A stretch of DNA of 64,000 nucleotides from Aneurinibacillus terranovensis DSM 18919 (GTDB taxonomy: Bacteria > Bacillota > Bacilli > Aneurinibacillales > Aneurinibacillaceae): NCBI RefSeq assembly GCF_000430625.1, contig NZ_AUMJ01000009.1:1-64000 (forward strand). Reading direction: 5' to 3'. The notes under the pieces are model-generated. The model saw only the letters and a program-made list of their open reading frames with translations. It was not told where the DNA came from and made no database searches. The translations under genes were made by a program, and so were the position numbers. Positions within the stretch are counted from its first letter, which is position 1. The number at the start of each line of letters is the position of its first letter. Below, piece by piece: positions 1 through 64,000 of the stretch.

Positions 1-1
1 C

Positions 2-1052
2 TGGACGGCAGCCTGTCTTTTAACTGCGGTGGCCAATGGATGGGGATTAATTATATTATCCAGGGTGTTATTAGGGGTTGGTGAAGCTCCTTTTTTCCCG
101 GCGGCTGCCAAGGCCACAAGTCATTGGTTTCCTAAAAATGAACGAGGGAAGGCGATCGCCTCCTATGACGCACAGTCTAAATTTTCCAATGCAATTGGGG
201 CTCCGCTGATTGCCTTGATCGTGACGGAATGGGGATGGCGCGGCGGCTTTTATGCAACTGCGGTTCTTAGTCTTATCTACGCCGCTGTGTTTTGGGTGTG
301 GTACCGTGAGCCACATGAAGATAAACGCTTAACAAAAGAAGAGTATAACTACATCGTCGAAGGCGGTTCGCAAAGTCCAAAAGAAGCCTCAGGAAATGCA
401 ATGGAAACTATACGGTACCTGTTGACAAAACGAAAGGTTTGGGCCGTGTTTATTGGTTTTGCAGCCTATGGATATTCCTGGTTTTTATTCCTCACCTGGC
501 TTCCTGGATACCTCGCAACAGAGATGGGTATGTCGGTATTGAAATCCGGGTGGTATTCGTCGATACCATGGAGTCGTAGGTACAATCACAAAATTTTTCA
601 TTGGGGGTTGGCTCGTAGATCGTCTCGTAAATAAGGGCTACGATTCAGCACGTGTACGAAAAACTACTCTCATTATTAGTATGCTCTTCGGTTTGTCCAT
701 CATTGGTGCCGCATTTACCCATAATCCAAACATTGCCGTATTTTGGATTTCTATGGCGCTTGGTGGCCTTGTGGTTACGTCGGCGGTTGCCTACAGCATC
801 CCGACCTTTATTGCACCGAAGGGAAGCGTGGGAACTTTAACAGGACTTTTGACCTTTGGAAATAATTCTATGGCTATTGTAGCCCCTATCGTCACGGGGT
901 ATATTGTTCAAGCCACCGGATCCTTTATGTATGCGTTCCTGGTAGCAGCAGCTCTTCTTGTCGTTGGGATTTTAAGTTATGTGTTCCTGCTCCCAGATTT
1001 GGAACCGATTGAAACTGCCATTCAAGAGGACTCGCAGCATATCTCAGCTTAG
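2..1052 (+). pseudogene. MFS transporter, frameshifted inverted duplicate (5' end beyond window)
   Basis: Read in frame from base 2, this encodes a protein nearly identical to the intact MFS transporter at 2617-3924 (minus strand), beginning around WTAACLLTAV. Base 1 corresponds to about base 3682 of that copy, so the rest of the 5' end lies off the window. The frame breaks near 573: the intact copy reads TGG-ATT-GTA where this one has TGGAGTCGTA, one extra base. Translation then runs into an unrelated frame and stops at 634. The original frame resumes and ends in TAG at 1050-1052. The family (anion:cation symporter-like MFS, 12 helices) imports organic anions. This copy should be non-functional unless the frameshift is a sequencing error. 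Confidence 0.85.
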
Positions 1053-1117
1053 TTTATGAAACATCAATCTCCGGCGATTATGGAAAGAGCATCCTAAATT
1101 TTAAAGAGGATAATTAA
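1052..1117 (+). pseudogene. Zinc alcohol dehydrogenase 3' remnant
   Basis: Immediately at the stop of the broken MFS copy, an open frame reads VYETSISGDYGKSILNF then KEDN and TAA. It matches the last 21 residues of the intact dehydrogenase at 1540-2532, which ends AYETAISGDYGKVVLNF then KDND. The duplicated locus therefore once carried MFS followed by dehydrogenase, as the intact copy does. A deletion of roughly 1 kb joined the MFS stop codon to dehydrogenase codon 325 or so. Confidence 0.8.
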
Positions 1118-1150
1118 AATCTTTATCAATCATTACCCTAGTTTCATAAT

Positions 1151-1320
1151 GAGAAAAACTCGCGGGCGTTGCCGCTCGTCCTTTTTCTGCAGGGAAGCGA
1201 AACGGCCACACGCTCCACATCGAAAAAGCAACGTTCGGCACACTCCCGCGAGTTTTTCTCAGGTGACCCATGGAGGAAAGTATATGTTGCTTTAACACTG
1301 TAAAGCAACATATACTTTCT
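1151..1320. repeat. Structured intergenic repeat, short copy
   Basis: The element is bounded by a 16-bp inverted repeat, GAGAAAAACTCGCGGG (1151-1166) and its complement (1245-1260). It is followed by a perfect 19-bp hairpin with a 6-base loop (1276-1294 and 1301-1319). The same arrangement recurs at 15869-16124, with an extra 85-nt module there. Short frames inside it are artefacts of the inverted repeats. It could be a non-autonomous mobile repeat or a transcribed structured RNA; nothing in it identifies a transposase source. Confidence 0.8.
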
Positions 1321-1328
1321 TTAACGTT

Positions 1329-1369
1329 AAAAAAAGCCTGTGGATTGACAAACATTAACCCACAGGCTT
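1329..1369 (-). terminator. Rho-independent terminator after the dehydrogenase gene
   Basis: On the minus strand, arms AAGCCTGTGG and CCACAGGCTT (1334-1343, 1360-1369) are followed by a run of Ts. It lies about 170 bp downstream of the dehydrogenase stop codon and abuts the structured repeat. The stretch between it and the gene (1371-1539) holds nothing I recognise. Confidence 0.75.
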
Positions 1370-1539
1370 CGAATTTCTCTTACCTTTGATGGCATACTAT
1401 ACCCGCTGCCAAGATGACATACCGTCCGTATTACCAGTTTGAAGACAACATCCCCTCAAAATAAACGGCACTTGATGTTAAACGTCAGTTTACAATAAGG
1501 ATAACTATCGACAGAACCTGGTGAGAAACCGTTTTGAGC

Positions 1540-2532
1540 CTAGTCATTATCTTTAAAATTCAGGACGACCTTCCCATAATCGCCGGAGATAGCTGTTTCA
1601 TAGGCCATTTTATATTCTGTAAATGGCACAATCTTTGAAATTACAGGTGACACATTAAATTCTTTTTTCTTCAGATACTCTATGCTTTGCTCAAAGTCAT
1701 GCGGGAAAGTATAAATAATACTCCCATGTAAAGTGATTTCATTTCTGACAATTTGTACAATTGGAAGGTCAGCTTGCTGTGCAAGCCCAATCAAAATAAC
1801 GTCTCCACCTGGACGTACGAGTTGAACGGCCTGTTCAACTGCACTTTTAACGCCTGCCGCTTCAATGACAACATCAAACGCTTCATCCGTGATTTCTTCA
1901 GGATGAACCGCTTTTATGTCGCCCAAACTTCTCACTCTCTCCAACTTTACGGGGTTAATATCGATGGCCGTTACAACAGCGCCTAAATGATTTGCTAATG
2001 CTGCTGCTAACATCCCTTCATTTCCACACCCAATGATAGCAACTGTCATGCCGGGCGTTAGGCTCACCTTGTTAAGCGCATGAACAACAACGGCAAAAGG
2101 TTCAATTAAAACCGCTCTTTCATCAGCCATATCATCTGGAATTGGCAAAACATATTTTTCCGAAATAACGAGCTCCTCCGAGAATCCGCCATTGGTATTA
2201 ACACCGATTGATTTCTTGTGACGGCATATATTCGTTTTCCCTTTTAGACAAAAATCGCACTCACCACAGAAGGAATTAGGGAAAATCACAACTCTCATAC
2301 CTACTTTATAGTTCACATCTTTGCCGGCCTCTATTATGGTTCCTACTAATTCATGACCCGGACGAAGCGGATAAGAAGCATGCTTTAAGCTCCCTTTAAA
2401 GACTCCAAGATCCGATCCACAAATCCCCCCATAAATGACTTTAATTTTTACTTCCTCATTCGACAGTGAAGGTGCAGAATCACCCTCTCGTAATTGTAAA
2501 TCACCCGGTTTATTTAAATATAATTCTAACAT
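1540..2532 (-). CDS. Zinc-dependent medium-chain alcohol/polyol dehydrogenase
   Basis: About 330 residues of the MDR superfamily with two zinc sites. The catalytic-site Cys lies in GGICGSD with the GHE motif (PGHELVG) following. The structural-site cysteines lie in FCGECDFCLKGKTNIC, and a nucleotide-binding GCGNEG precedes the DIN loop, which suggests NAD. It resembles threonine/sorbitol/galactitol-phosphate dehydrogenases; the substrate cannot be read from sequence. I chose the ATG at 2532, with GGTGG eight bases upstream, over a TTG 45 bases earlier. It follows the MFS gene on the same strand with an 84-bp gap, so the two are probably co-transcribed and the enzyme probably oxidises the imported compound or a product of it. 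Confidence 0.85.
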   Translation of the reverse strand: MLELYLNKPGDLQLREGDSAPSLSNEEVKIKVIYGGICGSDLGVFKGSLKHASYPLRPGHELVGTIIEAGKDVNYKVGMRVVIFPNSFCGECDFCLKGKTNICRHKKSIGVNTNGGFSEELVISEKYVLPIPDDMADERAVLIEPFAVVVHALNKVSLTPGMTVAIIGCGNEGMLAAALANHLGAVVTAIDINPVKLERVRSLGDIKAVHPEEITDEAFDVVIEAAGVKSAVEQAVQLVRPGGDVILIGLAQQADLPIVQIVRNEITLHGSIIYTFPHDFEQSIEYLKKKEFNVSPVISKIVPFTEYKMAYETAISGDYGKVVLNFKDND

Positions 2533-2616
2533 CTTCTTCGCCACCAATCTCTTTGTTGTGTTTGTTAATGCTTTCAATTTTTATTTAGTCGTTAATTTAC
2601 CAATCTTCAGTATCTT

Positions 2617-3924
2617 CTATTCTACCATAAGCTCATTTGAAACATATTCAGATCCTTTCTGGGCAGCAGGTTCAATTTGTTCCAAATCCGTGAGCAGGAA
2701 CGTGTAGCTTATAATCCCCAGGACAAGAAGAGCCGCTGCTACCAGGAACGCATACATAAAGGATCCGGTGGCTTGAACAATATACCCTGTGACGATAGGG
2801 GCTACAATGGCCATAGAATTATTTCCAAAGGTCAAAATTCCTGTCAAAGTTCCTACCGTTCCCTTTGGTGCAATAAAGGTCGGGATACTATAGGCAACCG
2901 CCGACGTAACGACAAGGCCACCAAGCGCCAGTGAAATCCAAAATACAGCGATGTTTGGGTTATGCGTAAATGCGGCACCAATGATGGATAAACCGAATAG
3001 CATACTAATAATGAGAGTAGTTTTGCGTACACGTGTTGAATCATAGCCCTTATTTACGAGACGATCTACCAGCCAGCCACCGATAACAATCTCTGATATT
3101 GTGCCTACAATCCACGGTATCGCTGAGTACCAGCCAGATTTCAATATCGACATGCCCATTTCAGTCGCAAGATATCCAGGAAGCCAGGTGAGGAATAAAA
3201 ACCAGGAATATCCATAGGCTGCAAATCCAATAAACACGGCCCAAACTTTTCGTTTTGTCAACAGGTACCGTATATTGTCCATAACCGTACCCGTTGGGGC
3301 TTCTGCACTTTGTGAACCGCCTTCCCTGATATAGTTATACTCTTCTTTTGTTAAGCGTTTATCTTCATGTGGCTCACGGTACCACACCCAAAACACAGCG
3401 GCGTAGATAAGACTAAGAACCGCAGTTGCATAAAAGCCGCCGCGCCATCCCCATTCCGTCACGATCAAGGCAATCAGCGGAGCCCCAATTGCATTGGAAA
3501 ATTTAGACTGCGCGTCATAGGAGGCGATCGCCTTCCCTCGTTCATTTTTAGGAAACCAATGACTTGTGGCCTTGGCAGCCGCCGGGAAAAAAGGAGCTTC
3601 ACCAACCCCTAATAACACCCTGGATAATATAATTAATCCCCATCCATTGGCCACCGCAGTTAAAAGACAGGCTGCCGTCCAGATCATCGTACCTGTCCTC
3701 GTTACCCATTTCACCCCTATTTTATCTAATAAAGGACCTACAGGAATTTGAAGAAAGGCGTAGGACCATGCAAATGCAGATAAAAAGATTCCCATCTGGC
3801 CTGCCGTCAAATTAAATTCCTTTTTTAACAGTGGCATTGCGATTGACATATTGGTTCGATCAAAATAGTTCACGATAACCCCAACAGCTATTAAGAAGGC
3901 TATTGACCAACGATGTTTTTTCAT
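2617..3924 (-). CDS. MFS transporter, organic-anion (ACS-type) family
   Basis: 435 residues with about 12 hydrophobic segments. The N-terminus MKKHRWSIAFLIAVGVIVNY leads into FDRTNMSIA, the hallmark start of hexuronate/glucarate/tartrate-type anion:cation symporters. The loop motif RGKAIASYDAQSK is also typical. It probably drives proton-coupled uptake of a carboxylic or sugar acid across the cytoplasmic membrane. The start has AAGGGG upstream. The adjacent dehydrogenase, LysR gene and CoA/ThDP enzyme operon suggest that its cargo is the cluster's substrate. A nearly identical, broken inverted copy lies at 2-1052. Confidence 0.9.
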   Translation of the reverse strand: MKKHRWSIAFLIAVGVIVNYFDRTNMSIAMPLLKKEFNLTAGQMGIFLSAFAWSYAFLQIPVGPLLDKIGVKWVTRTGTMIWTAACLLTAVANGWGLIILSRVLLGVGEAPFFPAAAKATSHWFPKNERGKAIASYDAQSKFSNAIGAPLIALIVTEWGWRGGFYATAVLSLIYAAVFWVWYREPHEDKRLTKEEYNYIREGGSQSAEAPTGTVMDNIRYLLTKRKVWAVFIGFAAYGYSWFLFLTWLPGYLATEMGMSILKSGWYSAIPWIVGTISEIVIGGWLVDRLVNKGYDSTRVRKTTLIISMLFGLSIIGAAFTHNPNIAVFWISLALGGLVVTSAVAYSIPTFIAPKGTVGTLTGILTFGNNSMAIVAPIVTGYIVQATGSFMYAFLVAAALLVLGIISYTFLLTDLEQIEPAAQKGSEYVSNELMVE

Positions 3925-4013
3925 AAATCTTCACTATCCCCTTATTTTTATTTTAGGTTACTCTTGTTTCGTCTAAATTTTATAACTTTCTGTAAGTTAT
4001 CCAAGGCTATAGA

Positions 4014-4027
4014 AGTTAGCGCTTTCA
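4014..4027. promoter_or_regulatory. Candidate cre (CcpA) operator
   Basis: On the minus strand the sequence is TGAAAGCGCTAACT, close to the catabolite-responsive consensus TGWAANCGNTNWCW. It lies about 90 bp upstream of the MFS start codon, a normal place for carbon catabolite repression. A weaker relative, TGAAAGCATTAACA, overlaps the non-preferred TTG of the dehydrogenase near 2566-2579. Confidence 0.5.
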
Positions 4028-4133
4028 ATTTAATGTTAAATCCTCATATACTGAGGTATATACCGATCCACACTCCTTTTTCAGTTTAATTTTTAACCAA
4101 TAAATGTTTTATTTCTAACTAATTAATTCACTC

Positions 4134-4150
4134 ATAATATTCGAAAGTAT
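4134..4150. promoter_or_regulatory. Possible LysR-type operator
   Basis: ATAATATTCGAAAGTAT is an AT-rich imperfect palindrome centred on TTCGAA, compatible with the loose T-N11-A pattern of LysR boxes. It sits in the 300-bp gap upstream of the MFS gene, just beyond the LysR gene. Such motifs are common by chance in AT-rich DNA. Apart from this and the cre-like site, I see nothing in the gap. Confidence 0.25.
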
Positions 4151-4225
4151 TTGATGATTCTTTCTTTGTATACATTATAACCCGTCATGGAAACTTGTAA
4201 AAATAACTATAAATCATAAAAACAA

Positions 4226-5134
4226 TCACTTTTTGTAATGGAAAGGTGTTGATTCGATCAAACAACTCCTTTCCTCTACAAATGTTTTAAATTGAGTTAC
4301 GGCAGGGGACATGTAGACATTGTTCCGCCATGCCATATAAATGATTCTTCTGCATACTGGTTCACTTACGCGAAGGACTGAAAGTTTTGTCATATCCAAG
4401 CCAGGAACAAGGGGAATGAGGGCAACTCCAAAATCTGACGCAACCAGCCCAGCAATCGTTGCATCTCCAACACCTTCGAAAGAAATGGTGGGTTGGAACC
4501 CAACACTTCGGCAAAGCCTCTCAATGACATCACGTATACTACTTTCATGTTTATATGTGACAAATGGATCATTGGCTACTTCTTTCAAAGAAACTTGCTC
4601 TCTATGGGCCAAATTATGGTTCTTCGGAACAATTAGAAATAATTCCTCATTGACTATGGGTACGGTGTTGATATGGTCAGCTTGTTCATTCGGGGAACAA
4701 AATGCCAGATCTACTTCTGCAGACTCCAAATGATTCATAATTTTTTGTGTTGTATCTTGTGTTAATTGAAACTTTATACCAGGGAACTGTTCTCTGAACA
4801 AGCCAAGCAAATTGGGCACAAATCTTGACCCCAGTGTGTGAATAAATGCGAGTGATACAGTTCCGTGTAAAGGGTCAACCATATCCTTAAGTTCTTCTCT
4901 TGCAATATTCATTTCCTGCAGGATTTGATTGACATGCTTTAAGAATGACTTTCCATATTGATTTAAAATAACGCCGCGAATTTTCCGTTCAAATAATGGG
5001 ACGCCTAATTCTTCTTCCAGCTTGGAAATAGACCGGCTTAGTGCAGGTTGGGTAAGAGCGAGTTCATCTGCAGCCCTCGTAAAGTTTTGAAACTTTGCCA
5101 ATGTTTGAAAATATAAAAGCTGATACAAGTCCAT
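4226..5134 (-). CDS. LysR-family transcriptional regulator
   Basis: 302 residues. An N-terminal winged helix-turn-helix, residues ~1-60 (MDLYQLLYFQTLAKFQNFTR, then AADELALTQPALSRSISKLE), precedes a periplasmic-binding-type effector domain. The preferred start is ATG 5134, with GGAGG eight bases upstream; an in-frame TTG 18 bases earlier overlaps that site. It lies between the MFS-dehydrogenase pair and the CoA-transferase operon, all on one strand. It is therefore the likely pathway-specific activator, sensing the substrate or an intermediate. No effector can be inferred. Confidence 0.9.
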   Translation of the reverse strand: MDLYQLLYFQTLAKFQNFTRAADELALTQPALSRSISKLEEELGVPLFERKIRGVILNQYGKSFLKHVNQILQEMNIAREELKDMVDPLHGTVSLAFIHTLGSRFVPNLLGLFREQFPGIKFQLTQDTTQKIMNHLESAEVDLAFCSPNEQADHINTVPIVNEELFLIVPKNHNLAHREQVSLKEVANDPFVTYKHESSIRDVIERLCRSVGFQPTISFEGVGDATIAGLVASDFGVALIPLVPGLDMTKLSVLRVSEPVCRRIIYMAWRNNVYMSPAVTQFKTFVEERSCLIESTPFHYKK

Positions 5135-5331
5135 TGAGTGCCCCTCCTGCAATTTGTTCTGATATAAAATCCATTATAAAGCAGGAAAAAAACACGATAA
5201 AGTTCCGCTTGCAAGAAGAAAAACAAAAAAGTACCTTCTTAACAAGAAAGCGGGCACTTCATAAACCCATTCAATGAGGTGAAAATTCAAGTAATGCCTC
5301 ACTCTGTTTTGATTTACAGCACCAACCTCTT

Positions 5332-6531
5332 CTATATAATATTCTTTTTTTCTAAATCATTTATTTCTGCTTCAGTCAATCCTAACATTTTTTGAAGAAC
5401 CTCATGATTATGTTCTCCCAGCTCAGGAGCAATGCTTCGGATGCTCCCAGGTGTTTTTTCAAACTTTGGCACAATCCCTGGCACTTTGATCTCCCCCAAT
5501 CTTGGATGACTAACACTCACAATATTTTCTCTCGCTTTATATTGAGGATGTTCAAAAATATCTTTTATACTTAAGATAGGACTAACCGGAACGCCATGTT
5601 CGTCGAGTTTTTGTAATAACTCATCTCGATCTTTAGTACGTATCCAATCAGCAACAATCTTATTTGTCTCTTGATTGTTTTCCAGACGTTTTGAATTTGT
5701 ATAAAATTTTTCATCTGACAGCATATCTTCCCGATTCATTGCCTTGGCTAATCGATTAAATGTAGAGTCGGTGCTTGTCACCAATACAATCCAATGATTG
5801 TCTTTCGTTAAAAACGTGCCTGATGGACTGGAATGCCCATTTAAACCAGGTGCTCTTTCCCTTACCTTACCGAGTTGGTCGTATTCGGCGACCAGAAACT
5901 CCATCATTCGGAATACGGTTTCATATAGGCCTATATCCACCATCTGTCCACTGCCATCCTGATTCGTATCCCGGTAATAAATAGCGGTTACGGCAGCAAA
6001 CGCTACGTAAATCCCTGTAATATAATCAGTCAGAGAAAAAGAAGGACTAACAGGATGCCTATCAGTAAAACCTTGAAGATACGTAAATCCGCTAAATGCC
6101 GTAGCCGGCGTTCCAAAGCCCGCTTTTTCTCGATAAGGACCCGTCTGGCCGTAGCCAGAAACACGAACCATAACTAGATTGGGGTTATCCTTTTTCAGTT
6201 CCTCATATCCGGCACCCCATTTTTCTAACGTTCCAGGCCTAAAGTTTTCAATGACAATATCAACTTGCGAAGCTAGTTTCTTAAAAATTTCGACGCCCTC
6301 TGGTGTATGCAGATCTAATGTAACTGATTTTTTATTTCTAGATAATCCGGGCCAGCGAAGCGGTTCACCATCCCGAAAAGGTCCTACAGTCCGTAGGGTG
6401 TCCCCCTTTCCCGGCATCTCAATTTTAATAATCTCCGCTCCGAAGTCCCCAAGTAATACTGCCCCAAAAGGAGCAGCAATCATGGTGGAAACATCGAGTA
6501 TTTTTATCCCTTCTAATGGCAATTGTTTCAT
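5332..6531 (-). CDS. CaiB/BaiF family (class III) CoA-transferase
   Basis: 399 residues, the usual family length. The N-terminus GIKILDVSTMIAAPFGA, the NKKSVTLDL and IENFRPGTLEKWG blocks, and SLTDYITGIYVA with the conserved catalytic Asp (LTDY) identify it. Class III enzymes move CoA between carboxylic acids through an aspartyl-CoA thioester; members act on oxalate, carnitine, succinate/hydroxy acids and arylsuccinates. It is the last gene of the operon, 22 bp behind the ThDP gene. Coupled to that enzyme it could form or recycle a 2-hydroxyacyl-CoA or formyl-CoA; this is inference. Confidence 0.88.
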   Translation of the reverse strand: MKQLPLEGIKILDVSTMIAAPFGAVLLGDFGAEIIKIEMPGKGDTLRTVGPFRDGEPLRWPGLSRNKKSVTLDLHTPEGVEIFKKLASQVDIVIENFRPGTLEKWGAGYEELKKDNPNLVMVRVSGYGQTGPYREKAGFGTPATAFSGFTYLQGFTDRHPVSPSFSLTDYITGIYVAFAAVTAIYYRDTNQDGSGQMVDIGLYETVFRMMEFLVAEYDQLGKVRERAPGLNGHSSPSGTFLTKDNHWIVLVTSTDSTFNRLAKAMNREDMLSDEKFYTNSKRLENNQETNKIVADWIRTKDRDELLQKLDEHGVPVSPILSIKDIFEHPQYKARENIVSVSHPRLGEIKVPGIVPKFEKTPGSIRSIAPELGEHNHEVLQKMLGLTEAEINDLEKKNII

Positions 6532-6553
6532 TATGCTTTTTACCTCACTTTAC

Positions 6554-8311
6554 TTAGACACTTACATGAGACTTCTTTTCATTAGGTGAATAAATGTCAA
6601 GAATATTCCAATGTCCGGTAGTCGGAACCGGATTGTTTAGCATGCCGACGTCAATCACAACTGGTTTATTGGATTCAATTGCCCGTTTGAGCGCAGGCTT
6701 AAATTCTGCCGCGGATTCAATTTTGATGCCTTCTACACCGTACCCCCGGGCAATGGCGGCGAAATCCGGAGAATAGGCCTCGCCATCTTTCTTAAATACA
6801 GTGCCATACGTTGTATCGTAGTGGGCTTTTTGCAAACCAGCAATTGTACCAAACGCACCGTTGTTCATAATAACCCAGACAACAGGGATATTTTCTTCGA
6901 CAGCTGTAGCCAACACCGAAGGATTCTGCCCAAAACCGCCATCACCAACAAGGGAAACAACCACCCGGTCCGGTTGTGCCAGTTTGGCTCCTAAAGCGGC
7001 CGGAGCTCCAAATCCCATCGTACAAAAGCCGCCGGGCGTTAAAATGGTGCCTGATTCATATACAGGGAACTGCTGTCCAACACCATTCTTATTCCAGCCT
7101 ACATCGGTTGTAATATAAGCATCTTTCGGCAGTACTTCACGAACCTCTGCCAGGATGCGTTCCGGCTGCATGGGATACGAGTTGCTTGCAATATTCTGTT
7201 TATTGCTGTTCCTAAATTCTTCTCGATAAACGGCAATTTCCTGTTTTAGCTTCTCATTCTGCAATCCATTGGGCAGGATTTTCTTCGCTACGCGGTTCAA
7301 AACGGTTAATGCCTGCTTCAAATCAGCCACCGCACCGATTTCCACTGGGTAATTTCTTCCCATTTCGTTCGGGTCGATGTCAATATGAATTAATTTGGTG
7401 GGCGGGAAGTTGAAGGTGTATTTCGATTCCCAAGAACTCGAATCCGCTTCAGCAAAGCGAGTGCCTAACGCAAAAATATAGTCGGCCTGCTTGCATTTAT
7501 CATTAATAAATTTCGTGCCCCAGAACCCAGTCATCCCAAGCGTGAAGGGATGATCATCCGACACAGCCCCTTTGCCCATCAGCGAATAGGCCACAGGTAT
7601 ACTTAAACGGTCTACAAATTCCCTTAATTCTTCGGAAGCATTAGCGAGCATAATCCCGCCACCCACATAAAGAAGAGGATTCTTAGCGTTGATAAGCGTT
7701 TCAATGATTCTTGTTGCCGTTTCATCATCAATCGACGGTTTGTGTAACGTTTTCGTATGATGCCCCAGCTTTTCAAACAGAGCCACATCCACCTCTTTCG
7801 AGAAAATATCCATGGGTACAGAGACAAGCACTGGCCCCGGCCTTCCACTTTCCGCTAACTGGAACGCCTTCTCAATAATTTCAGGAAACAAATCCGCACG
7901 ATCTACGCGCCAGGCACGCTTTACAAATGGGCGATAGATTTCATATTGAGAGGCATCGGCATGCAAATTGATTTCCTGGTGTGGATGCTTTCCGTAATAG
8001 TGACTCGGGACATCACCGGCAATGACCACCATGGGAATGGAATCGAGCGCTGCGTTGGCTACGCCTGTCGCTGCGTTTGTTAATCCAGGGCCCAGGTGGC
8101 TCAACACCACTGCAGTCTGCTTCTTGGCACGGGCATATCCATCAGCGGCATGGGCAGCAATTTGTTCATGACGGACATTTATGAATTTAATAGGGCTATT
8201 ATCCAACGCTGACAATACAGCGATGTTGGTGTGTCCACAAAGACCAAAGATATGTTCGACCCCTCTGTTTTCGAGATACTTTACCAATTGATGAGAAATT
8301 AGGTCTTTCAT
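6554..8311 (-). CDS. Thiamine-diphosphate enzyme (acetolactate synthase / 2-hydroxyacyl-CoA lyase-like)
   Basis: 585 residues with the three-domain ThDP architecture. The N-terminal Pyr domain has the activating Glu in NVRHEQIAAHAADGYAR. A central nucleotide-fold domain carries GKGAVSDDHPF. The C-terminal PP domain has GDGGFGQNPSVLATAVEE and the closing NN of the metal/ThDP motif. Relatives include acetolactate synthase, glyoxylate carboligase, sulfoacetaldehyde acetyltransferase and oxalyl/2-hydroxyacyl-CoA lyases; I cannot pick one. There is no IlvN partner, which argues against biosynthetic acetolactate synthase. GAGGAGG stands seven bases before the start. Flanking CoA-transferase and aldehyde dehydrogenase genes fit a lyase that releases an aldehyde. 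Confidence 0.85.
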   Translation of the reverse strand: MKDLISHQLVKYLENRGVEHIFGLCGHTNIAVLSALDNSPIKFINVRHEQIAAHAADGYARAKKQTAVVLSHLGPGLTNAATGVANAALDSIPMVVIAGDVPSHYYGKHPHQEINLHADASQYEIYRPFVKRAWRVDRADLFPEIIEKAFQLAESGRPGPVLVSVPMDIFSKEVDVALFEKLGHHTKTLHKPSIDDETATRIIETLINAKNPLLYVGGGIMLANASEELREFVDRLSIPVAYSLMGKGAVSDDHPFTLGMTGFWGTKFINDKCKQADYIFALGTRFAEADSSSWESKYTFNFPPTKLIHIDIDPNEMGRNYPVEIGAVADLKQALTVLNRVAKKILPNGLQNEKLKQEIAVYREEFRNSNKQNIASNSYPMQPERILAEVREVLPKDAYITTDVGWNKNGVGQQFPVYESGTILTPGGFCTMGFGAPAALGAKLAQPDRVVVSLVGDGGFGQNPSVLATAVEENIPVVWVIMNNGAFGTIAGLQKAHYDTTYGTVFKKDGEAYSPDFAAIARGYGVEGIKIESAAEFKPALKRAIESNKPVVIDVGMLNNPVPTTGHWNILDIYSPNEKKSHVSV

Positions 8312-8353
8312 TTTTGAGCCTCCTCATTAAAATTTAAACTTGAAGAAAATAGA

Positions 8354-9808
8354 TTAATTAGGAAATTGAAATACGATCATTTTCGTTTCCGTCATATCTT
8401 CTACAGCATAACGAGGACCTTCACGTCCAATCCCACTGTTCTTCACTCCACCGTATGGCCAATGATCCAGTCTAAAATTAGATGTTCCATTAAGTACTAC
8501 GCCTCCTACTTCCAGTGCATGGGCAACCTTATAAGCCAGATCCATCCGGTTCGTAAACAAACCCGCTTGAAGACCAAAGGAGGAATCATTTGTTTCTTTA
8601 ATCGCTTCCTCAATGGTTTCGTAAGGAATGATGCTCACAATGGGCCCAAAAACTTCCTGACAAACAACTTTACTATGCTTAGGCGGATTTAATAGGACAG
8701 TGGGCTCCACTGTTGCTCCATTTCTATGGCCGCCATGCACCAGTTCTGCACCTAAATGAATCGATTCTTCAATCCATTCCATGATCCGTTGCGCTGCATT
8801 CGTATCTACCAAACAACCAACATCGGTATCCGGAAGAAGAGGATCGCCAATTTTTAATTTTGATACTTGTTTTTTTAGAAGGTCCGTAAATGCTGGTACC
8901 ACAGATTGATGTACGTAAATTCGTTGTACAGAAATGCAGCTCTGCCCCGAATTGCTAAAGCCTGTTTTTGCACACATGGCTGCAGCACGATCTAAATCCG
9001 CGTCTTCATGGATAATCGTCGAGGCGTTTCCGCCCAATTCAAGCAATACTTTTTTCATACCGGCCAATTCACATATATTTCTTCCGGCAGAAACACCGCC
9101 CGTAAAGGATATGATATTCACGCGCTCATCTTTCACAATTCGCTGTCCGATTTCCACTCCGCCCAGGACCATGTTGATAGCGCTATCAGGAAATCCTGCT
9201 CTTAGCAACAATTTCAAAAGTTCAGTCGCTATGAGAGCTGTTTGCGGGGCAGGTTTTAATACCAGGCTGTTTCCAGCGGCAAATGCGGGGCCAACCTTAT
9301 GGCAAACAAGGTTCAATGGCGCATTAAAGGGTGTAATGGCGCCCACCACACCGACCGGAACACGAAATGTGGCAGCAATGGCCCTGGTTCCTCTTTCTGA
9401 GGCATCTCCCGGCAGTGTTTCACCGAACAATCTTTTCGCTTCTTCGGCAGATTGTTCTAGTGTTTCAATGGAACGTGATACTTCATCCCGTGTGTTCTTT
9501 AATGGTTTGCCTAATTCAAGAGAAATTAGCGCAGCAAACTTCTCTTTTTCCTCTTCTAGTAATGAGGCAGCACTTTTTAAGATTTTTGCCCGCTTATTTG
9601 ATGGAATACTTGCAATTTCCTTTTTAGCAGCATGCGCGGAAGCCAGTGCATGCTCAACATCCTCTTTTGTTGCCAAAAATTGCTCTCCAATTACTTCGCC
9701 AGAATATGGGCTTTTTATCTGAAGAGTTTCCCGGTCCGAGGAAATCCATTTTCCGTTAATATAAGGCTGCGCCTGCTTCATGATCTGTTCCACCTGCTTT
9801 ATACTCAT
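8354..9808 (-). CDS. NAD(P)-dependent aldehyde dehydrogenase
   Basis: 484 residues, typical of the ALDH superfamily. ITPFNAPLNLVCHKVGPA and FTGGVSAGRNI form the cofactor region, the general base Glu is in LELGGNAS, and the nucleophile Cys is in NSGQSCISVQR. The C-terminal PYGGVKNSGIGREG is standard. It resembles non-acylating lactaldehyde, glycolaldehyde and succinate-semialdehyde dehydrogenases. Its ATG overlaps the stop of the citrate-synthase-like gene (ATGA), so translation is coupled. It presumably oxidises the aldehyde made by the ThDP enzyme encoded just downstream. Confidence 0.9.
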   Translation of the reverse strand: MSIKQVEQIMKQAQPYINGKWISSDRETLQIKSPYSGEVIGEQFLATKEDVEHALASAHAAKKEIASIPSNKRAKILKSAASLLEEEKEKFAALISLELGKPLKNTRDEVSRSIETLEQSAEEAKRLFGETLPGDASERGTRAIAATFRVPVGVVGAITPFNAPLNLVCHKVGPAFAAGNSLVLKPAPQTALIATELLKLLLRAGFPDSAINMVLGGVEIGQRIVKDERVNIISFTGGVSAGRNICELAGMKKVLLELGGNASTIIHEDADLDRAAAMCAKTGFSNSGQSCISVQRIYVHQSVVPAFTDLLKKQVSKLKIGDPLLPDTDVGCLVDTNAAQRIMEWIEESIHLGAELVHGGHRNGATVEPTVLLNPPKHSKVVCQEVFGPIVSIIPYETIEEAIKETNDSSFGLQAGLFTNRMDLAYKVAHALEVGGVVLNGTSNFRLDHWPYGGVKNSGIGREGPRYAVEDMTETKMIVFQFPN

Positions 9809-10653
9809 ACTCTCTCACCCTCTTTTTCTAAGTGCCTGATAGAAGGGCCAGAATAGTGAACCAAATCATCCCGGTTTGGACAAGGCCCTTTAATTAATAC
9901 GCCATTTTTGAGCTCTTCAAAAGCGTGTGCCACAATTCCCATTCCACGTGACAAGGCGAATACTCCTTTTGCAGCTTCTGCTGGAATTGCTAACTCACAC
10001 TGAATAGCAGCGGATACCCCATCTACATTCATTGTCATTCTCTTCTTTTTCTTTTCTTCCAGAATGGCTCTATACTCTTCGGCGATTCTCAAGTACTGAC
10101 CTGAGATTTCACCTTCCTCTATTAACGATTGTGCCAGATGATAGAGCCTTGTTACACGTGGATCATCATCGTGCAGTTGGTGACCAAATCCCGGCAATTT
10201 TTCTTTGTCCCTTTGTAACCGATCAAATTGTTCCCTAGCTACAAGTGTTATATTGCCCCCATCGCCCGCAAGTTCGTTCGTTGCATAAAATAATTTCATT
10301 GCTTTTTCAGCGGCACCTCCATGTATGTCCCCTAGTACATTGATTCCAGTAGCTACACAGGAATTAAAGGAAATCCCGCATGTGGCTGCCATTCTTGCCG
10401 CTGCAATGGAAGGTGCACGAGGTCCATGATCCGCTCCTGCAACAAGAACGCTTTCAAACAAACGTGCTTTCTTTTCACTAAGGATGTCTCCACACAAGAG
10501 AAAATAGAGCATTTGACTGTACGAGAAGTTTCCAATTAACTCTTCAATTGGATATCCTCTTATTATGATTTCATTTTTCTTAATATTGCTGATAGATGTA
10601 TCCCACCAAACAGTTCCGTTAGAATACGCTTCCAGAGCACTTCTTCCTTCCAT
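9805..10653 (-). CDS. Short citrate synthase / citryl-CoA lyase-like protein
   Basis: 282 residues, well below the 370-430 of ordinary citrate synthases. The catalytic elements are nonetheless visible: His in GDIHGGAAEKAM, His in LPGFGHQLHDDDPR and Asp in MNVDGVSAAIQ. The large N-terminal helical section is reduced, as in proteins annotated as citryl-CoA lyases. The expected chemistry is Claisen condensation or cleavage of an acyl-CoA with a 2-oxo acid. The start at ATG 10653 is set by GGAGG six bases upstream; the longer frame has no such site. It overlaps the aldehyde dehydrogenase gene by four bases. Confidence 0.8.
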   Translation of the reverse strand: MEGRSALEAYSNGTVWWDTSISNIKKNEIIIRGYPIEELIGNFSYSQMLYFLLCGDILSEKKARLFESVLVAGADHGPRAPSIAAARMAATCGISFNSCVATGINVLGDIHGGAAEKAMKLFYATNELAGDGGNITLVAREQFDRLQRDKEKLPGFGHQLHDDDPRVTRLYHLAQSLIEEGEISGQYLRIAEEYRAILEEKKKKRMTMNVDGVSAAIQCELAIPAEAAKGVFALSRGMGIVAHAFEELKNGVLIKGPCPNRDDLVHYSGPSIRHLEKEGERV

Positions 10654-10720
10654 AATGATCCTCCTTGAATAATTAGCCAATTTGATTGATACGCTTGCCT
10701 TTTTTAAAATTCATACAGGA

Positions 10721-11158
10721 TCAGTCTATCGCCGCAACGGCTGCTCTCAGGCCAAGGAGGTAGCTGTCCACCCCAAATCCGCAGATTTGACCCTTCACAA
10801 TTTCAGCAAACACAGAATGATGCCTAAACTCTTCCCTTGCGTGAATATTGGACATATGAATCTCAACAATGGGAACCGTGAGAATCGCCAGGGCATCCCG
10901 TATACCATAACTATAATGCGTCCATGCACCGGCATTGATGATAACGGCATCCTTATTCTCGATAAATGCCTGATGAATCCTTTCACACATTTCGCCTTCA
11001 TGATTGGTGTGAAAGGTCTCTACCTCCACACCTAGCTCATTTGCAAGATGATTTAGTTGCTCGTTGATCTGACTAAGAGTGATCGTGCCATATTGTACAG
11101 GATCCCTCTTCCCAAACATATTGTGATTGATTCCGTGCAGCATAAGAATCTTTTTCAT
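10721..11158 (-). CDS. Type II 3-dehydroquinate dehydratase-like protein
   Basis: 145 residues, normal AroQ length. Recognisable family blocks are RDPVQYGTITLSQI (catalytic Arg/Tyr pair), NAGAWTHYSYGIRDAL (normally NPGAYTHTS), and VEIHMSNIHAREEFRHHS (catalytic His and substrate-binding residues). The N-terminal LHGINHNMFGKR differs from the usual LNLLG. Type II enzymes eliminate water from 3-dehydroquinate in the shikimate or quinate pathways. Because it sits in a catabolic operon with CoA and ThDP enzymes, it may instead dehydrate a related hydroxy acid. AGGAGG precedes the start. Confidence 0.8.
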   Translation of the reverse strand: MKKILMLHGINHNMFGKRDPVQYGTITLSQINEQLNHLANELGVEVETFHTNHEGEMCERIHQAFIENKDAVIINAGAWTHYSYGIRDALAILTVPIVEIHMSNIHAREEFRHHSVFAEIVKGQICGFGVDSYLLGLRAAVAAID

Positions 11159-11252
11159 ATAATCTCCTCCTACACTTTAAAAAGCTGAGTTTCCCTTGAT
11201 TTTATGGCAATAAATATCTTGTGAACAGAAACAACCTTTATATTTAAACATC

Positions 11253-12095
11253 CTACAAACCAGAGATATTTTGCATGCGCGGGTGAGAAGCGAGATAGTC
11301 CTTTGCCGTTTGCAAGCAGCGCCGCGCAAATTCCTCATACCCTAATTCCTGAGCACGCTTGACGTTTGGCAGCTCAATTGAACAGGGAATTTCAGGGAGT
11401 CGGTTCACGATACTCGCAACATCAATACCGTCTTCACTTAAATACAAGCGTTCCTCACGAAGGATACGGGTCATCTCTTGTTTCCAGGGCGGAATTTCCG
11501 CTGGTGCATTGCACAGGTGGAGATAGCGGAACCACTCGCGCGGCACCATGTCCAGATCCTCAACCTTGTCCCTGGAGCGATGGAAATGATGTACATCGAT
11601 CATAAGACCGGCATTTTCCCGCTTTGCGGTGCGAAGAACGTCAAGTGCACCTGCAAGGTTGTATACACTGGCAATAGGGACGAACTCCAGTTCAACCGTC
11701 AGTCCGAACGGTTTGGCCAGATCACAAAGCTCGGCAAAACGTTCGATAGCAAAATTGCGATCGTCCGTCCAGATGCTACTAAGAACATGGCGTCCGCCAA
11801 GTTCCGCCGCGACTTCCATAGCGGGCACATAACGTTTCGGATCAACGCCGTCATAGATGCGTGCCAGTTCGATGTCGAGCAGCCTGACCCCCGTCTCATC
11901 AAGCGCCGTTTTAGTTTGCTTCAGCATCTCTTTGTTTTCGGCCAATCCGTAGTTGGGCTCACCGGGCAGACCCATGTAAATGAGGCGAAAGCTGACGAAA
12001 TCATAGCCAGCCCGCGCGGCAATGTAAGTCTGTTCGGGCGGTGGACACCCAAGCACTGTAAGGTGGGCTAGAGAAAATTGTCTTTTCATCTTCAT
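11253..12095 (-). CDS. Sugar phosphate isomerase/epimerase-like TIM-barrel protein
   Basis: About 280 residues of the xylose-isomerase-like (AP endonuclease 2) superfamily. The metal-site pattern is visible: Glu in LDIELARIYDG, Glu in TVELEFVPIASVYN, Asp-His in MIDVHHFHRSRD, and a late Glu in CSIELPN. Relatives include IolE/IolI, tagatose epimerases and 3-dehydroshikimate dehydratases (AsbF/QuiC type). The latter are notable beside a dehydroquinase-like gene. I start at ATG 12095, ten bases after GGAGG, rather than the upstream ATG, which precedes that site. It is the first gene of the operon. Confidence 0.75.
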   Translation of the reverse strand: MKMKRQFSLAHLTVLGCPPPEQTYIAARAGYDFVSFRLIYMGLPGEPNYGLAENKEMLKQTKTALDETGVRLLDIELARIYDGVDPKRYVPAMEVAAELGGRHVLSSIWTDDRNFAIERFAELCDLAKPFGLTVELEFVPIASVYNLAGALDVLRTAKRENAGLMIDVHHFHRSRDKVEDLDMVPREWFRYLHLCNAPAEIPPWKQEMTRILREERLYLSEDGIDVASIVNRLPEIPCSIELPNVKRAQELGYEEFARRCLQTAKDYLASHPRMQNISGL

Positions 12096-12295
12096 CTTCT
12101 TTATTCCTCCAATCATGCGGTGATACTATACGATTAACGTCCGTCATTAGCCCTTAAAATGAAAGGGATTACATTCCTTAAAATAAGATTGTTAAACATC
12201 TTCAACACTCGTTTGATTGGGAGTGATGCATTGTATAACCTTTTTTGAATACCTACTCTTTTCTGAATTATAATTCGTTTTTATCTATTAATAAA

Positions 12296-12332
12296 ATTAC
12301 TAAAAATCATCATTTCAATAATTTTTAGTAAT
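12296..12332. promoter_or_regulatory. Inverted repeat upstream of the catabolic operon
   Basis: ATTACTAAAAAT (12296-12307) is repeated inverted at 12321-12332 with a 13-base spacer. It lies about 200 bp upstream of the first operon gene. It could be an operator or a weak hairpin; there is no T-run to make it a clear terminator. Confidence 0.35.
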
Positions 12333-12400
12333 ACCTATGGGGTGACATGTAACCGAGTCAATTGAAACTGCATACCCGGCTACTGCCACTAGATAAAACG

Positions 12401-12439
12401 AAAACAGTGATCCTAGTTTTAGCCAGGATCACTGTTTTT
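12401..12439. terminator. Bidirectional terminator hairpin
   Basis: AACAGTGATCCT pairs with AGGATCACTGTT across a ten-base loop, with A-rich 5' and T-rich 3' flanks. It can end transcription on either strand and separates the catabolic operon from the intron remnant. The following 12440-12720 holds no intact gene. A 32-codon minus-strand frame near 12512-12615 (containing FITDNAHLIGDYSNDIK) lacks a start and may be a gene scrap. Confidence 0.75.
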
Positions 12440-12720
12440 GTTTGCAAAATGAACTTTTCATTAAAAACGATCATCATTATTAGGACGTAATGATGCAAAT
12501 CTTCACTCTGCTTAGCGGTCTCGGAGTTTTTGACGACTCTTTATATCATTACTATAGTCTCCAATGAGATGAGCATTATCCGTGATAAAGAATCGGCTGC
12601 GTGCAAAAAATTACAAAACAAAATATGTATTCATAAAGATTGCGAAACGTTAATATACTTTTGCCTATTCCCGGTTCTCTCATCTCCTTGCCCAGTATGA
12701 AGGTTTGTCTTTTTTCGTGA

Positions 12721-13075
12721 AATCGAGTAGGAGAGGGCGGTGAACCCTCGTCCTCTCACACCACCGTACGTACCGTTCGGTATACGGCGGTTCATTAAGT
12801 ACTCCGTAAAGAGTGATATCGTTCTGCCAGGCTTTTCAGTTGACACGATTCGAAGAATCGTTTATCCAACGTTCTGTGTAATACAGGACTTTTGGAGATA
12901 CGCCAGTATCCCTTACGGGAATTTCCCCATTCATAGGCTTTTCCTTTAGGGACTCCTAAAGCGATGAGCCTTTTTACTTTTGTGCGGGGAAGCTTCCATT
13001 GTTTCCACAAGCACATTCGCAGTCGTCTGCGAATCCACTCATCAAATCGCCAGGTTTCAAACCTGGCGAGAGAGA
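12721..13075 (-). mobile_element. 5'-truncated group II intron
   Basis: Minus strand. Bases 12793-12759 read GAACCGCCGTATACC, then a short loop, then GGTACGTACGGTGGTG, the bulged hairpin of intron domain V. Domain VI follows (GAGGACGAGGGTTC with CACCGCCCTCTCCTACTC), with the intron 3' end at about 12721. Upstream is the C-terminal end of the intron-encoded maturase. The reverse transcriptase, domains I-III and the 5' splice site are missing, so the element is dead. A perfect 21-bp palindrome (13048-13068) sits at the truncated edge. Confidence 0.85.
12795..13073 (-). pseudogene. Group II intron reverse transcriptase/maturase, C-terminal fragment
   Basis: The residues from FDEWIRRRLRMCLWKQWK through AYEWGNSRKGYWRISKSPVL to the stop match the end of LtrA-type maturases (domain X and the following DNA-binding part). 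Only about 85 residues of some 420 remain; RT motifs 1-7, including YADD, are absent. The first few codons upstream of FDEW do not look like maturase and probably mark the deletion point. Confidence 0.85.
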
Positions 13076-13104
13076 GTAACATTCTTGATTTTCTGATAAA
13101 CGGA

Positions 13105-13296
13105 TTAATGCACTTTTTTAGGAGAAATTTTAATTTTTCCGTTTAAAATATCGTTATAAGCAAAATTCCATTTGTTTTGTAACCTATTCTCAGTTACAAT
13201 CACCTCTTGCTCATTCCATTGCTCAATTTTTCCGTGAAACGTAATTCCTCTTTCCCAAATATTAACGGTTACATTACTTCCGGAAGTTAATCTCAT
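13105..13296 (-). CDS. Small uncharacterised basic protein, possibly Sm/SH3-like
   Basis: 63 residues starting at ATG 13296, with GGAGG eight bases upstream; this ribosome site supports a real gene. The protein (MRLTSGSNVTVNIWERG, then FHGKIEQWNEQEVIVTEN) alternates hydrophobic and polar residues, suggesting a small all-beta barrel with a basic tail (KIKISPKKVH). That fold guess is weak. It has no Cys and no membrane segment. It abuts the group II intron remnant. I do not recognise the family. Confidence 0.6.
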   Translation of the reverse strand: MRLTSGSNVTVNIWERGITFHGKIEQWNEQEVIVTENRLQNKWNFAYNDILNGKIKISPKKVH

Positions 13297-13912
13297 TTCG
13301 TTTACCTCCAAGTGGTTTTCTTACCTCTATTATATTCTATATAAGACATTTTTGAAAGCGTTTCCAAAAAATATTTAATTAAGAAACTTCAATTGGAATT
13401 AGAATGTGCTGATATGGAAGAACAGCCAGTCATTATCCTAAGAAGAAAAAAAGCATAGAAAAAGGATCTGTTTTAAAGGAAATATTCTGGAATACCGCAT
13501 TTCTAAACGTTGAATTCAAAAAGTACTGGAAACCGGCTTCCCATCGTGGCAAGAAAAAAGCATCCGCCGCGGGATGCTACCTAACAGTACATCAAATTTC
13601 TGATATCTTTTCGATTCTCATAACCAAATATTTATGGAGGAACAATATAGTTTAATTAAAAATTAATCTTCTTTTGATAACAAGTATTCTCCTCCTATTG
13701 TTAAATAGTTCCTTCTTATAATTATACAACAAATTTATGATCTGCCTTCCGCGTGAGGATTCTTCATAAACTTGCTGAGTATGATGTGAAGAATTCCTTC
13801 CACCAAGTGAGGTTATGTTCGTATCCGCTACCCATCCAAAATAAATGACCTGGATCTAAATGCAACCTCATTCCATTGATCGACAATTTTATATTTACTC
13901 CTATTCCCTCCC
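13297..13912. other. AT-rich intergenic region
   Basis: About 600 bp without a convincing gene. A plus-strand frame at about 13375-13458 ends in CADMEEQPVIILRRKKA and stop. It reads like the tail of a protein but has no start codon or ribosome site, so it may be a gene remnant. The region also contains a minus-strand terminator (13554-13578). Confidence 0.4.
13554..13578 (-). terminator. Terminator hairpin downstream of the glmS-like gene
   Basis: On the minus strand GCATCC-CGCGGC-GGATGC is followed by six Ts. It lies about 330 bp past the glmS-like stop codon. Confidence 0.55.
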
Positions 13913-15745
13913 CTAATGCACCGTCAAGCTCTTGGCAAGGTTGCGGGGGCGGTCGACGTCGTGACCGCGGACCGTTCCGGAGTAATATGCGAGAAGCTGC
14001 AGAGGAATCGCGGCGAGAACCGGCATTAAAAACGGGTGGGTAGACGGGATATACATCACCTCGTCAACGACTTCCCCTACCAGGCTGTCTCCGACGGTTG
14101 TGATTCCGATGACAAACGCGTCCCTAGCTTTTACTTCTTTAATATTGCTGATCGTCTTATCGAGCAGTTGATGCTGGGTTGCCAGCGCAATGACTGGAAC
14201 ACCCGGTGTGATGAGCGCCATCGTGCCATGCTTCATTTCGCCGGCTGCGTACGCATCCGCGTGGATATAGGCAACTTCCTGCAGTTTAAGCGCACCTTCC
14301 AGCGCCAGGACATAGTCCAACCCCCGGCCAATCAAAAAAATATGATCCTGGTCGTAAATAACCTGTGCGAACTGGTCGATTGCATCCTGGGTCATGATGA
14401 GGGTAGATTCCACATCCTGCTTCAACCTAGCGAGCGATTTAATAAGATCAGGAATTTGCGCACACCCGGTACCTCCCAACTTCTGTGCCAGCCAGATGGC
14501 AAGAGCGGTAAACACCGCCATTTGTGAAGTATATGCTTTAGTTGAGGCGACTGCCAGCTCGGGACCGGCCTTTGTGAAAACGGTACACTCTGCTTTACGG
14601 GAAATGGTACTGCCCGCCGTATTCGTAATGGCGATCGTGGAACACCCGTATTTTTTTGCCTCGCGCAGCGCTGACAGGGTATCTCCGGTCTCGCCGGATT
14701 GGCTGAGAAAAACAACGAGAGTATGCTCGTCAAGCTTCGGGTGTTCAGAAAGAAATTCAGACGAGAGGGAAACCGCGACAGGAATTCCCAGCAATTGCTC
14801 CATTACTCTTTTACCGATAATTCCGGAATGAAACGATGTCCCGCTTGCCACAATATCAATTTTACGCAGGTTTTGCACTTTTTCTTCGGACCATACCTCT
14901 TCTAACTCCGGGAGGTACACCATATCCTCTGACAGGCGGCCGGCTAACGTTTCTTCAATCGCTTTCGGCTGTTCAAAAATCTCTTTCAGCATGTAATGTT
15001 CATAATCATTGAGCATCACGTCCTGCGGGTTCAAATCAACGACGATCCGTTTCGGGATTAACACGTCTCCCGTTACCGTTTTAATCGAAACTTTCTCCGG
15101 GGTTAATATCGCCATTTCCCCATTTTTTATCGGGTAGAATTCACGTACATACGTGAGAATCGCGGGAATATCGGACGTAAGAAATGTCTCGCCTTTGCCA
15201 AACCCGAGAATAAGCGGATTATCCTGTGACACGGCAATAATGGTATCCGGACTGGCCTGGCTCATGATCGCCAAGGCAAACGTACCTTTTAACATCGGTA
15301 AAACAAGGCGGACCGTTTCTTCAAAATCGCCTGTATCATGCTGTTCCAGCAAATGGGGGATTACTTCCGTATCTGTTTCGGTTTTAAATATATGCCCCTC
15401 CTGCTCCAGTTCTTTTTTTAGCTGGGGGTAATTCTCAATAATTCCATTGTGGGCGACAATGAACCGTGCATCACATCCTGTTAACGGATGGGCGTTTATC
15501 GCGCACGGTTGGCCGTGAGTTGCCCAGCGGGTATGGCCGATTCCCAGTTGGCCACCCGGCACCGGCTCCCGCAGAAGCACGTCCCGCAAATCCTTTATGC
15601 GCCCTTTTGTTTTTCTTATTTCAACGCCTTCTAAATTAGAAATCGCAATACCCGCTGAATCGTAACCGCGATAATCCAGCCGGTCGAGACAGTCCAAAAG
15701 AATAGGCTGTGCCTTTCGTTTTCCCATAAATCCGACAATACCGCT
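13913..15745 (-). CDS. glmS: Glucosamine-6-phosphate synthase paralogue with Ser in place of the catalytic Cys
   Basis: About 610 residues: an N-terminal glutaminase domain (HTRWATHG, NGIIENY, TETDTEVI), then two SIS domains (LSQSGETGDT, ASTKAYTSQ) and the C-terminal PRNLAKSLTV. GlmS makes glucosamine-6-phosphate from fructose-6-phosphate and glutamine. Active enzymes begin Met-Cys-Gly-Ile-Val-Gly, where Cys1 is the glutaminase nucleophile. Here the start is TTG-AGC-GGT-ATT, giving Ser1; an alternative GTG twelve bases earlier also gives Ser at this site. GAGGTG precedes the TTG. No glmM is adjacent, and the roughly 30-nt leader leaves no room for a glmS ribozyme. It may be a paralogue using free ammonia. 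Confidence 0.88.
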   Translation of the reverse strand, partial: SGIVGFMGKRKAQPILLDCLDRLDYRGYDSAGIAISNLEGVEIRKTKGRIKDLRDVLLREPVPGGQLGIGHTRWATHGQPCAINAHPLTGCDARFIVAHNGIIENYPQLKKELEQEGHIFKTETDTEVIPHLLEQHDTGDFEETVRLVLPMLKGTFALAIMSQASPDTIIAVSQDNPLILGFGKGETFLTSDIPAILTYVREFYPIKNGEMAILTPEKVSIKTVTGDVLIPKRIVVDLNPQDVMLNDYEHYMLKEIFEQPKAIEETLAGRLSEDMVYLPELEEVWSEEKVQNLRKIDIVASGTSFHSGIIGKRVMEQLLGIPVAVSLSSEFLSEHPKLDEHTLVVFLSQSGETGDTLSALREAKKYGCSTIAITNTAGSTISRKAECTVFTKAGPELAVASTKAYTSQMAVFTALAIWLAQKLGGTGCAQIPDLIKSLARLKQDVESTLIMTQDAIDQFAQVIYDQDHIFLIGRGLDYVLALEGALKLQEVAYIHADAYAAGEMKHGTMALITPGVPVIALATQHQLLDKTISNIKEVKARDAFVIGITTVGDSLVGEVVDEVMYIPSTHPFLMPVLAAIPLQLLAYYSGTVRGHDVDRPRNLAKSLTVH

Positions 15746-15781
15746 CAAAAAGTTCACCTCGTTCTTATTCCCATTTCTTCT

Positions 15782-15787
15782 ATTATA
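15782..15787 (-). promoter_or_regulatory. Probable -10 element of the glmS-like gene
   Basis: The minus strand reads TATAAT 37 bases upstream of the TTG start. A -35 is not clear at the standard distance. This implies a leader of only about 30 nt. Confidence 0.4.
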
Positions 15788-15868
15788 CTGAATCCTGCTG
15801 CATGAAAGCGAGCAACGAAATGACTAATGTCAAATTTGGCCTGTGAAGCATGAGTGTTGTGGTATAAT

Positions 15869-16124
15869 GAGAAAAACTCGCGGGCGTTGCCGCTCGTCCT
15901 TTTTCTGCAGGGAAGCGAAACGGCCGCTTAGTGACCGGAAGGTCGGACCGACAAAACATCCGGGTACCTCAATGATGGAGACAATTGTCGGTCTGATCGA
16001 CCTTCCGGCCACACGCTCCACATTGAAAAAGCAACGTTCGGCACACTCCCGCGAGTTTTTCTCGGGTGACCAATGGAAGGAAAGTATATGTTGCTTTAAC
16101 ACTGTAAAGCAACATATACTTTCC
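15869..16124. repeat. Structured intergenic repeat, long copy with extra 85-nt module
   Basis: Same terminal inverted repeat as the copy at 1151 (15869-15884 and 16048-16063). The same trailing hairpin is present, here 20 bp and perfect (16079-16098 and 16105-16124). In the outermost pair a G-T in the first copy is G-C here, so pairing is kept. Relative to the short copy it carries 85 extra bases (15926-16010) between CGGCC direct repeats; these form their own long hairpin (ACCGGAAGGTCGGACCGACA and its near complement). It lies upstream of the glmS-like gene. Confidence 0.82.
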
Positions 16125-16132
16125 TTAACGGC

Positions 16133-16164
16133 AAAAAAGGGAGAAGCCGCACCGGCTTTCTCCC
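16133..16164 (-). terminator. Terminator after the DJ-1/PfpI gene
   Basis: On the minus strand GGGAGAAAGCC pairs with GGCTTCTCCC and is followed by TTTTTT. It begins 12 bp past the stop codon and directly abuts the structured repeat, as at the other copy. Confidence 0.8.
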
Positions 16165-16175
16165 CGCCTACTTTA

Positions 16176-16727
16176 TTAGCGCAAAAGTTTAAGAAAAGCT
16201 GCCATAAATCCCGGCAAATCTGGCCAGGCGTGTCCGGAGACAAGATTGCCGTGGGTATGCAGTGTTTCATCAACATAGGTAGCTCCACAGGCAATTACAT
16301 CCGGCTTACACGCGATGTACGCTGTATACTCGCGGCCTTTCATCAGGTCCGGCACAACGGAAAGCACCTGCGCTGCATGGCATATAGCCCCTACAGGCTT
16401 GTTGGTTTCAAAGAAGTGGCGGACGATCCCCGGGAGGTCTTTGTCTAAACGAATGTATTCAGGGGCGCGTCCTCCCGGAATGATTAACCCGTCGTAATCC
16501 GCTGGATTGATTTCCGCGAACGCAGCATGTGAATCGAGACCATACGCGGGTTTTTCGGTGTATGTTTCCATTCCTTCCACGAAATCATGGCACACAGTCT
16601 GGAGTTTTTTCACACTCGGCGACGCGACCGTGACCTCGTATCCTTCCTCCAGGCAGCGGTAGTACGGGTAAAAAATTTCGAGCGCCTCGACAGCATCTCC
16701 TGTAACAAGCAGCACTTTTTTACTCAT
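16176..16727 (-). CDS. DJ-1/PfpI family protein
   Basis: 183 residues with the flavodoxin-like class-I glutamine-amidotransferase fold. KVLLVTGDAVEALEIFYPYY forms the first strand-helix with the conserved acidic residue, and the nucleophile elbow is GAICHAAQ with the reactive Cys. Members act as proteases, glyoxalases/deglycases or chaperones; which one cannot be told here. The start is fixed by GGAGG eight bases upstream of ATG 16727; an upstream in-frame extension lacks a ribosome site. It is monocistronic, with its own terminator. Confidence 0.88.
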   Translation of the reverse strand: MSKKVLLVTGDAVEALEIFYPYYRCLEEGYEVTVASPSVKKLQTVCHDFVEGMETYTEKPAYGLDSHAAFAEINPADYDGLIIPGGRAPEYIRLDKDLPGIVRHFFETNKPVGAICHAAQVLSVVPDLMKGREYTAYIACKPDVIACGATYVDETLHTHGNLVSGHAWPDLPGFMAAFLKLLR

Positions 16728-16766
16728 GAATCCTTCCTCCATTCGTTTGAAAAATGGCAAAGAAAA

Positions 16767-16804
16767 CTGGTTAGCGCCAGCCAAAGGCGTAGGCGGTAGC
16801 CTTA
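16767..16804 (+). repeat. Short dispersed hairpin repeat
   Basis: CTGGTTAGCGCCAG begins with a short stem-loop and is followed by CCAAAGGCGTAGGCGGTAGC. It aligns over its whole length with the element at 24798-24837, and more loosely with those at 18936, 29735 and 41111. Confidence 0.6.
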
Positions 16805-16862
16805 TTCTTTCCTTTCACCCTTTCGACGGAAGCCTTTCATTTCCTTCTTTCTCCTGCACACC

Positions 16863-17238
16863 TTAACTCTCCTGCTGTAATCTACCCTCTAAAATCTCTA
16901 TCGCTTGTTTCATTACGTTCTCTGCCGGTATTTCTATATCGGTCGCTCCCTGCGCCAGAAGAGGGTTCCCCCCTCCCCTGTCGCCGCAGCGTGCAAACGT
17001 TTCTTTTAATACTTCGTTCATTGATCGTTCCTGTGTCACACGGCTAGCCGCCTGTCGGATAGAAGACGGTTTGGTTCAGCACAACATAAGCCTGTCCATC
17101 GTCTTCCGCACCGTATTCGATAATCACTGCTGTAAATTCTTTTATGTAGGGGTTTTCGTAATAAAGCCTGCCTTTCAATTCGTTTGCTCTTCTCTCATCA
17201 AAAAACATTAGGGAAAATCCCTGGTAACATTCCCCCAT
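16863..17238 (-). pseudogene. AlaX-type alanyl-tRNA editing protein, internally deleted
   Basis: The first part reads LYYENPYIKEFTAVIIEYG and ends VVLNQTVFYPTGG before a stop; this is the N-terminus of alanyl-tRNA editing proteins (YPTGGGQP motif). About ten codons later, in another frame, comes ERSMNEVLKETFARCGDRGG followed by GNPLLAQGATD and a helical tail to TAA at 16863. That is the end of a DHHA1 domain. The zinc-binding editing core between them, some 270 codons, is missing. Intact relatives hydrolyse Ser- or Gly-tRNA(Ala). The gene is inactivated by deletion plus a frame change. Confidence 0.8.
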
Positions 17239-17252
17239 ATGGGTATTAGCAA

Positions 17253-18272
17253 TTATCTTACATCATTGGCCACTTTGACCAATTGTTTACCCAGGTTTTC
17301 TCCGCGGAACAATCCCAAAAAGGCCTCGGGAGCGTTCTCCAAACCTTCCACGATCGTTTCATGATATTTTATCTTCCCGTCCTTTACCCATTGAGCCAAC
17401 TGGACGATGCCCCGGGGATGTTCAGCCGCATAGTCTGAAACGATAAAGCCCTTCATCATTGAGCTGGTTTTTATTAAGGAGGTCGTAATTCGCGGTCCTA
17501 TGTCAGGTTTTTCAAGGTTGTACATCGAGATTTGGCCGCAGAGAGGAATGCGGGCCTGATGGTTTAAAAACCTGAGGACCGCATCGGAAATGTCCCCGCC
17601 TACGTTGTCAAAGTAGACATCTACCCCGTTCGGACATGCTATTTCAAGATCTGCTTGAATATTTTTGGTTGTTTTATAGTTTATGGCCGCATCAAAGCTC
17701 AATTCATCCAATAGGTAGCTGATTTTTTTCTCCGATCCGGCAATGCCGACGACACGACAGCCTTTAATTTTAGCAATTTGTCCGACAACCATGCCGACAG
17801 CGCCCGCGGCACCTGACACCACTACCGTTTCACCGGGCTGAGGTTTTCCAATTTCAAGCAGCCCAAAATAAGCGGTAAGTCCCGGCATGCCAACCACGCC
17901 GAGATAAGCGGTAAGGGGGGCTGCCTCAGGGTCAATTTTCGTCAGGTACTGGCCGCTGGAAACAGAATAATCCTGCCAGCCAAGCATGCCCACTACTATA
18001 TCTCCCCTTTGAAAGTTCTGATTGCGGGATTCCATCACTTCTCCTACAACTCCGCCTGTCAGTACTTCATTTAATTTATACGGCGGTACGTAGGATTTGA
18101 CATCACTCATTCTTCCGCGCATGTATGGATCTACCGATAAATAGAGGGTTCGAATAAGCACCTGGCCATCTTCCACATCAGGAATAGGACTCTCAATTAG
18201 CTTAAAGTGCCGGTCATCCGGCATTCCTTGTGGCCTTTCTATAAGAAAAATTTGCCGATTGGTAGCTGTCAA
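17253..18272 (-). CDS. NADP-dependent medium-chain oxidoreductase (zinc-free)
   Basis: About 340 residues of the leukotriene-B4-dehydrogenase/YfmJ-like MDR family. DPYMRGRMSDVKSY is the conserved N-terminal block, VSGAAGAVGMVVGQIAK binds the nucleotide and VDVYFDNVGGDISDAVL follows. No zinc-site cysteines are seen. These enzymes reduce alpha,beta-unsaturated carbonyls with NADPH. I prefer a TTG start at 18272, six bases after GGAGTG; the GTG nine bases upstream lies inside that ribosome site. It stands 14 bp downstream of the decayed AlaX gene's start. The 330-bp gap before the next gene shows no clear feature beyond a TATAAT near 18556. Confidence 0.87.
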   Translation of the reverse strand: MTATNRQIFLIERPQGMPDDRHFKLIESPIPDVEDGQVLIRTLYLSVDPYMRGRMSDVKSYVPPYKLNEVLTGGVVGEVMESRNQNFQRGDIVVGMLGWQDYSVSSGQYLTKIDPEAAPLTAYLGVVGMPGLTAYFGLLEIGKPQPGETVVVSGAAGAVGMVVGQIAKIKGCRVVGIAGSEKKISYLLDELSFDAAINYKTTKNIQADLEIACPNGVDVYFDNVGGDISDAVLRFLNHQARIPLCGQISMYNLEKPDIGPRITTSLIKTSSMMKGFIVSDYAAEHPRGIVQLAQWVKDGKIKYHETIVEGLENAPEAFLGLFRGENLGKQLVKVANDVR

Positions 18273-18608
18273 GTCTATCACTCCATCTTTTTTAAATTTA
18301 GTACATTATTAACGTCTTTGGTCTGTTTTCAACTTCTATAGTATTCCCCGCTAGCAAATATACCCACCTATCATGCAAAAATGTTGCCCTTACTGATTCT
18401 ATACCCTAATCATTCACCGTTTACCGCTCATTTTCCTTTTTTGGTGAAATTGCCCGGTCAATCCCTGATAAAGAAACTCAGCTTATTTTCACTTTAACAC
18501 TTTTCTGCCAAGTTTCTTAAAAAGTTTTACATAAAAAGGAACGGGAAGGGAAAACTATAATACGATGCAACCAGGAAAAGTTTGAAACAGAAAAAAGGAG
18601 GCATACCT

Positions 18609-18908
18609 TTGGGTAAAAAGAATAATCCAACATATCCGAATCAGACATTTACGCCGCTATCAACGGAATACGATCAAACCCATACGATTTTTTTGGAGGA
18701 ATTTCCGGAGGGTGCGTATGGTGCGTCAAAAAACTACGATTTGTCAAAGGATGAATGGAAAGAAAATATGCATTCGGCTCCGCAGTTTACCTACGAAAAC
18801 AGAGGTTTTCATGAAGGAAACCCACGGCAGGATCCGGCCGCTCATCCAACACATGATAATCCGGATAGCAATGAACAGGATCCGTACGTTACAAACTCCA
18901 GCCAGTAA
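18609..18908 (+). CDS. Small hydrophilic protein, possibly DUF3905-like
   Basis: 99 residues starting at TTG 18609, with GGAGG seven bases upstream. The sequence is Pro-, Asn- and Tyr-rich and Cys-free. FTYENRGFHEGNPRQDPAAH and PTHDNPDSNEQDPY stand out, and FPEGAYGAS sits in the middle. The pattern reminds me of DUF3905 proteins of Bacillales, which are of unknown function, but I cannot confirm this. No signal peptide or membrane helix. Followed by its own terminator. Confidence 0.7.
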   Translation: MGKKNNPTYPNQTFTPLSTEYDQTHTIFLEEFPEGAYGASKNYDLSKDEWKENMHSAPQFTYENRGFHEGNPRQDPAAHPTHDNPDSNEQDPYVTNSSQ

Positions 18909-18932
18909 CCCCGTAGAAGCGGGGCTTTTTTT
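18909..18932 (+). terminator. Rho-independent terminator
   Basis: CCCCG-TAGAAG-CGGGG followed by C and seven Ts, starting one base after the stop codon of the preceding small gene. Confidence 0.85.
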
Positions 18933-18935
18933 ATA

Positions 18936-18977
18936 GCGAAGGCTATCACCAGCGCCTGCCGCCTGACGCTGCCCAGG
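18936..18977 (-). repeat. Short dispersed hairpin repeat
   Basis: On the minus strand CCTGGGCAGCGTCAGG is followed by CGGCAGGCGCTGGTGATAGC. It shares the stem with AGCG loop and the trailing GGCG...GATAGCC of the copies at 16767 and 24798. Confidence 0.5.
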
Positions 18978-19064
18978 TTTTTTTATTGCTGAAGGGATAA
19001 GGGAAACACGGACTCTTTTAAAGTGTGCTATACTCAGAAGAAAAACATCACGGTGAGGCTGCCT

Positions 19065-19574
19065 ATGTATCCACAGCAGTATATTGATTATCTTGTTTAT
19101 TTCCATGCGGATCGCGATTATTTTGAATGCCATGAAATTCTTGAAGAATACTGGAAAAGCTTCCCTATTGAAACGCGAAGCGCTGTTTGGGTCGGCCTGA
19201 TCCAGATTGCGGTTGGCCTCTACCACCAGCGGCGTGGCAATCTAACAGGGGCTGAAAAAATGTTCGCCGGTGCGCTTGCCATATTACGGGATAAGCAGCT
19301 GTCAAATCTTGGAGTCGACAGAGAAGCTCTTCTGCATGATTTACAACACAGACTTCAAACGCTCCATACCACTCCATATGCTGATTTAAATCTTCCGCTA
19401 ACCGCTCCCGAACTGGTTCAATCCTGTAAGACTCATGCAAAAAAACGCGCGGTGACCTGGCTGGCTCCGAGCGACTTCACCAATTCATTTTTAATGCACA
19501 AACACACGCTCCGCGACCGCTCGCACGTGATTAGAACGCGTGAGGACACAATAAAGCGACGACAAAGAAACTAA
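19065..19574 (+). CDS. DUF309 domain-containing protein
   Basis: 169 residues. The N-terminal half matches DUF309: YFHADRDYFECHEILEEYWK has the conserved H-x-x-R-D-Y-F-E-C-H-E signature, followed by GLIQIAVGLYHQRRGN. The DUF309 fold is a small helical bundle of unknown function, with the His/Glu residues clustered as if metal-binding. The C-terminal ~60 residues are basic (DRSHVIRTREDTIKRRQRN). ATG 19065 has GGTGAGG six bases upstream; an earlier in-frame ATG does not. Confidence 0.85.
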   Translation: MYPQQYIDYLVYFHADRDYFECHEILEEYWKSFPIETRSAVWVGLIQIAVGLYHQRRGNLTGAEKMFAGALAILRDKQLSNLGVDREALLHDLQHRLQTLHTTPYADLNLPLTAPELVQSCKTHAKKRAVTWLAPSDFTNSFLMHKHTLRDRSHVIRTREDTIKRRQRN

Positions 19575-19577
19575 GAC

Positions 19578-19612
19578 GGAGTATACCGGTGATTCGGTAT
19601 ACTCCTTTTTTT
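19578..19612 (+). terminator. Rho-independent terminator
   Basis: GGAGTATACC and GGTATACTCC form a ten-pair stem, followed by seven Ts. It sits three bases after the DUF309 stop codon and just before the convergent glycosyltransferase gene. Confidence 0.9.
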
Positions 19613-19619
19613 CTTGCTG

Positions 19620-20645
19620 TTAAGAAGAGGAAGTGGTCACCTTCGTATTTCTTTTGGACGTGAGAAATCTCTCATAAATTGGCAGCAGCTGTTTTGCTAC
19701 GATACGGTTATCATGATAGCTCTCCACGAATTTTCGTCCATCCATTCCTTTTTTTCTTCGAAGCTCCCCAGAAGATAGCAACTCCTTTAAAACGTCGTAT
19801 ATTGTATCAGGATTCGCCGTGCAGATTGGGGGCTTTGTATTATATTGACACATCAAGTCGTCACGAACATAGCAGATAACCGGTTTACCAAGCGCCATTG
19901 CTTCTACACTGAAAAGGCCATAAGAACCGCAAAAGATTTGATCAATAATAATATCCGCATTTCTGTACAGTGCCGTTGCTTTTTCATTGCTCATTTTCTC
20001 GATGCGTTGATAACGAAAAGAAAATTCTTTTTTAAGTTTTTCAATGACTTCTTCAATTCTTGCGGTTCCCTTAAATTCAGGTTGTGTAGGAGCATGAATA
20101 ATAAGCGGTGTGTTCTCGGAAGGATTCGGATAAACCGGCTCAAATTTTTCAAGGTTGATCGCGATTGGAATAACATGAACTTCTTTATAGTACGGGGAAA
20201 CATAGGGTAAAACCTCATAATCTTGCACAAAACCTACGGGTATATATTTGGAAATTTTCATCATTTTTTGATGAATTTCTTCTTCCGGAGGAGAATCTGC
20301 TGTATTGACATATGGGTTAAACAGCTTAGCTATACTCCCCTTACGTACATCGCTTCCCCAGTGGTGCATGAAAGCCGGCTTTCCAGCCTCTGCCAACAAC
20401 TCAAGGTCTCGAAAATCATTAAAAAATGTCAGGGCGTAATGATAGTGAAAAATCTCAAAATGATTAATCGCATCCCCGGTAATCCTCGTAATTTCATTAC
20501 CGTCTGCAGGCAGAATATTATCTTTATAGCCAAGCGAAGTATGATAGTAGTTGTATCCCATGGCCTGATGACCCTCTTTTTTGAACGCATCGTTTAATAT
20601 TCCCATTTGGCCTGCTATTTCAAGAGGACCTTGGATGATTTTCAT
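19620..20645 (-). CDS. Glycosyltransferase (GT-B fold)
   Basis: 341 residues. The C-terminal half has the GT-B donor site: IIHAPTQPEFKGTARIEEVI is a typical strand-turn, then ALYRNADIIIDQIFCGSYGL followed by FSVEAMALGKPVICY, which holds the E-x(7)-E-like acidic pair of GT4-type enzymes. The N-terminal half has HYHYALTFF and MHHWGSDVR, as in glycosyltransferases of the surface-polysaccharide type. There is no signal peptide, so it is cytoplasmic or peripheral. GGTGAGG precedes the ATG. It is divergent from the DUF4855 gene, sharing a 290-bp control region. Confidence 0.83.
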   Translation of the reverse strand: MKIIQGPLEIAGQMGILNDAFKKEGHQAMGYNYYHTSLGYKDNILPADGNEITRITGDAINHFEIFHYHYALTFFNDFRDLELLAEAGKPAFMHHWGSDVRKGSIAKLFNPYVNTADSPPEEEIHQKMMKISKYIPVGFVQDYEVLPYVSPYYKEVHVIPIAINLEKFEPVYPNPSENTPLIIHAPTQPEFKGTARIEEVIEKLKKEFSFRYQRIEKMSNEKATALYRNADIIIDQIFCGSYGLFSVEAMALGKPVICYVRDDLMCQYNTKPPICTANPDTIYDVLKELLSSGELRRKKGMDGRKFVESYHDNRIVAKQLLPIYERFLTSKRNTKVTTSSS

Positions 20646-20868
20646 TTACCTCACCTTTCTTACGTTTACTCTTCCGCTGTTTTTTCTCCACTCACATCTT
20701 TCTTTTATATAAGGCCCTTACTAACCACCTCTCTCTTACTTATAGCATCATACTGCACGAAAACCGACAACACATTGCTTTTATCCATACTATTCAATCT
20801 CTACTTATGTTTTATTCATAAGAAAATAATTGGTTAGTATTTGCAGCAAAAATAGTTTTCTGCCACAT

Positions 20869-20896
20869 AACAGCAACTCTTTGCTTTTCATATGCT
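20869..20896 (+). promoter_or_regulatory. Possible sigma-K-type sporulation promoter
   Basis: AAC (20869-20871) and CATATGCT (20889-20896), 17 bases apart, resemble the late mother-cell consensus AC-N16/17-CATANNNT. It lies 40 bp upstream of the DUF4855 gene. The match is short and could be chance; if real, it would make that gene a spore-coat-stage product. Confidence 0.3.
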
Positions 20897-20934
20897 GTAC
20901 ATGTAGCCAATAATATCGGGAAAGGTGTGAAAAA

Positions 20935-21957
20935 TTGATGATTGAAACATCTCCAGTTGGATTTATCGCCCCAAAACCGGCAATTTTTCGCAATCATTTA
21001 TGTGTTTTGCCGTGTGGCGGCGTAACAGAAGAAGCACCACAAAATTGGACGGTTCCAGAACTTGAAAGGTATGTTTCCTATTATTCGAACGGAAAACCAG
21101 TCGATAAATTATTCGGTGGGTTTATTTTTAACGGTGTATCAGTACAACCGAATCGTTATATGTATCCAATGTATGTTGGCTTTGGTGAGGCAGCAGATAT
21201 TGATGATTGGTCTAAATGGCTTGAAATGTTATTTTCACCGGGAAAAAATTTAAAAGCATTATATTTACTTGCGACTCAATCACCATCTGTTGACGTATGG
21301 GTATCTATTCCTTACCCTTATATCAATCAAACCAACTTCGGTTCCGTTCATGGTAAATCGTTGAATTTTAAAGCAGATGATCATGATCGCTTTAAAGCGG
21401 TAGCATGGTGGATCGACGAGTTTATCGAACGCTGGAAAAAGGAAGTACTTCTCCATAAAAGACTAAGTTTCCGCGGGTTCCTCTGGCAAAGAGAATCGAT
21501 TCATGATTATGATGAAAATCTTGTGATTCGGACGACTCAATACATTAGGGATAAAGGGTATTTCAGTTTATGGCTGCTAAACTATGGATCGTATGGGTGT
21601 ATAGATTGGCAAAAATTCGGATTTGATATTGCTGTAGCCAATCCAAATTACTATGGCAACGCCCATTACGATGTACAATGGATTAACAATACATCAGGAT
21701 ACGCCAAACATTATCACACAGGATTACAAATTATTTATGGAAAAGGGCTAATTTTCAACGAGACTCATTTTGTAGATTATCTTAATTTAGGGCTGCCGTA
21801 CTACAATAATTACATGACTGAGTCTTTTCTTGTATATCAATTTGTAGGCCAGACACTAAGAGAGATATGTGAACAATCTCCTGAAAATTATGACCGTTTA
21901 TATTCTTTCATTAAAGGAACGTATGTGAAAACATTTTATCCAGGTATAACCTATTAA
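20935..21957 (+). CDS. DUF4855 domain-containing protein
   Basis: About 340 residues without signal peptide. The features SYYSNGKPVDKLFGGFIFNG, the central WIDEFIERW, RGFLWQRESIHDYDENL, LWLLNYGSYGCIDWQKFGFD and a late IFNETHFVDYL look like DUF4855. That family is found in Bacillales and resembles a TIM-barrel glycoside-hydrolase fold with acidic residues on strand ends. Its activity is not established. Codon use is more AT-rich than in its neighbours. Adjacent sugar-modifying genes suggest a role on cell or spore surface glycans; that is inference. Confidence 0.7.
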   Translation: MMIETSPVGFIAPKPAIFRNHLCVLPCGGVTEEAPQNWTVPELERYVSYYSNGKPVDKLFGGFIFNGVSVQPNRYMYPMYVGFGEAADIDDWSKWLEMLFSPGKNLKALYLLATQSPSVDVWVSIPYPYINQTNFGSVHGKSLNFKADDHDRFKAVAWWIDEFIERWKKEVLLHKRLSFRGFLWQRESIHDYDENLVIRTTQYIRDKGYFSLWLLNYGSYGCIDWQKFGFDIAVANPNYYGNAHYDVQWINNTSGYAKHYHTGLQIIYGKGLIFNETHFVDYLNLGLPYYNNYMTESFLVYQFVGQTLREICEQSPENYDRLYSFIKGTYVKTFYPGITY

Positions 21958-21999
21958 AATAAAAAACCATGTAAGGGTAACAACCATTGTTTTTTGGTA

Positions 22000-22048
22000 G
22001 GACAGAAAAAAGCTTCTATACCATCAGTATAGAAGCTTTTTTCTGTCC
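22000..22048. terminator. Strong bidirectional terminator
   Basis: Perfect 22-bp arms, containing AAAAAAGCTTCTATAC and its complement, with a five-base loop. It separates the convergent DUF4855 and acyltransferase genes and has T-runs on both strands. Confidence 0.92.
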
Positions 22049-22105
22049 TATATATCCAAAACTTATCATGTGAATATCCTTACATATTCCATTAGATTGA
22101 AAGGA

Positions 22106-22972
22106 TTATGACGGAAGCATCCTAGCCGGGTTTCCAACAACTTTTGCGCCTGTCTCCACATCTTTCAATACAACGGAACCCATGCCGATCAGAGCATGGT
22201 CCCCAATTTTTACATTTTGTTTTGTTAAAGCATTGATCCCAACCCAGGCGCCTTTCCCGATTACTGTACCGCCCGAAAAAATACAACCTGCGGTCACGAT
22301 AGCATTTTTCTTAACCGTCACATTATGGCCAATGTGGTTATGGTCATCGATTTTTGCATAATCTTCTATGATTGTATCCTCGATAGTCCCCTTACAAACA
22401 GTAGTAAGGCTCCCTACCTCAACACAATTGCCGATTTTCACAGATCCCAGGTGCTTGATCCGCATGGGCTGTCCAACATCATCCCTCTCAAAACCAAACC
22501 CGTCTTCCCCAATAATCGCCCCCGACTTTATCCTGCAGTTACGGCCAATTTGAACCCCATCTCCAATCACAACATAGTGGTCGATGACCGTTCCCTCATC
22601 GATGATTACATTGCGTCCGATGACAGTGTACTGTCCTACCTTTACGCTTGGGTGAATTTGCGGCGGATCATCGGGTCGCCCAAAGCCTATCGCTTCATCC
22701 AGCAGTTGCAAAGCACGGGCAAAATCCAGCCTTGGATTTTTTGATATAATTACGGAGACCTTTCCTCCTGATACTCCCGGAAACCCAATGACCAGAACGG
22801 CGTTATTTATTTCAATGGAAGGAGCTTTACAAAAAGTAAGGGAGGAATCGACTAAACGGTGTAATGAAGAAACTCGGATGATTTCTATGTCAGGGCCCTG
22901 TAACGTAAGATTTAATTTGTTAGCTAACCATGAAGCTTTGACAGGTTGTTGTAATACGTTTCCAGTTATCAT
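22106..22972 (-). CDS. LpxD-like hexapeptide-repeat acyltransferase
   Basis: 288 residues. An LpxD-type N-terminal domain of about 100 residues precedes a left-handed beta-helix made of hexapeptide repeats (IHPSVKVGQYTVIGRNVIID and onwards). IDDHNHIGHNV is in the place of the LpxD catalytic His, and the C-terminus VVGNPARML is standard. In Gram-negatives LpxD N-acylates UDP-sugars for lipid A. In this Gram-positive it more likely acylates an amino sugar of a surface glycan. Its ATG overlaps the epimerase stop (ATGA), so the two are co-translated. Confidence 0.82.
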   Translation of the reverse strand: MITGNVLQQPVKASWLANKLNLTLQGPDIEIIRVSSLHRLVDSSLTFCKAPSIEINNAVLVIGFPGVSGGKVSVIISKNPRLDFARALQLLDEAIGFGRPDDPPQIHPSVKVGQYTVIGRNVIIDEGTVIDHYVVIGDGVQIGRNCRIKSGAIIGEDGFGFERDDVGQPMRIKHLGSVKIGNCVEVGSLTTVCKGTIEDTIIEDYAKIDDHNHIGHNVTVKKNAIVTAGCIFSGGTVIGKGAWVGINALTKQNVKIGDHALIGMGSVVLKDVETGAKVVGNPARMLPS

Positions 22973-23916
22973 ACTTTTCCCTCTCGCAGCCAGTCATATG
23001 TTTTCCTCAGGCCATCTGTAAGGCTATACCGTGGTGTCCATTGGACATCCGTTTGCAATGCGGTAACATCGACCGCTCTCCGGTATACTTTATCTACCAC
23101 CCTTTTCGGTTTGTACAGGGTCGGGTATGAAAGATGCCCGGTAATCGTGGAAATTGCCTCGGCAAGCTCATTTACACTCGTTTCTCTTCCCGTCCCAACG
23201 TTATACACATTACCAACAAAGCCCGGTTCCCATGCCGCCCGCAGCAAAACGTCCATGACATCCTCTACATACGTAAAGTCTCTTGTCTGAGTACCATCCC
23301 CGTATATAGTAAGCGGTTCACCCTGTTCAACCGCGTCGAAAAACTTGGCAACAACACCGCAATAAGGATTTTCAATCAGCTGCCCGGGCCCGAATACATT
23401 CGACAGGCGCAGGATGGTTACAGGGACTTGATACATATGGTAAAAAACCTTGCAGTAATGTTCGGTCGAAAATTTACTCGCTGAGTAGGGAAGTGTAATG
23501 TTGAAATAGGATTCGGGGGTAGGAATGACAGGGGCATTGCCATAAACGGAAGCCGTAGAAGTATAGACGAACCTTTTTAGATGTGAACAGCATTCTTTTG
23601 CCTTGCGGAGGAGCAAAAATCCACCGTACAGATTCGTGTGCAAATCCCCTTCTATATCCTGGACGGATAAAAGAATATTGCGGCAGGCTAAGTGAAAAAT
23701 ACATTCTACTTCAGGCAGAATCTGTTCCAGTAACTCTTCATTCGTAATGCTTCCCCTATGAAACGTAAGCGTAGCAGATTGAGGAAGTGCGTTTACATTA
23801 CCGGTCGAAAGATCGTCTATCACATGTACGTGTTCGGAAATCGACAGCAATTTTTTAACTAATTGCGACCCCAGGAAACCTGCGCCTCCTGTAACCAGGA
23901 CGTTTCCATATTTCAT
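22969..23916 (-). CDS. NAD-dependent nucleotide-sugar epimerase/dehydratase (extended SDR)
   Basis: About 315 residues. The Rossmann motif GGAGFLGSQLVK is followed by DDLSTGN, the active-site Ser-Tyr-Lys with TLPYSASKFSTEHYCK, and TQTRDFTYVEDV. The pattern resembles UDP-glucose/UDP-GlcNAc 4-epimerases. The enzyme acts on UDP- or dTDP-sugars in the cytoplasm. I start at ATG 23916, six bases after AAAGGATG; longer starts lack spacing. It is coupled to the acyltransferase gene, so they probably make one acylated sugar nucleotide. Confidence 0.88.
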   Translation of the reverse strand: MKYGNVLVTGGAGFLGSQLVKKLLSISEHVHVIDDLSTGNVNALPQSATLTFHRGSITNEELLEQILPEVECIFHLACRNILLSVQDIEGDLHTNLYGGFLLLRKAKECCSHLKRFVYTSTASVYGNAPVIPTPESYFNITLPYSASKFSTEHYCKVFYHMYQVPVTILRLSNVFGPGQLIENPYCGVVAKFFDAVEQGEPLTIYGDGTQTRDFTYVEDVMDVLLRAAWEPGFVGNVYNVGTGRETSVNELAEAISTITGHLSYPTLYKPKRVVDKVYRRAVDVTALQTDVQWTPRYSLTDGLRKTYDWLREGKV

Positions 23917-24154
23917 GCGGTTCATCCTTTCTTCATTTACTAACATTAACGCTACTACTTGGTTTATGCGAGCGTTCGTTAGATTGCGATTACTTTACTG
24001 GAAAATGGATGAATGCAGGAATGATATTCTCCTATTTTTGAATCCGGCGTAATAAATAGGTGTAATTTCGTTGCAATTGCTCATTCCGAATCAAGAGAAG
24101 TGATTATAATAGTAATAAATTTTAGAGTTTTTGCTTGAAAAGGGTTGAAAGAGG

Positions 24155-24796
24155 GTGATTGCTATTCATTCATTTACTAGAATCCTTATTGTTGCACCCC
24201 ACACTGACGATGGTGAACTTGCATGCGGTGCGTCCATCAATAAATGGGTAAATGAGGGGAAAACAATTTATTATGTGGCTTTTTCCGCAGCTGAGGACTC
24301 TGTGCCGGAAGGATTCCCAAGAGATGCATTACGAAAAGAAGTGCTACTGGCTACGTGTACTTTGGGTATTTCTCCACAAAACGTACGTATTTTAAAATAT
24401 CCGGTACGAAGATTCCCGGAATACCGGCAGGATATTCTGGAAGATCTCGTTACAATCAAAAAAGAGCTGCAGCCGAATCTTGTACTGCTCCCCTCCCAAA
24501 ATGATATCCATCAAGACCACCAGGTGGTCACTTTGGAAGGAATCAGGGCTTTTAAAACACACTCCGTTTTAGGATACGAACTTCCCTGGAACCAATTAAA
24601 AACTTCTAATACATGTTTTTCAGTGATCACGCGGGAAAACCTGATTAAAAAATATGAAGCGCTGAAATGTTACCAAACGCAGCAGCATAGACCGTATCTA
24701 AAAGATGATTTTATCCATGGTTGGGCAAGAATGAGAGGAACCCAGGTAGGGCTGGAATATGCGGAATGTTTTGAGATTATCCGATGGTTTTTGTAA
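24155..24796 (+). CDS. PIG-L/LmbE-family deacetylase
   Basis: 213 residues. The metal-binding motif VAPHTDDGELACGA (His-x-Asp-Asp) and a second site SQNDIHQDHQVV (H-x-x-H-type ligand) define the family, whose members remove N-acetyl groups from GlcNAc derivatives (bacillithiol, mycothiol, teicoplanin, GPI). It starts at GTG 24155, behind AAGGG. It is divergent from the epimerase-acyltransferase pair. Deacetylation followed by the LpxD-like acylation would exchange one N-acyl group for another. BshB-like bacillithiol deacetylase is an alternative. Confidence 0.85.
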   Translation: MIAIHSFTRILIVAPHTDDGELACGASINKWVNEGKTIYYVAFSAAEDSVPEGFPRDALRKEVLLATCTLGISPQNVRILKYPVRRFPEYRQDILEDLVTIKKELQPNLVLLPSQNDIHQDHQVVTLEGIRAFKTHSVLGYELPWNQLKTSNTCFSVITRENLIKKYEALKCYQTQQHRPYLKDDFIHGWARMRGTQVGLEYAECFEIIRWFL

Positions 24797-24797
24797 A

Positions 24798-24837
24798 CTT
24801 GGCTAACGCCAAGCCAAAGGCGCAGACGATAGACTTA
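24798..24837 (+). repeat. Short dispersed hairpin repeat
   Basis: CTTGGCTAACGCCAAG forms a six-pair stem and is followed by CCAAAGGCGCAGACGATAGA. It starts two bases after the deacetylase stop codon. The closest relative in the window is 16767-16804. Confidence 0.6.
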
Positions 24838-24880
24838 GCTGCACTTATGCGTGTAGGAAAGTTATACTTTACTATACGCT

Positions 24881-24930
24881 AAAAAAAGAAGCCCTCGGAG
24901 ACGCGCGTACGCGTTTGGCTAAGGGCTTTC
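24881..24930. terminator. Terminator between convergent PIG-L and sbcC genes
   Basis: AAAGAAGCCCT and AGGGCTTT enclose a GC-rich inner part with ACGCG repeats. On the minus strand GGGCTTC is followed by seven Ts, so it mainly ends the sbcCD-addAB transcript. Confidence 0.75.
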
Positions 24931-24960
24931 CTTTATGGTGAAACAACTGTTTACCGGTGA

Positions 24961-27900
24961 TTATAATAGTTCATGCTTAACCAGACTGCCTCGTCCGGAG
25001 GGCTCGGCCGGTTCAACGATAAGGCGGCGCGAGAGGCGGGCCCTCAGTTCCGGAACGTGGCTGATAATCCCGACAGACAGGCGATCAGTGTGCAGCTTTT
25101 CCAGAGCGGTTACGACCGTATCTAGCAGTTCCTGGTCGAGCGTCCCGAATCCCTCATCCAGGAAGAAAAATTGGAGCGGATATTGACCGCGCAGTTGAAT
25201 CTGGCTTGAAAGGGCCAGCGCAAGAGACAGGGATGTCAGGAATGTTTCACCGCCGGAAAGTGTAGTAACAGGCCTCCTCACTCCGCCGTTCGCATCATCA
25301 CGGATCACAAAACCACCGCTTGAATCCACTTCGATCGCGTACCGCTGCCGGGTTAGGCGGGCAAGGCGCATGGACGCTTCATAGCTTACCTGCATCAACT
25401 GTTCCTCCGCAATGTACTCGATGAATGTATTTCCACGAAACGCATATTGCAGTTTCTCCAGCCGGTTAAGCGTATCCTGCAGCTCCTTCCGTTCGTCCTC
25501 CAACTCTTTCCAGCGGGCATGCCGCTGTTCGATATCTTCCAGGTCGCGTTCGGCCCGTATTTTTTCCCGGCCGCTCCGTTCACTCTCTTCCATTATGCTG
25601 TCGCGTTTGGCTTTCGTCCGTTCCCATTCATCCTCGGCAAGCGTTTGTCCGTTAAGCGCCTTTTCAATGCGGAACCGTTCATGCTCCAGCTTCTTTTCTG
25701 TATCCCGGTAGAATGTAATACGCTCCTGCCACTCTAGCTGGAGGCTGGCATCCGTAAATGCCCGCTCTGCTTCTTCCCGGGAGGTAAAGGCGGTCTGCGC
25801 CAAAACACCGTGCCATGCGGTTTCTGCTTCCGCTTTACGCTGTTGGGCCAGCGTAAATGACTGGCGGGCAGCGCTCATTTGATTTTCCAGCGCCTGATGG
25901 GTGCTTCGCATCGCGTCTTCTCTCCCCGCTTTGTTTGTCACATCTTCGCGAAGAAGCGCAAGCCGCTGCTCTGTCTCCCTTATGAGCTGACGCACGTCTT
26001 CTTCCCCGACCATAAGCTTTAACCGGCCCGCTTTTTCCTCTAGCGCCTGATCTTTTCCGCTCAGCTCGGTTTCCAGCCGAATGCGTTCTCGTTCCTGCCG
26101 CTCGATTTCGTCACGCAGCTGGCTAATTTCCTTTTCTTTTTCTTCGATAAAAGGTATGCTTCGTTCCAACCGGCTTGCCAGGTCGGCCGCCTCCCGGTCC
26201 ATCGTTTGAATGCGGGCAGCTTCCTGCTCAACGAGTTCAAGGGTAAGTGGAGAGAAGGCTGCATGCCATTCCTTTGTCTGGGTTGAAATTTTAACGTCAA
26301 TCTCCCCTATTTTTCGCTGCTGGCTGTCGAGCGAGCGCTCCTCACTTTCATGACGGGCATCCGCTGCGATCTTTTGTTGCTGGAGCTGTAAATACCGCTG
26401 CGATAACCGGCGGCTTTCCTGCTCGACTTCACCAATCCGCCTACGGTACATCGAAATTGACTTCTTCAGTTCCTGCCATTCTTCCCTCCACTTTTCGGAA
26501 AGGGAACTTCCTGCAAGGCGGGTATCTGCAGTGAGAGAGTCACCTGCGGCGGACAAGTTAGGGATTTTATCCGGTTGGCCTGCGTTAGCCAGCGGTTCCT
26601 GCGCCGCAGATGTCTCACGAAAGTTAGCAAATCCGTCAGAGTCCGCGGAAGTAAAACATCCATACAATAACTGGAAGAGCTGATCTAAGCGATAGAGAAA
26701 ACCGTTCACTTCATGCTCGGCTTCTTTTGCTTCCCGGCCGGCTTCAGTAAGCAGATGAATCATTTCTTGGGATTCTTGTATACGGCTGTCAGATTCTGTC
26801 CTCCCCTGCGCCGGTGCCGGATGATTCGTTGAACCACATACCGGGCACGCGTGACCGTCTGTTAGATGCTGTACAAGCTGTACCGCCAGCTGCTGCTGTG
26901 CCACTTCTTCCAGCCGCTGCTTATGTTCCGCGGATAGTTCAGCGGTAAGCGCGTATATATGACGGAGTCTGCAGCCTTCTTCAGACAATTGATCGTAAAG
27001 GGATTCGATTTCGCGAATCGCACCTTCTACCTGTTTATCTAATTCTCTGCATGCATCACCGCTAAGTTCCTTATCCCGTTTGGCAGCGAACAAGCGGAGT
27101 TCAATCGCTTTCCGGTCATTTTCGAATTCCTCCCGCTGCGTACAGTGCATGACCAGCGTTTGTTTATCCTGCATAGCCCGGTGTAAGCGGTGGCGCTCCT
27201 CCGGGTTCACGCTTTTGTCCTGCAGCTCCTTTTTCAACTCGGCCTGTTTGGCGACCGCTTTATCTTTTGTAACCTTAGCCTTATCATATGTATCGTTTGC
27301 CTGCTGCAGGGCAGATAAACAATGCCGCACCCTTTCTCTTTGGCGGGCGATCTCCTCCCGCAACGTGAAGATGTCGGCCTCAAGCTCTTGTGCCTGCTTC
27401 AGTTGTTCTAGGCGTGCGGTCATTACAGGTTCGTCCCGCGCGAGGCGCTCACGAGCTTCTTCGAGTTCGCGGGCTGCCTGTGCATAGTCCTCGCGGGCAA
27501 GAGCCAGCTTCTCCGCAAGAACCTGCGTGTTTTGTTCCCAATGCATCGCTTCTTTTTCCGCCCGGCTGAGTTCTTCCACGTACGGGCGAAGCTTTTCTGC
27601 CTGCTGCGCCTGGAAAAGGCGGGCTTCAAGCTCAAGAATCTCATCCTGGTTTTGCTTATGCAAACGCAGCTGTTCTTCCACAGCGAGCTTTTCCGATTGC
27701 CATTCCCAAATCTTTTTTCGAGCTTCAAACAGTTGCTCAACCTCGGCCGCTTTGGTCTGCATAAGCTCGAAGGCAGCGGTCGCCTGCTCCAGGCGCTCTT
27801 TTGCCATGGTGAGCTTTTCTGCGGAAGCATCGCCTAACCCCTGCTGTTCGGCGGCAAGTTCGTTTACCTTGGCGCGCGTCTTTTCCACCCGCCTGCGGAT

Positions 27901-28458
27901 TTTCATCGTTAATAGGTCCCCGTACTTTTCCAGGTGAAAAAGCCGCTGCAGCATTTGCCGCCGTTCGCTTCCTTTCAGCGAGAGGAATTCGGCGAATTTG
28001 CCCTGGGGCAGGACAACCGCACGCGTAAAATCATCGACGGTTAATCCGAGAATATCCTGCACCTGCTGTGTGACGTCCCTGTCTTTGTCGGCAAGCACCT
28101 TCTCTTCTTCTCCGATTTCGATAAACCGGCAGGTGGCGATTTTCAATTTAATCTCGTCGGTCCGCTTGTACCTTCGTTCCACGCGGTATCGTTTCGTTCC
28201 AGCGGCATTGCCCAGCTCAAAGGTAAATGACACAGCCAACTGATCTTCCGCGTGGTTCATGATGCCCTGGGTGTTGTTGTTGGCGCGTTCGACTTTTCCG
28301 TACAAGGCAAGCGTCATGGCGTCCAGCAGTGACGACTTTCCGCTTCCGGTCGGCCCGAAGATACCGAAAACTCCCCCGCCGCACAGGTGCTGAAAATCCA
28401 CTTCCTGCTCTTCACGAAAGCTGTGCAGACCTTTTACTTTTAAAAAGATCGGGCGCAT
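24961..28458 (-). CDS. sbcC: SbcC, ATPase subunit of the SbcCD nuclease
   Basis: 1165 residues, a full-length SMC-like Rad50 homologue. Walker A is GPTGSGKSSLLDAM (about residue 36). Long heptad-rich arms surround a zinc hook, HACPVCGSTNHP, near residue 540. The ABC signature is LSGGETFLTSLSLALALS and Walker B is FFLDEGFGTLD near the end. With SbcD it opens hairpins and protein-blocked DNA ends by ATP-dependent nuclease action. GGAG stands seven bases before the ATG. It lies 85 bp behind sbcD. The linker around residues 600-650 is polar and low in complexity. Confidence 0.96.
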   Translation of the reverse strand: MRPIFLKVKGLHSFREEQEVDFQHLCGGGVFGIFGPTGSGKSSLLDAMTLALYGKVERANNNTQGIMNHAEDQLAVSFTFELGNAAGTKRYRVERRYKRTDEIKLKIATCRFIEIGEEEKVLADKDRDVTQQVQDILGLTVDDFTRAVVLPQGKFAEFLSLKGSERRQMLQRLFHLEKYGDLLTMKIRRRVEKTRAKVNELAAEQQGLGDASAEKLTMAKERLEQATAAFELMQTKAAEVEQLFEARKKIWEWQSEKLAVEEQLRLHKQNQDEILELEARLFQAQQAEKLRPYVEELSRAEKEAMHWEQNTQVLAEKLALAREDYAQAARELEEARERLARDEPVMTARLEQLKQAQELEADIFTLREEIARQRERVRHCLSALQQANDTYDKAKVTKDKAVAKQAELKKELQDKSVNPEERHRLHRAMQDKQTLVMHCTQREEFENDRKAIELRLFAAKRDKELSGDACRELDKQVEGAIREIESLYDQLSEEGCRLRHIYALTAELSAEHKQRLEEVAQQQLAVQLVQHLTDGHACPVCGSTNHPAPAQGRTESDSRIQESQEMIHLLTEAGREAKEAEHEVNGFLYRLDQLFQLLYGCFTSADSDGFANFRETSAAQEPLANAGQPDKIPNLSAAGDSLTADTRLAGSSLSEKWREEWQELKKSISMYRRRIGEVEQESRRLSQRYLQLQQQKIAADARHESEERSLDSQQRKIGEIDVKISTQTKEWHAAFSPLTLELVEQEAARIQTMDREAADLASRLERSIPFIEEKEKEISQLRDEIERQERERIRLETELSGKDQALEEKAGRLKLMVGEEDVRQLIRETEQRLALLREDVTNKAGREDAMRSTHQALENQMSAARQSFTLAQQRKAEAETAWHGVLAQTAFTSREEAERAFTDASLQLEWQERITFYRDTEKKLEHERFRIEKALNGQTLAEDEWERTKAKRDSIMEESERSGREKIRAERDLEDIEQRHARWKELEDERKELQDTLNRLEKLQYAFRGNTFIEYIAEEQLMQVSYEASMRLARLTRQRYAIEVDSSGGFVIRDDANGGVRRPVTTLSGGETFLTSLSLALALSSQIQLRGQYPLQFFFLDEGFGTLDQELLDTVVTALEKLHTDRLSVGIISHVPELRARLSRRLIVEPAEPSGRGSLVKHELL

Positions 28459-28542
28459 CTTTCCGCTCCTTTCCTCTTTTTGCTTCTTTTTACATTCCGC
28501 TTCTGCTTTTGTTCTTCGTCAACCATTATTCTTTATCTGCCA

Positions 28543-29715
28543 TTATTCTTCGCCTTCCTCTTCCTCACCGATCAATTCGAGAAAGAGTTTACGCGTTTGT
28601 TCATCCGGCGTACCGCCCCCTGTTTGCCGCTCATAAAAGCGGGCAAACAGCTCGTCAATCGGCAGACCCGAACGGGCAACCCGGATTTCTTCTCCTGTTA
28701 CAGCGGGATAAACCGGCTGAATAGTAATAAGGCCTGAATGGCTTTTGCGCAATTGATGGATTTCTTCAATCGGAATCGCATCGCTTACGTGAATTTTCAG
28801 GTCGATCCAAGCATTGGCATCCTGCCCCTCGTCGATCCAGGCGTACACCTGCTGTAGTCCTTCCTTCGCTTCCCATTTGACAAGCGGTCGGCCGCTTGTC
28901 AGGAATATTTCTTCCATCTGCGCACTTTCACCGGGTGCAGCGTCAACAACCGTAACCGACTTGGCCTGCCCGGCTTCCGAGAAGCTGTAGGCAAGCGGAG
29001 ACCCTGAATACCTCGCAAGTGTTGGGGCCTTCGCCACGTTCTGCGGTTTATGCAGGTGTCCAAGCGCTACATACTGCGCGGCGGCGGGCAGCGTTGTGGC
29101 GGAGACTGTGTACGCTCCGCCTACCTGAATCGGGCGCTCCGAATCCGACTCGGAGCTACCCAGCACATAGAGATGGCTCATCGCCAAATTCACGGTCGAT
29201 GGCGTAAACTCCCGGCTCTGCAGCGCAAATAAGTAGGCGAGCCGCTCATCGTACGCCTTTCGCAGAATGTATTCCTCGCTGCTGCTGACAAGCAGTTCCT
29301 GCAGTCGCGATTCCGACGGATACGGCAGCGCAAAAATGCGCGCCTGTTCCTGCGTAGAGGTCACATTCAGTGTATAGACGGTTGGAACCGGCATACCCTG
29401 CAGGATAATCCCCTGCTTATCTGCCAGCGGGCGGGAAGCGGCCAGCCGTTCCGGGTTATCGTGGTTGCCCGCGATAATCACAACATGACGCCGCCCTCCG
29501 TCTGAGAGGCGAGCCATGCTCTCGTAAAAAAGCTGCTCGGCCACTGCCGGCGGGTTGACGGTATCATAAACGTCTCCTGCGAGCAGGATCACATCAATTT
29601 TTTCCCGCTCAACAATATCGCACAATTCATCGACAAACGCTTCCTGCTCTGGCAGCCGGCTCCGCCCTTCAAGTGTGCGCCCAAAATGCCAGTCGGCCGT
29701 ATGCAGAATTCGCAT
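28543..29715 (-). CDS. sbcD: SbcD, nuclease subunit of SbcCD
   Basis: 390 residues of the Mre11-type metallophosphoesterase family. The metal-ligand motifs are ILHTADWHFGRT, LLAGDVYD, IIAGNHDNPER and LGHLHKPQ. It supplies the Mn-dependent exo/endonuclease of the SbcCD complex. The start is ATG 29715, with GGAGG seven bases upstream. A longer frame reaching 29739 starts inside the short repeat shared with the 3' end of addA and is not used. It is transcribed between addA and sbcC. Confidence 0.95.
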   Translation of the reverse strand: MRILHTADWHFGRTLEGRSRLPEQEAFVDELCDIVEREKIDVILLAGDVYDTVNPPAVAEQLFYESMARLSDGGRRHVVIIAGNHDNPERLAASRPLADKQGIILQGMPVPTVYTLNVTSTQEQARIFALPYPSESRLQELLVSSSEEYILRKAYDERLAYLFALQSREFTPSTVNLAMSHLYVLGSSESDSERPIQVGGAYTVSATTLPAAAQYVALGHLHKPQNVAKAPTLARYSGSPLAYSFSEAGQAKSVTVVDAAPGESAQMEEIFLTSGRPLVKWEAKEGLQQVYAWIDEGQDANAWIDLKIHVSDAIPIEEIHQLRKSHSGLITIQPVYPAVTGEEIRVARSGLPIDELFARFYERQTGGGTPDEQTRKLFLELIGEEEEGEE

Positions 29716-29734
29716 TCCTATTCCTCCTTCCCCC

Positions 29735-29769
29735 GACAATCATCAGCGCCTACGTCTTGGCACTAGCCA
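29735..29769 (-). repeat. Short dispersed hairpin repeat overlapping the end of addA
   Basis: On the minus strand GTGGCTAGTGCCAAGACG is followed by TAGGCGCTGATGATTGT. The TGGC/GCCA stem and the CGTAGGCG block match the family at 16767 and 24798. The stop codon of addA is the TAG inside this repeat. Confidence 0.5.
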
Positions 29770-32700
29770 CGTTTTCTTTTAAGTTTTCGTTATCGATATA
29801 GATCGTTCGGGATCCATCGAAAAAATACAGGACTTTTTCCCGAACGGGTTTGTTGGCAATGCGTTCGACCGCTTTTGCATACCAATCCAGCTGGATTCGG
29901 TACCTCTCCGCCAGCACGCTATCGCTTATGCCTGCGGTATCGTCCGTTTTATAATCCAGCAATAGATAGGAATCTCCCATGTCAATGAGACAATCGATCA
30001 CACCCTGCAAAAGGATCGTTTCCCGTTCCTCTTCTGACCCTGCTGTCCAATCCGGGTAGGCTTCGTCAGCAGGCAACGCCAGAGTAAAGGGAATTTCCCG
30101 TTCTACATTGGATGCCGCTAGCAGCTTCCCGCCAATCGACGTCCGATAAAACTCTTCTATCTGTGTACGGTCGATCGCTTCGGCCTCCGCCTCGGATAAC
30201 AGTTCATCACTGACCATCGCGCGAATAGACTGTTCAAGTTCATCTCCCGTTACCGCCCGGTTTTGCGGAAGGTGCTGCATTACCGTATGCATCGCGGTTC
30301 CGCGTTCGGCTGCATTGATTTTCTTCTCGCTTAAAAACTGGGGACGTTCGGCAGACTCGCGGCGAAAAATGCCTGTCCGGCTCACCGGGATTGCTTCATC
30401 AATCATGAGCGCCTGCATCCGGCGTTTTAGTTCGGAAACGGACTGCTTCGCCAGGTGCGCCTGTGCCTTGGAATATCCATACTGCCAGGCAAGTCGGCTT
30501 TCCACATCTTCACGATGCGGACCGGTATAGGGAACGGGCAAACCGTTGGCAAGCGCGTGTTCAATCTCGGTCTTTGCTTCTTTTTCATCGTCCAATGATT
30601 GGACAAGCTCCTCCGCCCGATACAGGGAACAGGTAAAAACTGACGCATCCAAACGCAGGAAATCGTCCGCGCGTCCGGCTTCACCGGTGCAGGCAAGCCA
30701 ATCGTCAGCCTCCCTGTGCCGCATAAGCGCCGGGCCAATCCAATCAAGGTAGCACCGTCCCCTGACAAGTTCATAATCGGGGAGGGTCCAGTGCGGCCAG
30801 GAAACCGTCCCCGACCATTTTCGCACCATTTTATCAAATTTTTTAACGGTTCCAACAAGGTAAAGCTTTTCGCGTGCCCGCGTTAAGGCCACATACAAAA
30901 TACGCATCTCCTCGGCCAACTGTTCGATGCGCATCCGGCGCTTCATGGCAGCAAACGGCAGGCTTGGATAGCTGATCCGGAGGTTGGTGTCCACATATTT
31001 CGGTCCAAGTCCAAGCTCTTTATGGAGCAGAAACGACCCGTTTACATCCATAAAATTAAACGACTTGGCCAACCCGGCAACAAATACAACCGGAAATTCA
31101 AGGCCCTTACTTTTGTGAATCGTCATAATGCGAACGACGTCTTCCTGCTCGCTCAGCGCACGGGCGGTACCGAGGTCGCTCCCCTGATCCCGCATCCGTT
31201 CAATAAACCGGAGGAAGCGGAACAGGCCGCGAAACGAAGTCGATTCATATTGGAGCGCCCGGTCATACAAAGCCCGAAGGTTCGCCTGCCGCTGTCTTCC
31301 ACCCGGAAGCCCTCCGGCAAAATCGTAATAACCGGTTTCGCCGTAGATTTGCCAGATCAATGAAGAGAGCGCGCCCTGTCTCGCTTCTGTACGCCAGCGG
31401 TTGAGCTGCTCAATAAACTGCTCCAGCTTCTCCTGCAGGTGGTTTTCTTCGGCATCGTGTGTCTCCCGCACATACGCCAGCACCGCTTCATAGAAGCTTC
31501 CATTGTTTGAAGCAAGGCGAATTTGAGCTAAATCCTCTGCCGTTAACTGGACAATCGGGGACCGGAGAACACCCGCAAGCGGGATATCCTGGAACGGGTT
31601 GTCGATGACACGAAGCAGAGATGTCATCACTTCAACTTCCGTCGCAGAAAAATACCCTGTAGATATCTCCGCATAAGCAGGTATCCCCTCCAGCCTGAAC
31701 TCTTCCGCCATCGTCGGGGCCCATTCACTGCTTGCCCGCAGTAGTATCACAATATCACGGTACATGACGGGCCGCATCGATTTTGTTTGTTTATCATACA
31801 CAAGGTGTTTCTTGCCGTTTGCCCCGCCAATTATCTCCTTAATTTTCCGGGCAATCAGCCGCGCCTCTAATTGCGCTATCTCCCATTCGGACGGGTCGGG
31901 CGATGTTTCCGTTCCTTCACCGGCAGCCGCGGTTTCATCGGCCTCCGCATCCGCTCCGGACTCAGAATGGGTTTCATCGTCCTTTTCAACGTTCCGATCA
32001 ATGAGCAGCAATTCGACAGCATGATCGACTTCCGCCGTTTCCGGGTAGTCCGCTGCCCCAAGCACGAGTTCGGCTGCTTCATCATAAGCAATCTCACTTA
32101 CAGTTTCGTTCATGATTTGACGGAAAATAAAATTCGTGCCGTCCACTACTTCCCTGCGGCTGCGAAAATTTTTCGCCAGGTCAATCCGCTTACCCGGACC
32201 GCTTCCATCTCTCATAAAAGTCTTGTATTTCGCGAGGAACAGGCCGGGCTCAGCTAACCGGAAGCGATAGATACTCTGCTTTACATCGCCCACCATGAAT
32301 AAATTTCCTCCCGACTCATCATCCCGGCTGACAAGGCGTACAATGGCTTCCTGCACCAGGTTCGTGTCCTGATATTCGTCGACCAGGATTTCAGAGAACT
32401 GCACCCGGTAGTCAAGTGCAGCGACGGAAGGTTCAAGTTTTTCCGGCGTGGAAGACGGGTGCCGCAGGATTTGCAAACAGAAGTGTTCCAGGTCCGCAAA
32501 ATCGACAAGGCCTTTTTCCCGCTTGGCCATCCGGTAACGCTCTTCAAACGATTTGACAAGTTCCACAAGCTTTCTGACGAGCGGCGCATTTTGCCTGACG
32601 TTTTCCAAATACTCCTCGGGTGATATCCGGAAAAGTTCGGCCTGTAAGGACTGAACGCGCTTCTTTACCTGCTCGCGAATGTCTTTTACCTTGTCCTGCA

Positions 32701-33598
32701 AACTCTTGTCGTAGCCGTCCCCACGGCACGGTTTTAGCTTGTCAAAATGGATGCCGGAAAAGGCATCAAATAACGCTTGCCATGAATGGTCCGCAGCGAG
32801 GCACAGCTTATGGAGCATCATTTGGTCTTTCCGGATCGTCTCAACGTACGGCAGAGGCCCCCCTTCCGATTCGCTGATGTCCGCCGCCAGCTGCAAAAGC
32901 GCGGCTGAACCGCGCAGTTCCATAAGAACGTCGGCATGAAGCGCATGAAACCACGGCCGTTGGAAAAATGTTGGAAGATCCGAAACGGTAAACATATCCG
33001 CCATGTCATCCAACCACGCATCCGGCCACGGGTGACTGCGCGAGAAATCATACAACTTCTGGACGAGCCGCTGCAGCGCAGCATCGTTCCGGTCGCCGGC
33101 ATAGGCATCCACAAGTTGAAAAAAAACCGGATCCGCGTTTCCATATTCCTCTTCAAACAACTGTTCCAATGTGTCCTGGCGCATCAAAAACGCTTCCGTA
33201 TCATCCGCAATCCGAAAGCCGGGATCAAGGTCAAGGAAATAATAGTATTTCTTCAAAACCTCCATGCAGAATGAATGGAGGGTCATAATCGAAGAACGGT
33301 TTAACAGCGTTAACTGGCGGCGCAAATGCAGGGAGGCGGGATTGGCGGCAAGTGCTTTATCAAGTGCCGCGCCGATGCGTTGCCGCATTTCCGAAGCAGC
33401 CGCTTTCGTAAACGTAACGACAAGCAGGCGGTCCACATCAACCGGACGTTCTTCTTCCAAGATGCGCCTAATGATTCGTTCGACTAACACCGCTGTTTTA
33501 CCAGATCCGGCCGCGGCGGCCACCAGTGTGTTTGTATCCCGGGAAGCAATCGCCTCCCACTGTTCGTCCGTCCATGTGCTATTTTCCGGCTTGATCAT
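29750..33598 (-). CDS. addA: AddA, helicase-nuclease subunit A
   Basis: 1282 residues, close to the roughly 1230 usual in Bacillus. UvrD-type helicase: motif I is VAAAAGSGKTAVLVERI at the N-terminus, motif II has VDEYQDTN, and motif VI has LYVALTRAREKLYLVG. The C-terminal RecB-type nuclease has LLDYKTDDT. With AddB it resects double-strand breaks until Chi. The start is ATG 33598, behind AAAGGAG; it overlaps addB by 20 bases. The final codons (Val-Ala-Ser-Ala-Lys-Thr-stop) are supplied by a dispersed short repeat. Residues ~535-560 are acidic (Glu/Ala-rich). Confidence 0.96.
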   Translation of the reverse strand: MIKPENSTWTDEQWEAIASRDTNTLVAAAAGSGKTAVLVERIIRRILEEERPVDVDRLLVVTFTKAAASEMRQRIGAALDKALAANPASLHLRRQLTLLNRSSIMTLHSFCMEVLKKYYYFLDLDPGFRIADDTEAFLMRQDTLEQLFEEEYGNADPVFFQLVDAYAGDRNDAALQRLVQKLYDFSRSHPWPDAWLDDMADMFTVSDLPTFFQRPWFHALHADVLMELRGSAALLQLAADISESEGGPLPYVETIRKDQMMLHKLCLAADHSWQALFDAFSGIHFDKLKPCRGDGYDKSLQDKVKDIREQVKKRVQSLQAELFRISPEEYLENVRQNAPLVRKLVELVKSFEERYRMAKREKGLVDFADLEHFCLQILRHPSSTPEKLEPSVAALDYRVQFSEILVDEYQDTNLVQEAIVRLVSRDDESGGNLFMVGDVKQSIYRFRLAEPGLFLAKYKTFMRDGSGPGKRIDLAKNFRSRREVVDGTNFIFRQIMNETVSEIAYDEAAELVLGAADYPETAEVDHAVELLLIDRNVEKDDETHSESGADAEADETAAAGEGTETSPDPSEWEIAQLEARLIARKIKEIIGGANGKKHLVYDKQTKSMRPVMYRDIVILLRASSEWAPTMAEEFRLEGIPAYAEISTGYFSATEVEVMTSLLRVIDNPFQDIPLAGVLRSPIVQLTAEDLAQIRLASNNGSFYEAVLAYVRETHDAEENHLQEKLEQFIEQLNRWRTEARQGALSSLIWQIYGETGYYDFAGGLPGGRQRQANLRALYDRALQYESTSFRGLFRFLRFIERMRDQGSDLGTARALSEQEDVVRIMTIHKSKGLEFPVVFVAGLAKSFNFMDVNGSFLLHKELGLGPKYVDTNLRISYPSLPFAAMKRRMRIEQLAEEMRILYVALTRAREKLYLVGTVKKFDKMVRKWSGTVSWPHWTLPDYELVRGRCYLDWIGPALMRHREADDWLACTGEAGRADDFLRLDASVFTCSLYRAEELVQSLDDEKEAKTEIEHALANGLPVPYTGPHREDVESRLAWQYGYSKAQAHLAKQSVSELKRRMQALMIDEAIPVSRTGIFRRESAERPQFLSEKKINAAERGTAMHTVMQHLPQNRAVTGDELEQSIRAMVSDELLSEAEAEAIDRTQIEEFYRTSIGGKLLAASNVEREIPFTLALPADEAYPDWTAGSEEERETILLQGVIDCLIDMGDSYLLLDYKTDDTAGISDSVLAERYRIQLDWYAKAVERIANKPVREKVLYFFDGSRTIYIDNENLKENVASAKT

Positions 33599-36500
33599 CG
33601 GATCTCTCCTTTCCTGCCACCTCACTGAATTGCAGCCAGAGCTTGTTTGCTTGTTCGGCCCGCAATACGTTAAACCCGTTGTCCGTAAACTGCTGGTCAA
33701 ACTGGCAAACAGGCTTATATGCACAAAACGTGCATGCGGTTTGTTTTTTCTTGCGATATGGGTGGATCGCAACGACACCGTCCATGATCTCCGATCCGAT
33801 TGTTTGAATCATCTGCCGTGTATAACGGCGCAATAAATCAAACTGTTCAAGTGTGGCGACGGATGAACTGCTGTAAAATCCGCCGTCCTTCTTGAGGGCA
33901 ACCGGCAAAATATCCGAGTATCCGCCCTCAAGCGTCGTATCCATAAGTTGTACGACTTCCGTATCCGCTAGCAGCAGCCCCTTCATCTTGAACCGTCTGG
34001 CCACTTCGCGCCTAACGTCTTCCGGTGAAAGCGGGTGCAGCGTTTGCAGAAGAGGATTGTGAACATGGAAATACAGCACGCCTGCCGGCAGCGCCTTTTG
34101 TCCGAACAGGATTTCCGCATGGGTTATCAATACATCCAGGTACGTGAGAACTTGCAGCGACAATCCGAAATAAACATCTGGCAGGTGGAGGGCCGTTTGG
34201 CTCGATTTGTAATCAATAATGCGCAGCAGGAGGCCGTTTGACCCTACAGCACCGTCCACCCGGTCAATGCGGCCGACAATCTCCATTTTTAGTCCGTTCG
34301 GAAGGGGGATCTCAAGCGGCGGAACCGTTCCATCCATGCCAAAAGCAAGTTCCAACGCGAGCGGCTCAAACTTGCTGCGCCGCGCGTGTTCACCAAGTAC
34401 GCCTGCCGCGCGCCCGACAACGTTTTTCAGCTTGTGGGCTAAATAAAGATTTCGGTTTGAACTTAACAAAACTTCACGCTGCAGTAGCGGGGTTAGCTCA
34501 TCCACTTTTTCACCGGATAATTTTTCGATTTCATCCGGCGTAAGTTCGCCCCAGCTTACATTTTCGGAGCGGAGCTGCTCCCCGATCATCCGCAGTGCAG
34601 CATGGAAAAGCTGCCCGATATCCGGCGCTTCCAGCCGGTACAATTCCCTGTCCTTCAGCCGGAGGCCGTGTGAGACAAACTGCGAGAACGGACACGCTTT
34701 AAATGCTTCCATGCGTGAAACGCTGGCTCGTAATTTTTCTCCATATAACTTGCGGCTCGTAGGTACTTGTAAATTTTTCTCCTGGTTGTGGTAAAACAGA
34801 CTTTCAAGTACGCGGCGTGTTTGATGATGCGCACGGCCGATTAACCAGTTATACACATCCCACCAGTGAGCGTCTAACGGATAGCCTCGGCTCCACTGCT
34901 GGAGCTGGACTGTCAAATAAGAGAGCGTGCGCGCCGGATTTGACACAAAACGCAGCGGTTCCCCGTCTGCCGATTCTCCCGGTTCCATCGCGATAAATGA
35001 TTCTTGCAGATGGGGAAACATTCCTTTTATCTGCTTGACAAGGCTGGCCGGTTGGAGCGCTTTTCCCTCTTCGTCCGCAAGAGGATAGCTCACCCACAGC
35101 TGCCGGGACGGCGCGGTAACCGCCCTGTAGATCATAAATTCTTCTTCAAGGAGCCGATGTCGACTGCCCGGCGCTAATTTCATCCCGCTGTCGATGAGAA
35201 AACTCCGCTCGCTTTCCGCCAGAACTCCGTCTTCTTTTGGGCGTGCGGGCATTACCCCGTCGTTCGCACCAAGGATAAAAATACAGGGCATGTTGCCTGC
35301 GCGCGTCCGGTCAAAGCTTCCTGCCAGCACCTGGTCAAGTGAAGGCGGCACCAGGCTAAACCGCAGGCTTTCCATCCCCGTCTCGATCATGCGGGCAAAA
35401 TCGTCGAGCGCTACTTTTTCATCACCCATCATTTCTACCAACTGATCAAGCATCCCGATGATTTCCCGCCAGACCTGCCCGTGCTCACGCGCCCGCTCCA
35501 GCTTCTCGCCGGATAAAGCCTCTTCACTCCACGCTTCAAGCTGCCGTGGAACATCCAGAGTGATCAAAAATCGGTATATTGCCTCACACATCTTACGGCA
35601 GGATTTTGCTTTTTGCAGCTGCTCCTGCAGGCTGCGCAATGGTGCCACAATGCGATCACGCAGTCCGTTCATTTTCGCTTCCATCTTTATTTCATGCTCG
35701 GTTGGCGGGCGGAGCGCGCTTTGCGCCTCCTCGTCCAACCCGCGGTATGTTTTATAGCGCCACGGTTGTTTGTCCGTCCAGCGAAAGCCTTCTATGCCAT
35801 AAGCCAGAACGTAATTTTCCAATTGATCCGCGTCTTCCCGCAGCTGTTGAATCGACTCCCCTGAATGTGGTGAAAGCAGCAGGTCGGTTTTGATACAGCG
35901 GAACACCGCATCATAGCGCCAGCCAAACCGGATAACCTCCAGAGCAGAACGAATCAGTTCGGTTAGCGGGTGATGGAGCATCGAACGCTTGTAATCGAGA
36001 AAGAGCGGAATTTGATAATCCGCAAAAACCGTTTCCAGTATGTCTGCATAATCCTCTATACTGCGCGTCAATACCGTAATATCGCGAAACCGCATCCCCC
36101 GGTCACGTACGAGGCCAAGTATTTGCTGGGCAGCTCCTTCCACCTCGGCACGTCGGTTAGCGGCAGAACTTACTTGTAATCCGTCGGGCTTTCCCGGGTA
36201 AGGAACTGCAGGACGAACCGAATAATTGGCTTCAAGGTATTCAAGTGCCGGATTATCCGCAAAGCGGAGGGGCGGATACTCGCGTGAATGCAGCGGTGAT
36301 GCCGGCAGACAAACCGGCTCCTCCACGACAATCCCATGCTTGCGCGCCATTTCGCTCAGCCGTTGATATGTTACAGCGGTGGAATAAAATAAATCGAGCG
36401 CGTCAGGGCGTGCTTCTTCATACGGTTTATCAAGGGTAAGTGTTATCGTCACCCTGTTGGAATGATTTAGCATTGCCAGAACGACGGCGGATTCCTGCGG

Positions 36501-37148
36501 GGTGAACCCATCAAACCCATCGATCCATACCGTTGCGTTGCGCACATAATCCGATTGAGAGATTCGCTCTGCCAGCAGGGGCAGGTAGTGTTCGGCATCC
36601 AGGTAGCGGTTGGCAAGGTAATTTTCCAGTTCTTCATAGACAAGGTGCATATCATACAGCTTATCCGCGAGAAAACCCGCGCCGTTTCCATTGCCGGCTT
36701 GCTTTACCAACCGCTCGTGTTCTTCCAGCAAATCTTCCGGGCTTATACAATATCGCTTGAATTCACCGTACATGTCCTCCAGTTGGTCGATAAACCCTGC
36801 CTGCGTGGCGGCGCGGCCAAACACGAGGAAATCGTTTTTTCGTTTTTCAATGATTTTGCGCAGCACCATTTTAATGCCGGTACTATCGATATGTATGCGC
36901 GATAAACCGCCGACTTCCTGGAGCACCTTCCAGGCCAGGCGGCGAAAACTAAGAACCTGCGCACGCATCATGCCATGCAGCCCCGGGGTCATCGCCAGTT
37001 CGCTTTCCGCTTGAAAGCTCATTTGCTGCGGGACTAAGTAAATCAACGGTTTTCCTATTGGTTCGTCCCGTAGCATCCCACGTATTTCATCCAAACAGAA
37101 CCGGCTCTTGCCTGCACCTGCACGGCCTATTACAAAACGCAATGTCAT
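33579..37148 (-). CDS. addB: AddB, helicase-nuclease subunit B
   Basis: 1189 residues. An N-terminal P-loop (VIGRAGAGKSRFCLDEI) stands in an inactivated helicase fold that recognises Chi. The C-terminal nuclease has IIDYKSSQTA. An iron-sulfur staple is formed by Cys in FKACPFSQF and the late cluster CTFCAYKPVC. It forms a heterodimer with AddA. It is the first gene of the addB-addA-sbcD-sbcC run, so these double-strand-break repair functions are probably co-expressed. Confidence 0.95.
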   Translation of the reverse strand: MTLRFVIGRAGAGKSRFCLDEIRGMLRDEPIGKPLIYLVPQQMSFQAESELAMTPGLHGMMRAQVLSFRRLAWKVLQEVGGLSRIHIDSTGIKMVLRKIIEKRKNDFLVFGRAATQAGFIDQLEDMYGEFKRYCISPEDLLEEHERLVKQAGNGNGAGFLADKLYDMHLVYEELENYLANRYLDAEHYLPLLAERISQSDYVRNATVWIDGFDGFTPQESAVVLAMLNHSNRVTITLTLDKPYEEARPDALDLFYSTAVTYQRLSEMARKHGIVVEEPVCLPASPLHSREYPPLRFADNPALEYLEANYSVRPAVPYPGKPDGLQVSSAANRRAEVEGAAQQILGLVRDRGMRFRDITVLTRSIEDYADILETVFADYQIPLFLDYKRSMLHHPLTELIRSALEVIRFGWRYDAVFRCIKTDLLLSPHSGESIQQLREDADQLENYVLAYGIEGFRWTDKQPWRYKTYRGLDEEAQSALRPPTEHEIKMEAKMNGLRDRIVAPLRSLQEQLQKAKSCRKMCEAIYRFLITLDVPRQLEAWSEEALSGEKLERAREHGQVWREIIGMLDQLVEMMGDEKVALDDFARMIETGMESLRFSLVPPSLDQVLAGSFDRTRAGNMPCIFILGANDGVMPARPKEDGVLAESERSFLIDSGMKLAPGSRHRLLEEEFMIYRAVTAPSRQLWVSYPLADEEGKALQPASLVKQIKGMFPHLQESFIAMEPGESADGEPLRFVSNPARTLSYLTVQLQQWSRGYPLDAHWWDVYNWLIGRAHHQTRRVLESLFYHNQEKNLQVPTSRKLYGEKLRASVSRMEAFKACPFSQFVSHGLRLKDRELYRLEAPDIGQLFHAALRMIGEQLRSENVSWGELTPDEIEKLSGEKVDELTPLLQREVLLSSNRNLYLAHKLKNVVGRAAGVLGEHARRSKFEPLALELAFGMDGTVPPLEIPLPNGLKMEIVGRIDRVDGAVGSNGLLLRIIDYKSSQTALHLPDVYFGLSLQVLTYLDVLITHAEILFGQKALPAGVLYFHVHNPLLQTLHPLSPEDVRREVARRFKMKGLLLADTEVVQLMDTTLEGGYSDILPVALKKDGGFYSSSSVATLEQFDLLRRYTRQMIQTIGSEIMDGVVAIHPYRKKKQTACTFCAYKPVCQFDQQFTDNGFNVLRAEQANKLWLQFSEVAGKERSDDQAGK

Positions 37149-37186
37149 GGTTTTTGTTTCTCCCCCTTTTCTCCACCCCTTTAGTT

Positions 37187-39322
37187 TTACTGCTCTTCCT
37201 TTTGTTTTTCCAAAGCGGCTTTCAGCATGTCTCCCAAGTTAGACGTCAGGCTATCCTCACTGCTGTATTTTTGGACAAGCATACGCTCCTGCCGTTTGTT
37301 CATTTTCTTACCGCCGCCTTTATCCTCAAGCATTTCAATCACATTGCACGCTTTACACTGAAAATACTTGCCCGCTTTTCCTGTGCGGATTTCCATTTTC
37401 TTTTTACACTGCGGACATCGCTTGTTTGACAGTTGATTCTCAGCGTTCCTCCGGTATCCGCAGGATCGATCCTGGCAAACCAGTATCTTGCCTCTCTTCC
37501 CCTTAATCTCCTGAAGATATTGTCCGCATTCCGGGCAGCGTGAGCCGGTGAGATTGTGCGGTTTGTAGGCGGAAGCGCTCGCCTTGATATCTTTGATCAT
37601 CTCTTTCGTTTGGTGGCGGATGCCTGCCAGGAACTGCTTACTGTTCCCATTCCCGCGGGCGATTGCCTCAAGTTCTTTTTCCCAGCGTGCCGTCAGCTCG
37701 GGCGAACGCAGTTCTCCCGCGACGAGGTCCATTAATTGAAGCCCTTTTTTCGTCGGAAATAGGCGGTTTCCCTGCCGTTCAATCGTATCCGTCTGCAAAA
37801 GCTTTTCAATAATATCGGCGCGCGTAGCCGGCGTGCCTAGGTTATTTTTTTCCATTAGCGTCAACAGGCTCGCTTCCGTATGGCGGAGCGGAGGTTTTGT
37901 TAGCAGGCCGTTCAACTGGCAGCGTTTGACCGTAACCGTATCGCCGGCCTTTACGGCAGGGAGTTCCTGCTCGGCTTCCCCGTCATTCTCTTCCTCGTTA
38001 TGCGCGACCGTTTCCTTCCCGTATACGGCCTTCCATCCGTTATCTTTTATTACTTTGCCTGCCGCATGGAACGTCTCCCCCGCCGCTTCAGCCGTGACTG
38101 TCAGGCTGTCATACCGGTAAGCCGGATAAAACAGAGAAATAAACCTGCGGGCAATCAGGTCATACAGTTTCTTCTCGTCATTAGACAGCGTGCCAAGGGC
38201 AAGCCTTTCTTCCGTCGGAATAATGGCGTGATGGTCGGTAACTTTGCTGTCATTGACAATGCGGCCGGACACGGGGAGCGTGTTTTTAAGCAGCGGACGG
38301 ATCAGGGGAGCGTAGGGACCTACAGCCATGTTTTCCAGGCGGTTTTTCAACGTAGGAACCATGTCCGTCGTTAAATAGCGTGAATCTGTTCGCGGATACG
38401 TGACCAGCTTATGCTGTTCATACAGGCGCTGGAGGACATTCAACGTCTGCTTGGCGGAAAATCCGTACCGCTGGTTCGCATCGCGCTGCAATTCGGTCAA
38501 ATCATACGCGAGCGGGTGGGATTCGCTTTTTTCTTTCGTTTTCACCCCAGCAATCCGCCCTGCTGCCGCCTGCAGTTTTTTATGCAGGATTTTTGCCTTT
38601 TCTTCTTCAAACAAACGGCTATCCTGTTTTTTTGCATCCCGCCATACTCCTGTAAAAGAACCGAAGTCGGCTTGAATCGTCCAGTATGGCACCGGATTGA
38701 AACTTTTTATTTCATTTTCACGCTGAATAATCATGGCTAGCGTCGGTGTTTGGACGCGCCCGGCAGCCAGTTGAGCATTGTATTTGCTTGTGAGGGCCCG
38801 TGTCACATTCAGGCCGATCAGCCAGTCCGCTTCCGCCCGGCATACCGCTGAGTCATACAAAGGATCATAATTTTTTCCGGGTTTGAGGCTGGCAAACCCG
38901 TCTTTAATCGCTTTATCCGTCTGCGAGGAAATCCATAGCCGCTTAAACGGCTTTTTCCAATTCACCATTTCCATAATCCAGCGGGCGACAAGTTCGCCTT
39001 CCCGCCCTGCATCGGTGGCGATAATCCATTCACCCAGGTCAGGCCGTTTGACCAACTGGGAGATGGCGCGAAACTGGTGGTTCGTTTCTTTCATTACTTT
39101 GAGTTTCATATGTTCCGGAAGAATCGGCAGATCCTCCAGATTCCACGTTTTATATTTCGGGTCATAATCCTCAGGTTCTGCCAGGGTAACAAGGTGCCCC
39201 AGCGCCCAGGTCACCACGTATTTCGGTCCTTCTATATACGTTTTATGCTTTTGATTACAGCCGAGTACGCGCGCGATTTCACGCGCGACACTAGGCTTTT
39301 CTGCCAGTACGAGCGATTTCAT
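37187..39322 (-). CDS. topB: DNA topoisomerase III (type IA)
   Basis: 711 residues. The Toprim motifs are LVLAEKPSVAREIARVLGC and IATDAGREGELVARWI. The catalytic Tyr is in VTYPRTDSRYL, and the arch is complete. The C-terminal tail has zinc-finger pairs (CPECGQYL with CQDRSCGYRR, then CPQCKKKM with CKACNV). It relaxes negative supercoils and decatenates replication intermediates. It ends 38 bp upstream of addB, which is on the same strand. Confidence 0.95.
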   Translation of the reverse strand: MKSLVLAEKPSVAREIARVLGCNQKHKTYIEGPKYVVTWALGHLVTLAEPEDYDPKYKTWNLEDLPILPEHMKLKVMKETNHQFRAISQLVKRPDLGEWIIATDAGREGELVARWIMEMVNWKKPFKRLWISSQTDKAIKDGFASLKPGKNYDPLYDSAVCRAEADWLIGLNVTRALTSKYNAQLAAGRVQTPTLAMIIQRENEIKSFNPVPYWTIQADFGSFTGVWRDAKKQDSRLFEEEKAKILHKKLQAAAGRIAGVKTKEKSESHPLAYDLTELQRDANQRYGFSAKQTLNVLQRLYEQHKLVTYPRTDSRYLTTDMVPTLKNRLENMAVGPYAPLIRPLLKNTLPVSGRIVNDSKVTDHHAIIPTEERLALGTLSNDEKKLYDLIARRFISLFYPAYRYDSLTVTAEAAGETFHAAGKVIKDNGWKAVYGKETVAHNEEENDGEAEQELPAVKAGDTVTVKRCQLNGLLTKPPLRHTEASLLTLMEKNNLGTPATRADIIEKLLQTDTIERQGNRLFPTKKGLQLMDLVAGELRSPELTARWEKELEAIARGNGNSKQFLAGIRHQTKEMIKDIKASASAYKPHNLTGSRCPECGQYLQEIKGKRGKILVCQDRSCGYRRNAENQLSNKRCPQCKKKMEIRTGKAGKYFQCKACNVIEMLEDKGGGKKMNKRQERMLVQKYSSEDSLTSNLGDMLKAALEKQKEEQ

Positions 39323-39329
39323 AGGCTGT

Positions 39330-40127
39330 TTACAATCTCCTTATCTGATCTAGTAGCTGATTTATATAGTCTGTCGCCTGAACCATGTGTGACCCGTACC
39401 AGGTAAACATTTCTCCATCCACGAGAAGGATGCGGCTTGACGGCAGGAACTCCGCGAATTCCTGCCTGTGCTTTTCCGCAAACGGAAACGGTTCAGACGA
39501 TAGAAAAACAACGTCCGGGGCTGCTTTCACAAAATCATCTTCAGCCACAGCCGGATAGCGGTCCGGACAGTCGGAAAAGACATTGATGAAACCGCAGCGT
39601 TCGAGGATAGAGCTGATAAATGTGCTGTTTCCCGCCGCCATATACGGTTTGCGCCAGATCACGTAGGCGGCTCTCGTACCCGACAGACTTTTTACTCCCT
39701 GGAAACGACGCTCAATTTCTTGTACGAGCGCATGCGCGACTTCGCTTCGGTTCGTGATCCGGCCCACGTCTTCTATCATGCGCAGCGCGTCCGCGTAGCT
39801 TTCTACGTCCGTAACGTATACGGGAAAGCGTTCAGCCAGCCGCTCTACCATTTCTTTCGGATTCTCTTCTTTTTCGACAATAATAAGATCGGGATCGAGG
39901 CGGGCGATCACTTCTTCATCCACCTGCTTGGTTCCGCCTACAACGTCCGCGCCGGAGACTTCTTCGGCCGGATGAATACAATAACGGGTCCGTCCGGCTA
40001 TTTCATCCGCCAGATTCAGCGCATATAACGTTTCTGTTATGGACGGGCATAAGGATATGATGCGCTTCGGAGGAAAGTCTACCCTCACTGTCCGCCGCAC
40101 ATGATCCATAAATGTTTTAACGGCCAT
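39330..40127 (-). CDS. Helical-backbone metal receptor (BtuF-like) without a signal peptide
   Basis: 265 residues of the class III substrate-binding fold: PKRIISLCPSITETLYALNL at the N-terminus, VGGTKQVDEEVIARLDPDLIIV, and DLIIV-type strands linked by one long helix. Family members bind cobalamin, haem or siderophores and normally carry a lipoprotein signal. This one begins MAVKTFMDHVRRTV with no hydrophobic leader or lipobox, and no permease or ATPase gene is adjacent, so it should be cytoplasmic. GGCGGTG precedes the ATG. It lies 7 bp upstream of topB on the same strand. Confidence 0.82.
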   Translation of the reverse strand: MAVKTFMDHVRRTVRVDFPPKRIISLCPSITETLYALNLADEIAGRTRYCIHPAEEVSGADVVGGTKQVDEEVIARLDPDLIIVEKEENPKEMVERLAERFPVYVTDVESYADALRMIEDVGRITNRSEVAHALVQEIERRFQGVKSLSGTRAAYVIWRKPYMAAGNSTFISSILERCGFINVFSDCPDRYPAVAEDDFVKAAPDVVFLSSEPFPFAEKHRQEFAEFLPSSRILLVDGEMFTWYGSHMVQATDYINQLLDQIRRL

Positions 40128-40305
40128 TCTTTGTCACCGCCTTTGGTTAATGATGAACGCTCCTGTCGCTTCGGACCAGCGCCTCAAGATGGAAAGTGAT
40201 GGGGCAAGCCCTGACAGCATAGAACCTGTCTGGAAAAGAAATGTGTTATCATAAAAGTATAATGGTAAAAGAACACAGGTTAGTACATAGAAAAGGAGCT
40301 TATCC

Positions 40306-41097
40306 ATGTATAAAATGATTGCAATTGACCTCGATGATACGTTATTGACCGATGATTTAACGGTTACGCCGGGCACTGTAGAAGCGATTCGTAAAGCGGT
40401 CACACAGGGTGTGGTCGTCACGATCGCAACCGGCCGCATGTTTCCGGCAGCTAAACCGCTTGCCGAGCAGCTCGGCCTAAACGTCCCGCTTATTACCTAT
40501 CAGGGTGCGCTCATTAAAGATATCGCGGAAAAAGAGGTGATCTACGAGCGACTTGTTCCGCCGGATATTGCACACCGTTTAGTCGAAATCGCGCAGGAAA
40601 AAAATCTGCACCTGCAGGTATACCAGAATGATATTTTATACACGGCATCCGATAACGATCGAATCCGTGAGTATGTAAACATTAGCAAAGTCCCCTATAC
40701 GGTAAAACCTGACCTCGCTGAGTTAGCGGATAACGGGTTTACCAAAGCGTTATTCTTTGATGACCCGGAATATCTGGACGATCTGCAAGAGGAACTGAAA
40801 CCGGCGTTCGGCCAACGGGCACATGTGACAAAGTCTAAAAATTATTTTCTTGAAATTCTGCACCCGGAAGCGACGAAAGGCGCTGCCCTCCTGTATCTGG
40901 CAAACCGGCTAGGCATTGACCGCTCCGAAATTATCGGAATCGGTGACAGCTATAATGATCTTGAACTGGTTACTTCAGCGGGTTTTGGTGTCGCCATGGG
41001 CAATGCTGTCGATGAGCTAAAGGAAATAGCGGCTTATGTCTCGTTATCAAACAATGAAGAAGGCGTCCGGCATGTGATTGAGAAGTTCATTCTGTGA
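40306..41097 (+). CDS. Cof-type HAD-superfamily phosphatase
   Basis: 263 residues. HAD motif I is AIDLDDTLLTDD (nucleophile Asp), motif II is VTIATGR, motif III is the Lys in EATKGAALLYLA and motif IV is IGIGDSYNDLELV. The C2B cap between motifs II and III marks the Cof/YkrA group, which dephosphorylates sugar phosphates, FMN or PLP. Substrate unknown. AAAAGGAG lies seven bases before the ATG. A TATAAT at 40258 is a likely -10. Confidence 0.92.
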   Translation: MYKMIAIDLDDTLLTDDLTVTPGTVEAIRKAVTQGVVVTIATGRMFPAAKPLAEQLGLNVPLITYQGALIKDIAEKEVIYERLVPPDIAHRLVEIAQEKNLHLQVYQNDILYTASDNDRIREYVNISKVPYTVKPDLAELADNGFTKALFFDDPEYLDDLQEELKPAFGQRAHVTKSKNYFLEILHPEATKGAALLYLANRLGIDRSEIIGIGDSYNDLELVTSAGFGVAMGNAVDELKEIAAYVSLSNNEEGVRHVIEKFIL

Positions 41098-41110
41098 AGA
41101 TTTAAACATT

Positions 41111-41150
41111 GCTTGGACAGCGCCAAGCAGTAACGCGGGGAGCGCGATGA
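41111..41150 (+). repeat. Possible divergent member of the short hairpin repeat family
   Basis: GCTTGGACAGCGCCAAGC makes a six-pair stem with the AGCG loop seen in the other copies. The downstream half (AGTAACGCGGGGAGCGCGAT) matches only weakly. Confidence 0.35.
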
Positions 41151-41201
41151 AAAAGTTTGCATATGATGCATCTGCGAGCTTTTTCCCGCCTCCCTTTTTT
41201 A

Positions 41202-43241
41202 TCATTTTCCCGCCACGTTTACCCGGCCTGAAAAGAAGGTAGCCCCTCCGCCCATGTCAGCCAAACGACTGGGTGTAAGAGAATTTACGAGCTGCTTCGT
41301 TCCGGGCATATCCGCCCATAATCCCTGGCTTACCACCACTCCCGGCAGCACCTGCTCCCCTACAGATGCGGTAAGCTCACATTCTCCCCTGCTGTTCCAG
41401 ATTCGCACGGTGTCCCCGTCCTTAATTCCACGCGCTTCCGCATCAGTGGTATGGATATACAGGCGGGGCACCTTTTCCAGGTGAACATGCCTGTTATTGT
41501 TCGAAAATGTGGAGTTTAAGAAGTTATGGTTTGGCCCGCAAACAAACTGAAGCGGGTAATCTCCGTCTTCCTGCAACGGCGTGTATGTTGGCAGTGGCGG
41601 GAACCCTTTTCGTTCCATTGATTTTGAATAAAGCTCGATTTTTCCGCTTGGGGTAGACAAACGTCCCGGGAAAAGCGGTTTGACTTTCGCTTTTACATAT
41701 TGCTGCTCAATGAGTGCTTCATACGTGATCCCCTCAAGGTAAGGATTGCGCGGGTTATCGAGCGCCTGGCGAATCATTTCTTCTTCCGTATCCCGAAACG
41801 CCTGCTCCTCAAAACCCATTGCGTCTGCCAGCAGACGAAAGACATCGACATTGGATTTACTTTCTTCATACGGTTCAATTACCGGCCGCTGAATCTGTAT
41901 ATAGTGATGCCAGTACGACGTATAAAAGTCCGTGTTTTCAAACGAAGACGTTGCCGGCAGAATAAGATCCGCATACCTCGCCGTTTCGGTGATAAACAGA
42001 TCGTGGACAACCGTAAATAAATCTTCACGTTGGAGGCCTTGCCTTACCCGGTTGCCGTCCGGTGCCACAACGGCGGGGTTGCTGTTGTAGACATACAGGG
42101 AGTAAACCGGGGATTCAAGGCCGAGCAGTGCATCGCCCAGCTGGTTCATATTAATCAGGCGTGTTTTCTTATTTTCAAGCAGATCAGGCCGTTGCAGTGC
42201 GGTTGCGTTATAAGCCAGATATCCGCTATTTCCCTTAATCGCACCGCCACCTTTGACAAGCCACTGGCCGGTAAGCGCCGGCAAACAGGCCAGGGTACGG
42301 ATACACATTCCTCCGTTATCATGGTGCTGCAGTCCGTTGCCAATCCGGATGAGCGATGGTGATATCGTGCCATACAGCCTGGCCAGTTTATAAATATCCC
42401 CCACCGGCACACCCGTAATCGAAGATACGGTTACCGGGTCATATTGAATGACATGCTGGCGCAGTTCCTCATGTCCGATCGTATAGTTTTGCAAAAAATT
42501 CTCATCCACGAGATTTTCCGCAAAGAGAATGTGCATGAGTCCAAGCGCAAGAGCCGCATCAGTTCCGGGAAAAACCGGAATAAACCAGTCCGCCCATCGC
42601 CCCGTCTGATTTTTGTGCACATCGATAACGACCACCTGAGCCCCGTTTTTACGGGCTTTCTCAGCGATGGCTACCTGATGCATGTTTGTGCTTACCGTAT
42701 TGCAACCCCATATAATAAACAGCTTGGTATGAATCGTATCCTCAGGGTCTGTGCCAAAACTGCCCCCCATCGTGTACGCATATCCTTCCGTTCCGGCAGA
42801 CTGGCAAATCGTCCGGTCAAGCCGGCTGGCACCGAGGCGGTTGAAAAAACGGCGATCCATCCCTTCCGTCCCAACATTGCCCATGTTTCCATAGAAACTG
42901 TAGGGAAGAATGCTTTCCGGCCCATGCGTACGAATCATTTCTTTCCAGCGATCCGTAATCGTGTGGATGGCCTCCTCCCAGCTAATTCGCGCAAACGTTC
43001 CTTCACCTTTGGGCCCCACCCGCTTCATCGGGTACTTGAGCCGCTTCGTATCATAAATCCGTGCTGTCATGTTGCGCACTTTATTGCAGATCGCCCCCTG
43101 TGTAACCGGATGGTGCGGGTCGCCTTCAATCTTTACGATTTTTCCGTTTTCTTTATGGACAAGCAGGCCGCACTGATCCGGGCAGTCGAGCGGACAAACG
43201 GAAGGAAAAACACCGTCAGGATGCTGCGTATAAGATGGCAT
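41202..43241 (-). CDS. Molybdopterin-dependent oxidoreductase (DMSO reductase superfamily)
   Basis: 679 residues. The N-terminal 4Fe-4S site is CPLDCPDQCGLLVH with the fourth Cys in GAICNKV. ISWEEAIHTITDRW, FIIWGCNTVSTNMHQV and the C-terminal MGD-binding block (FVCGPNHNFLNSTF) follow. There is no Tat signal (MPSYTQHPDGVFPSVCPLDC), so it is cytoplasmic. Electron donors or acceptors are not encoded next to it. It resembles formate-dehydrogenase/polysulfide-reductase-like proteins of unknown substrate. The ATG at 43241 follows GGAGAGG; a longer frame lacks a ribosome site. Confidence 0.9.
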   Translation of the reverse strand: MPSYTQHPDGVFPSVCPLDCPDQCGLLVHKENGKIVKIEGDPHHPVTQGAICNKVRNMTARIYDTKRLKYPMKRVGPKGEGTFARISWEEAIHTITDRWKEMIRTHGPESILPYSFYGNMGNVGTEGMDRRFFNRLGASRLDRTICQSAGTEGYAYTMGGSFGTDPEDTIHTKLFIIWGCNTVSTNMHQVAIAEKARKNGAQVVVIDVHKNQTGRWADWFIPVFPGTDAALALGLMHILFAENLVDENFLQNYTIGHEELRQHVIQYDPVTVSSITGVPVGDIYKLARLYGTISPSLIRIGNGLQHHDNGGMCIRTLACLPALTGQWLVKGGGAIKGNSGYLAYNATALQRPDLLENKKTRLINMNQLGDALLGLESPVYSLYVYNSNPAVVAPDGNRVRQGLQREDLFTVVHDLFITETARYADLILPATSSFENTDFYTSYWHHYIQIQRPVIEPYEESKSNVDVFRLLADAMGFEEQAFRDTEEEMIRQALDNPRNPYLEGITYEALIEQQYVKAKVKPLFPGRLSTPSGKIELYSKSMERKGFPPLPTYTPLQEDGDYPLQFVCGPNHNFLNSTFSNNNRHVHLEKVPRLYIHTTDAEARGIKDGDTVRIWNSRGECELTASVGEQVLPGVVVSQGLWADMPGTKQLVNSLTPSRLADMGGGATFFSGRVNVAGK

Positions 43242-43411
43242 AGTAATTCCCTCTCCTATCTCTAAGCTGTAGCCGTACATTTTGATTTGGCATGCAGCAC
43301 ACGTTTTTCTTTATCCTATCATAACTTTCAAAGAATCGTAATGCCGGATGCGGCATGAACCTACAGGGTACACGCATATTCCTTAGCAGGCGGCATAAAG
43401 ATTGACACAAT

Positions 43412-43456
43412 AAAAACCCAACGGTTTGCCCTCACTTGTGGCAAATTGTTGGGTTT
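43412..43456 (-). terminator. Terminator after the 6-phosphogluconate dehydrogenase gene
   Basis: AAAACCCAAC and GTTGGGTTTT arms extend through TTGCC/GGCAA to about 18 pairs. On the minus strand the hairpin is followed by TTTTTATTG. Confidence 0.85.
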
Positions 43457-43481
43457 TACACTCGGTGCAGAAAAAACGGAT

Positions 43482-44378
43482 TTATTTCTTCACGACTGCA
43501 TGACCACCGAATTCGTTGCGCAGTGCGGCAACTACTTTTCCATGGAATGTATCATCTTCAAGCGAACGGAAACGCATAAATTGAGACATCGCAATAACCG
43601 GTGCGCTTGCCTGGTACTCAAGCGCCGCTTCAATCGTCCAAACCCCTTCCCCGGAGGAATGCATCACGCCTCGAATGTCTTCCAGCTTCGGCTGTTTGGA
43701 GAAGGCATTCTCCATAAGCTCCATCAGCCAGCTGCGAATGACAGACCCGTTGTTCCACACACGGGCGACTGCTTCATAATCATAATCAAACGGGCTCTTG
43801 TCCAGGACCTCAAACCCTTCACCAATCGCCTGCATCATCCCGTACTCAATTCCGTTATGCACCATTTTGAGAAAATGGCCGCTTCCGGCTTTTCCGGTTT
43901 TCATAAAGCCTTTCTCTACCGAAATTTGTTCAAAAAGCGGCGCAATATGGTCAACCGCTTCCTGGTCGCCGCCGATCATCGTACATACGCCGTGACGTGC
44001 ACCTTCTGTTCCGCCGCTTGTCCCACAGTCAACAAGATAAATTTCCCGTTCCTTAAGCTGCTCATAGCGGCGCAGCGTATCTTTATAATTAGAATTGCCG
44101 GCATCGATCAAAATATCTCCCTTTTCAACAAGCCCGGAAAGTTCGTTCATCACACCGCCGACAATTTTTCCAGCCGGAACAAGCAGAATAATGACGCGGG
44201 GCTTTTCAAGTTTCTCCACCAGCTGTGCCAGGGAATCTACGCCTGTTGCACCTTCTCCGGTAATTTTTTTAACCAATTCGCTATCGCGGTCATAGGCCAC
44301 AACTTCGTGCTTTTTATCAAGCATATTTAAGCACAAATTGAAGCCCATTTTTCCAAGACCGACTAATCCGACTTTCAT
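43482..44378 (-). CDS. gnd: 6-phosphogluconate dehydrogenase, decarboxylating (short form)
   Basis: 298 residues. MKVGLVGLGKMGFNLCLNML is the NAD(P)-binding motif, LIDAGNSNYKDTLRR and VDCGTSGGTEGARHG are family signatures, and GHFLKMVHNGIEYGMMQAIG holds the catalytic Lys. The length matches the short NAD-type enzymes (YqeC/GndA group) rather than the 470-residue form. It converts 6-phosphogluconate to ribulose-5-phosphate and CO2. AAGGAG precedes ATG 44378; a 46-codon upstream extension has no support. Confidence 0.92.
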   Translation of the reverse strand: MKVGLVGLGKMGFNLCLNMLDKKHEVVAYDRDSELVKKITGEGATGVDSLAQLVEKLEKPRVIILLVPAGKIVGGVMNELSGLVEKGDILIDAGNSNYKDTLRRYEQLKEREIYLVDCGTSGGTEGARHGVCTMIGGDQEAVDHIAPLFEQISVEKGFMKTGKAGSGHFLKMVHNGIEYGMMQAIGEGFEVLDKSPFDYDYEAVARVWNNGSVIRSWLMELMENAFSKQPKLEDIRGVMHSSGEGVWTIEAALEYQASAPVIAMSQFMRFRSLEDDTFHGKVVAALRNEFGGHAVVKK

Positions 44379-44596
44379 TATGTAACACTCCTTTTTCTTC
44401 ATGATTACCCAATTCAGTTTCGTACCAATACGGACCGTCATTTGCAACACTTTTCTAGGATATGTAAGCAAAAGACATTTAAACCGTACGTTCCAATCCG
44501 TTACTACTATATACAAACATTTTTTATATGTAAATATTACTAATGAAATTTATTTCGTGGATTCCCCCTTAAACGAGGCTGCTACAAATGTAAAAG

Positions 44597-44632
44597 AGGA
44601 CGTGAAACACGTTAATGTGTTTTTCACGTCCT
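44597..44632 (-). terminator. Terminator hairpin after serC
   Basis: AGGACGTGAAACAC pairs with GTGTTTTTCACGTCCT. On the minus strand it is followed by TCTTTTACATTT. It sits 29 bp past the serC stop. Confidence 0.65.
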
Positions 44633-44660
44633 AAGAATATCGAATCTCCATCACATTCTG

Positions 44661-45764
44661 TTATCCGTTATTTTTCTGAAAATCTTTCATAAATTGGCTG
44701 AGTGCCAGGCAGCTCTCATATGGTACGGCATTGTAAGCAGATGCGCGGCAGCCGCCAACCGAGCGATGGCCGTTTAATCCGACAAAACCCGCATTCTTTG
44801 CTTCCGCCAGGAATTTTTTCTCCAGTTCCGGAGAAGAAAGAGTAAACGTAATATTCATCAAAGAACGGCTGTCCGGTTGGGCATGTCCTTTGTAGTATCC
44901 GTTGCTTGCATCAATGACATCATAGATAAGCGCGGCCTTTTTCCGGTTGTTTTCTTCCACTGCAGCCAATCCGCCCTGCTGCTTCGCCCATTTAAGCACA
45001 AGGCCGAGCATATAGATCCCGAACGTTGGCGGCGTGTTGTACAGGGAGTTGTTTTTCACATGCGTATCATAACGAAGCATGGTCGGGATCCGCTCCGCGT
45101 TCACAGCGCGTTCCAGCATGTCGGGACGAATAATAGCAACCGTTACACCGGATGGGCCCAGATTTTTCTGTGCTCCTGCATAAATCAGGGCAAATTTGCT
45201 TACATCAAACGCATGCGATAAAATATCGCTCGACATGTCGGCGATCAGAGGAACATCCCCGGTGTCGGGAAAATCGTGCCACTGTGTGCCGAAAATCGTA
45301 TTGTTGGAGGTGATATGCAAATAAGCGGAATTCGGTTCCATGGTAAGTTCATCAAATGATGGAATGCGGTTATAATTCGTTTCTTTTGCAGTCGCTGAAA
45401 CATACGTCTCCCCAATTAATTTCGCTTCTTTCTGCGCTTTTTCCGACCAGGAACCTGTCAACACATAGCCGGCTTTTTTACCCTGTGCAAGAAAGTTCAT
45501 CGGTACTGCGGCAAACTGTGTGCTTGCACCACCCTGGAGAAATACGACATGGTACTCTTGCGGAATGTTCATTAATTCTTTTAACAGCGCAATGGCTTCA
45601 TTGTGCACATTTTCGTACACAGCACTGCGGTGGCTCAGTTCCATTACGGACATTCCCGTTCCCTGAAAGTTCACGAACTCCTTCTGCGCCTGTTCCAGTG
45701 CAGCAAGCGGCAGAGCAGAGGGACCGGCGTTAAAATTATAAGCACGCTTCTCCTGTTGCAACAT
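44661..45764 (-). CDS. serC: Phosphoserine aminotransferase
   Basis: 367 residues, class V aminotransferase. YNFNAGPSALPLAALEQAQ is the family N-terminus, LQGGASTQFAAVPMN contacts the cofactor, and the PLP Lys is in IYAGAQKNLGPSGVT. It makes 3-phosphoserine from phosphohydroxypyruvate and glutamate in serine synthesis (it also serves pyridoxal synthesis in some bacteria). The start ATG 45764 follows AAAGGAG; an in-frame TTG sits one codon earlier. serA and serB are not adjacent. Confidence 0.95.
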   Translation of the reverse strand: MLQQEKRAYNFNAGPSALPLAALEQAQKEFVNFQGTGMSVMELSHRSAVYENVHNEAIALLKELMNIPQEYHVVFLQGGASTQFAAVPMNFLAQGKKAGYVLTGSWSEKAQKEAKLIGETYVSATAKETNYNRIPSFDELTMEPNSAYLHITSNNTIFGTQWHDFPDTGDVPLIADMSSDILSHAFDVSKFALIYAGAQKNLGPSGVTVAIIRPDMLERAVNAERIPTMLRYDTHVKNNSLYNTPPTFGIYMLGLVLKWAKQQGGLAAVEENNRKKAALIYDVIDASNGYYKGHAQPDSRSLMNITFTLSSPELEKKFLAEAKNAGFVGLNGHRSVGGCRASAYNAVPYESCLALSQFMKDFQKNNG

Positions 45765-45912
45765 CAATCTCTCACTCCTTTAGTGTTGGAAAACAAAAAC
45801 TTTGTTATCTATCCTACATCTATTTATTGAAAATGAAAAGACATGTTTTCATAATTTAGCAAAAACAAAACAAAATGTTCATAGTTTTTTCGATTTCTCC
45901 GTAAATTAACTA

Positions 45913-45946
45913 CAAAAAAACAGAAAAGGCGAACATTCCTTTTCCG
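45913..45946 (-). terminator. Terminator after the cysteine synthase gene
   Basis: On the minus strand GGAAAAGG-AATGTTCG-CCTTTTCT is followed by GTTTTTTTG. It lies about 45 bp past the cysteine synthase stop. Confidence 0.75.
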
Positions 45947-45991
45947 TTCTATTTATATCATACATAAAATTTGTATCTAATTATATATCAT

Positions 45992-46915
45992 TTACCCAAA
46001 GATATCCATACTTAAATACCGTTCACCGGAGTCAGCGGTGATCGCTAAAATCCGCTTGCCTTTCCCCAGCCGTTTTGCCTCCCGGAGAGCCGCGAATACA
46101 GCGCCACCCGAGGATGGCCCTACGAGAATGCCTTCTTTGCTGGCCAGATCCCTCATCGTACGCAAAGCGTCCTCGTCTTCACATTGGATAATTTCATCAT
46201 ACACGCCCGTGTTTAGAATGGAAGGAATAAAGCCCGGACTTGTGCCGACAAGCTTATGCGGCCCCGGCTCTCCCCCGGATAATACGGGTGAGCCTTTCGG
46301 TTCCACGACAACAACACGGAGCCCCGGCAGCTTCTGTTTCAGCACTTCCCCCGTTCCGGTAATCGTGCCACCCGTGCCCGCCGTCGCTACAAAAACATCA
46401 AGGCGGTATTCCATCTGTTCAAGAATTTCAATCGCAGTCGTGCGGCGGTGAATTTCAGGATTAGCCTCATTTTCGAACTGCATTGGAATAAAGCTGCCTG
46501 CAATACCGTCAGCAAGCTCACGCGCCTTTTGAATGGAACCGGGCATTTTATCTGTAGCCGGCGTAAGAACGACTTCCGCTCCATATGCTTTTAAAATGCT
46601 GATTCGCTCCTTTGTCATATTGTCAGGCATCACGAGAATACAGCGGTAGCCTCTCGCCGCCGCATTCATGGCAAGCCCGATGCCGGTGTTGCCGCTTGTT
46701 GGTTCAATAATGGTCGACCCTTCCTGGAGCAGCCCTGCTTTTTCGGCGGCCACGATCATACTGTATGCGGCGCGATCTTTGACACTTCCACTCGGGTTAA
46801 ACTTTTCCAGCTTTACGTATACATCCGCATCTTCCGGACCTGTAAGCCGTCGTAATTTAACAATCGGCGTATTTCCAATCAATTCGTAGATGTGATTCGC
46901 TACCCTCGCTCTCAT
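45992..46915 (-). CDS. cysK: Cysteine synthase (O-acetylserine sulfhydrylase family)
   Basis: 307 residues, fold type II PLP enzyme. ELIGNTPIVKL begins the protein, the PLP Lys is in NPSGSVKDRAA, TSGNTGIGLAM binds substrate carboxylate, and the phosphate loop is VATAGTGGTITG. It makes cysteine from O-acetylserine and sulfide; CysK and CysM cannot be separated confidently. An AGGAGGGA lies upstream of the ATG. It is the neighbour of serC, which feeds serine, though each has its own terminator. Confidence 0.92.
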   Translation of the reverse strand: MRARVANHIYELIGNTPIVKLRRLTGPEDADVYVKLEKFNPSGSVKDRAAYSMIVAAEKAGLLQEGSTIIEPTSGNTGIGLAMNAAARGYRCILVMPDNMTKERISILKAYGAEVVLTPATDKMPGSIQKARELADGIAGSFIPMQFENEANPEIHRRTTAIEILEQMEYRLDVFVATAGTGGTITGTGEVLKQKLPGLRVVVVEPKGSPVLSGGEPGPHKLVGTSPGFIPSILNTGVYDEIIQCEDEDALRTMRDLASKEGILVGPSSGGAVFAALREAKRLGKGKRILAITADSGERYLSMDIFG

Positions 46916-47054
46916 CCTTTTCCCTCCTGTTGCATTGTCCTTAACAGCAAGTATACAACTACGTTTACAGGATATCTACTATGGTGTCGGCGTTATCAGG
47001 AAGTATCACTTTCTTCTCCTTTTCTGCTACAATAAACCGGAGGAGTGATAATCA

Positions 47055-48155
47055 ATGAAAATCGGATCCCATGTATCCTTTTCGAAAAAGGGATTGTTAA
47101 ACGCGGTTCAAGAAGCACTCAGCTACGGCTCTACTTCTTTTATGATTTATACGGGTGCCCCGCAAAACACGAAGCGCAAGCCGATGGAAGAACAGTATGT
47201 AGAAGAAGGGCTGAAGGTGATGGAAGATCACGGCATCCATGATATTGTTGTCCATGCCCCATACATCATTAACCTTGGTTCTTATAAAAACCATACATTT
47301 GAACTTGCCGTCTCCTTCCTGCGGCAGGAAATTGAACGGGCCGAGTATATCGGTGTGAAAAACATTGTGCTCCATCCCGGGGCGTATACGGATAAAGATG
47401 CAGAATACGGGATTAACCGGATTGCCGAAGGCCTCAACGAAGTGCTTCACGAGGGGCAAACTGCCAACATCGCGCTTGAAACGATGGCAGGCAAAGGGTC
47501 GGAAATCGGCCGAAGTTTTGAAGAACTGGCGGCCATTATCGAAAAGGTCAAGCTCAATGACAAATTAGCCGTATGTTTTGATACGTGCCATACGCATGAT
47601 GCCGGGTATGACATTGTGAATAATTTCGATGGGGTTATGGAAGAGTTCAACCGCGTCATCGGGCTGGACAGGCTTGCTGTCCTCCATATTAATGACAGTA
47701 AAAACTTTCGGGGAGCCGCCAAGGACCGACACGCTCCTATCGGGACGGGCTTGATTGGATTTCAGGCTATCGATTATATTGTACACCATGAAGCAGCTAA
47801 GGATAAACCGATTATTCTGGAAACCCCCTGGATTGGAAAAGATAAAACAGACCAATCCCCGATGTATGAAGTGGAAATTGCCTTGCTGCGCCATAAGCTG
47901 AATGAGCGTTTCACAAACAATTTTTTGGGCGATGTCGAACAGTTGACATATTATTTTGCGAAAAAGGATATTAAGCCCCGCGATTATATTATTGGGGGCT
48001 GGGAAAGGTTGCAGGATAAAAAATTGAAAAAGGAAGATGCCCGGGAGCCGTTCGACCGGTTATTCGATATGGTTGTCGAAGATGGCGTTCTGCCGGATGA
48101 GTCGGAAGAGGGAATCAATAAGCGTATTATTGCCTGGCTCGCCGGTGTGGTGTAA
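47055..48155 (+). CDS. nfo: Endonuclease IV with a C-terminal extension
   Basis: 366 residues against about 297 in typical Nfo. The first ~295 residues are a complete AP endonuclease: [87 protein letters not shown] and ETPW supply the three-zinc ligands. The extra ~70 residues (from about [12 protein letters not shown] to the end) are charged and probably helical, with [20 protein letters not shown] do not recognise that segment. It cleaves 5' to abasic sites in base excision repair. GGAGGAGTG precedes the ATG. Confidence 0.94.
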
Positions 48156-48196
48156 CAAATCGGCGTGTGAGAATGGTTTGCTTTCTCATACGCGAA

Positions 48197-48226
48197 AAGA
48201 AGGAGGCTCGTTCGCCTCCTTCTTCC
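48197..48226 (+). terminator. Rho-independent terminator after nfo
   Basis: AGAAGGAGGC-TCGTTC-GCCTCCTTCT with flanking A and T runs; it lies about 40 bp past the nfo stop codon. Confidence 0.85.
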
Positions 48227-48271
48227 ATTATTCCTATAAACTTATCGTATAACGGTAACTGACTTCTAAGA

Positions 48272-48460
48272 TTATGTATCTCCACGTTTGTTGCGCGACG
48301 GAGTCCAAGTGACAGTAAAATCTGGGTTGGATTTTTTTAGCTTCATCTGCCCTTTTACAAGCTCCACACCAATCCGGCCGTATCCCAGTTTTTCCTGAAT
48401 CTCCTTTGGTAGAAGAATTTCCCCGTTTTCGTTCACCCTGCATATATACCGTATGTCCAT
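48272..48460 (-). CDS. AbrB/SpoVT-like small DNA-binding protein
   Basis: 62 residues. YICRVNENGEILLPKEIQEK with LGYGRIGVELVKGQMKLKK fits the swapped-hairpin AbrB fold (consensus V-DELGR-V-IPKEIR-LG). The C-terminal tail is short and basic. Such proteins are transition-state regulators or antitoxins; no toxin gene is adjacent. GGTGGTG precedes the ATG. The family's usual Arg in the DELGR position is Glu here (NENGE), so DNA contacts may differ. Confidence 0.72.
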   Translation of the reverse strand: MDIRYICRVNENGEILLPKEIQEKLGYGRIGVELVKGQMKLKKSNPDFTVTWTPSRNKRGDT

Positions 48461-48820
48461 AAGTTTATCACCACCCCTGCCATTGCATTATATACTGAAA
48501 TAAAGGACGAGAATAGGAACACTTTTTTCCTGTAAGATTGGATACTCAGCCGCCAACTTTCACCGCGTGTGCACGATTAACGCTACGGGAATTATAACTT
48601 TGTTTATTTTAAAGCACAAATAAATTGGTAATACTTTGATTGATGGTAGTTGGTCAACCATCACTCTACTAAACTTGTATCGGGAAGAACATTATCCTTT
48701 TGGTGTGGGATAGGGGTTCTTCTCGTTGAAAATCTTTGAATTTATTAACACCCACCACTTCTTCTGAACAAAGGAACTGCACAACTGCTCCTGAACAGAA
48801 CGATCTCCGTTAGAGTAAAA
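48461..48820. other. Intergenic region without a recognised gene
   Basis: About 360 bp. It contains an approximately 34-codon open minus-strand stretch without a start codon. I see no convincing promoter, RNA or repeat here. Confidence 0.4.
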
Positions 48821-49579
48821 CTATATTCCTTTTTCTTCAATTTCTGCCAAAACTCCATCCCACAAATGCTTTCGCATTTGCAGTGAAATCTGAGCGATTT
48901 TTAATGCTTCCTCATTTTTTATTGGATCATCATTACATAAATTTTGCAGAAGTTTTTTTGCAAGAGGACCATGCTCATCTTCATCCAATTCAATGTGTCG
49001 CTTTAAATAGTAGTCTAAGCGTCCATTTGAAGCACCTTCCTTTTTTAAGGAATCCACTAAAAGCTGAAACATTTCAGGAATTAACCCTTCTCTTCCATAG
49101 AAAAAAGCTGAAGCAACTTCATGAATTTGTCCATTTAGAGCTAAATTCAAATTAAAGGTAACAAATCTAGCCGCCGAAGGAGGGACTACCTCCTGTTTTA
49201 GTGCTTTTTCATATTCAATACCGTTACGTATTGCATTTAGAAATGTATTAATAGGAGTAACGTCCGCTCTAACTTCCTCCATTGCTTCAAGGTAAAGCTG
49301 AAAATGACTTGCGAATCCTCCTTTACCATCTTCATCAGATTCTTCAGCAAGAACAATTTCATTAATAAAACGAGTATATAAAGGTGTTTCATAGGGGACC
49401 CAGGGTACTGATACGGATGTTACAGATTGCTGAAGTCTTTTTAATAAACTCATAAAGTCCCAAACCGCAAATACATGATGTTTCATTAGTATCCTTACTC
49501 GATCCGGACTATTGATCTCTTGATACATGGGATGAGTAAGAAGCTCATTACGAATTACTTCTAACTGATTAAGTTCCAT
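48821..49579 (-). CDS. DUF3050 family protein (haem-oxygenase-like fold)
   Basis: 252 residues. RILMKHHVFAVWDFMSLLKR, a long helical middle with EIVLAEESDED, and LKRHIELDEDEHGPLA are the DUF3050 signatures. The conserved His/Glu/Asp residues resemble the metal-binding helices of haem-oxygenase-like diiron oxidases. The function is not established. It is more AT-rich than surrounding housekeeping genes. AAAAGGAG precedes the ATG. It is monocistronic. Confidence 0.82.
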   Translation of the reverse strand: MELNQLEVIRNELLTHPMYQEINSPDRVRILMKHHVFAVWDFMSLLKRLQQSVTSVSVPWVPYETPLYTRFINEIVLAEESDEDGKGGFASHFQLYLEAMEEVRADVTPINTFLNAIRNGIEYEKALKQEVVPPSAARFVTFNLNLALNGQIHEVASAFFYGREGLIPEMFQLLVDSLKKEGASNGRLDYYLKRHIELDEDEHGPLAKKLLQNLCNDDPIKNEEALKIAQISLQMRKHLWDGVLAEIEEKGI

Positions 49580-49742
49580 TTTTTGTAATCTCCTTTTTTT
49601 CTATTGTACCAGTTTATCCATCATCAGGTTAAATGATATTTTTTAATAATAAGCATCAGAAAATTTCATTATAAAATTCTACATTTTTATCTATTCAATG
49701 ACTGTCTATACTGGATGATGATGAGATACGCTCCCATTTCTT

Positions 49743-51683
49743 TCACTGATTCTGATTAAAATCTTCCACCATCAGGCTCAGTTCTGCCCAGCGGTCCATT
49801 GTTTTATCCAGTTCTTCGTCAATACGTTCTTTTTCCGCTGTTAACTCCTGAAGTTTCACATAATCCGATGTAATCGCAGCGATTTCCTGTTCAAGCCGGG
49901 CGCTTTCGTCCTCCAGAGATTTAATTTTTTCCTCAATCCCGTCAAATTCACGCTGCTCGTGGTAGGAAAGCTTATTTTTCACCTTCTTATTCGGTTCATT
50001 CTTATTTACGTCATCCTTCTTATTTGATTCAAGCGCGGTGCCTTGTTTCTTTTCTCCAGAAGGCCGGGCAGTGTGCTCATTTTCCTGCTGCATTTTCTTT
50101 TCCACGTATTCGCTGTAGTTGCCGGTGTACTCCAGGATCACGCCGTTGCCTTCAAAAGCAAACAGGCGGTCTACCGTACGATCGAGAAAATAGCGGTCGT
50201 GGGAGACAACGATAACGACGCCGCTAAATTGTTCGAGGTAATCTTCCAGCACTGACAGCGTCTGAATGTCAAGATCATTCGTCGGCTCGTCAAGCAGGAG
50301 CACATTCGGTTCGCCCATGAGGACACGCAGTAAATAAAGCCGGCGTTTTTCACCGCCCGATAGACGATTAATGGTCGTCCAATGAATAGCGGGCGGAAAA
50401 AGAAAACGTTCGAGCATTTGTCCGGCGGTAATCGTTTTCCCATCCGCCAGATGAATCACTTCTCCCGCTTCTTTAATATAGTCGATAACCCGCATGGATT
50501 CATCCATCTCTGTGTTTTCCTGCCCGTAATAGCCTAAACGAACCGTTGACCCAAGTGTGACAGAGCCTGCTGTAGGTGTTAACTCGCCCTTCATCAACTT
50601 CAAAAGGGTGGATTTACCGCTGCCATTCGGCCCCACAATCCCAACACGATCTTCCGGTACCGCTATATAAGACAGATCATCAACGAGCGTTCGGTCCCCT
50701 ACTTTCATAGAAACATGGTCCAGTTCGATGATTTTTTTGCCGAGCCGCTGTGTTTTCAAGGCGATTTCCAGATTATCCGGTGCAGCATGCGGTTTGTTCT
50801 CCTGCAGCGTATGCACCCGGTCGATGCGCGCTTTTTGTTTGGTTGTCCGGGCTTTGGCTCCCCGCTTTAGCCAGGCCAGTTCACGCCTTAGCAGGTTTTG
50901 CCGTTTATCTTCCGACGCGGCTTCCTGTTCCTCACGCATTGCCTTTTTTTCAAGGAAATAACTGTAGTTGCCGTCGTATTCATAAAGATTGCCGCGGTCA
51001 AGCTCAATGATGCGGTTAACGACACGATCCAAAAAATATCGGTCATGGGTAATCAGCAAAAGCGCCCCTTTAAAACGGGATAAATAACCTTCCAGCCAAT
51101 CGACCGTTTCATTGTCGATATGGTTGGTCGGTTCGTCAAGAATGAGCAAGTCTGCCGGATTAATTAAAGCCCGGGCCATAGCAACCCGCTTGCGCTGCCC
51201 CCCGGAAAGTTGACGGACAGGGGTTGAGAAATTGGTAATGCCCAGCCGGGTGAGAACGGCTTTCGCGTTCGTCTCCACATCCCAGGCATCCGTCGTGTCC
51301 ATTTGCTGGGTAAGCGCGGCAAGGCGTTTTTGCAAGGCATCATTGTTTGGCTGTACCTGCAGCCGTTCGAGCGTGTTTTCATACTCTTTCATCAATTGAA
51401 TCACAGGGGATGTTCCGGCAAAAATTTGGTCAAGTACCGTACCCTCTTCGTCAAAAAGCGGGTTTTGCGCCAAATACTCAATTCTCACATGGTTGCCTAC
51501 GGTAATCGTCCCGCTATCTGGCGGCACAAGCCCGGCGACTATTTTTAAGAAAGTAGATTTTCCCGTGCCGTTTACACCAATAATACCGATTCGATCGCCC
51601 TGACTAATGCCGAGCGAGATATGATCAAGTAATGTTTTCATGCCGTATGATTTTGAAATCGATTCTAGTGATAAAATATTCAT
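49743..51683 (-). CDS. ABC-F family ATP-binding protein
   Basis: 646 residues with two ABC domains and no membrane segments. The Walker A motifs are GVNGTGKSTFLK and GPNGSGKSTLLK, the signatures LSGGQRKRVAMARAL and LSGGEKRRLYLLRVL, and the Walker B/ABC-F motifs LLILDEPTNHID and LLLDEPTNDLD. The interdomain linker (about 230-315) is basic. The C-terminal ~90 residues form a coiled coil rich in Lys/Glu, as in YfmR/Uup. Such proteins act on the ribosome E site, relieving stalling. It is not obviously a resistance type. Confidence 0.92.
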   Translation of the reverse strand: MNILSLESISKSYGMKTLLDHISLGISQGDRIGIIGVNGTGKSTFLKIVAGLVPPDSGTITVGNHVRIEYLAQNPLFDEEGTVLDQIFAGTSPVIQLMKEYENTLERLQVQPNNDALQKRLAALTQQMDTTDAWDVETNAKAVLTRLGITNFSTPVRQLSGGQRKRVAMARALINPADLLILDEPTNHIDNETVDWLEGYLSRFKGALLLITHDRYFLDRVVNRIIELDRGNLYEYDGNYSYFLEKKAMREEQEAASEDKRQNLLRRELAWLKRGAKARTTKQKARIDRVHTLQENKPHAAPDNLEIALKTQRLGKKIIELDHVSMKVGDRTLVDDLSYIAVPEDRVGIVGPNGSGKSTLLKLMKGELTPTAGSVTLGSTVRLGYYGQENTEMDESMRVIDYIKEAGEVIHLADGKTITAGQMLERFLFPPAIHWTTINRLSGGEKRRLYLLRVLMGEPNVLLLDEPTNDLDIQTLSVLEDYLEQFSGVVIVVSHDRYFLDRTVDRLFAFEGNGVILEYTGNYSEYVEKKMQQENEHTARPSGEKKQGTALESNKKDDVNKNEPNKKVKNKLSYHEQREFDGIEEKIKSLEDESARLEQEIAAITSDYVKLQELTAEKERIDEELDKTMDRWAELSLMVEDFNQNQ

Positions 51684-51759
51684 ATAAATGGTATCCCTCT
51701 TTGCATTTATAATCAGCCTAAGAGAATTATATCATTTGATACAATAAAAAACGTTCACT

Positions 51760-51819
51760 AAAAAAGGAAGGTTCGCTTTATCAGCAGCCCCTTCCTGATA
51801 TTGATATGTCTGACCTTCC
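51760..51819 (-). terminator. Terminator of the hydrogenase-hyp operon
   Basis: On the minus strand GGAAGGT and ACCTTCC enclose an inner TATCA/TGATA stem and are followed by TTTTTT. It begins 13 bp past the hypE stop. Confidence 0.7.
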
Positions 51820-51831
51820 GGACACATTTCC

Positions 51832-52854
51832 CTAGCAAATCCGTGGAAGCTGGACACCATTGAGGCGGTGAAGCCGCCTGTGAATCCCAAGCGGAGTTTT
51901 AAACAAAAGCTGTCTCCCGCCTTTTTGCTTCACGGTTCCGATAATGGCCGCGCCTTTACCGGCTTCATGCGATTGCAGCTTGGCAAGAACTTTCTCCGCC
52001 TCCGCGTTTTCAACGAGCAGAACAGCCTTTCCTTCATTCGGCAAATATAGCGGGTCATAACCGAGCAACTGCGCAATGCCTTTCACAGCGTCGGAAACGG
52101 GAACTTTTTCTTCCACAAGTTCAATCGTCAGCCCAAAGTCTTCAGCCCACTCAACAAGTACGGTTGCAAGCCCGCCGCGCGTCGCATCCCGCATTAAGCG
52201 AATCCCGCTGAAACAATCAAGCGCGTCTAACAACATGTGATTTAAACAGGCACAATCGCTTACCGCATTATGATCGATTTCAAAACGTTCCCGTTCCATC
52301 AGAATCGCCGTCCCATGGTCTCCTACTGTACCGGTAACGATGACCGCATCTCCTTCTTCGATCTTGGAAGCTGAAAGTTGTAAAGCGGATTCCCGGCGAA
52401 TGCCCACTCCTGTCGTGGTAATAAATACACCATCCGTTTTTCCTTTTTGCACGACTTTCGTATCGCCTGCTACGATTCGCACACCGGCTTTTCGTGCTTC
52501 CGACGCCATCGTGGATACAATTTCTTCAAGCTGGCTAATGAGAAACCCTTCTTCGAGAATAAAGGCGGCCGTTACATAGAGCGGCACAGCACCGGAGACT
52601 GCCAGGTCATTGACCGTTCCCGCTATCGCCAGCTTGCCGATATTGCCCCCGGGGAAAAAAAGCGGTTTGACCACAAAACTGTCCGTTGTGACGACAAGTT
52701 CCCCTCTTCCTATGCGAAGCAAGTCAGCTGCCGGAAGAATGGCACCGTCATACTTTGCTTCTTCCCCGTGGGAAAAATAAGGGACGAAAATGTCTTGAAT
52801 CAATCGATGGCTTTGTTCGCCACCTTCTCCGTGGGCTAAGGTAATCATGCTCAT
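51832..52854 (-). CDS. hypE: HypE, carbamoyl-dehydratase for CN ligand synthesis
   Basis: 340 residues of the PurM/AIR-synthase fold. ITLAHGEGGEQSHRLIQDIF opens the protein, MRDATRGGLATVLVEWAED is a family block, and the C-terminus ends Pro-Arg-Ile-Cys, the residue converted to thiocyanate for the active-site Fe. It receives a carbamoyl group from HypF. ATG 52854 overlaps the hypD stop (ATGA) and has GGGAGG ten bases upstream; a longer frame was rejected. Last gene of the operon. Confidence 0.95.
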   Translation of the reverse strand: MSMITLAHGEGGEQSHRLIQDIFVPYFSHGEEAKYDGAILPAADLLRIGRGELVVTTDSFVVKPLFFPGGNIGKLAIAGTVNDLAVSGAVPLYVTAAFILEEGFLISQLEEIVSTMASEARKAGVRIVAGDTKVVQKGKTDGVFITTTGVGIRRESALQLSASKIEEGDAVIVTGTVGDHGTAILMERERFEIDHNAVSDCACLNHMLLDALDCFSGIRLMRDATRGGLATVLVEWAEDFGLTIELVEEKVPVSDAVKGIAQLLGYDPLYLPNEGKAVLLVENAEAEKVLAKLQSHEAGKGAAIIGTVKQKGGRQLLFKTPLGIHRRLHRLNGVQLPRIC

Positions 52855-53981
52855 ACCAGTATATCCTCCCGCAAGTACTGAAAATAGGCACCGCATGCGC
52901 CTTCGCCCGAAACCATACAGGGACCGATCGGGTTTGCCGGCGCGCAGGCTTTTGCAAACAACGGACAGTCAGCAGGATTTGCCGTCCCCCGTAAGATATC
53001 CCCGCAGCGGCACGCCGTTTTACGTGGTTTTATTTCGGGCAGTCCCGAAAAAATTTTACGTGCATCCCAGCTGCTGTACTCCTCCCGAATCATTAACCCG
53101 CTTTGCGGAATCGAACCCATTCCCCGCCAAACGGTACCACACGGGGTAAAGTATTGTTCCATCAGGGATTTTGCATGCGGATTTCCTTCTTCTCTCACAA
53201 CCATCGGATAGCAATTGTCAATCTCGAACGTTTTATCAATAAGCCGGGTTAGTATTTTGTATACCGCCCCCAACATCTCAACCGGTTCAAATCCGGCAAT
53301 CGCCCCCGGTATTTGGTAGGGGGCAAGTGTTTCATCGTAAATCGAACGGCCCAGAACAACGGAAGCGTGCCCTGGGAGCAAAAAACTATCGATTTTGACT
53401 TCGGCACTTGCCAGGATCGCATGCATAATTGGCGGCACCAGCTTGGCAGCCATCCAAATCGAAAAATTGTGGATATCCTGTTCAACGGCTAATTTAAGCG
53501 CAGCGGCATGCAGCGGCATCGTCGTTTCAAACCCAATGCCAAGCAGCACGATCTTTTTGTCCGGATTCTCCTGCGCCACGACAACGGCCTCCACCGGGTT
53601 ATAAATCATTCGTATGTCGGCCCCGGCCGATTTACGCGTAAGCAGCGATCCATGGGAACCGGGGACGCGCAGCATATCGCCAAACGTGCACACAATTACT
53701 CCCGGTTCGTCTGCAATACGAATCATCTGGTCAATATCACTCTGGTCGGTGACACAGACCGGACACCCGGGTCCGGCAATAAAGGTAATTTCATTGTGTA
53801 AAGCCTGCTTGATTCCCGATTTCGCCAGCGAAACGGTATGGGAACCGCACACTTCCATCATAACAGGTGAACGTCCATGCTGTTTTTTATAGCGGACGGC
53901 TTTCTCCCGTACTTTTTGCAGAAGGCCGCGGCTTAATGTCGGGTCAGCGAAGCGGGACAGAAGACTATTCATCGATGGCAT
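52851..53981 (-). CDS. hypD: HypD, scaffold for Fe(CN)2CO assembly
   Basis: 376 residues. MEVCGSHTVSLAKSGIKQAL and AGPGCPVCVTDQSDID hold the conserved Cys for Fe binding. The C-terminal cluster (TACRCGDILRG, DCPLFAKACAP, PCMVSGEGACGAYFQY) binds a 4Fe-4S. With HypC it carries the Fe(CN)2CO unit to the large subunit. Its start overlaps the 3' end of hypC. Confidence 0.96.
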   Translation of the reverse strand: MPSMNSLLSRFADPTLSRGLLQKVREKAVRYKKQHGRSPVMMEVCGSHTVSLAKSGIKQALHNEITFIAGPGCPVCVTDQSDIDQMIRIADEPGVIVCTFGDMLRVPGSHGSLLTRKSAGADIRMIYNPVEAVVVAQENPDKKIVLLGIGFETTMPLHAAALKLAVEQDIHNFSIWMAAKLVPPIMHAILASAEVKIDSFLLPGHASVVLGRSIYDETLAPYQIPGAIAGFEPVEMLGAVYKILTRLIDKTFEIDNCYPMVVREEGNPHAKSLMEQYFTPCGTVWRGMGSIPQSGLMIREEYSSWDARKIFSGLPEIKPRKTACRCGDILRGTANPADCPLFAKACAPANPIGPCMVSGEGACGAYFQYLREDILV

Positions 53982-54189
53982 GTATAATTTTCTCCCATTC
54001 TTCCAGGCTCAGCCGCGCCGACTCTTCATCCATAATTTCCATGGCCTGTCCGGCATGGACCAGTACGTACTGCCCGACTGCGACTTCGGGTGTCATCATA
54101 ATTCCGACAGTTATTCGATTGCCCATAATGTCCACTTCGGCGGAAAATTCGTGCCGCGCACAAACGCGTGCCGGGGCTGCAAGACACAT
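53965..54189 (-). CDS. hypC: HypC, hydrogenase maturation chaperone
   Basis: 74 residues. Met-Cys-Leu-Ala-Ala-Pro at the N-terminus supplies the essential Cys2 after Met removal, and VAVGQYVLVHAGQAMEIMDE is the OB-like core. It binds HypD and the large subunit precursor. GAGGAGGAA precedes the ATG. It lies 14 bp downstream of hypF. Confidence 0.96.
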   Translation of the reverse strand: MCLAAPARVCARHEFSAEVDIMGNRITVGIMMTPEVAVGQYVLVHAGQAMEIMDEESARLSLEEWEKIIHAIDE

Positions 54190-54203
54190 CTGATATTCCT
54201 CCT

Positions 54204-56606
54204 CTATATTCGATTCTTTTTCGCGCTTGCTACGGCAAGCTGCCCTACCGCTAACCCTCCGTCACCGGACGGGTACGTTTCCGCGCGAAAAACCGTGTAA
54301 TTTTCTTTCTGTAATAAATCGGTCAACCGCGATACAAGCAGGTGGTTTTGCATACTTCCTCCGGCCAGGATTACAATTCGCGCCTTTCTCCAGGAATCCG
54401 GCCCGGCTTTCCGCGCTTTCTGCAGCGCTTCAAAAAGCATTTGGCACACCGTTTCATGAAAAAACCAGGCTATATGTTCGGCCAATTTTTTTTCCATATC
54501 CTGTACCACCTGTGAAATGAGCCTTTTCCACTGGATGCGCAGCATGGGGGTTAGTCTGTCAGGGGTGGCCGAAACGGTTTCGAGTGAATCCCTATAGAAA
54601 GAAGGTTGATCCGATTCCTTTCCCCTTGCCCCTGTTTCCGCACACTCCATCAGACGAATCGCTGCCTGGCCGTCAAATGTCGCCATTTCACACAGTCCAA
54701 GAAGTGAGCTGACTCCATCAAATAAACGCCCGCAGCTGGACGCATAAGGCGTATTGATCCCTTTATCAATCATGTGTTTGATAAAGACGGCTTCCCCGCT
54801 TTTCCCTCTCGCCGCAAGATAGCGGTTCACCGACTCTTCGCCGCAAGCGAGATAAAGCATCGACGCACCGATTCGCCACGGCTCTTTAATCGCCGCTTCC
54901 GAACCAGGGAGGGGGATGGGATCGAGAGAAGCGACGCGGGTAAAGTCTGTGTAATTTCCATATAAAATTTCCATTCCCCACAGTGTTCCATCAAGTCCGT
55001 ATCCGGTTCCGTCAAGCACGATGCCGAAGCAGTCGTCAGTTAGCCCATGTTCAGCCATGACCGCTGCCATATGGGCGTGATGGTGCTGGACCTGGATGAG
55101 TGAGCCATTCAATTCGTTTGCCGCTTGTTTAGCATAATCCGTTGTCCAGTATAAAGGATGTGCATCGCATGCGACCGTGTCAATACCGCTGCCGAACCAA
55201 TGCTTATAGCGGCCGAGTGTAGAAAGATAGCGTTCCTGTATTTCAACGTGTGATGCTGTACCTATATAGGGACTTACATAGATTCGTTTTTTCCGCCCGA
55301 GCGCAAACGCTGCGTGCTGTTCGCCGCCAAGCGCTAAAATTCGGTCCGTTTCAAACGGAACTTCCACCGAAACAGGCACATATCCGCGCGCCCGGCGTAA
55401 AATAATAGGGGATTCCTTCTTTTCCCCGGCCTGAGCCTGCACTACGATAACGGAATCGTCAATCGGGTTAGCAATCGGTCGGTTATCGGTCAGGAGGAAA
55501 TCCGCAAGCAGCGCCGCAGACGGGTCCTCAAACCATACATGTTCCTTCGAAATAAGCGGTTGTCCGGAACGATTGGCGCTCGTCATGACGACAGCATCCA
55601 ACGTCTCATGTAACAGCAAATGATGCAGAGGTGTATAAGGAAGCATCACGCCAAGCCGACGGCTCTCAGGCGCAATGGAAGCGGCAAGCCTTTCCGCTCC
55701 CTTCCGCCGGTTAAGCAGGACAATGGGTGCTGCCTGTGACGTCAACAGCACTTCTTCCGCCTCGCTAATTTCACAAAATAAACGAACCACACTCAGGTCT
55801 TTTATCATGAGGGCGAGCGGTTTATCCGGCCTTACCTTTCGGCAGCGCAATTCCCGCACCGCTTCTTCATGGTAAGCAGAAGCGGCCAGATGGTATCCGC
55901 CCAGCCCTTTAATTGCAACGATTTTTCCTGTAGCCAGCGCATTTCTGGCCATGACAATGGGTGTATCTGACGTGTCCGTGTGCATGTCATTTTCCGACCG
56001 GATGACCCAGCCGCCCTTTTTTGTCCGTTCGTACAGCCGCAAAGAAGGGCCGCATTCCGGGCACGCAACAGGCTGAGCATGAAAACGTCTGTCAAGCGGG
56101 TTGGTGTATTCCCCTCGGCATGTATCACACATAAGAAAGGACACCATTGCAGTAGTATGCCTATCATACGGCATGTCTTCGATAATTGTATAACGCGGTC
56201 CACAATAGGTGCACGTCGTAAACGGGTACTGCGCTCTTCTATCTTTCCTGTTGTAAATATCTGCAAGGCATTCCGGGCAAACAGCGAGGTCCGGAGGGAT
56301 TTCTGTCAGACCGGTCGCGCCTTCCTCGCTTTCTAAAATAGAAAACGCCCCATACAACTGGGGTTCCACTTCCTCCTGCTTCACGCCAGTATAAATAGCG
56401 TGTGCCGGAGGATCGGCAAGCAGCTGTTCGAAGAAAAGGTCGACTTTCTCCGCTCCCGCTTCCCCCCATATCGTTACACCGGAAGAATCGTTGTATATCC
56501 AACCGGCTATCTCAAGCCGGTGTGCACGTCGATAGACTTCGGGGCGAAACCCGATTCCCTGGACGCGCCCATTGATGCAAAGCTTACGCGCAATTATGGC
56601 CGACAT
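54204..56606 (-). CDS. hypF: HypF, carbamoyltransferase
   Basis: 800 residues, full length. Domains in order: acylphosphatase (INGRVQGIGFRPEVYRRAHR, ~1-90), two zinc fingers (CPECLADIYNRKDRRAQYPF with CTYCGPRY; CDTCRGEY with CPECGPSL), YrdC-like nucleotide domain (~200-385), and Kae1/carbamoyltransferase domain (VQHHHAHMAAVMAEHGL; DGTGYGLDG; ILAGGSMQN). It turns carbamoyl phosphate into HypE-bound thiocarbamate. Its start overlaps hypB by 13 bases, and the ribosome site is weak, suggesting coupling. Confidence 0.96.
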   Translation of the reverse strand: MSAIIARKLCINGRVQGIGFRPEVYRRAHRLEIAGWIYNDSSGVTIWGEAGAEKVDLFFEQLLADPPAHAIYTGVKQEEVEPQLYGAFSILESEEGATGLTEIPPDLAVCPECLADIYNRKDRRAQYPFTTCTYCGPRYTIIEDMPYDRHTTAMVSFLMCDTCRGEYTNPLDRRFHAQPVACPECGPSLRLYERTKKGGWVIRSENDMHTDTSDTPIVMARNALATGKIVAIKGLGGYHLAASAYHEEAVRELRCRKVRPDKPLALMIKDLSVVRLFCEISEAEEVLLTSQAAPIVLLNRRKGAERLAASIAPESRRLGVMLPYTPLHHLLLHETLDAVVMTSANRSGQPLISKEHVWFEDPSAALLADFLLTDNRPIANPIDDSVIVVQAQAGEKKESPIILRRARGYVPVSVEVPFETDRILALGGEQHAAFALGRKKRIYVSPYIGTASHVEIQERYLSTLGRYKHWFGSGIDTVACDAHPLYWTTDYAKQAANELNGSLIQVQHHHAHMAAVMAEHGLTDDCFGIVLDGTGYGLDGTLWGMEILYGNYTDFTRVASLDPIPLPGSEAAIKEPWRIGASMLYLACGEESVNRYLAARGKSGEAVFIKHMIDKGINTPYASSCGRLFDGVSSLLGLCEMATFDGQAAIRLMECAETGARGKESDQPSFYRDSLETVSATPDRLTPMLRIQWKRLISQVVQDMEKKLAEHIAWFFHETVCQMLFEALQKARKAGPDSWRKARIVILAGGSMQNHLLVSRLTDLLQKENYTVFRAETYPSGDGGLAVGQLAVASAKKNRI

Positions 56607-57253
56607 ATCGCGTCACGCTTTTCTTTAATCCAGCGAATCCACGCATCGAATCCTTCGCCGGTCTTTGCAGACAGAGGAAGGATAGCAGAGGAAGGATTTA
56701 ATAGTGAAAGGTCTTGTGCAGCCTGCTCCGTATTAAAGTCAAGGTAAGGCAGGAGGTCAATTTTATTTAACAGGACAAGTTCCGTCCGGCGAAACATGTG
56801 TGGGTATTTTGGAATTTTATCGTTTCCTTCCGGTACGGAAAGAACAACAATCTTGTGATTTTGCCCAAGGTCATAGCCTGATGGGCAAACGAGATTGCCG
56901 ACATTTTCTATAAACAAAATATCAAGCACATCCATATCAAGATGTTCGTTGGCTTTTTCTACCATTCGGGCATCCAGGTGGCAGCCTCCCCCTGTATTAA
57001 GCTGCACGGTTTGGGCGCCGACCGCCCGTATCCGGTCGGCATCAAGCGTTGTTGCAAGATCGCCTTCGATAACCCCAATCCGATATTCCTTGGACAGCTC
57101 TTGAATCGTTTTTACGAGGAGGCTGGTTTTCCCCGCTCCCGGCGAACTCATGATATTCAGCACTAAAATATCGTTTTTCGCAAACATTTCCCGAAGAGCA
57201 TCGGCTGATTTTTGATTTTCCGCAAGTACACTATTTTTTACGTCTATTCTCAT
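56594..57253 (-). CDS. hypB: HypB, nickel-insertion GTPase
   Basis: 219 residues. P-loop MSSPGAGKTSLLVKTI, switch EGDLATTLDADRIR, the metal site GGGCHLDARMV (Cys-His), IENVGNLVCPSGYDLG and NKIDLLPY. It lacks both the N-terminal CxxCGC nickel site and a His-rich stretch, so it is the minimal form. With HypA it delivers nickel to the large subunit. Six bases separate it from hypA. Confidence 0.95.
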   Translation of the reverse strand: MRIDVKNSVLAENQKSADALREMFAKNDILVLNIMSSPGAGKTSLLVKTIQELSKEYRIGVIEGDLATTLDADRIRAVGAQTVQLNTGGGCHLDARMVEKANEHLDMDVLDILFIENVGNLVCPSGYDLGQNHKIVVLSVPEGNDKIPKYPHMFRRTELVLLNKIDLLPYLDFNTEQAAQDLSLLNPSSAILPLSAKTGEGFDAWIRWIKEKRDAICRP

Positions 57254-57259
57254 TGCTGT

Positions 57260-57610
57260 CTACTCCCCTTCAAAATAAAGCACCTGAAGATCTTCTCCCT
57301 GCGTAATGACACCGCCTGGCATATGGCATGACGGGCACTGCAGCAGTTTTTGATCCGGTTGATAGATTGTGCCGCAAAGCTGGCACTCTGCCCTGGTTTC
57401 TTCCCATTCAATTCGCAGTATACAGCTGGAAAAAACCTGAAACTCTTTCTGCCTGTGCAGGACATCGTAAGCAAATGTTAACGCATCCGGCATTGCATTC
57501 GATAATTCGCCGACTTTCAGGCAAATTTCACGAACGGACTTAATGTCCCTTTCGCCCGCCATCGTTCGAACCATCGTTAATGCACTTTCCATCAGTGACA
57601 TTTCATGCAT
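57260..57610 (-). CDS. hypA: HypA, nickel chaperone
   Basis: 116 residues. Met-His-Glu at the N-terminus (MHEMSLMESAL) is the nickel site. A zinc-binding loop is formed by CQLCGTIY and CPSCHMPGG. It works with HypB. Its start overlaps the end of the upstream four-Cys protein gene by eight bases. Confidence 0.95.
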   Translation of the reverse strand: MHEMSLMESALTMVRTMAGERDIKSVREICLKVGELSNAMPDALTFAYDVLHRQKEFQVFSSCILRIEWEETRAECQLCGTIYQPDQKLLQCPSCHMPGGVITQGEDLQVLYFEGE

Positions 57611-58019
57611 GAGGTTTCCTCATTTCCACATACATTTTTCCGCTTTCTTCCTTTACGCGCAACCTGGGAAAAAAAGGCGCATCTTTTCCTATTCGTTCCG
57701 CAATATTACATGGCAGACACAGGATAGCCTGATCCATGCTGCGCATCTGCAGAAGGGCGCCGCAGCTCGGACACCGGCCGATAATCGCTTCCAGCTCCCC
57801 ATTATGGTGAATATAAATCGGCTGCTTGAGCACGATTTGCTGCATAAGGTTCTGCCCTTGTTCGACGGGAGAGATTTGCACCCATGCTCTCCTTTCCATT
57901 TTCCGCTCTGCTCTTTCCCATTTTTCCGCCGTATCTTCTATAAAAGGTGCGGCAAATTCTTTGACAGAATCTATCATGGATTGAACGGATAGTTTTAAAA
58001 ACGCTCGCCGTCCATTCAT
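57603..58019 (-). CDS. Uncharacterised four-Cys protein of the hydrogenase operon
   Basis: 138 residues. The N-terminus MNGRRAFLKLSVQSMIDSVK has a twin-arginine-like RRxFLK motif but no hydrophobic stretch after it, so export is doubtful. Residues ~85-115 hold CPSCGALLQ and CLPCNIAERIG, a possible zinc ribbon or Fe site. A helical, charged middle (EDTAEKWERAERKMERRAW) precedes it. ATG 58019 overlaps the protease gene's stop (ATGA). Its position between hyaD and hypA implies a maturation or electron-transfer role. I cannot assign it to a named Hya/Hup family. Confidence 0.75.
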   Translation of the reverse strand: MNGRRAFLKLSVQSMIDSVKEFAAPFIEDTAEKWERAERKMERRAWVQISPVEQGQNLMQQIVLKQPIYIHHNGELEAIIGRCPSCGALLQMRSMDQAILCLPCNIAERIGKDAPFFPRLRVKEESGKMYVEMRKPHA

Positions 58020-58483
58020 TGACCCCACCGTTTCAGACAGCTTTCAATATGTTCCAGAATGACAGGTATTCTGCAGGTCACGGCCGGGGTTAACTCAAGG
58101 CCCCATTCTACCTGTTTCGGAACAACGCCAATAAAGTAGATATAGTCCGGCAAATGGCCGCGTATATCTGCAAGAAACAGAACTTCCTGAAAGCTTTGCT
58201 GGTGCTGGGACATTCGCATCCCGCCAAAATACGGAATCCGGTCTTTCTCCAGGCATATGACTGTCCCTGCTTCTTTGCTGGATACCACAGCATCCACAAT
58301 AATCAGGTGTGTCGATTGTTCTACAATCGGCAGCAGCTTCATTCCCTCGGTTCCACCATCCTCAATCGTGAGGCCGGGGCGTTCAGGGTGCTTTTTCCTG
58401 AACGCCTCCACGGCATGTACACCAACTCCCTCATCCTGATACAGGATATTTCCAATGCCAAGCACGGTAACCTGATGGCTCAT
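58016..58483 (-). CDS. hyaD: HyaD/HupD-type hydrogenase maturation protease
   Basis: 155 residues of peptidase family M52. VLGIGNILYQDEGVGVHAVE has the nickel-binding Glu, IVDAVVSS the Asp, and MSQHQQSFQEVL the His. It cleaves the C-terminal peptide of the large subunit once nickel is in place. That peptide is visible in the large subunit encoded upstream. The gene overlaps the cytochrome gene by four bases. Confidence 0.94.
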   Translation of the reverse strand: MSHQVTVLGIGNILYQDEGVGVHAVEAFRKKHPERPGLTIEDGGTEGMKLLPIVEQSTHLIIVDAVVSSKEAGTVICLEKDRIPYFGGMRMSQHQQSFQEVLFLADIRGHLPDYIYFIGVVPKQVEWGLELTPAVTCRIPVILEHIESCLKRWGQ

Positions 58484-59157
58484 GATACGTGATCCCCTTC
58501 GTCTACCGTTTTATAGCCTGTCAGAATGGAAGATACCGTTCCGTCTTTGTCGATCATATCTTGTCGAATGGACATATAAACATGAATGACAACAAATACC
58601 ATGATCACCCACGCAAGCCAATGGTGTACATAATGCATCCAGATACTATTGTCCGTAAATACGTGCAGCCAGCTCACCATCGCAAACGAAAAGGTTTGCG
58701 GGTGTACTTCATATAACATATAGAACCCGGTAAGCGATAAGAGAACACCACCCAGCCCTATAAACAGCAAATAGCTTGCTTCCGCCATCGGGTTATGTCC
58801 GGTGTAATGCGGATGCGCCCTATCGATAAACATATAGTAGCGTACGACCTTGTACAGGCCTATCCAAAACGACTTGCGCCAGGGACGTGTTTGCGCATAC
58901 CGGTTTCCAGCGATGGCCCAGTATAAGCGCACAAACAAATTGGCCGCAAACACGTATCCCGCCACAAAGTGTACTTCCCTCACATACCCCATCAGAAAAG
59001 CGGGAGTAGCAGATAAAGCTGTCGAGGATACAAATGGATTGCCAATATAAATACCGGTCGCCATCAAAGTCAGAATGGACAGGGCGTTGATGGCATGAAA
59101 AATCCGCACGGGAAGTTGCCACACATAGACAGTCTTGTGACCCGCATTGTGCCTCAT
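58480..59157 (-). CDS. hyaC: Ni,Fe-hydrogenase b-type cytochrome subunit
   Basis: 225 residues with four hydrophobic segments: INALSILTLMATGIYIG, VHFVAGYVFAANLFVRLYW, LLFIGLGGVLLSLTGFYMLY and WLAWVIMVFVVIHVYMSI. Haem-ligand His residues lie in RIFHAINA, REVHFVAGY and HHWLAW. It anchors the small subunit and passes electrons to quinone. It follows the large subunit gene by 11 bp with a ribosome site, and overlaps the protease gene. Confidence 0.94.
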   Translation of the reverse strand: MRHNAGHKTVYVWQLPVRIFHAINALSILTLMATGIYIGNPFVSSTALSATPAFLMGYVREVHFVAGYVFAANLFVRLYWAIAGNRYAQTRPWRKSFWIGLYKVVRYYMFIDRAHPHYTGHNPMAEASYLLFIGLGGVLLSLTGFYMLYEVHPQTFSFAMVSWLHVFTDNSIWMHYVHHWLAWVIMVFVVIHVYMSIRQDMIDKDGTVSSILTGYKTVDEGDHVS

Positions 59158-59168
59158 CTTGTTCCCTC

Positions 59169-60884
59169 CTACTCAATTTTTATGGATAGGGTTTCGTTAT
59201 TTTCCAGATCTGTTAAATGGACAGCACAGGCAAGGCATGGATCAAAGGAATGGATAATCCGCAGGATCTCAAGCGGCTGCTTCGGATCATGGACAGGAAC
59301 ATTCATAAGTGAAGCTTCATACGCTCCCTGTGTCCCTTTTTTATCACGCGGCGCCGCATTCCATGTGGTAGGAACGATCGCCTGCCAGTTTTTAATCGTG
59401 CCGTCCTGGATAATACTCCAGTGAGCAAGTGCACCGCGGGGAGCTTCCACAATGCCGACACCTTTTGCTTCTTTCGGCCAGTTCGCGGGGTCCCATTTTT
59501 CCGGATTAAATGTCACCTGATCACCAGACTTAATATTTGCGATAAATTCATCCATCATCTTCCGCAAATGTTGGCCAAGCACCCTCGTTTCAATCCCACG
59601 CGCAAACGTGCGCCCTAGCGCGGAATGAAGGGCAGATAGCGGAAGTCCGGCCCGACGCAGCGACTCTTCCATGGCAGGCTTAATATCCCTGTGATTGGTT
59701 GCATAGCCCATCATCATGCGCGCAAGCGGACCGACTTCCATCGGCTGCTCTTTCCAGCGCGGGGTTTTGATCCAACTGTATTTATTTTCTGTGTCCAGCG
59801 TGTCAAATGGCGGCTTCGGTCCGGTAAAATTAAAAATAGTTTCCCCTTGCCACGGGTGTTTGCCGGCCTCTTCCCCGCCGTTGTATGTATACCAGGAATG
59901 GTTTACAAATTCCTCAATTTCACTCTCATTCCACGGGTCGACCGGCTTAACATCATGCAGGTTTCCATCTACAATCACACCTGATGGAAACCAGAAACTT
60001 TTCCGGTCAAAGACGGACCTCTCCGGAAAATCCCCATAGCATAAGTAGTTTTGAATTCCGCCGCCATACAGCCAATCTTTATAATAGTAAGCCATGGCGT
60101 ATAAATCAGGCATATACACCTGTTCAATAAACTGGATCGCCTGGTCAATGAGATCGGAAATCATGGCTAACTGAGCCGTATTTACTGCGGTTTCGCTGTT
60201 TAAATCCAATGGAGTTGCCATGCCTCCTACCACATAATGAGGGTGTGGGTTTTTGCCTCCGAATATCGTATGGATTTTCACCAGTTCCCGCTGTTCATCA
60301 AGGGCTTCCAAATAGTGTGCCAGCAATATTAAATTCACTTCAGACGGCAACTTATATAGGGGATGGCCCCAATAGCCATTCGTAAAGATAGACAGCTGGC
60401 CGCTTTCCACGACGCGCTTTAACTTATTCTGCAGTTCTTTGAAATAACCGGGTGAGGATTTCGACCAATTCGACATTTTTTGCGCTGCGGCGCTCGCAGC
60501 TGCCGGGTCCGCTTTCAATGCAGATGCCACATCGACCCAATCGAGCGCATGCAGATGGTAGAAATGGACGATATGGTCATGCACGTAAATGACTGCATTC
60601 ATAATGTTGCGAATGTAGTTTGCGTTTTTCGGAATCTCATATTTTAAAGCGTCTTCAACCGAACGCAGCGCAGCAAGCGAATGGGTTGTCGTACAGACAC
60701 CGCAGATACGCTGGGCAAGCGCCCAGGCATCCCTCGGATCACGCCCTTTTAAGACAAGTTCAAGCCCGCGTACCATCGTCCCTGAACTGTAAGCCCCGAT
60801 AATTTTCCCCTGGTCCATTTCCGCCTCAATGCGCAGGTGACCCTCTATTCTAGTAATCGGGTCCACAACAATACGTTTAGACAT
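59169..60884 (-). CDS. hyaB: [NiFe] hydrogenase large subunit
   Basis: 571 residues. MSKRIVVDPITRIEGHLRIE begins the protein. The L1 motif RICGVCTTTHS and L2 motif DPCLACAVH bind the NiFe centre. After the final His come 15 residues (LTDLENNETLSIKIE), the peptide expected to be removed by the protease. It oxidises H2 outside the membrane, carried out with the small subunit. ATG 60884 lies within the last codons of hyaA; the longer frame has no ribosome site. Confidence 0.96.
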   Translation of the reverse strand: MSKRIVVDPITRIEGHLRIEAEMDQGKIIGAYSSGTMVRGLELVLKGRDPRDAWALAQRICGVCTTTHSLAALRSVEDALKYEIPKNANYIRNIMNAVIYVHDHIVHFYHLHALDWVDVASALKADPAAASAAAQKMSNWSKSSPGYFKELQNKLKRVVESGQLSIFTNGYWGHPLYKLPSEVNLILLAHYLEALDEQRELVKIHTIFGGKNPHPHYVVGGMATPLDLNSETAVNTAQLAMISDLIDQAIQFIEQVYMPDLYAMAYYYKDWLYGGGIQNYLCYGDFPERSVFDRKSFWFPSGVIVDGNLHDVKPVDPWNESEIEEFVNHSWYTYNGGEEAGKHPWQGETIFNFTGPKPPFDTLDTENKYSWIKTPRWKEQPMEVGPLARMMMGYATNHRDIKPAMEESLRRAGLPLSALHSALGRTFARGIETRVLGQHLRKMMDEFIANIKSGDQVTFNPEKWDPANWPKEAKGVGIVEAPRGALAHWSIIQDGTIKNWQAIVPTTWNAAPRDKKGTQGAYEASLMNVPVHDPKQPLEILRIIHSFDPCLACAVHLTDLENNETLSIKIE

Positions 60885-61989
60885 GCATGTTCTCTCCCTT
60901 CTTCTCTTCCCTATCAACCGTATTGTTCGTACGCTTTTTCGAAATAGCGGTAGCGGTTGCATGAACGGCCACCCCGGCCACTGCTGCTCCTACAGCGATG
61001 GCGCCAACCTGATCCGGGTTCAAAGGTTTACTCAGGCCCGGTAAATGCGCCTGTCGGGTAAAGAATGGGCCATTATCCCAAAAGTTTTCTTCGGAACAGC
61101 CGATACAGGGATTTCCCGATTGAATTGGAAAGCTAATTCCACCATTCCAGCGGAGCTGGGCACAGGAATTATAGGTTGTCGGGCCTTTGCAGCCCACTTT
61201 ATACAGACAGTAGCCATTTTTTGCATTTTCGTCATCAAAGCTTTCCACAAACAAACCGGCGTCAAAGTAGGCTCGGCGATTGCATGTATCGTGAATACGC
61301 TGGCTGTAGAAAGCTTTCGGTCGACCCCGGTGATCCAGCTCCGGGAGAGTCCCAAACGTAATGTAGTGCACGACAACTCCTGCCATCACTTCCGAAATAG
61401 GCGGGCAGCCAGGAACCTGGATCACCGTTTTATCGGGGATTACATCCTGAAGCCGCATAGCGCCTGTTGGATTCGGGTGCGCGGCCGCGATTCCCCCGTG
61501 TGTGGCACAGCTTCCAATTGCTACAATCGCACCGGCATTCGCCGCTGCTTCACGCACCTGCTCAGCCGCTGTGCGACCACCCGCAATAAAGAATTCATCG
61601 CGGGGAATGCTGCCCTCCACGGCCAGGATGTACTTGCCTTTATATTTTTCCATCGTTTCTTTCTTCGCACGTTCAGTTGCTTCTCCAGCTGCCGCCGTTA
61701 AATTTTCATGATAGTTCAACGAAATATAGTTTAATAACAAGTCTCCCGCCGTAGGGTGGCTTGAACGGATGAATGATTCAGAACAGCCTGTACAATCCTG
61801 ATAATGAAGCCAAATAAACGGAAGCTTCTCTTCCCGCTCCATGGCTTGTACAACGCGATCAGTCTGGCTGAAATCCAGACCCAATACAGCCGCTATCGTC
61901 GCGCACAGTTTAAGAAACTGGCGGCGGCTCATACCCGATCCCGTCATTTCCTGGTAGATCGTTTTTTTCTTTTTTTCTCTGTCGAGCAA
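60877..61989 (-). CDS. hyaA: [NiFe] hydrogenase small subunit, Tat-exported
   Basis: About 370 residues. The twin-arginine signal is SRRQFLKLCATIAAVLGLD. Proximal-cluster Cys are in DCTGCSES, GSCATHGG and VPGCPPISE; the distal and medial sites are in CNRRAYFDAG, CLYKVGCKGP and NPCIGCSEENFWD. The C-terminal hydrophobic anchor is VGAIAVGAAVAGVAVHA. It has CTGC rather than CTCC, so the extra Cys of oxygen-tolerant six-Cys clusters is absent at that position. The start is uncertain: TTG 61989 (12 bases past GGGGA) is preferred over GTG 61998 and ATG 61947. Its stop overlaps hyaB by eight bases. Confidence 0.93.
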   Translation of the reverse strand: MLDREKKKKTIYQEMTGSGMSRRQFLKLCATIAAVLGLDFSQTDRVVQAMEREEKLPFIWLHYQDCTGCSESFIRSSHPTAGDLLLNYISLNYHENLTAAAGEATERAKKETMEKYKGKYILAVEGSIPRDEFFIAGGRTAAEQVREAAANAGAIVAIGSCATHGGIAAAHPNPTGAMRLQDVIPDKTVIQVPGCPPISEVMAGVVVHYITFGTLPELDHRGRPKAFYSQRIHDTCNRRAYFDAGLFVESFDDENAKNGYCLYKVGCKGPTTYNSCAQLRWNGGISFPIQSGNPCIGCSEENFWDNGPFFTRQAHLPGLSKPLNPDQVGAIAVGAAVAGVAVHATATAISKKRTNNTVDREEKKGENMHV

Positions 61990-62058
61990 CGTAAACACTT
62001 CTCCCCTCTGCCTTTTGGTACGTTTAAAAATGATATATTGATATTTATAATCCCATAC

Positions 62059-62064
62059 ATTATA
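62059..62064 (-). promoter_or_regulatory. Probable -10 element of the hydrogenase operon
   Basis: The minus strand reads TATAAT about 70 bp upstream of hyaA. The -35 region (around CATTAA) is poor, which fits activator-dependent transcription. AGTGA-N11-TCACT, an inverted repeat further upstream near 62151, does not have the N6 spacing of Crp/Fnr sites. Confidence 0.4.
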
Positions 62065-62260
62065 CAATATTTTTTAGTAGATTAATGAATATTTGGAAAT
62101 TACATCATTTCTATAGGGGTAATATTACTATTATAGTTTTTAAAGAAAGTGACCGTCCCAATTTCACTACATCTACTAATTCGTCATAATTTAATTTGTT
62201 TAATTAACATACTTGAATTAAATATGAAACATTTATAAAACAAGTAACGTTAAAGAAACG

Positions 62261-62333
62261 GGGCATTAACTTAGTTAGTAGAACAGCTGACTCTTAATCA
62301 GCAGGTCGCAGGTTCGAACCCTGCATGCCTCAT
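62261..62333 (+). tRNA. tRNA-Lys(CTT)-like gene, probably degenerate
   Basis: Acceptor arms GGGGCAT and ATGCCTC pair fully (one G-T). The anticodon arm GCTGA-CTCTTAA-TCAGC gives anticodon CTT, and the T-arm GCAGG-TTCGAAC-CCTGC is perfect. The D-stem (ACTT against GAAC) pairs at only two positions, and the 3' end is followed by TCA rather than CCA. It may be a poorly functional or pseudo-tRNA. It is followed by its own terminator. Confidence 0.7.
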
Positions 62334-62357
62334 CATCCTTAAATAAAAGTTAGCAGA

Positions 62358-62382
62358 GCAGGGACATGGCCCCTGCTTTTTT
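62358..62382 (+). terminator. Rho-independent terminator after the tRNA
   Basis: GCAGGG and CCCTGC arms (62358-62363, 62371-62376) are followed by six Ts, 25 bp past the tRNA-like gene. Confidence 0.85.
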
Positions 62383-62641
62383 CATTTAAATCATAAAAGA
62401 CTGTCCCTCATAAAAGTTATTTACGTTCTACTTTCCTGTGTCTTCTATCATTTCACAAGTGATTACTTATTTATGAAAATTACAAAAATTGTTCATTTAC
62501 AAACGGTAATACTTAACCATCGAAAGGTTAAACTTTCTTGTACACCAATCAATGCGTTATACTTAAAGTGATATGCACGCGTTAAGCAATACAGATATAA
62601 CTTAAGAAGGGCCATCTATAACTTCAAAACAGGGGTAAAAA

Positions 62642-63319
62642 ATGAGCAACTTTCTTTCTTCGATTCCATTTTTCGCAGGGCTGTCTGAGGAAAATACCAA
62701 ATTTCTTGAGAAAATGATTATTGAACGGTTTTATCATGCCAATGAAGTGATCTTCTACGAAGGCGACCCGGCTGAGGCCGTGTTTTTTGTCAAATCCGGC
62801 AGGGTCCGTCTTGTAAAATCCACTTCTGAGGGAAAAGAATTTACTCTGTATATCCGGAAACCAGGTGACTTATTTGCCGAAGTGGCGCTGTTCAATCCAA
62901 ATGCTACATATCCGGCGACAACAACGATGATTGAAGACGGGTATCTGCTGATTCTGCGCAATGACGATCTTGAGCGATTGCTCAGGAAATCACCGGACGT
63001 AGCCATCTCAATTTTTCAGGTAATGGGCCACCGCTTGCGCACAGCGCAGACAATTCTGCGGGACGTCGCACTGTACGGAAAGCTCGGGGCCTTTTGCGCT
63101 ACTCTCCTGCGCCTCGCAAATGAGCACGGGAAAAAGACGGAAAAAGGCATTTTAATTGATTTGGACCTCACCCACCAGGAGCTGGGGACGTTTATCGGAG
63201 CCACACGGGAAAGCGTAAATCGAATTATTAACGATTTAAAAAAGCTAAAAATAATCAGTGTGGATAAAGGTCGAATTACCATTCATGATAAAGAAATGAT
63301 GGAGTCGTTTTTAAAGTAA
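62642..63319 (+). CDS. Crp/Fnr-family transcriptional regulator
   Basis: 225 residues. A cyclic-nucleotide-binding-like beta-roll (residues ~10-120; GDPAEAVFFVKSGRVRLVKS, KPGDLFAEVALFNP) is followed by a dimer helix. The winged helix-turn-helix reads DLTHQELGTFIGATRESVNR. Only one Cys is present (AFCATLL), so it cannot hold an Fnr-type 4Fe-4S. The cAMP-contacting Arg-Ser of CRP is not obvious either (FAEVALFNP). It is divergent from the hydrogenase operon, with a tRNA-like gene between, and may regulate it. Confidence 0.9.
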   Translation: MSNFLSSIPFFAGLSEENTKFLEKMIIERFYHANEVIFYEGDPAEAVFFVKSGRVRLVKSTSEGKEFTLYIRKPGDLFAEVALFNPNATYPATTTMIEDGYLLILRNDDLERLLRKSPDVAISIFQVMGHRLRTAQTILRDVALYGKLGAFCATLLRLANEHGKKTEKGILIDLDLTHQELGTFIGATRESVNRIINDLKKLKIISVDKGRITIHDKEMMESFLK

Positions 63320-63333
63320 CCGCGGGCGAGATT

Positions 63334-63549
63334 GGCCGAACGCATATCGACCAAAGGTGATGCGTTCTGACCAACTGTAGTAGGTTTCGTCTCGGCCAAC
63401 AGTGTGCAGACGCATCGAAATCCGTTTATTTTTGCTTTTTTCCTGCTACCCAGTGCTCCTCTTCCGTTTGGAGGTGTTTTTAGGCCCGACTGACTACATC
63501 TTTGAGATACCCGGTTGTTTCGGACCGCCTCCAGACGGAAGAGGAGCAC
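63334..63549. other. Structured convergent intergenic region with large hairpins
   Basis: A 22-bp near-perfect inverted repeat (63453-63474 and 63528-63549; GTGCTCCTCTTCCGTTTGGA and complement, one G-T) lies just past moaD. Further on, GAACGCAT (63338) can pair with ATGCGTTC (63360), while the overlapping GATGCGTTCTG can pair with CAGACGCATC (63407), giving alternative structures. A minus-strand A/T-rich end near 63425-63440 could act as terminator. No coding potential. Confidence 0.55.
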
Positions 63550-63563
63550 GGAGATGCATCTCT

Positions 63564-63806
63564 TCATCCACCGCTGACCGGAGGGATAAACGCCACTTCA
63601 TCGTTTTTGTTAAGCGGCTTTGTGCCCGCCGCAAATTCATGGTTGACAGCGATCATAGCGGCTGGAAGCCTAGATTCAAGTACAGGGTATGTTTCAACGA
63701 GCCACCGCTTCACATCATCCGTGGTCATGTTTGGCTGCCATTCAAACTCAAGCGTGTCTTTACCGGCTTCCTCTGCCATCGCGGCAAAAAGTTTAATCCT
63801 AATCAT
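63564..63806 (-). CDS. moaD: MoaD, molybdopterin synthase sulfur carrier
   Basis: 80 residues, ubiquitin-like. MIRIKLFAAMAEEAGKDTLE starts the beta-grasp fold, and the C-terminus FIPPVSGG ends in the Gly-Gly that is adenylated and thiocarboxylated. It donates sulfur to precursor Z in molybdopterin synthesis. Its ATG overlaps the moaE stop (ATGA). The Mo-enzyme at 41202-43241 is a likely user of the cofactor. Confidence 0.93.
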   Translation of the reverse strand: MIRIKLFAAMAEEAGKDTLEFEWQPNMTTDDVKRWLVETYPVLESRLPAAMIAVNHEFAAGTKPLNKNDEVAFIPPVSGG

Positions 63807-64000
63807 TCAATGTCTCCTCCTATATGATCCGGTTTGCCGGAGGGATAAGCGATTATTTCCTTCTGGTCGCCAATCCATTCTTCCCCGTTTTCCCAGTGCT
63901 CTTTTTTCCAGATAGGCACAATTTCTTTAATGCGTTCAATCGCGTAACGCGAATAGTCGTACGAATCGGCGCGATGCGGGGTCGATACCGCAATGGCTAC
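63803..64000 (-). CDS. moaE: MoaE, molybdopterin synthase catalytic subunit (partial, 5' end off window)
   Basis: The last 65 codons are present. VAIAVSTPHRADSYDYSRYA followed by IERIKEIVPIWKKEHWENGE and WIG match the MoaE C-terminal half (SxHR and the KxxxPIWKKE substrate motif with two Lys). It joins two sulfurs to precursor Z with MoaD. The C-terminus is extended by about 15 residues (IAYPSGKPDHIGGDIE). Confidence 0.9.
   Translation of the reverse strand, partial: VAIAVSTPHRADSYDYSRYAIERIKEIVPIWKKEHWENGEEWIGDQKEIIAYPSGKPDHIGGDIE

Follow-up and report, generated by a model that had tools for sequence, protein, structure and literature searches.

We propose that the glmS-like gene of the window (the whole 64,000-nucleotide stretch from Aneurinibacillus terranovensis DSM 18919 that was analysed) encodes a functional GlcN6P synthase with the GlmS fold, in which a serine at position 1 (Ser1) would act as the nucleophile in place of the catalytic cysteine (Cys1). 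Judged from sequence comparison, this reading has about an even chance of being correct (roughly 0.5). We hold a little more tentatively that the gene represents a natural, repeatedly evolved class II amidotransferase with a Ser nucleophile, which would suffice as the sole GlmS of a cell and would be unaffected by inhibitors directed at Cys1. In descriptions of GlmS, Cys1 is the sole catalytic residue of the glutaminase site, and anticapsin, FMDP and DON-type inhibitors target it. A Ser1 lineage kept by selection would mean that the nucleophile of a class II amidotransferase is exchangeable in nature, or else that GlmS is able to evolve the use of ammonia; each of these outcomes contradicts a stated rule. 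It would also mean that a natural route exists around a cell-wall drug target. The Ser1 lineage is under selection, the Ser1 state was found twice independently and once as the sole copy, and thus the textbook catalytic rule may not hold there. Our search of the open-access literature found no description of a Ser1 GlmS.

The features of the gene are listed in Table 1. Its longest possible frame (13913–15757) opens with a GTG 9 nt upstream of the TTG; this GTG overlaps the Shine-Dalgarno sequence and would add MNF only, and the TTG at 15748 is likely to be the start. The product scored 705 bits over its full length against the NCBIfam glmS equivalog TIGR01135 (cut-off 418). It has the GATase and SIS domains, and its alignment with the E. 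coli GlmS structures runs from one end to the other. AlphaFold2, run on the single sequence only, gave a mean pLDDT of 35.5, too low to be of use; the fold was taken as fixed because the identity to solved GlmS is 41–43%.

Table 1. Features of the Ser1-type GlmS gene in the window.
Feature	Coordinates	Strand	Basis or remark
Ser1-type GlmS gene	13913..15748	-	stop at 13913; product of 610 residues; glutaminase domain, residues 1-239; SIS/isomerase domain from about 241
Start codon TTG	15746..15748	-	read from sequence
AGC codon, Ser1 replacing catalytic Cys1	15743..15745	-	sequence; Ser in 19/19 orthologues
Shine-Dalgarno GAGGTG	15755..15760	-	six bases upstream of TTG start
HTRWATHG, Q-loop and glutamine-binding residues 71-78	15512..15535	-	alignment; roles from PMC7000685
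HNG (E. coli 97-99), oxyanion residues	15443..15451	-	alignment
Equivalents of K485-E488 (isomerase catalysis), clade-specific Q for K487	14276..14287	-	alignment
C-tail LAKSLTVH, ammonia-channel segment	13916..13939	-	alignment; K603 and T606 kept, V605 to L
TATAAT, -10-like box	15782..15787	-	39 nt upstream of start; same box in 14/19 orthologues

Orthologues were sought in related whole genomes. In the class sample of 398 genomes, the Ser1 type was present in 19, namely all 15 sampled genomes of the order and four genomes from three further families in the class. The set of 19 includes the window protein, to which the 18 others are 64–76% identical. Ser directly follows the start codon in every one of them (ATG, GTG or TTG immediately preceding AGY; 13 AGT and 6 AGC), and Ala, Gly or Thr never occurs at this position. 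Gly, Asn, Thr or a reversion to Cys lies one mutation away from AGC/AGT, and most pairs are at or close to saturation at their synonymous sites. A sequence-only reading of this DNA had correctly noticed the AGC codon after the start and had named a private mutation among the outcomes that would refute it. Because all 19 orthologues carry Ser, a private mutation, a sequencing error and chance can be excluded.

The other 37 GlmS proteins compared all have Cys1 and are at most 53% identical. The tree (IQ-TREE) placed the Ser1 set in one clade with support of 100/100, on a long stem (0.96 changes per site). No clade members were found outside the class in the phylum sample. A search of genome contigs with the window protein alone returned only three distant Cys-type relatives, tblastn against plasmids gave no relative above 60% identity, and in viral contigs the Ser1 pattern gave nothing beyond chance matches.

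Residue roles were taken from PMC7000685 and PMC9272926, with E. coli numbering. The glutamine pocket and oxyanion residues expected of GlmS are present in the window protein, and the Cys nucleophile at position 1 that characterizes GlmS and class II Ntn amidotransferases is absent. Across the clade, R26, R73, W74, H86, N98, G99 and D123 are kept in 19/19 sequences and H97 is also invariant; T76 and H77 are each kept in 18/19, with one deviating member at each position (G290, G019). T72 and T606 are kept among the clade rows listed, and the isomerase residues K485, E488, H504 and K603 in all 19. The statement in the sequence-only reading that all other motifs are intact therefore stands for the pocket and the isomerase catalytic residues; it does not extend to a set of changes that are fixed in the clade at columns invariant or nearly invariant elsewhere. 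Besides C1S, these are H88L, S120T, R/K173S, S176N, C300S/N, K487Q, S490A, E495D and V605L/M.

Of the columns invariant in Cys-type GlmS, 34/46 (74%) in the glutaminase domain are also invariant in the clade, versus 48/69 (70%) in the isomerase domain; thus it is not the glutaminase half that is relaxed. Its dN/dS is about 0.05 for the pairs in which dS could be estimated, like that of canonical GlmS. Purifying selection acts on the glutaminase domain as strongly as it does in canonical GlmS. The clade has no invariant cysteine column and so offers no obvious stand-in cysteine.

One genome of the clade (G011; 99% complete; loci L079, L117 and L118) has neither a glmS ribozyme nor a Cys1 GlmS, and its sole GlmS is of the Ser1 type. 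The rocF-sigW-rsiW-cdaA-cdaR-glmM block of G011 is preserved in full in the interior of a 703-kb contig. After glmM, other genes follow in G011; the ribozyme and glmS follow in G013, G012 and the genome of the window (G000). Judging from this arrangement, G011 has lost the ribozyme and the canonical glmS behind glmM. G011 also has NagB and a second glmM. In principle, reverse action of NagB or the import of amino sugars could replace GlmS there, and G011 is therefore strong, not final, evidence for GlcN6P synthesis by the Ser1 type.

A DNA-pattern search for Ser1 starts in 398 genomes of the phylum gave 15 hits (two with a reversed control pattern), and it revealed Ser1 GlmS in a further family, f86 (loci L143, L144, L145, L147–L149 and L159). 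In G589, G703 and G659, Ser1 is encoded by AGC and the gene, a glmS preceded by the ribozyme, follows cdaA-cdaR-glmM directly; in G723 it is encoded by TCT in a partial gene at a contig end. The sister genera have Cys1. The four f86 sequences were nested in Cys GlmS, far from the clade of the window, and thus two separate Cys-to-Ser changes are needed. All four carry R26H, three carry T72I/W74L, and the two complete sequences carry A602T, so the handling of ammonia may differ in f86. The f86 genomes are fragmented (84–95% complete); no other GlmS was seen in G589, and G703 has a second copy with Cys1.

In the mechanism that we propose, removal of Met would leave Ser1 with a free alpha-amino group. 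Glutamine would be held by R73, T76, H77, H86 and D123, with N98 and G99 as the oxyanion hole. Ser1 would then make its attack on the amide of glutamine in the manner of the N-terminal Ser of other Ntn hydrolases, and ammonia would move through the channel of W74 and the C-tail to fructose-6-phosphate in a normally equipped isomerase site. Ser1 would thus hydrolyse glutamine and the product would be GlcN6P.

A plausible benefit would be that aldehydes, oxidants and glutamine-analogue antibiotics, which attack Cys1, leave the enzyme unaffected, and Ser1 may perhaps trade speed for resistance to thiol-reactive agents. This idea is based on published chemistry and on the loss in the clade of C300, a second active-site cysteine. 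N-terminal Ser forms only unstable adducts with aldehydes, whereas N-terminal Cys forms stable thiazolidines (PMC10866355), and Cys1 of GlmS is alkylated by anticapsin and FMDP (PMC9272926). Engineered Cys-to-Ser change in E. coli PurF left glutamine activity undetectable while ammonia was still used, and function was lost likewise in AsnB (PMC3261824). A simple substitution is therefore not enough, and a Ser nucleophile adapted with concerted changes elsewhere would be the most economical reading.

The conservation of Ser1, the pocket and the isomerase residues, the selection, the sole copy in G011 and the second origin all count for a Ser nucleophile. The main rival, which we consider unlikely, is an ammonia-dependent GlcN6P synthase that has lost glutaminase chemistry; free ammonia would enter the channel, and the pocket would only gate or sense. 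Engineered Cys1Ser class II amidotransferases do retain ammonia-dependent activity (PMC3261824), and the changes C300S/N and V605L/M in the clade of the window, which affect channel or near-site positions, might alter how ammonia is handled. In f86, the loss of W74, T72 and R26 in most members is a better fit to ammonia use, and W74L and A602T are changes of channel residues. However, canonical GlmS reportedly does not use ammonia (PMC9272926), and a strict Ser with the whole pocket at a dN/dS of about 0.05 is unexpected if glutamine is irrelevant. For the same reasons (a position that is always Ser, strong selection on a pocket that is kept, and a Ser1 gene as the one glmS in G011), the suggestion of the sequence-only reading that glutaminase activity is simply abolished is poorly supported.

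It is more unlikely still that the protein is not a GlcN6P synthase in vivo, serving instead to isomerize, to deaminate GlcN6P, to act on a different sugar phosphate or to regulate Cys1 GlmS as a partner. A canonical copy does stand alongside in 18/19 genomes, GFAT is known to show isomerase activity alone (PMC7948480), and K487Q, S490A and E495D are fixed near the sugar site. Yet K485, E488, H504 and K603 are kept throughout, G011 has no Cys1 partner or other GlmS, and conserved catabolic neighbours are lacking. The independent f86 genes, moreover, lie under a GlcN6P-sensing ribozyme, which points to GlcN6P as the product there. A decaying or mis-sequenced gene, for which the missing catalytic Cys alone speaks, has a negligible chance: it is refuted by orthologues that are full-length in all 19 genomes, with Ser in every one and a dN/dS of about 0.05.

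Several known systems resemble the Ser1 type in part. In Ser-type Ntn hydrolases such as penicillin G acylase, the nucleophile is an N-terminal Ser exposed by autoproteolysis, and these enzymes are not glutamine amidotransferases; they share the superfold with Ser1 GlmS, in which Ser stands directly after Met. Beta-lactam synthetase is a natural relative of class II amidotransferases that lacks Cys1 and needs no ammonia donor; its glutamine site has decayed, whereas that of the Ser1 clade is kept. GlmS/GFAT (TIGR01135; 1JXA, 4AMV) agrees with the window protein in the full-length two-domain structure, an identity of about 41–43%, and the pocket and isomerase residues; the window protein differs in Ser1, C300S/N, K487Q and V605L and in the lack of a ribozyme and of a glmM link. 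The C1A crystal form of E. coli GlmS (3OOJ) is likewise an otherwise intact enzyme without the Cys1 nucleophile, but its Ala is engineered and offers no potential nucleophile, whereas the window protein belongs to a natural lineage. Crenarchaeal PurF' is a natural class II paralogue without N-terminal Cys beside a normal copy; many of these carry Ala or Val and ammonia use has been suggested (PMC3261824), in contrast to the invariant Ser and kept pocket of the Ser1 clade.

An Rfam search of the window found no glmS ribozyme (RF00234), and the genes adjoining the Ser1 gene are not glmM, both as the sequence-only reading had said. That reading had also called for the other glmS of the genome, which lies on contig C61 (43% identity, Cys1). 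This copy has the ribozyme and adjoins glmM, as is typical of ribozyme-controlled glmS in Bacillota; the Ser1 gene has neither. The ribozyme was found in 18/19 genomes with the Ser1 gene and, where compared, precedes the Cys1 copy adjoining glmM. A TATAAT lies 36–44 nt before the start in 14/19 orthologues (shuffle mean 0.7, maximum 4), and the leader is therefore too short for a glmS ribozyme. Driven by a promoter of its own and lacking the GlcN6P ribozyme, the Ser1 gene would be a constitutive second supply, and the only one in G011.

No conserved neighbourhood of the Ser1 gene was found among 18 orthologues, so the neighbours give no functional clue, and pairing with another glutaminase, as once suggested, is unsupported. 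A self-resistance gene within an antibiotic cluster was also considered and dropped, since the Ser1 gene stands alone and belongs to the core genes of the order.

Some other features of the window were observed. A 195-nt foldback with long inverted arms (15869–16063; RNA MFE −107 kcal/mol, z −8.65), possibly a miniature mobile element, is flanked by the glmS-like gene and a DJ-1/PfpI gene, and a perfect 22-nt inverted repeat comes after it (16077–16126). On the minus strand, a short frame (12795–13082) resembles by eye the C-terminus of a group II intron reverse transcriptase and is a likely remnant. A catabolic run on the same strand (5332–12116) encodes a CoA-transferase III, a TPP enzyme, an aldehyde dehydrogenase, a citrate-synthase-like protein, a class II dehydroquinase and a TIM-barrel isomerase. 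Elsewhere in the same genome, a nagB-like frame (G000:C3:101079-101810) contains one internal TAA.
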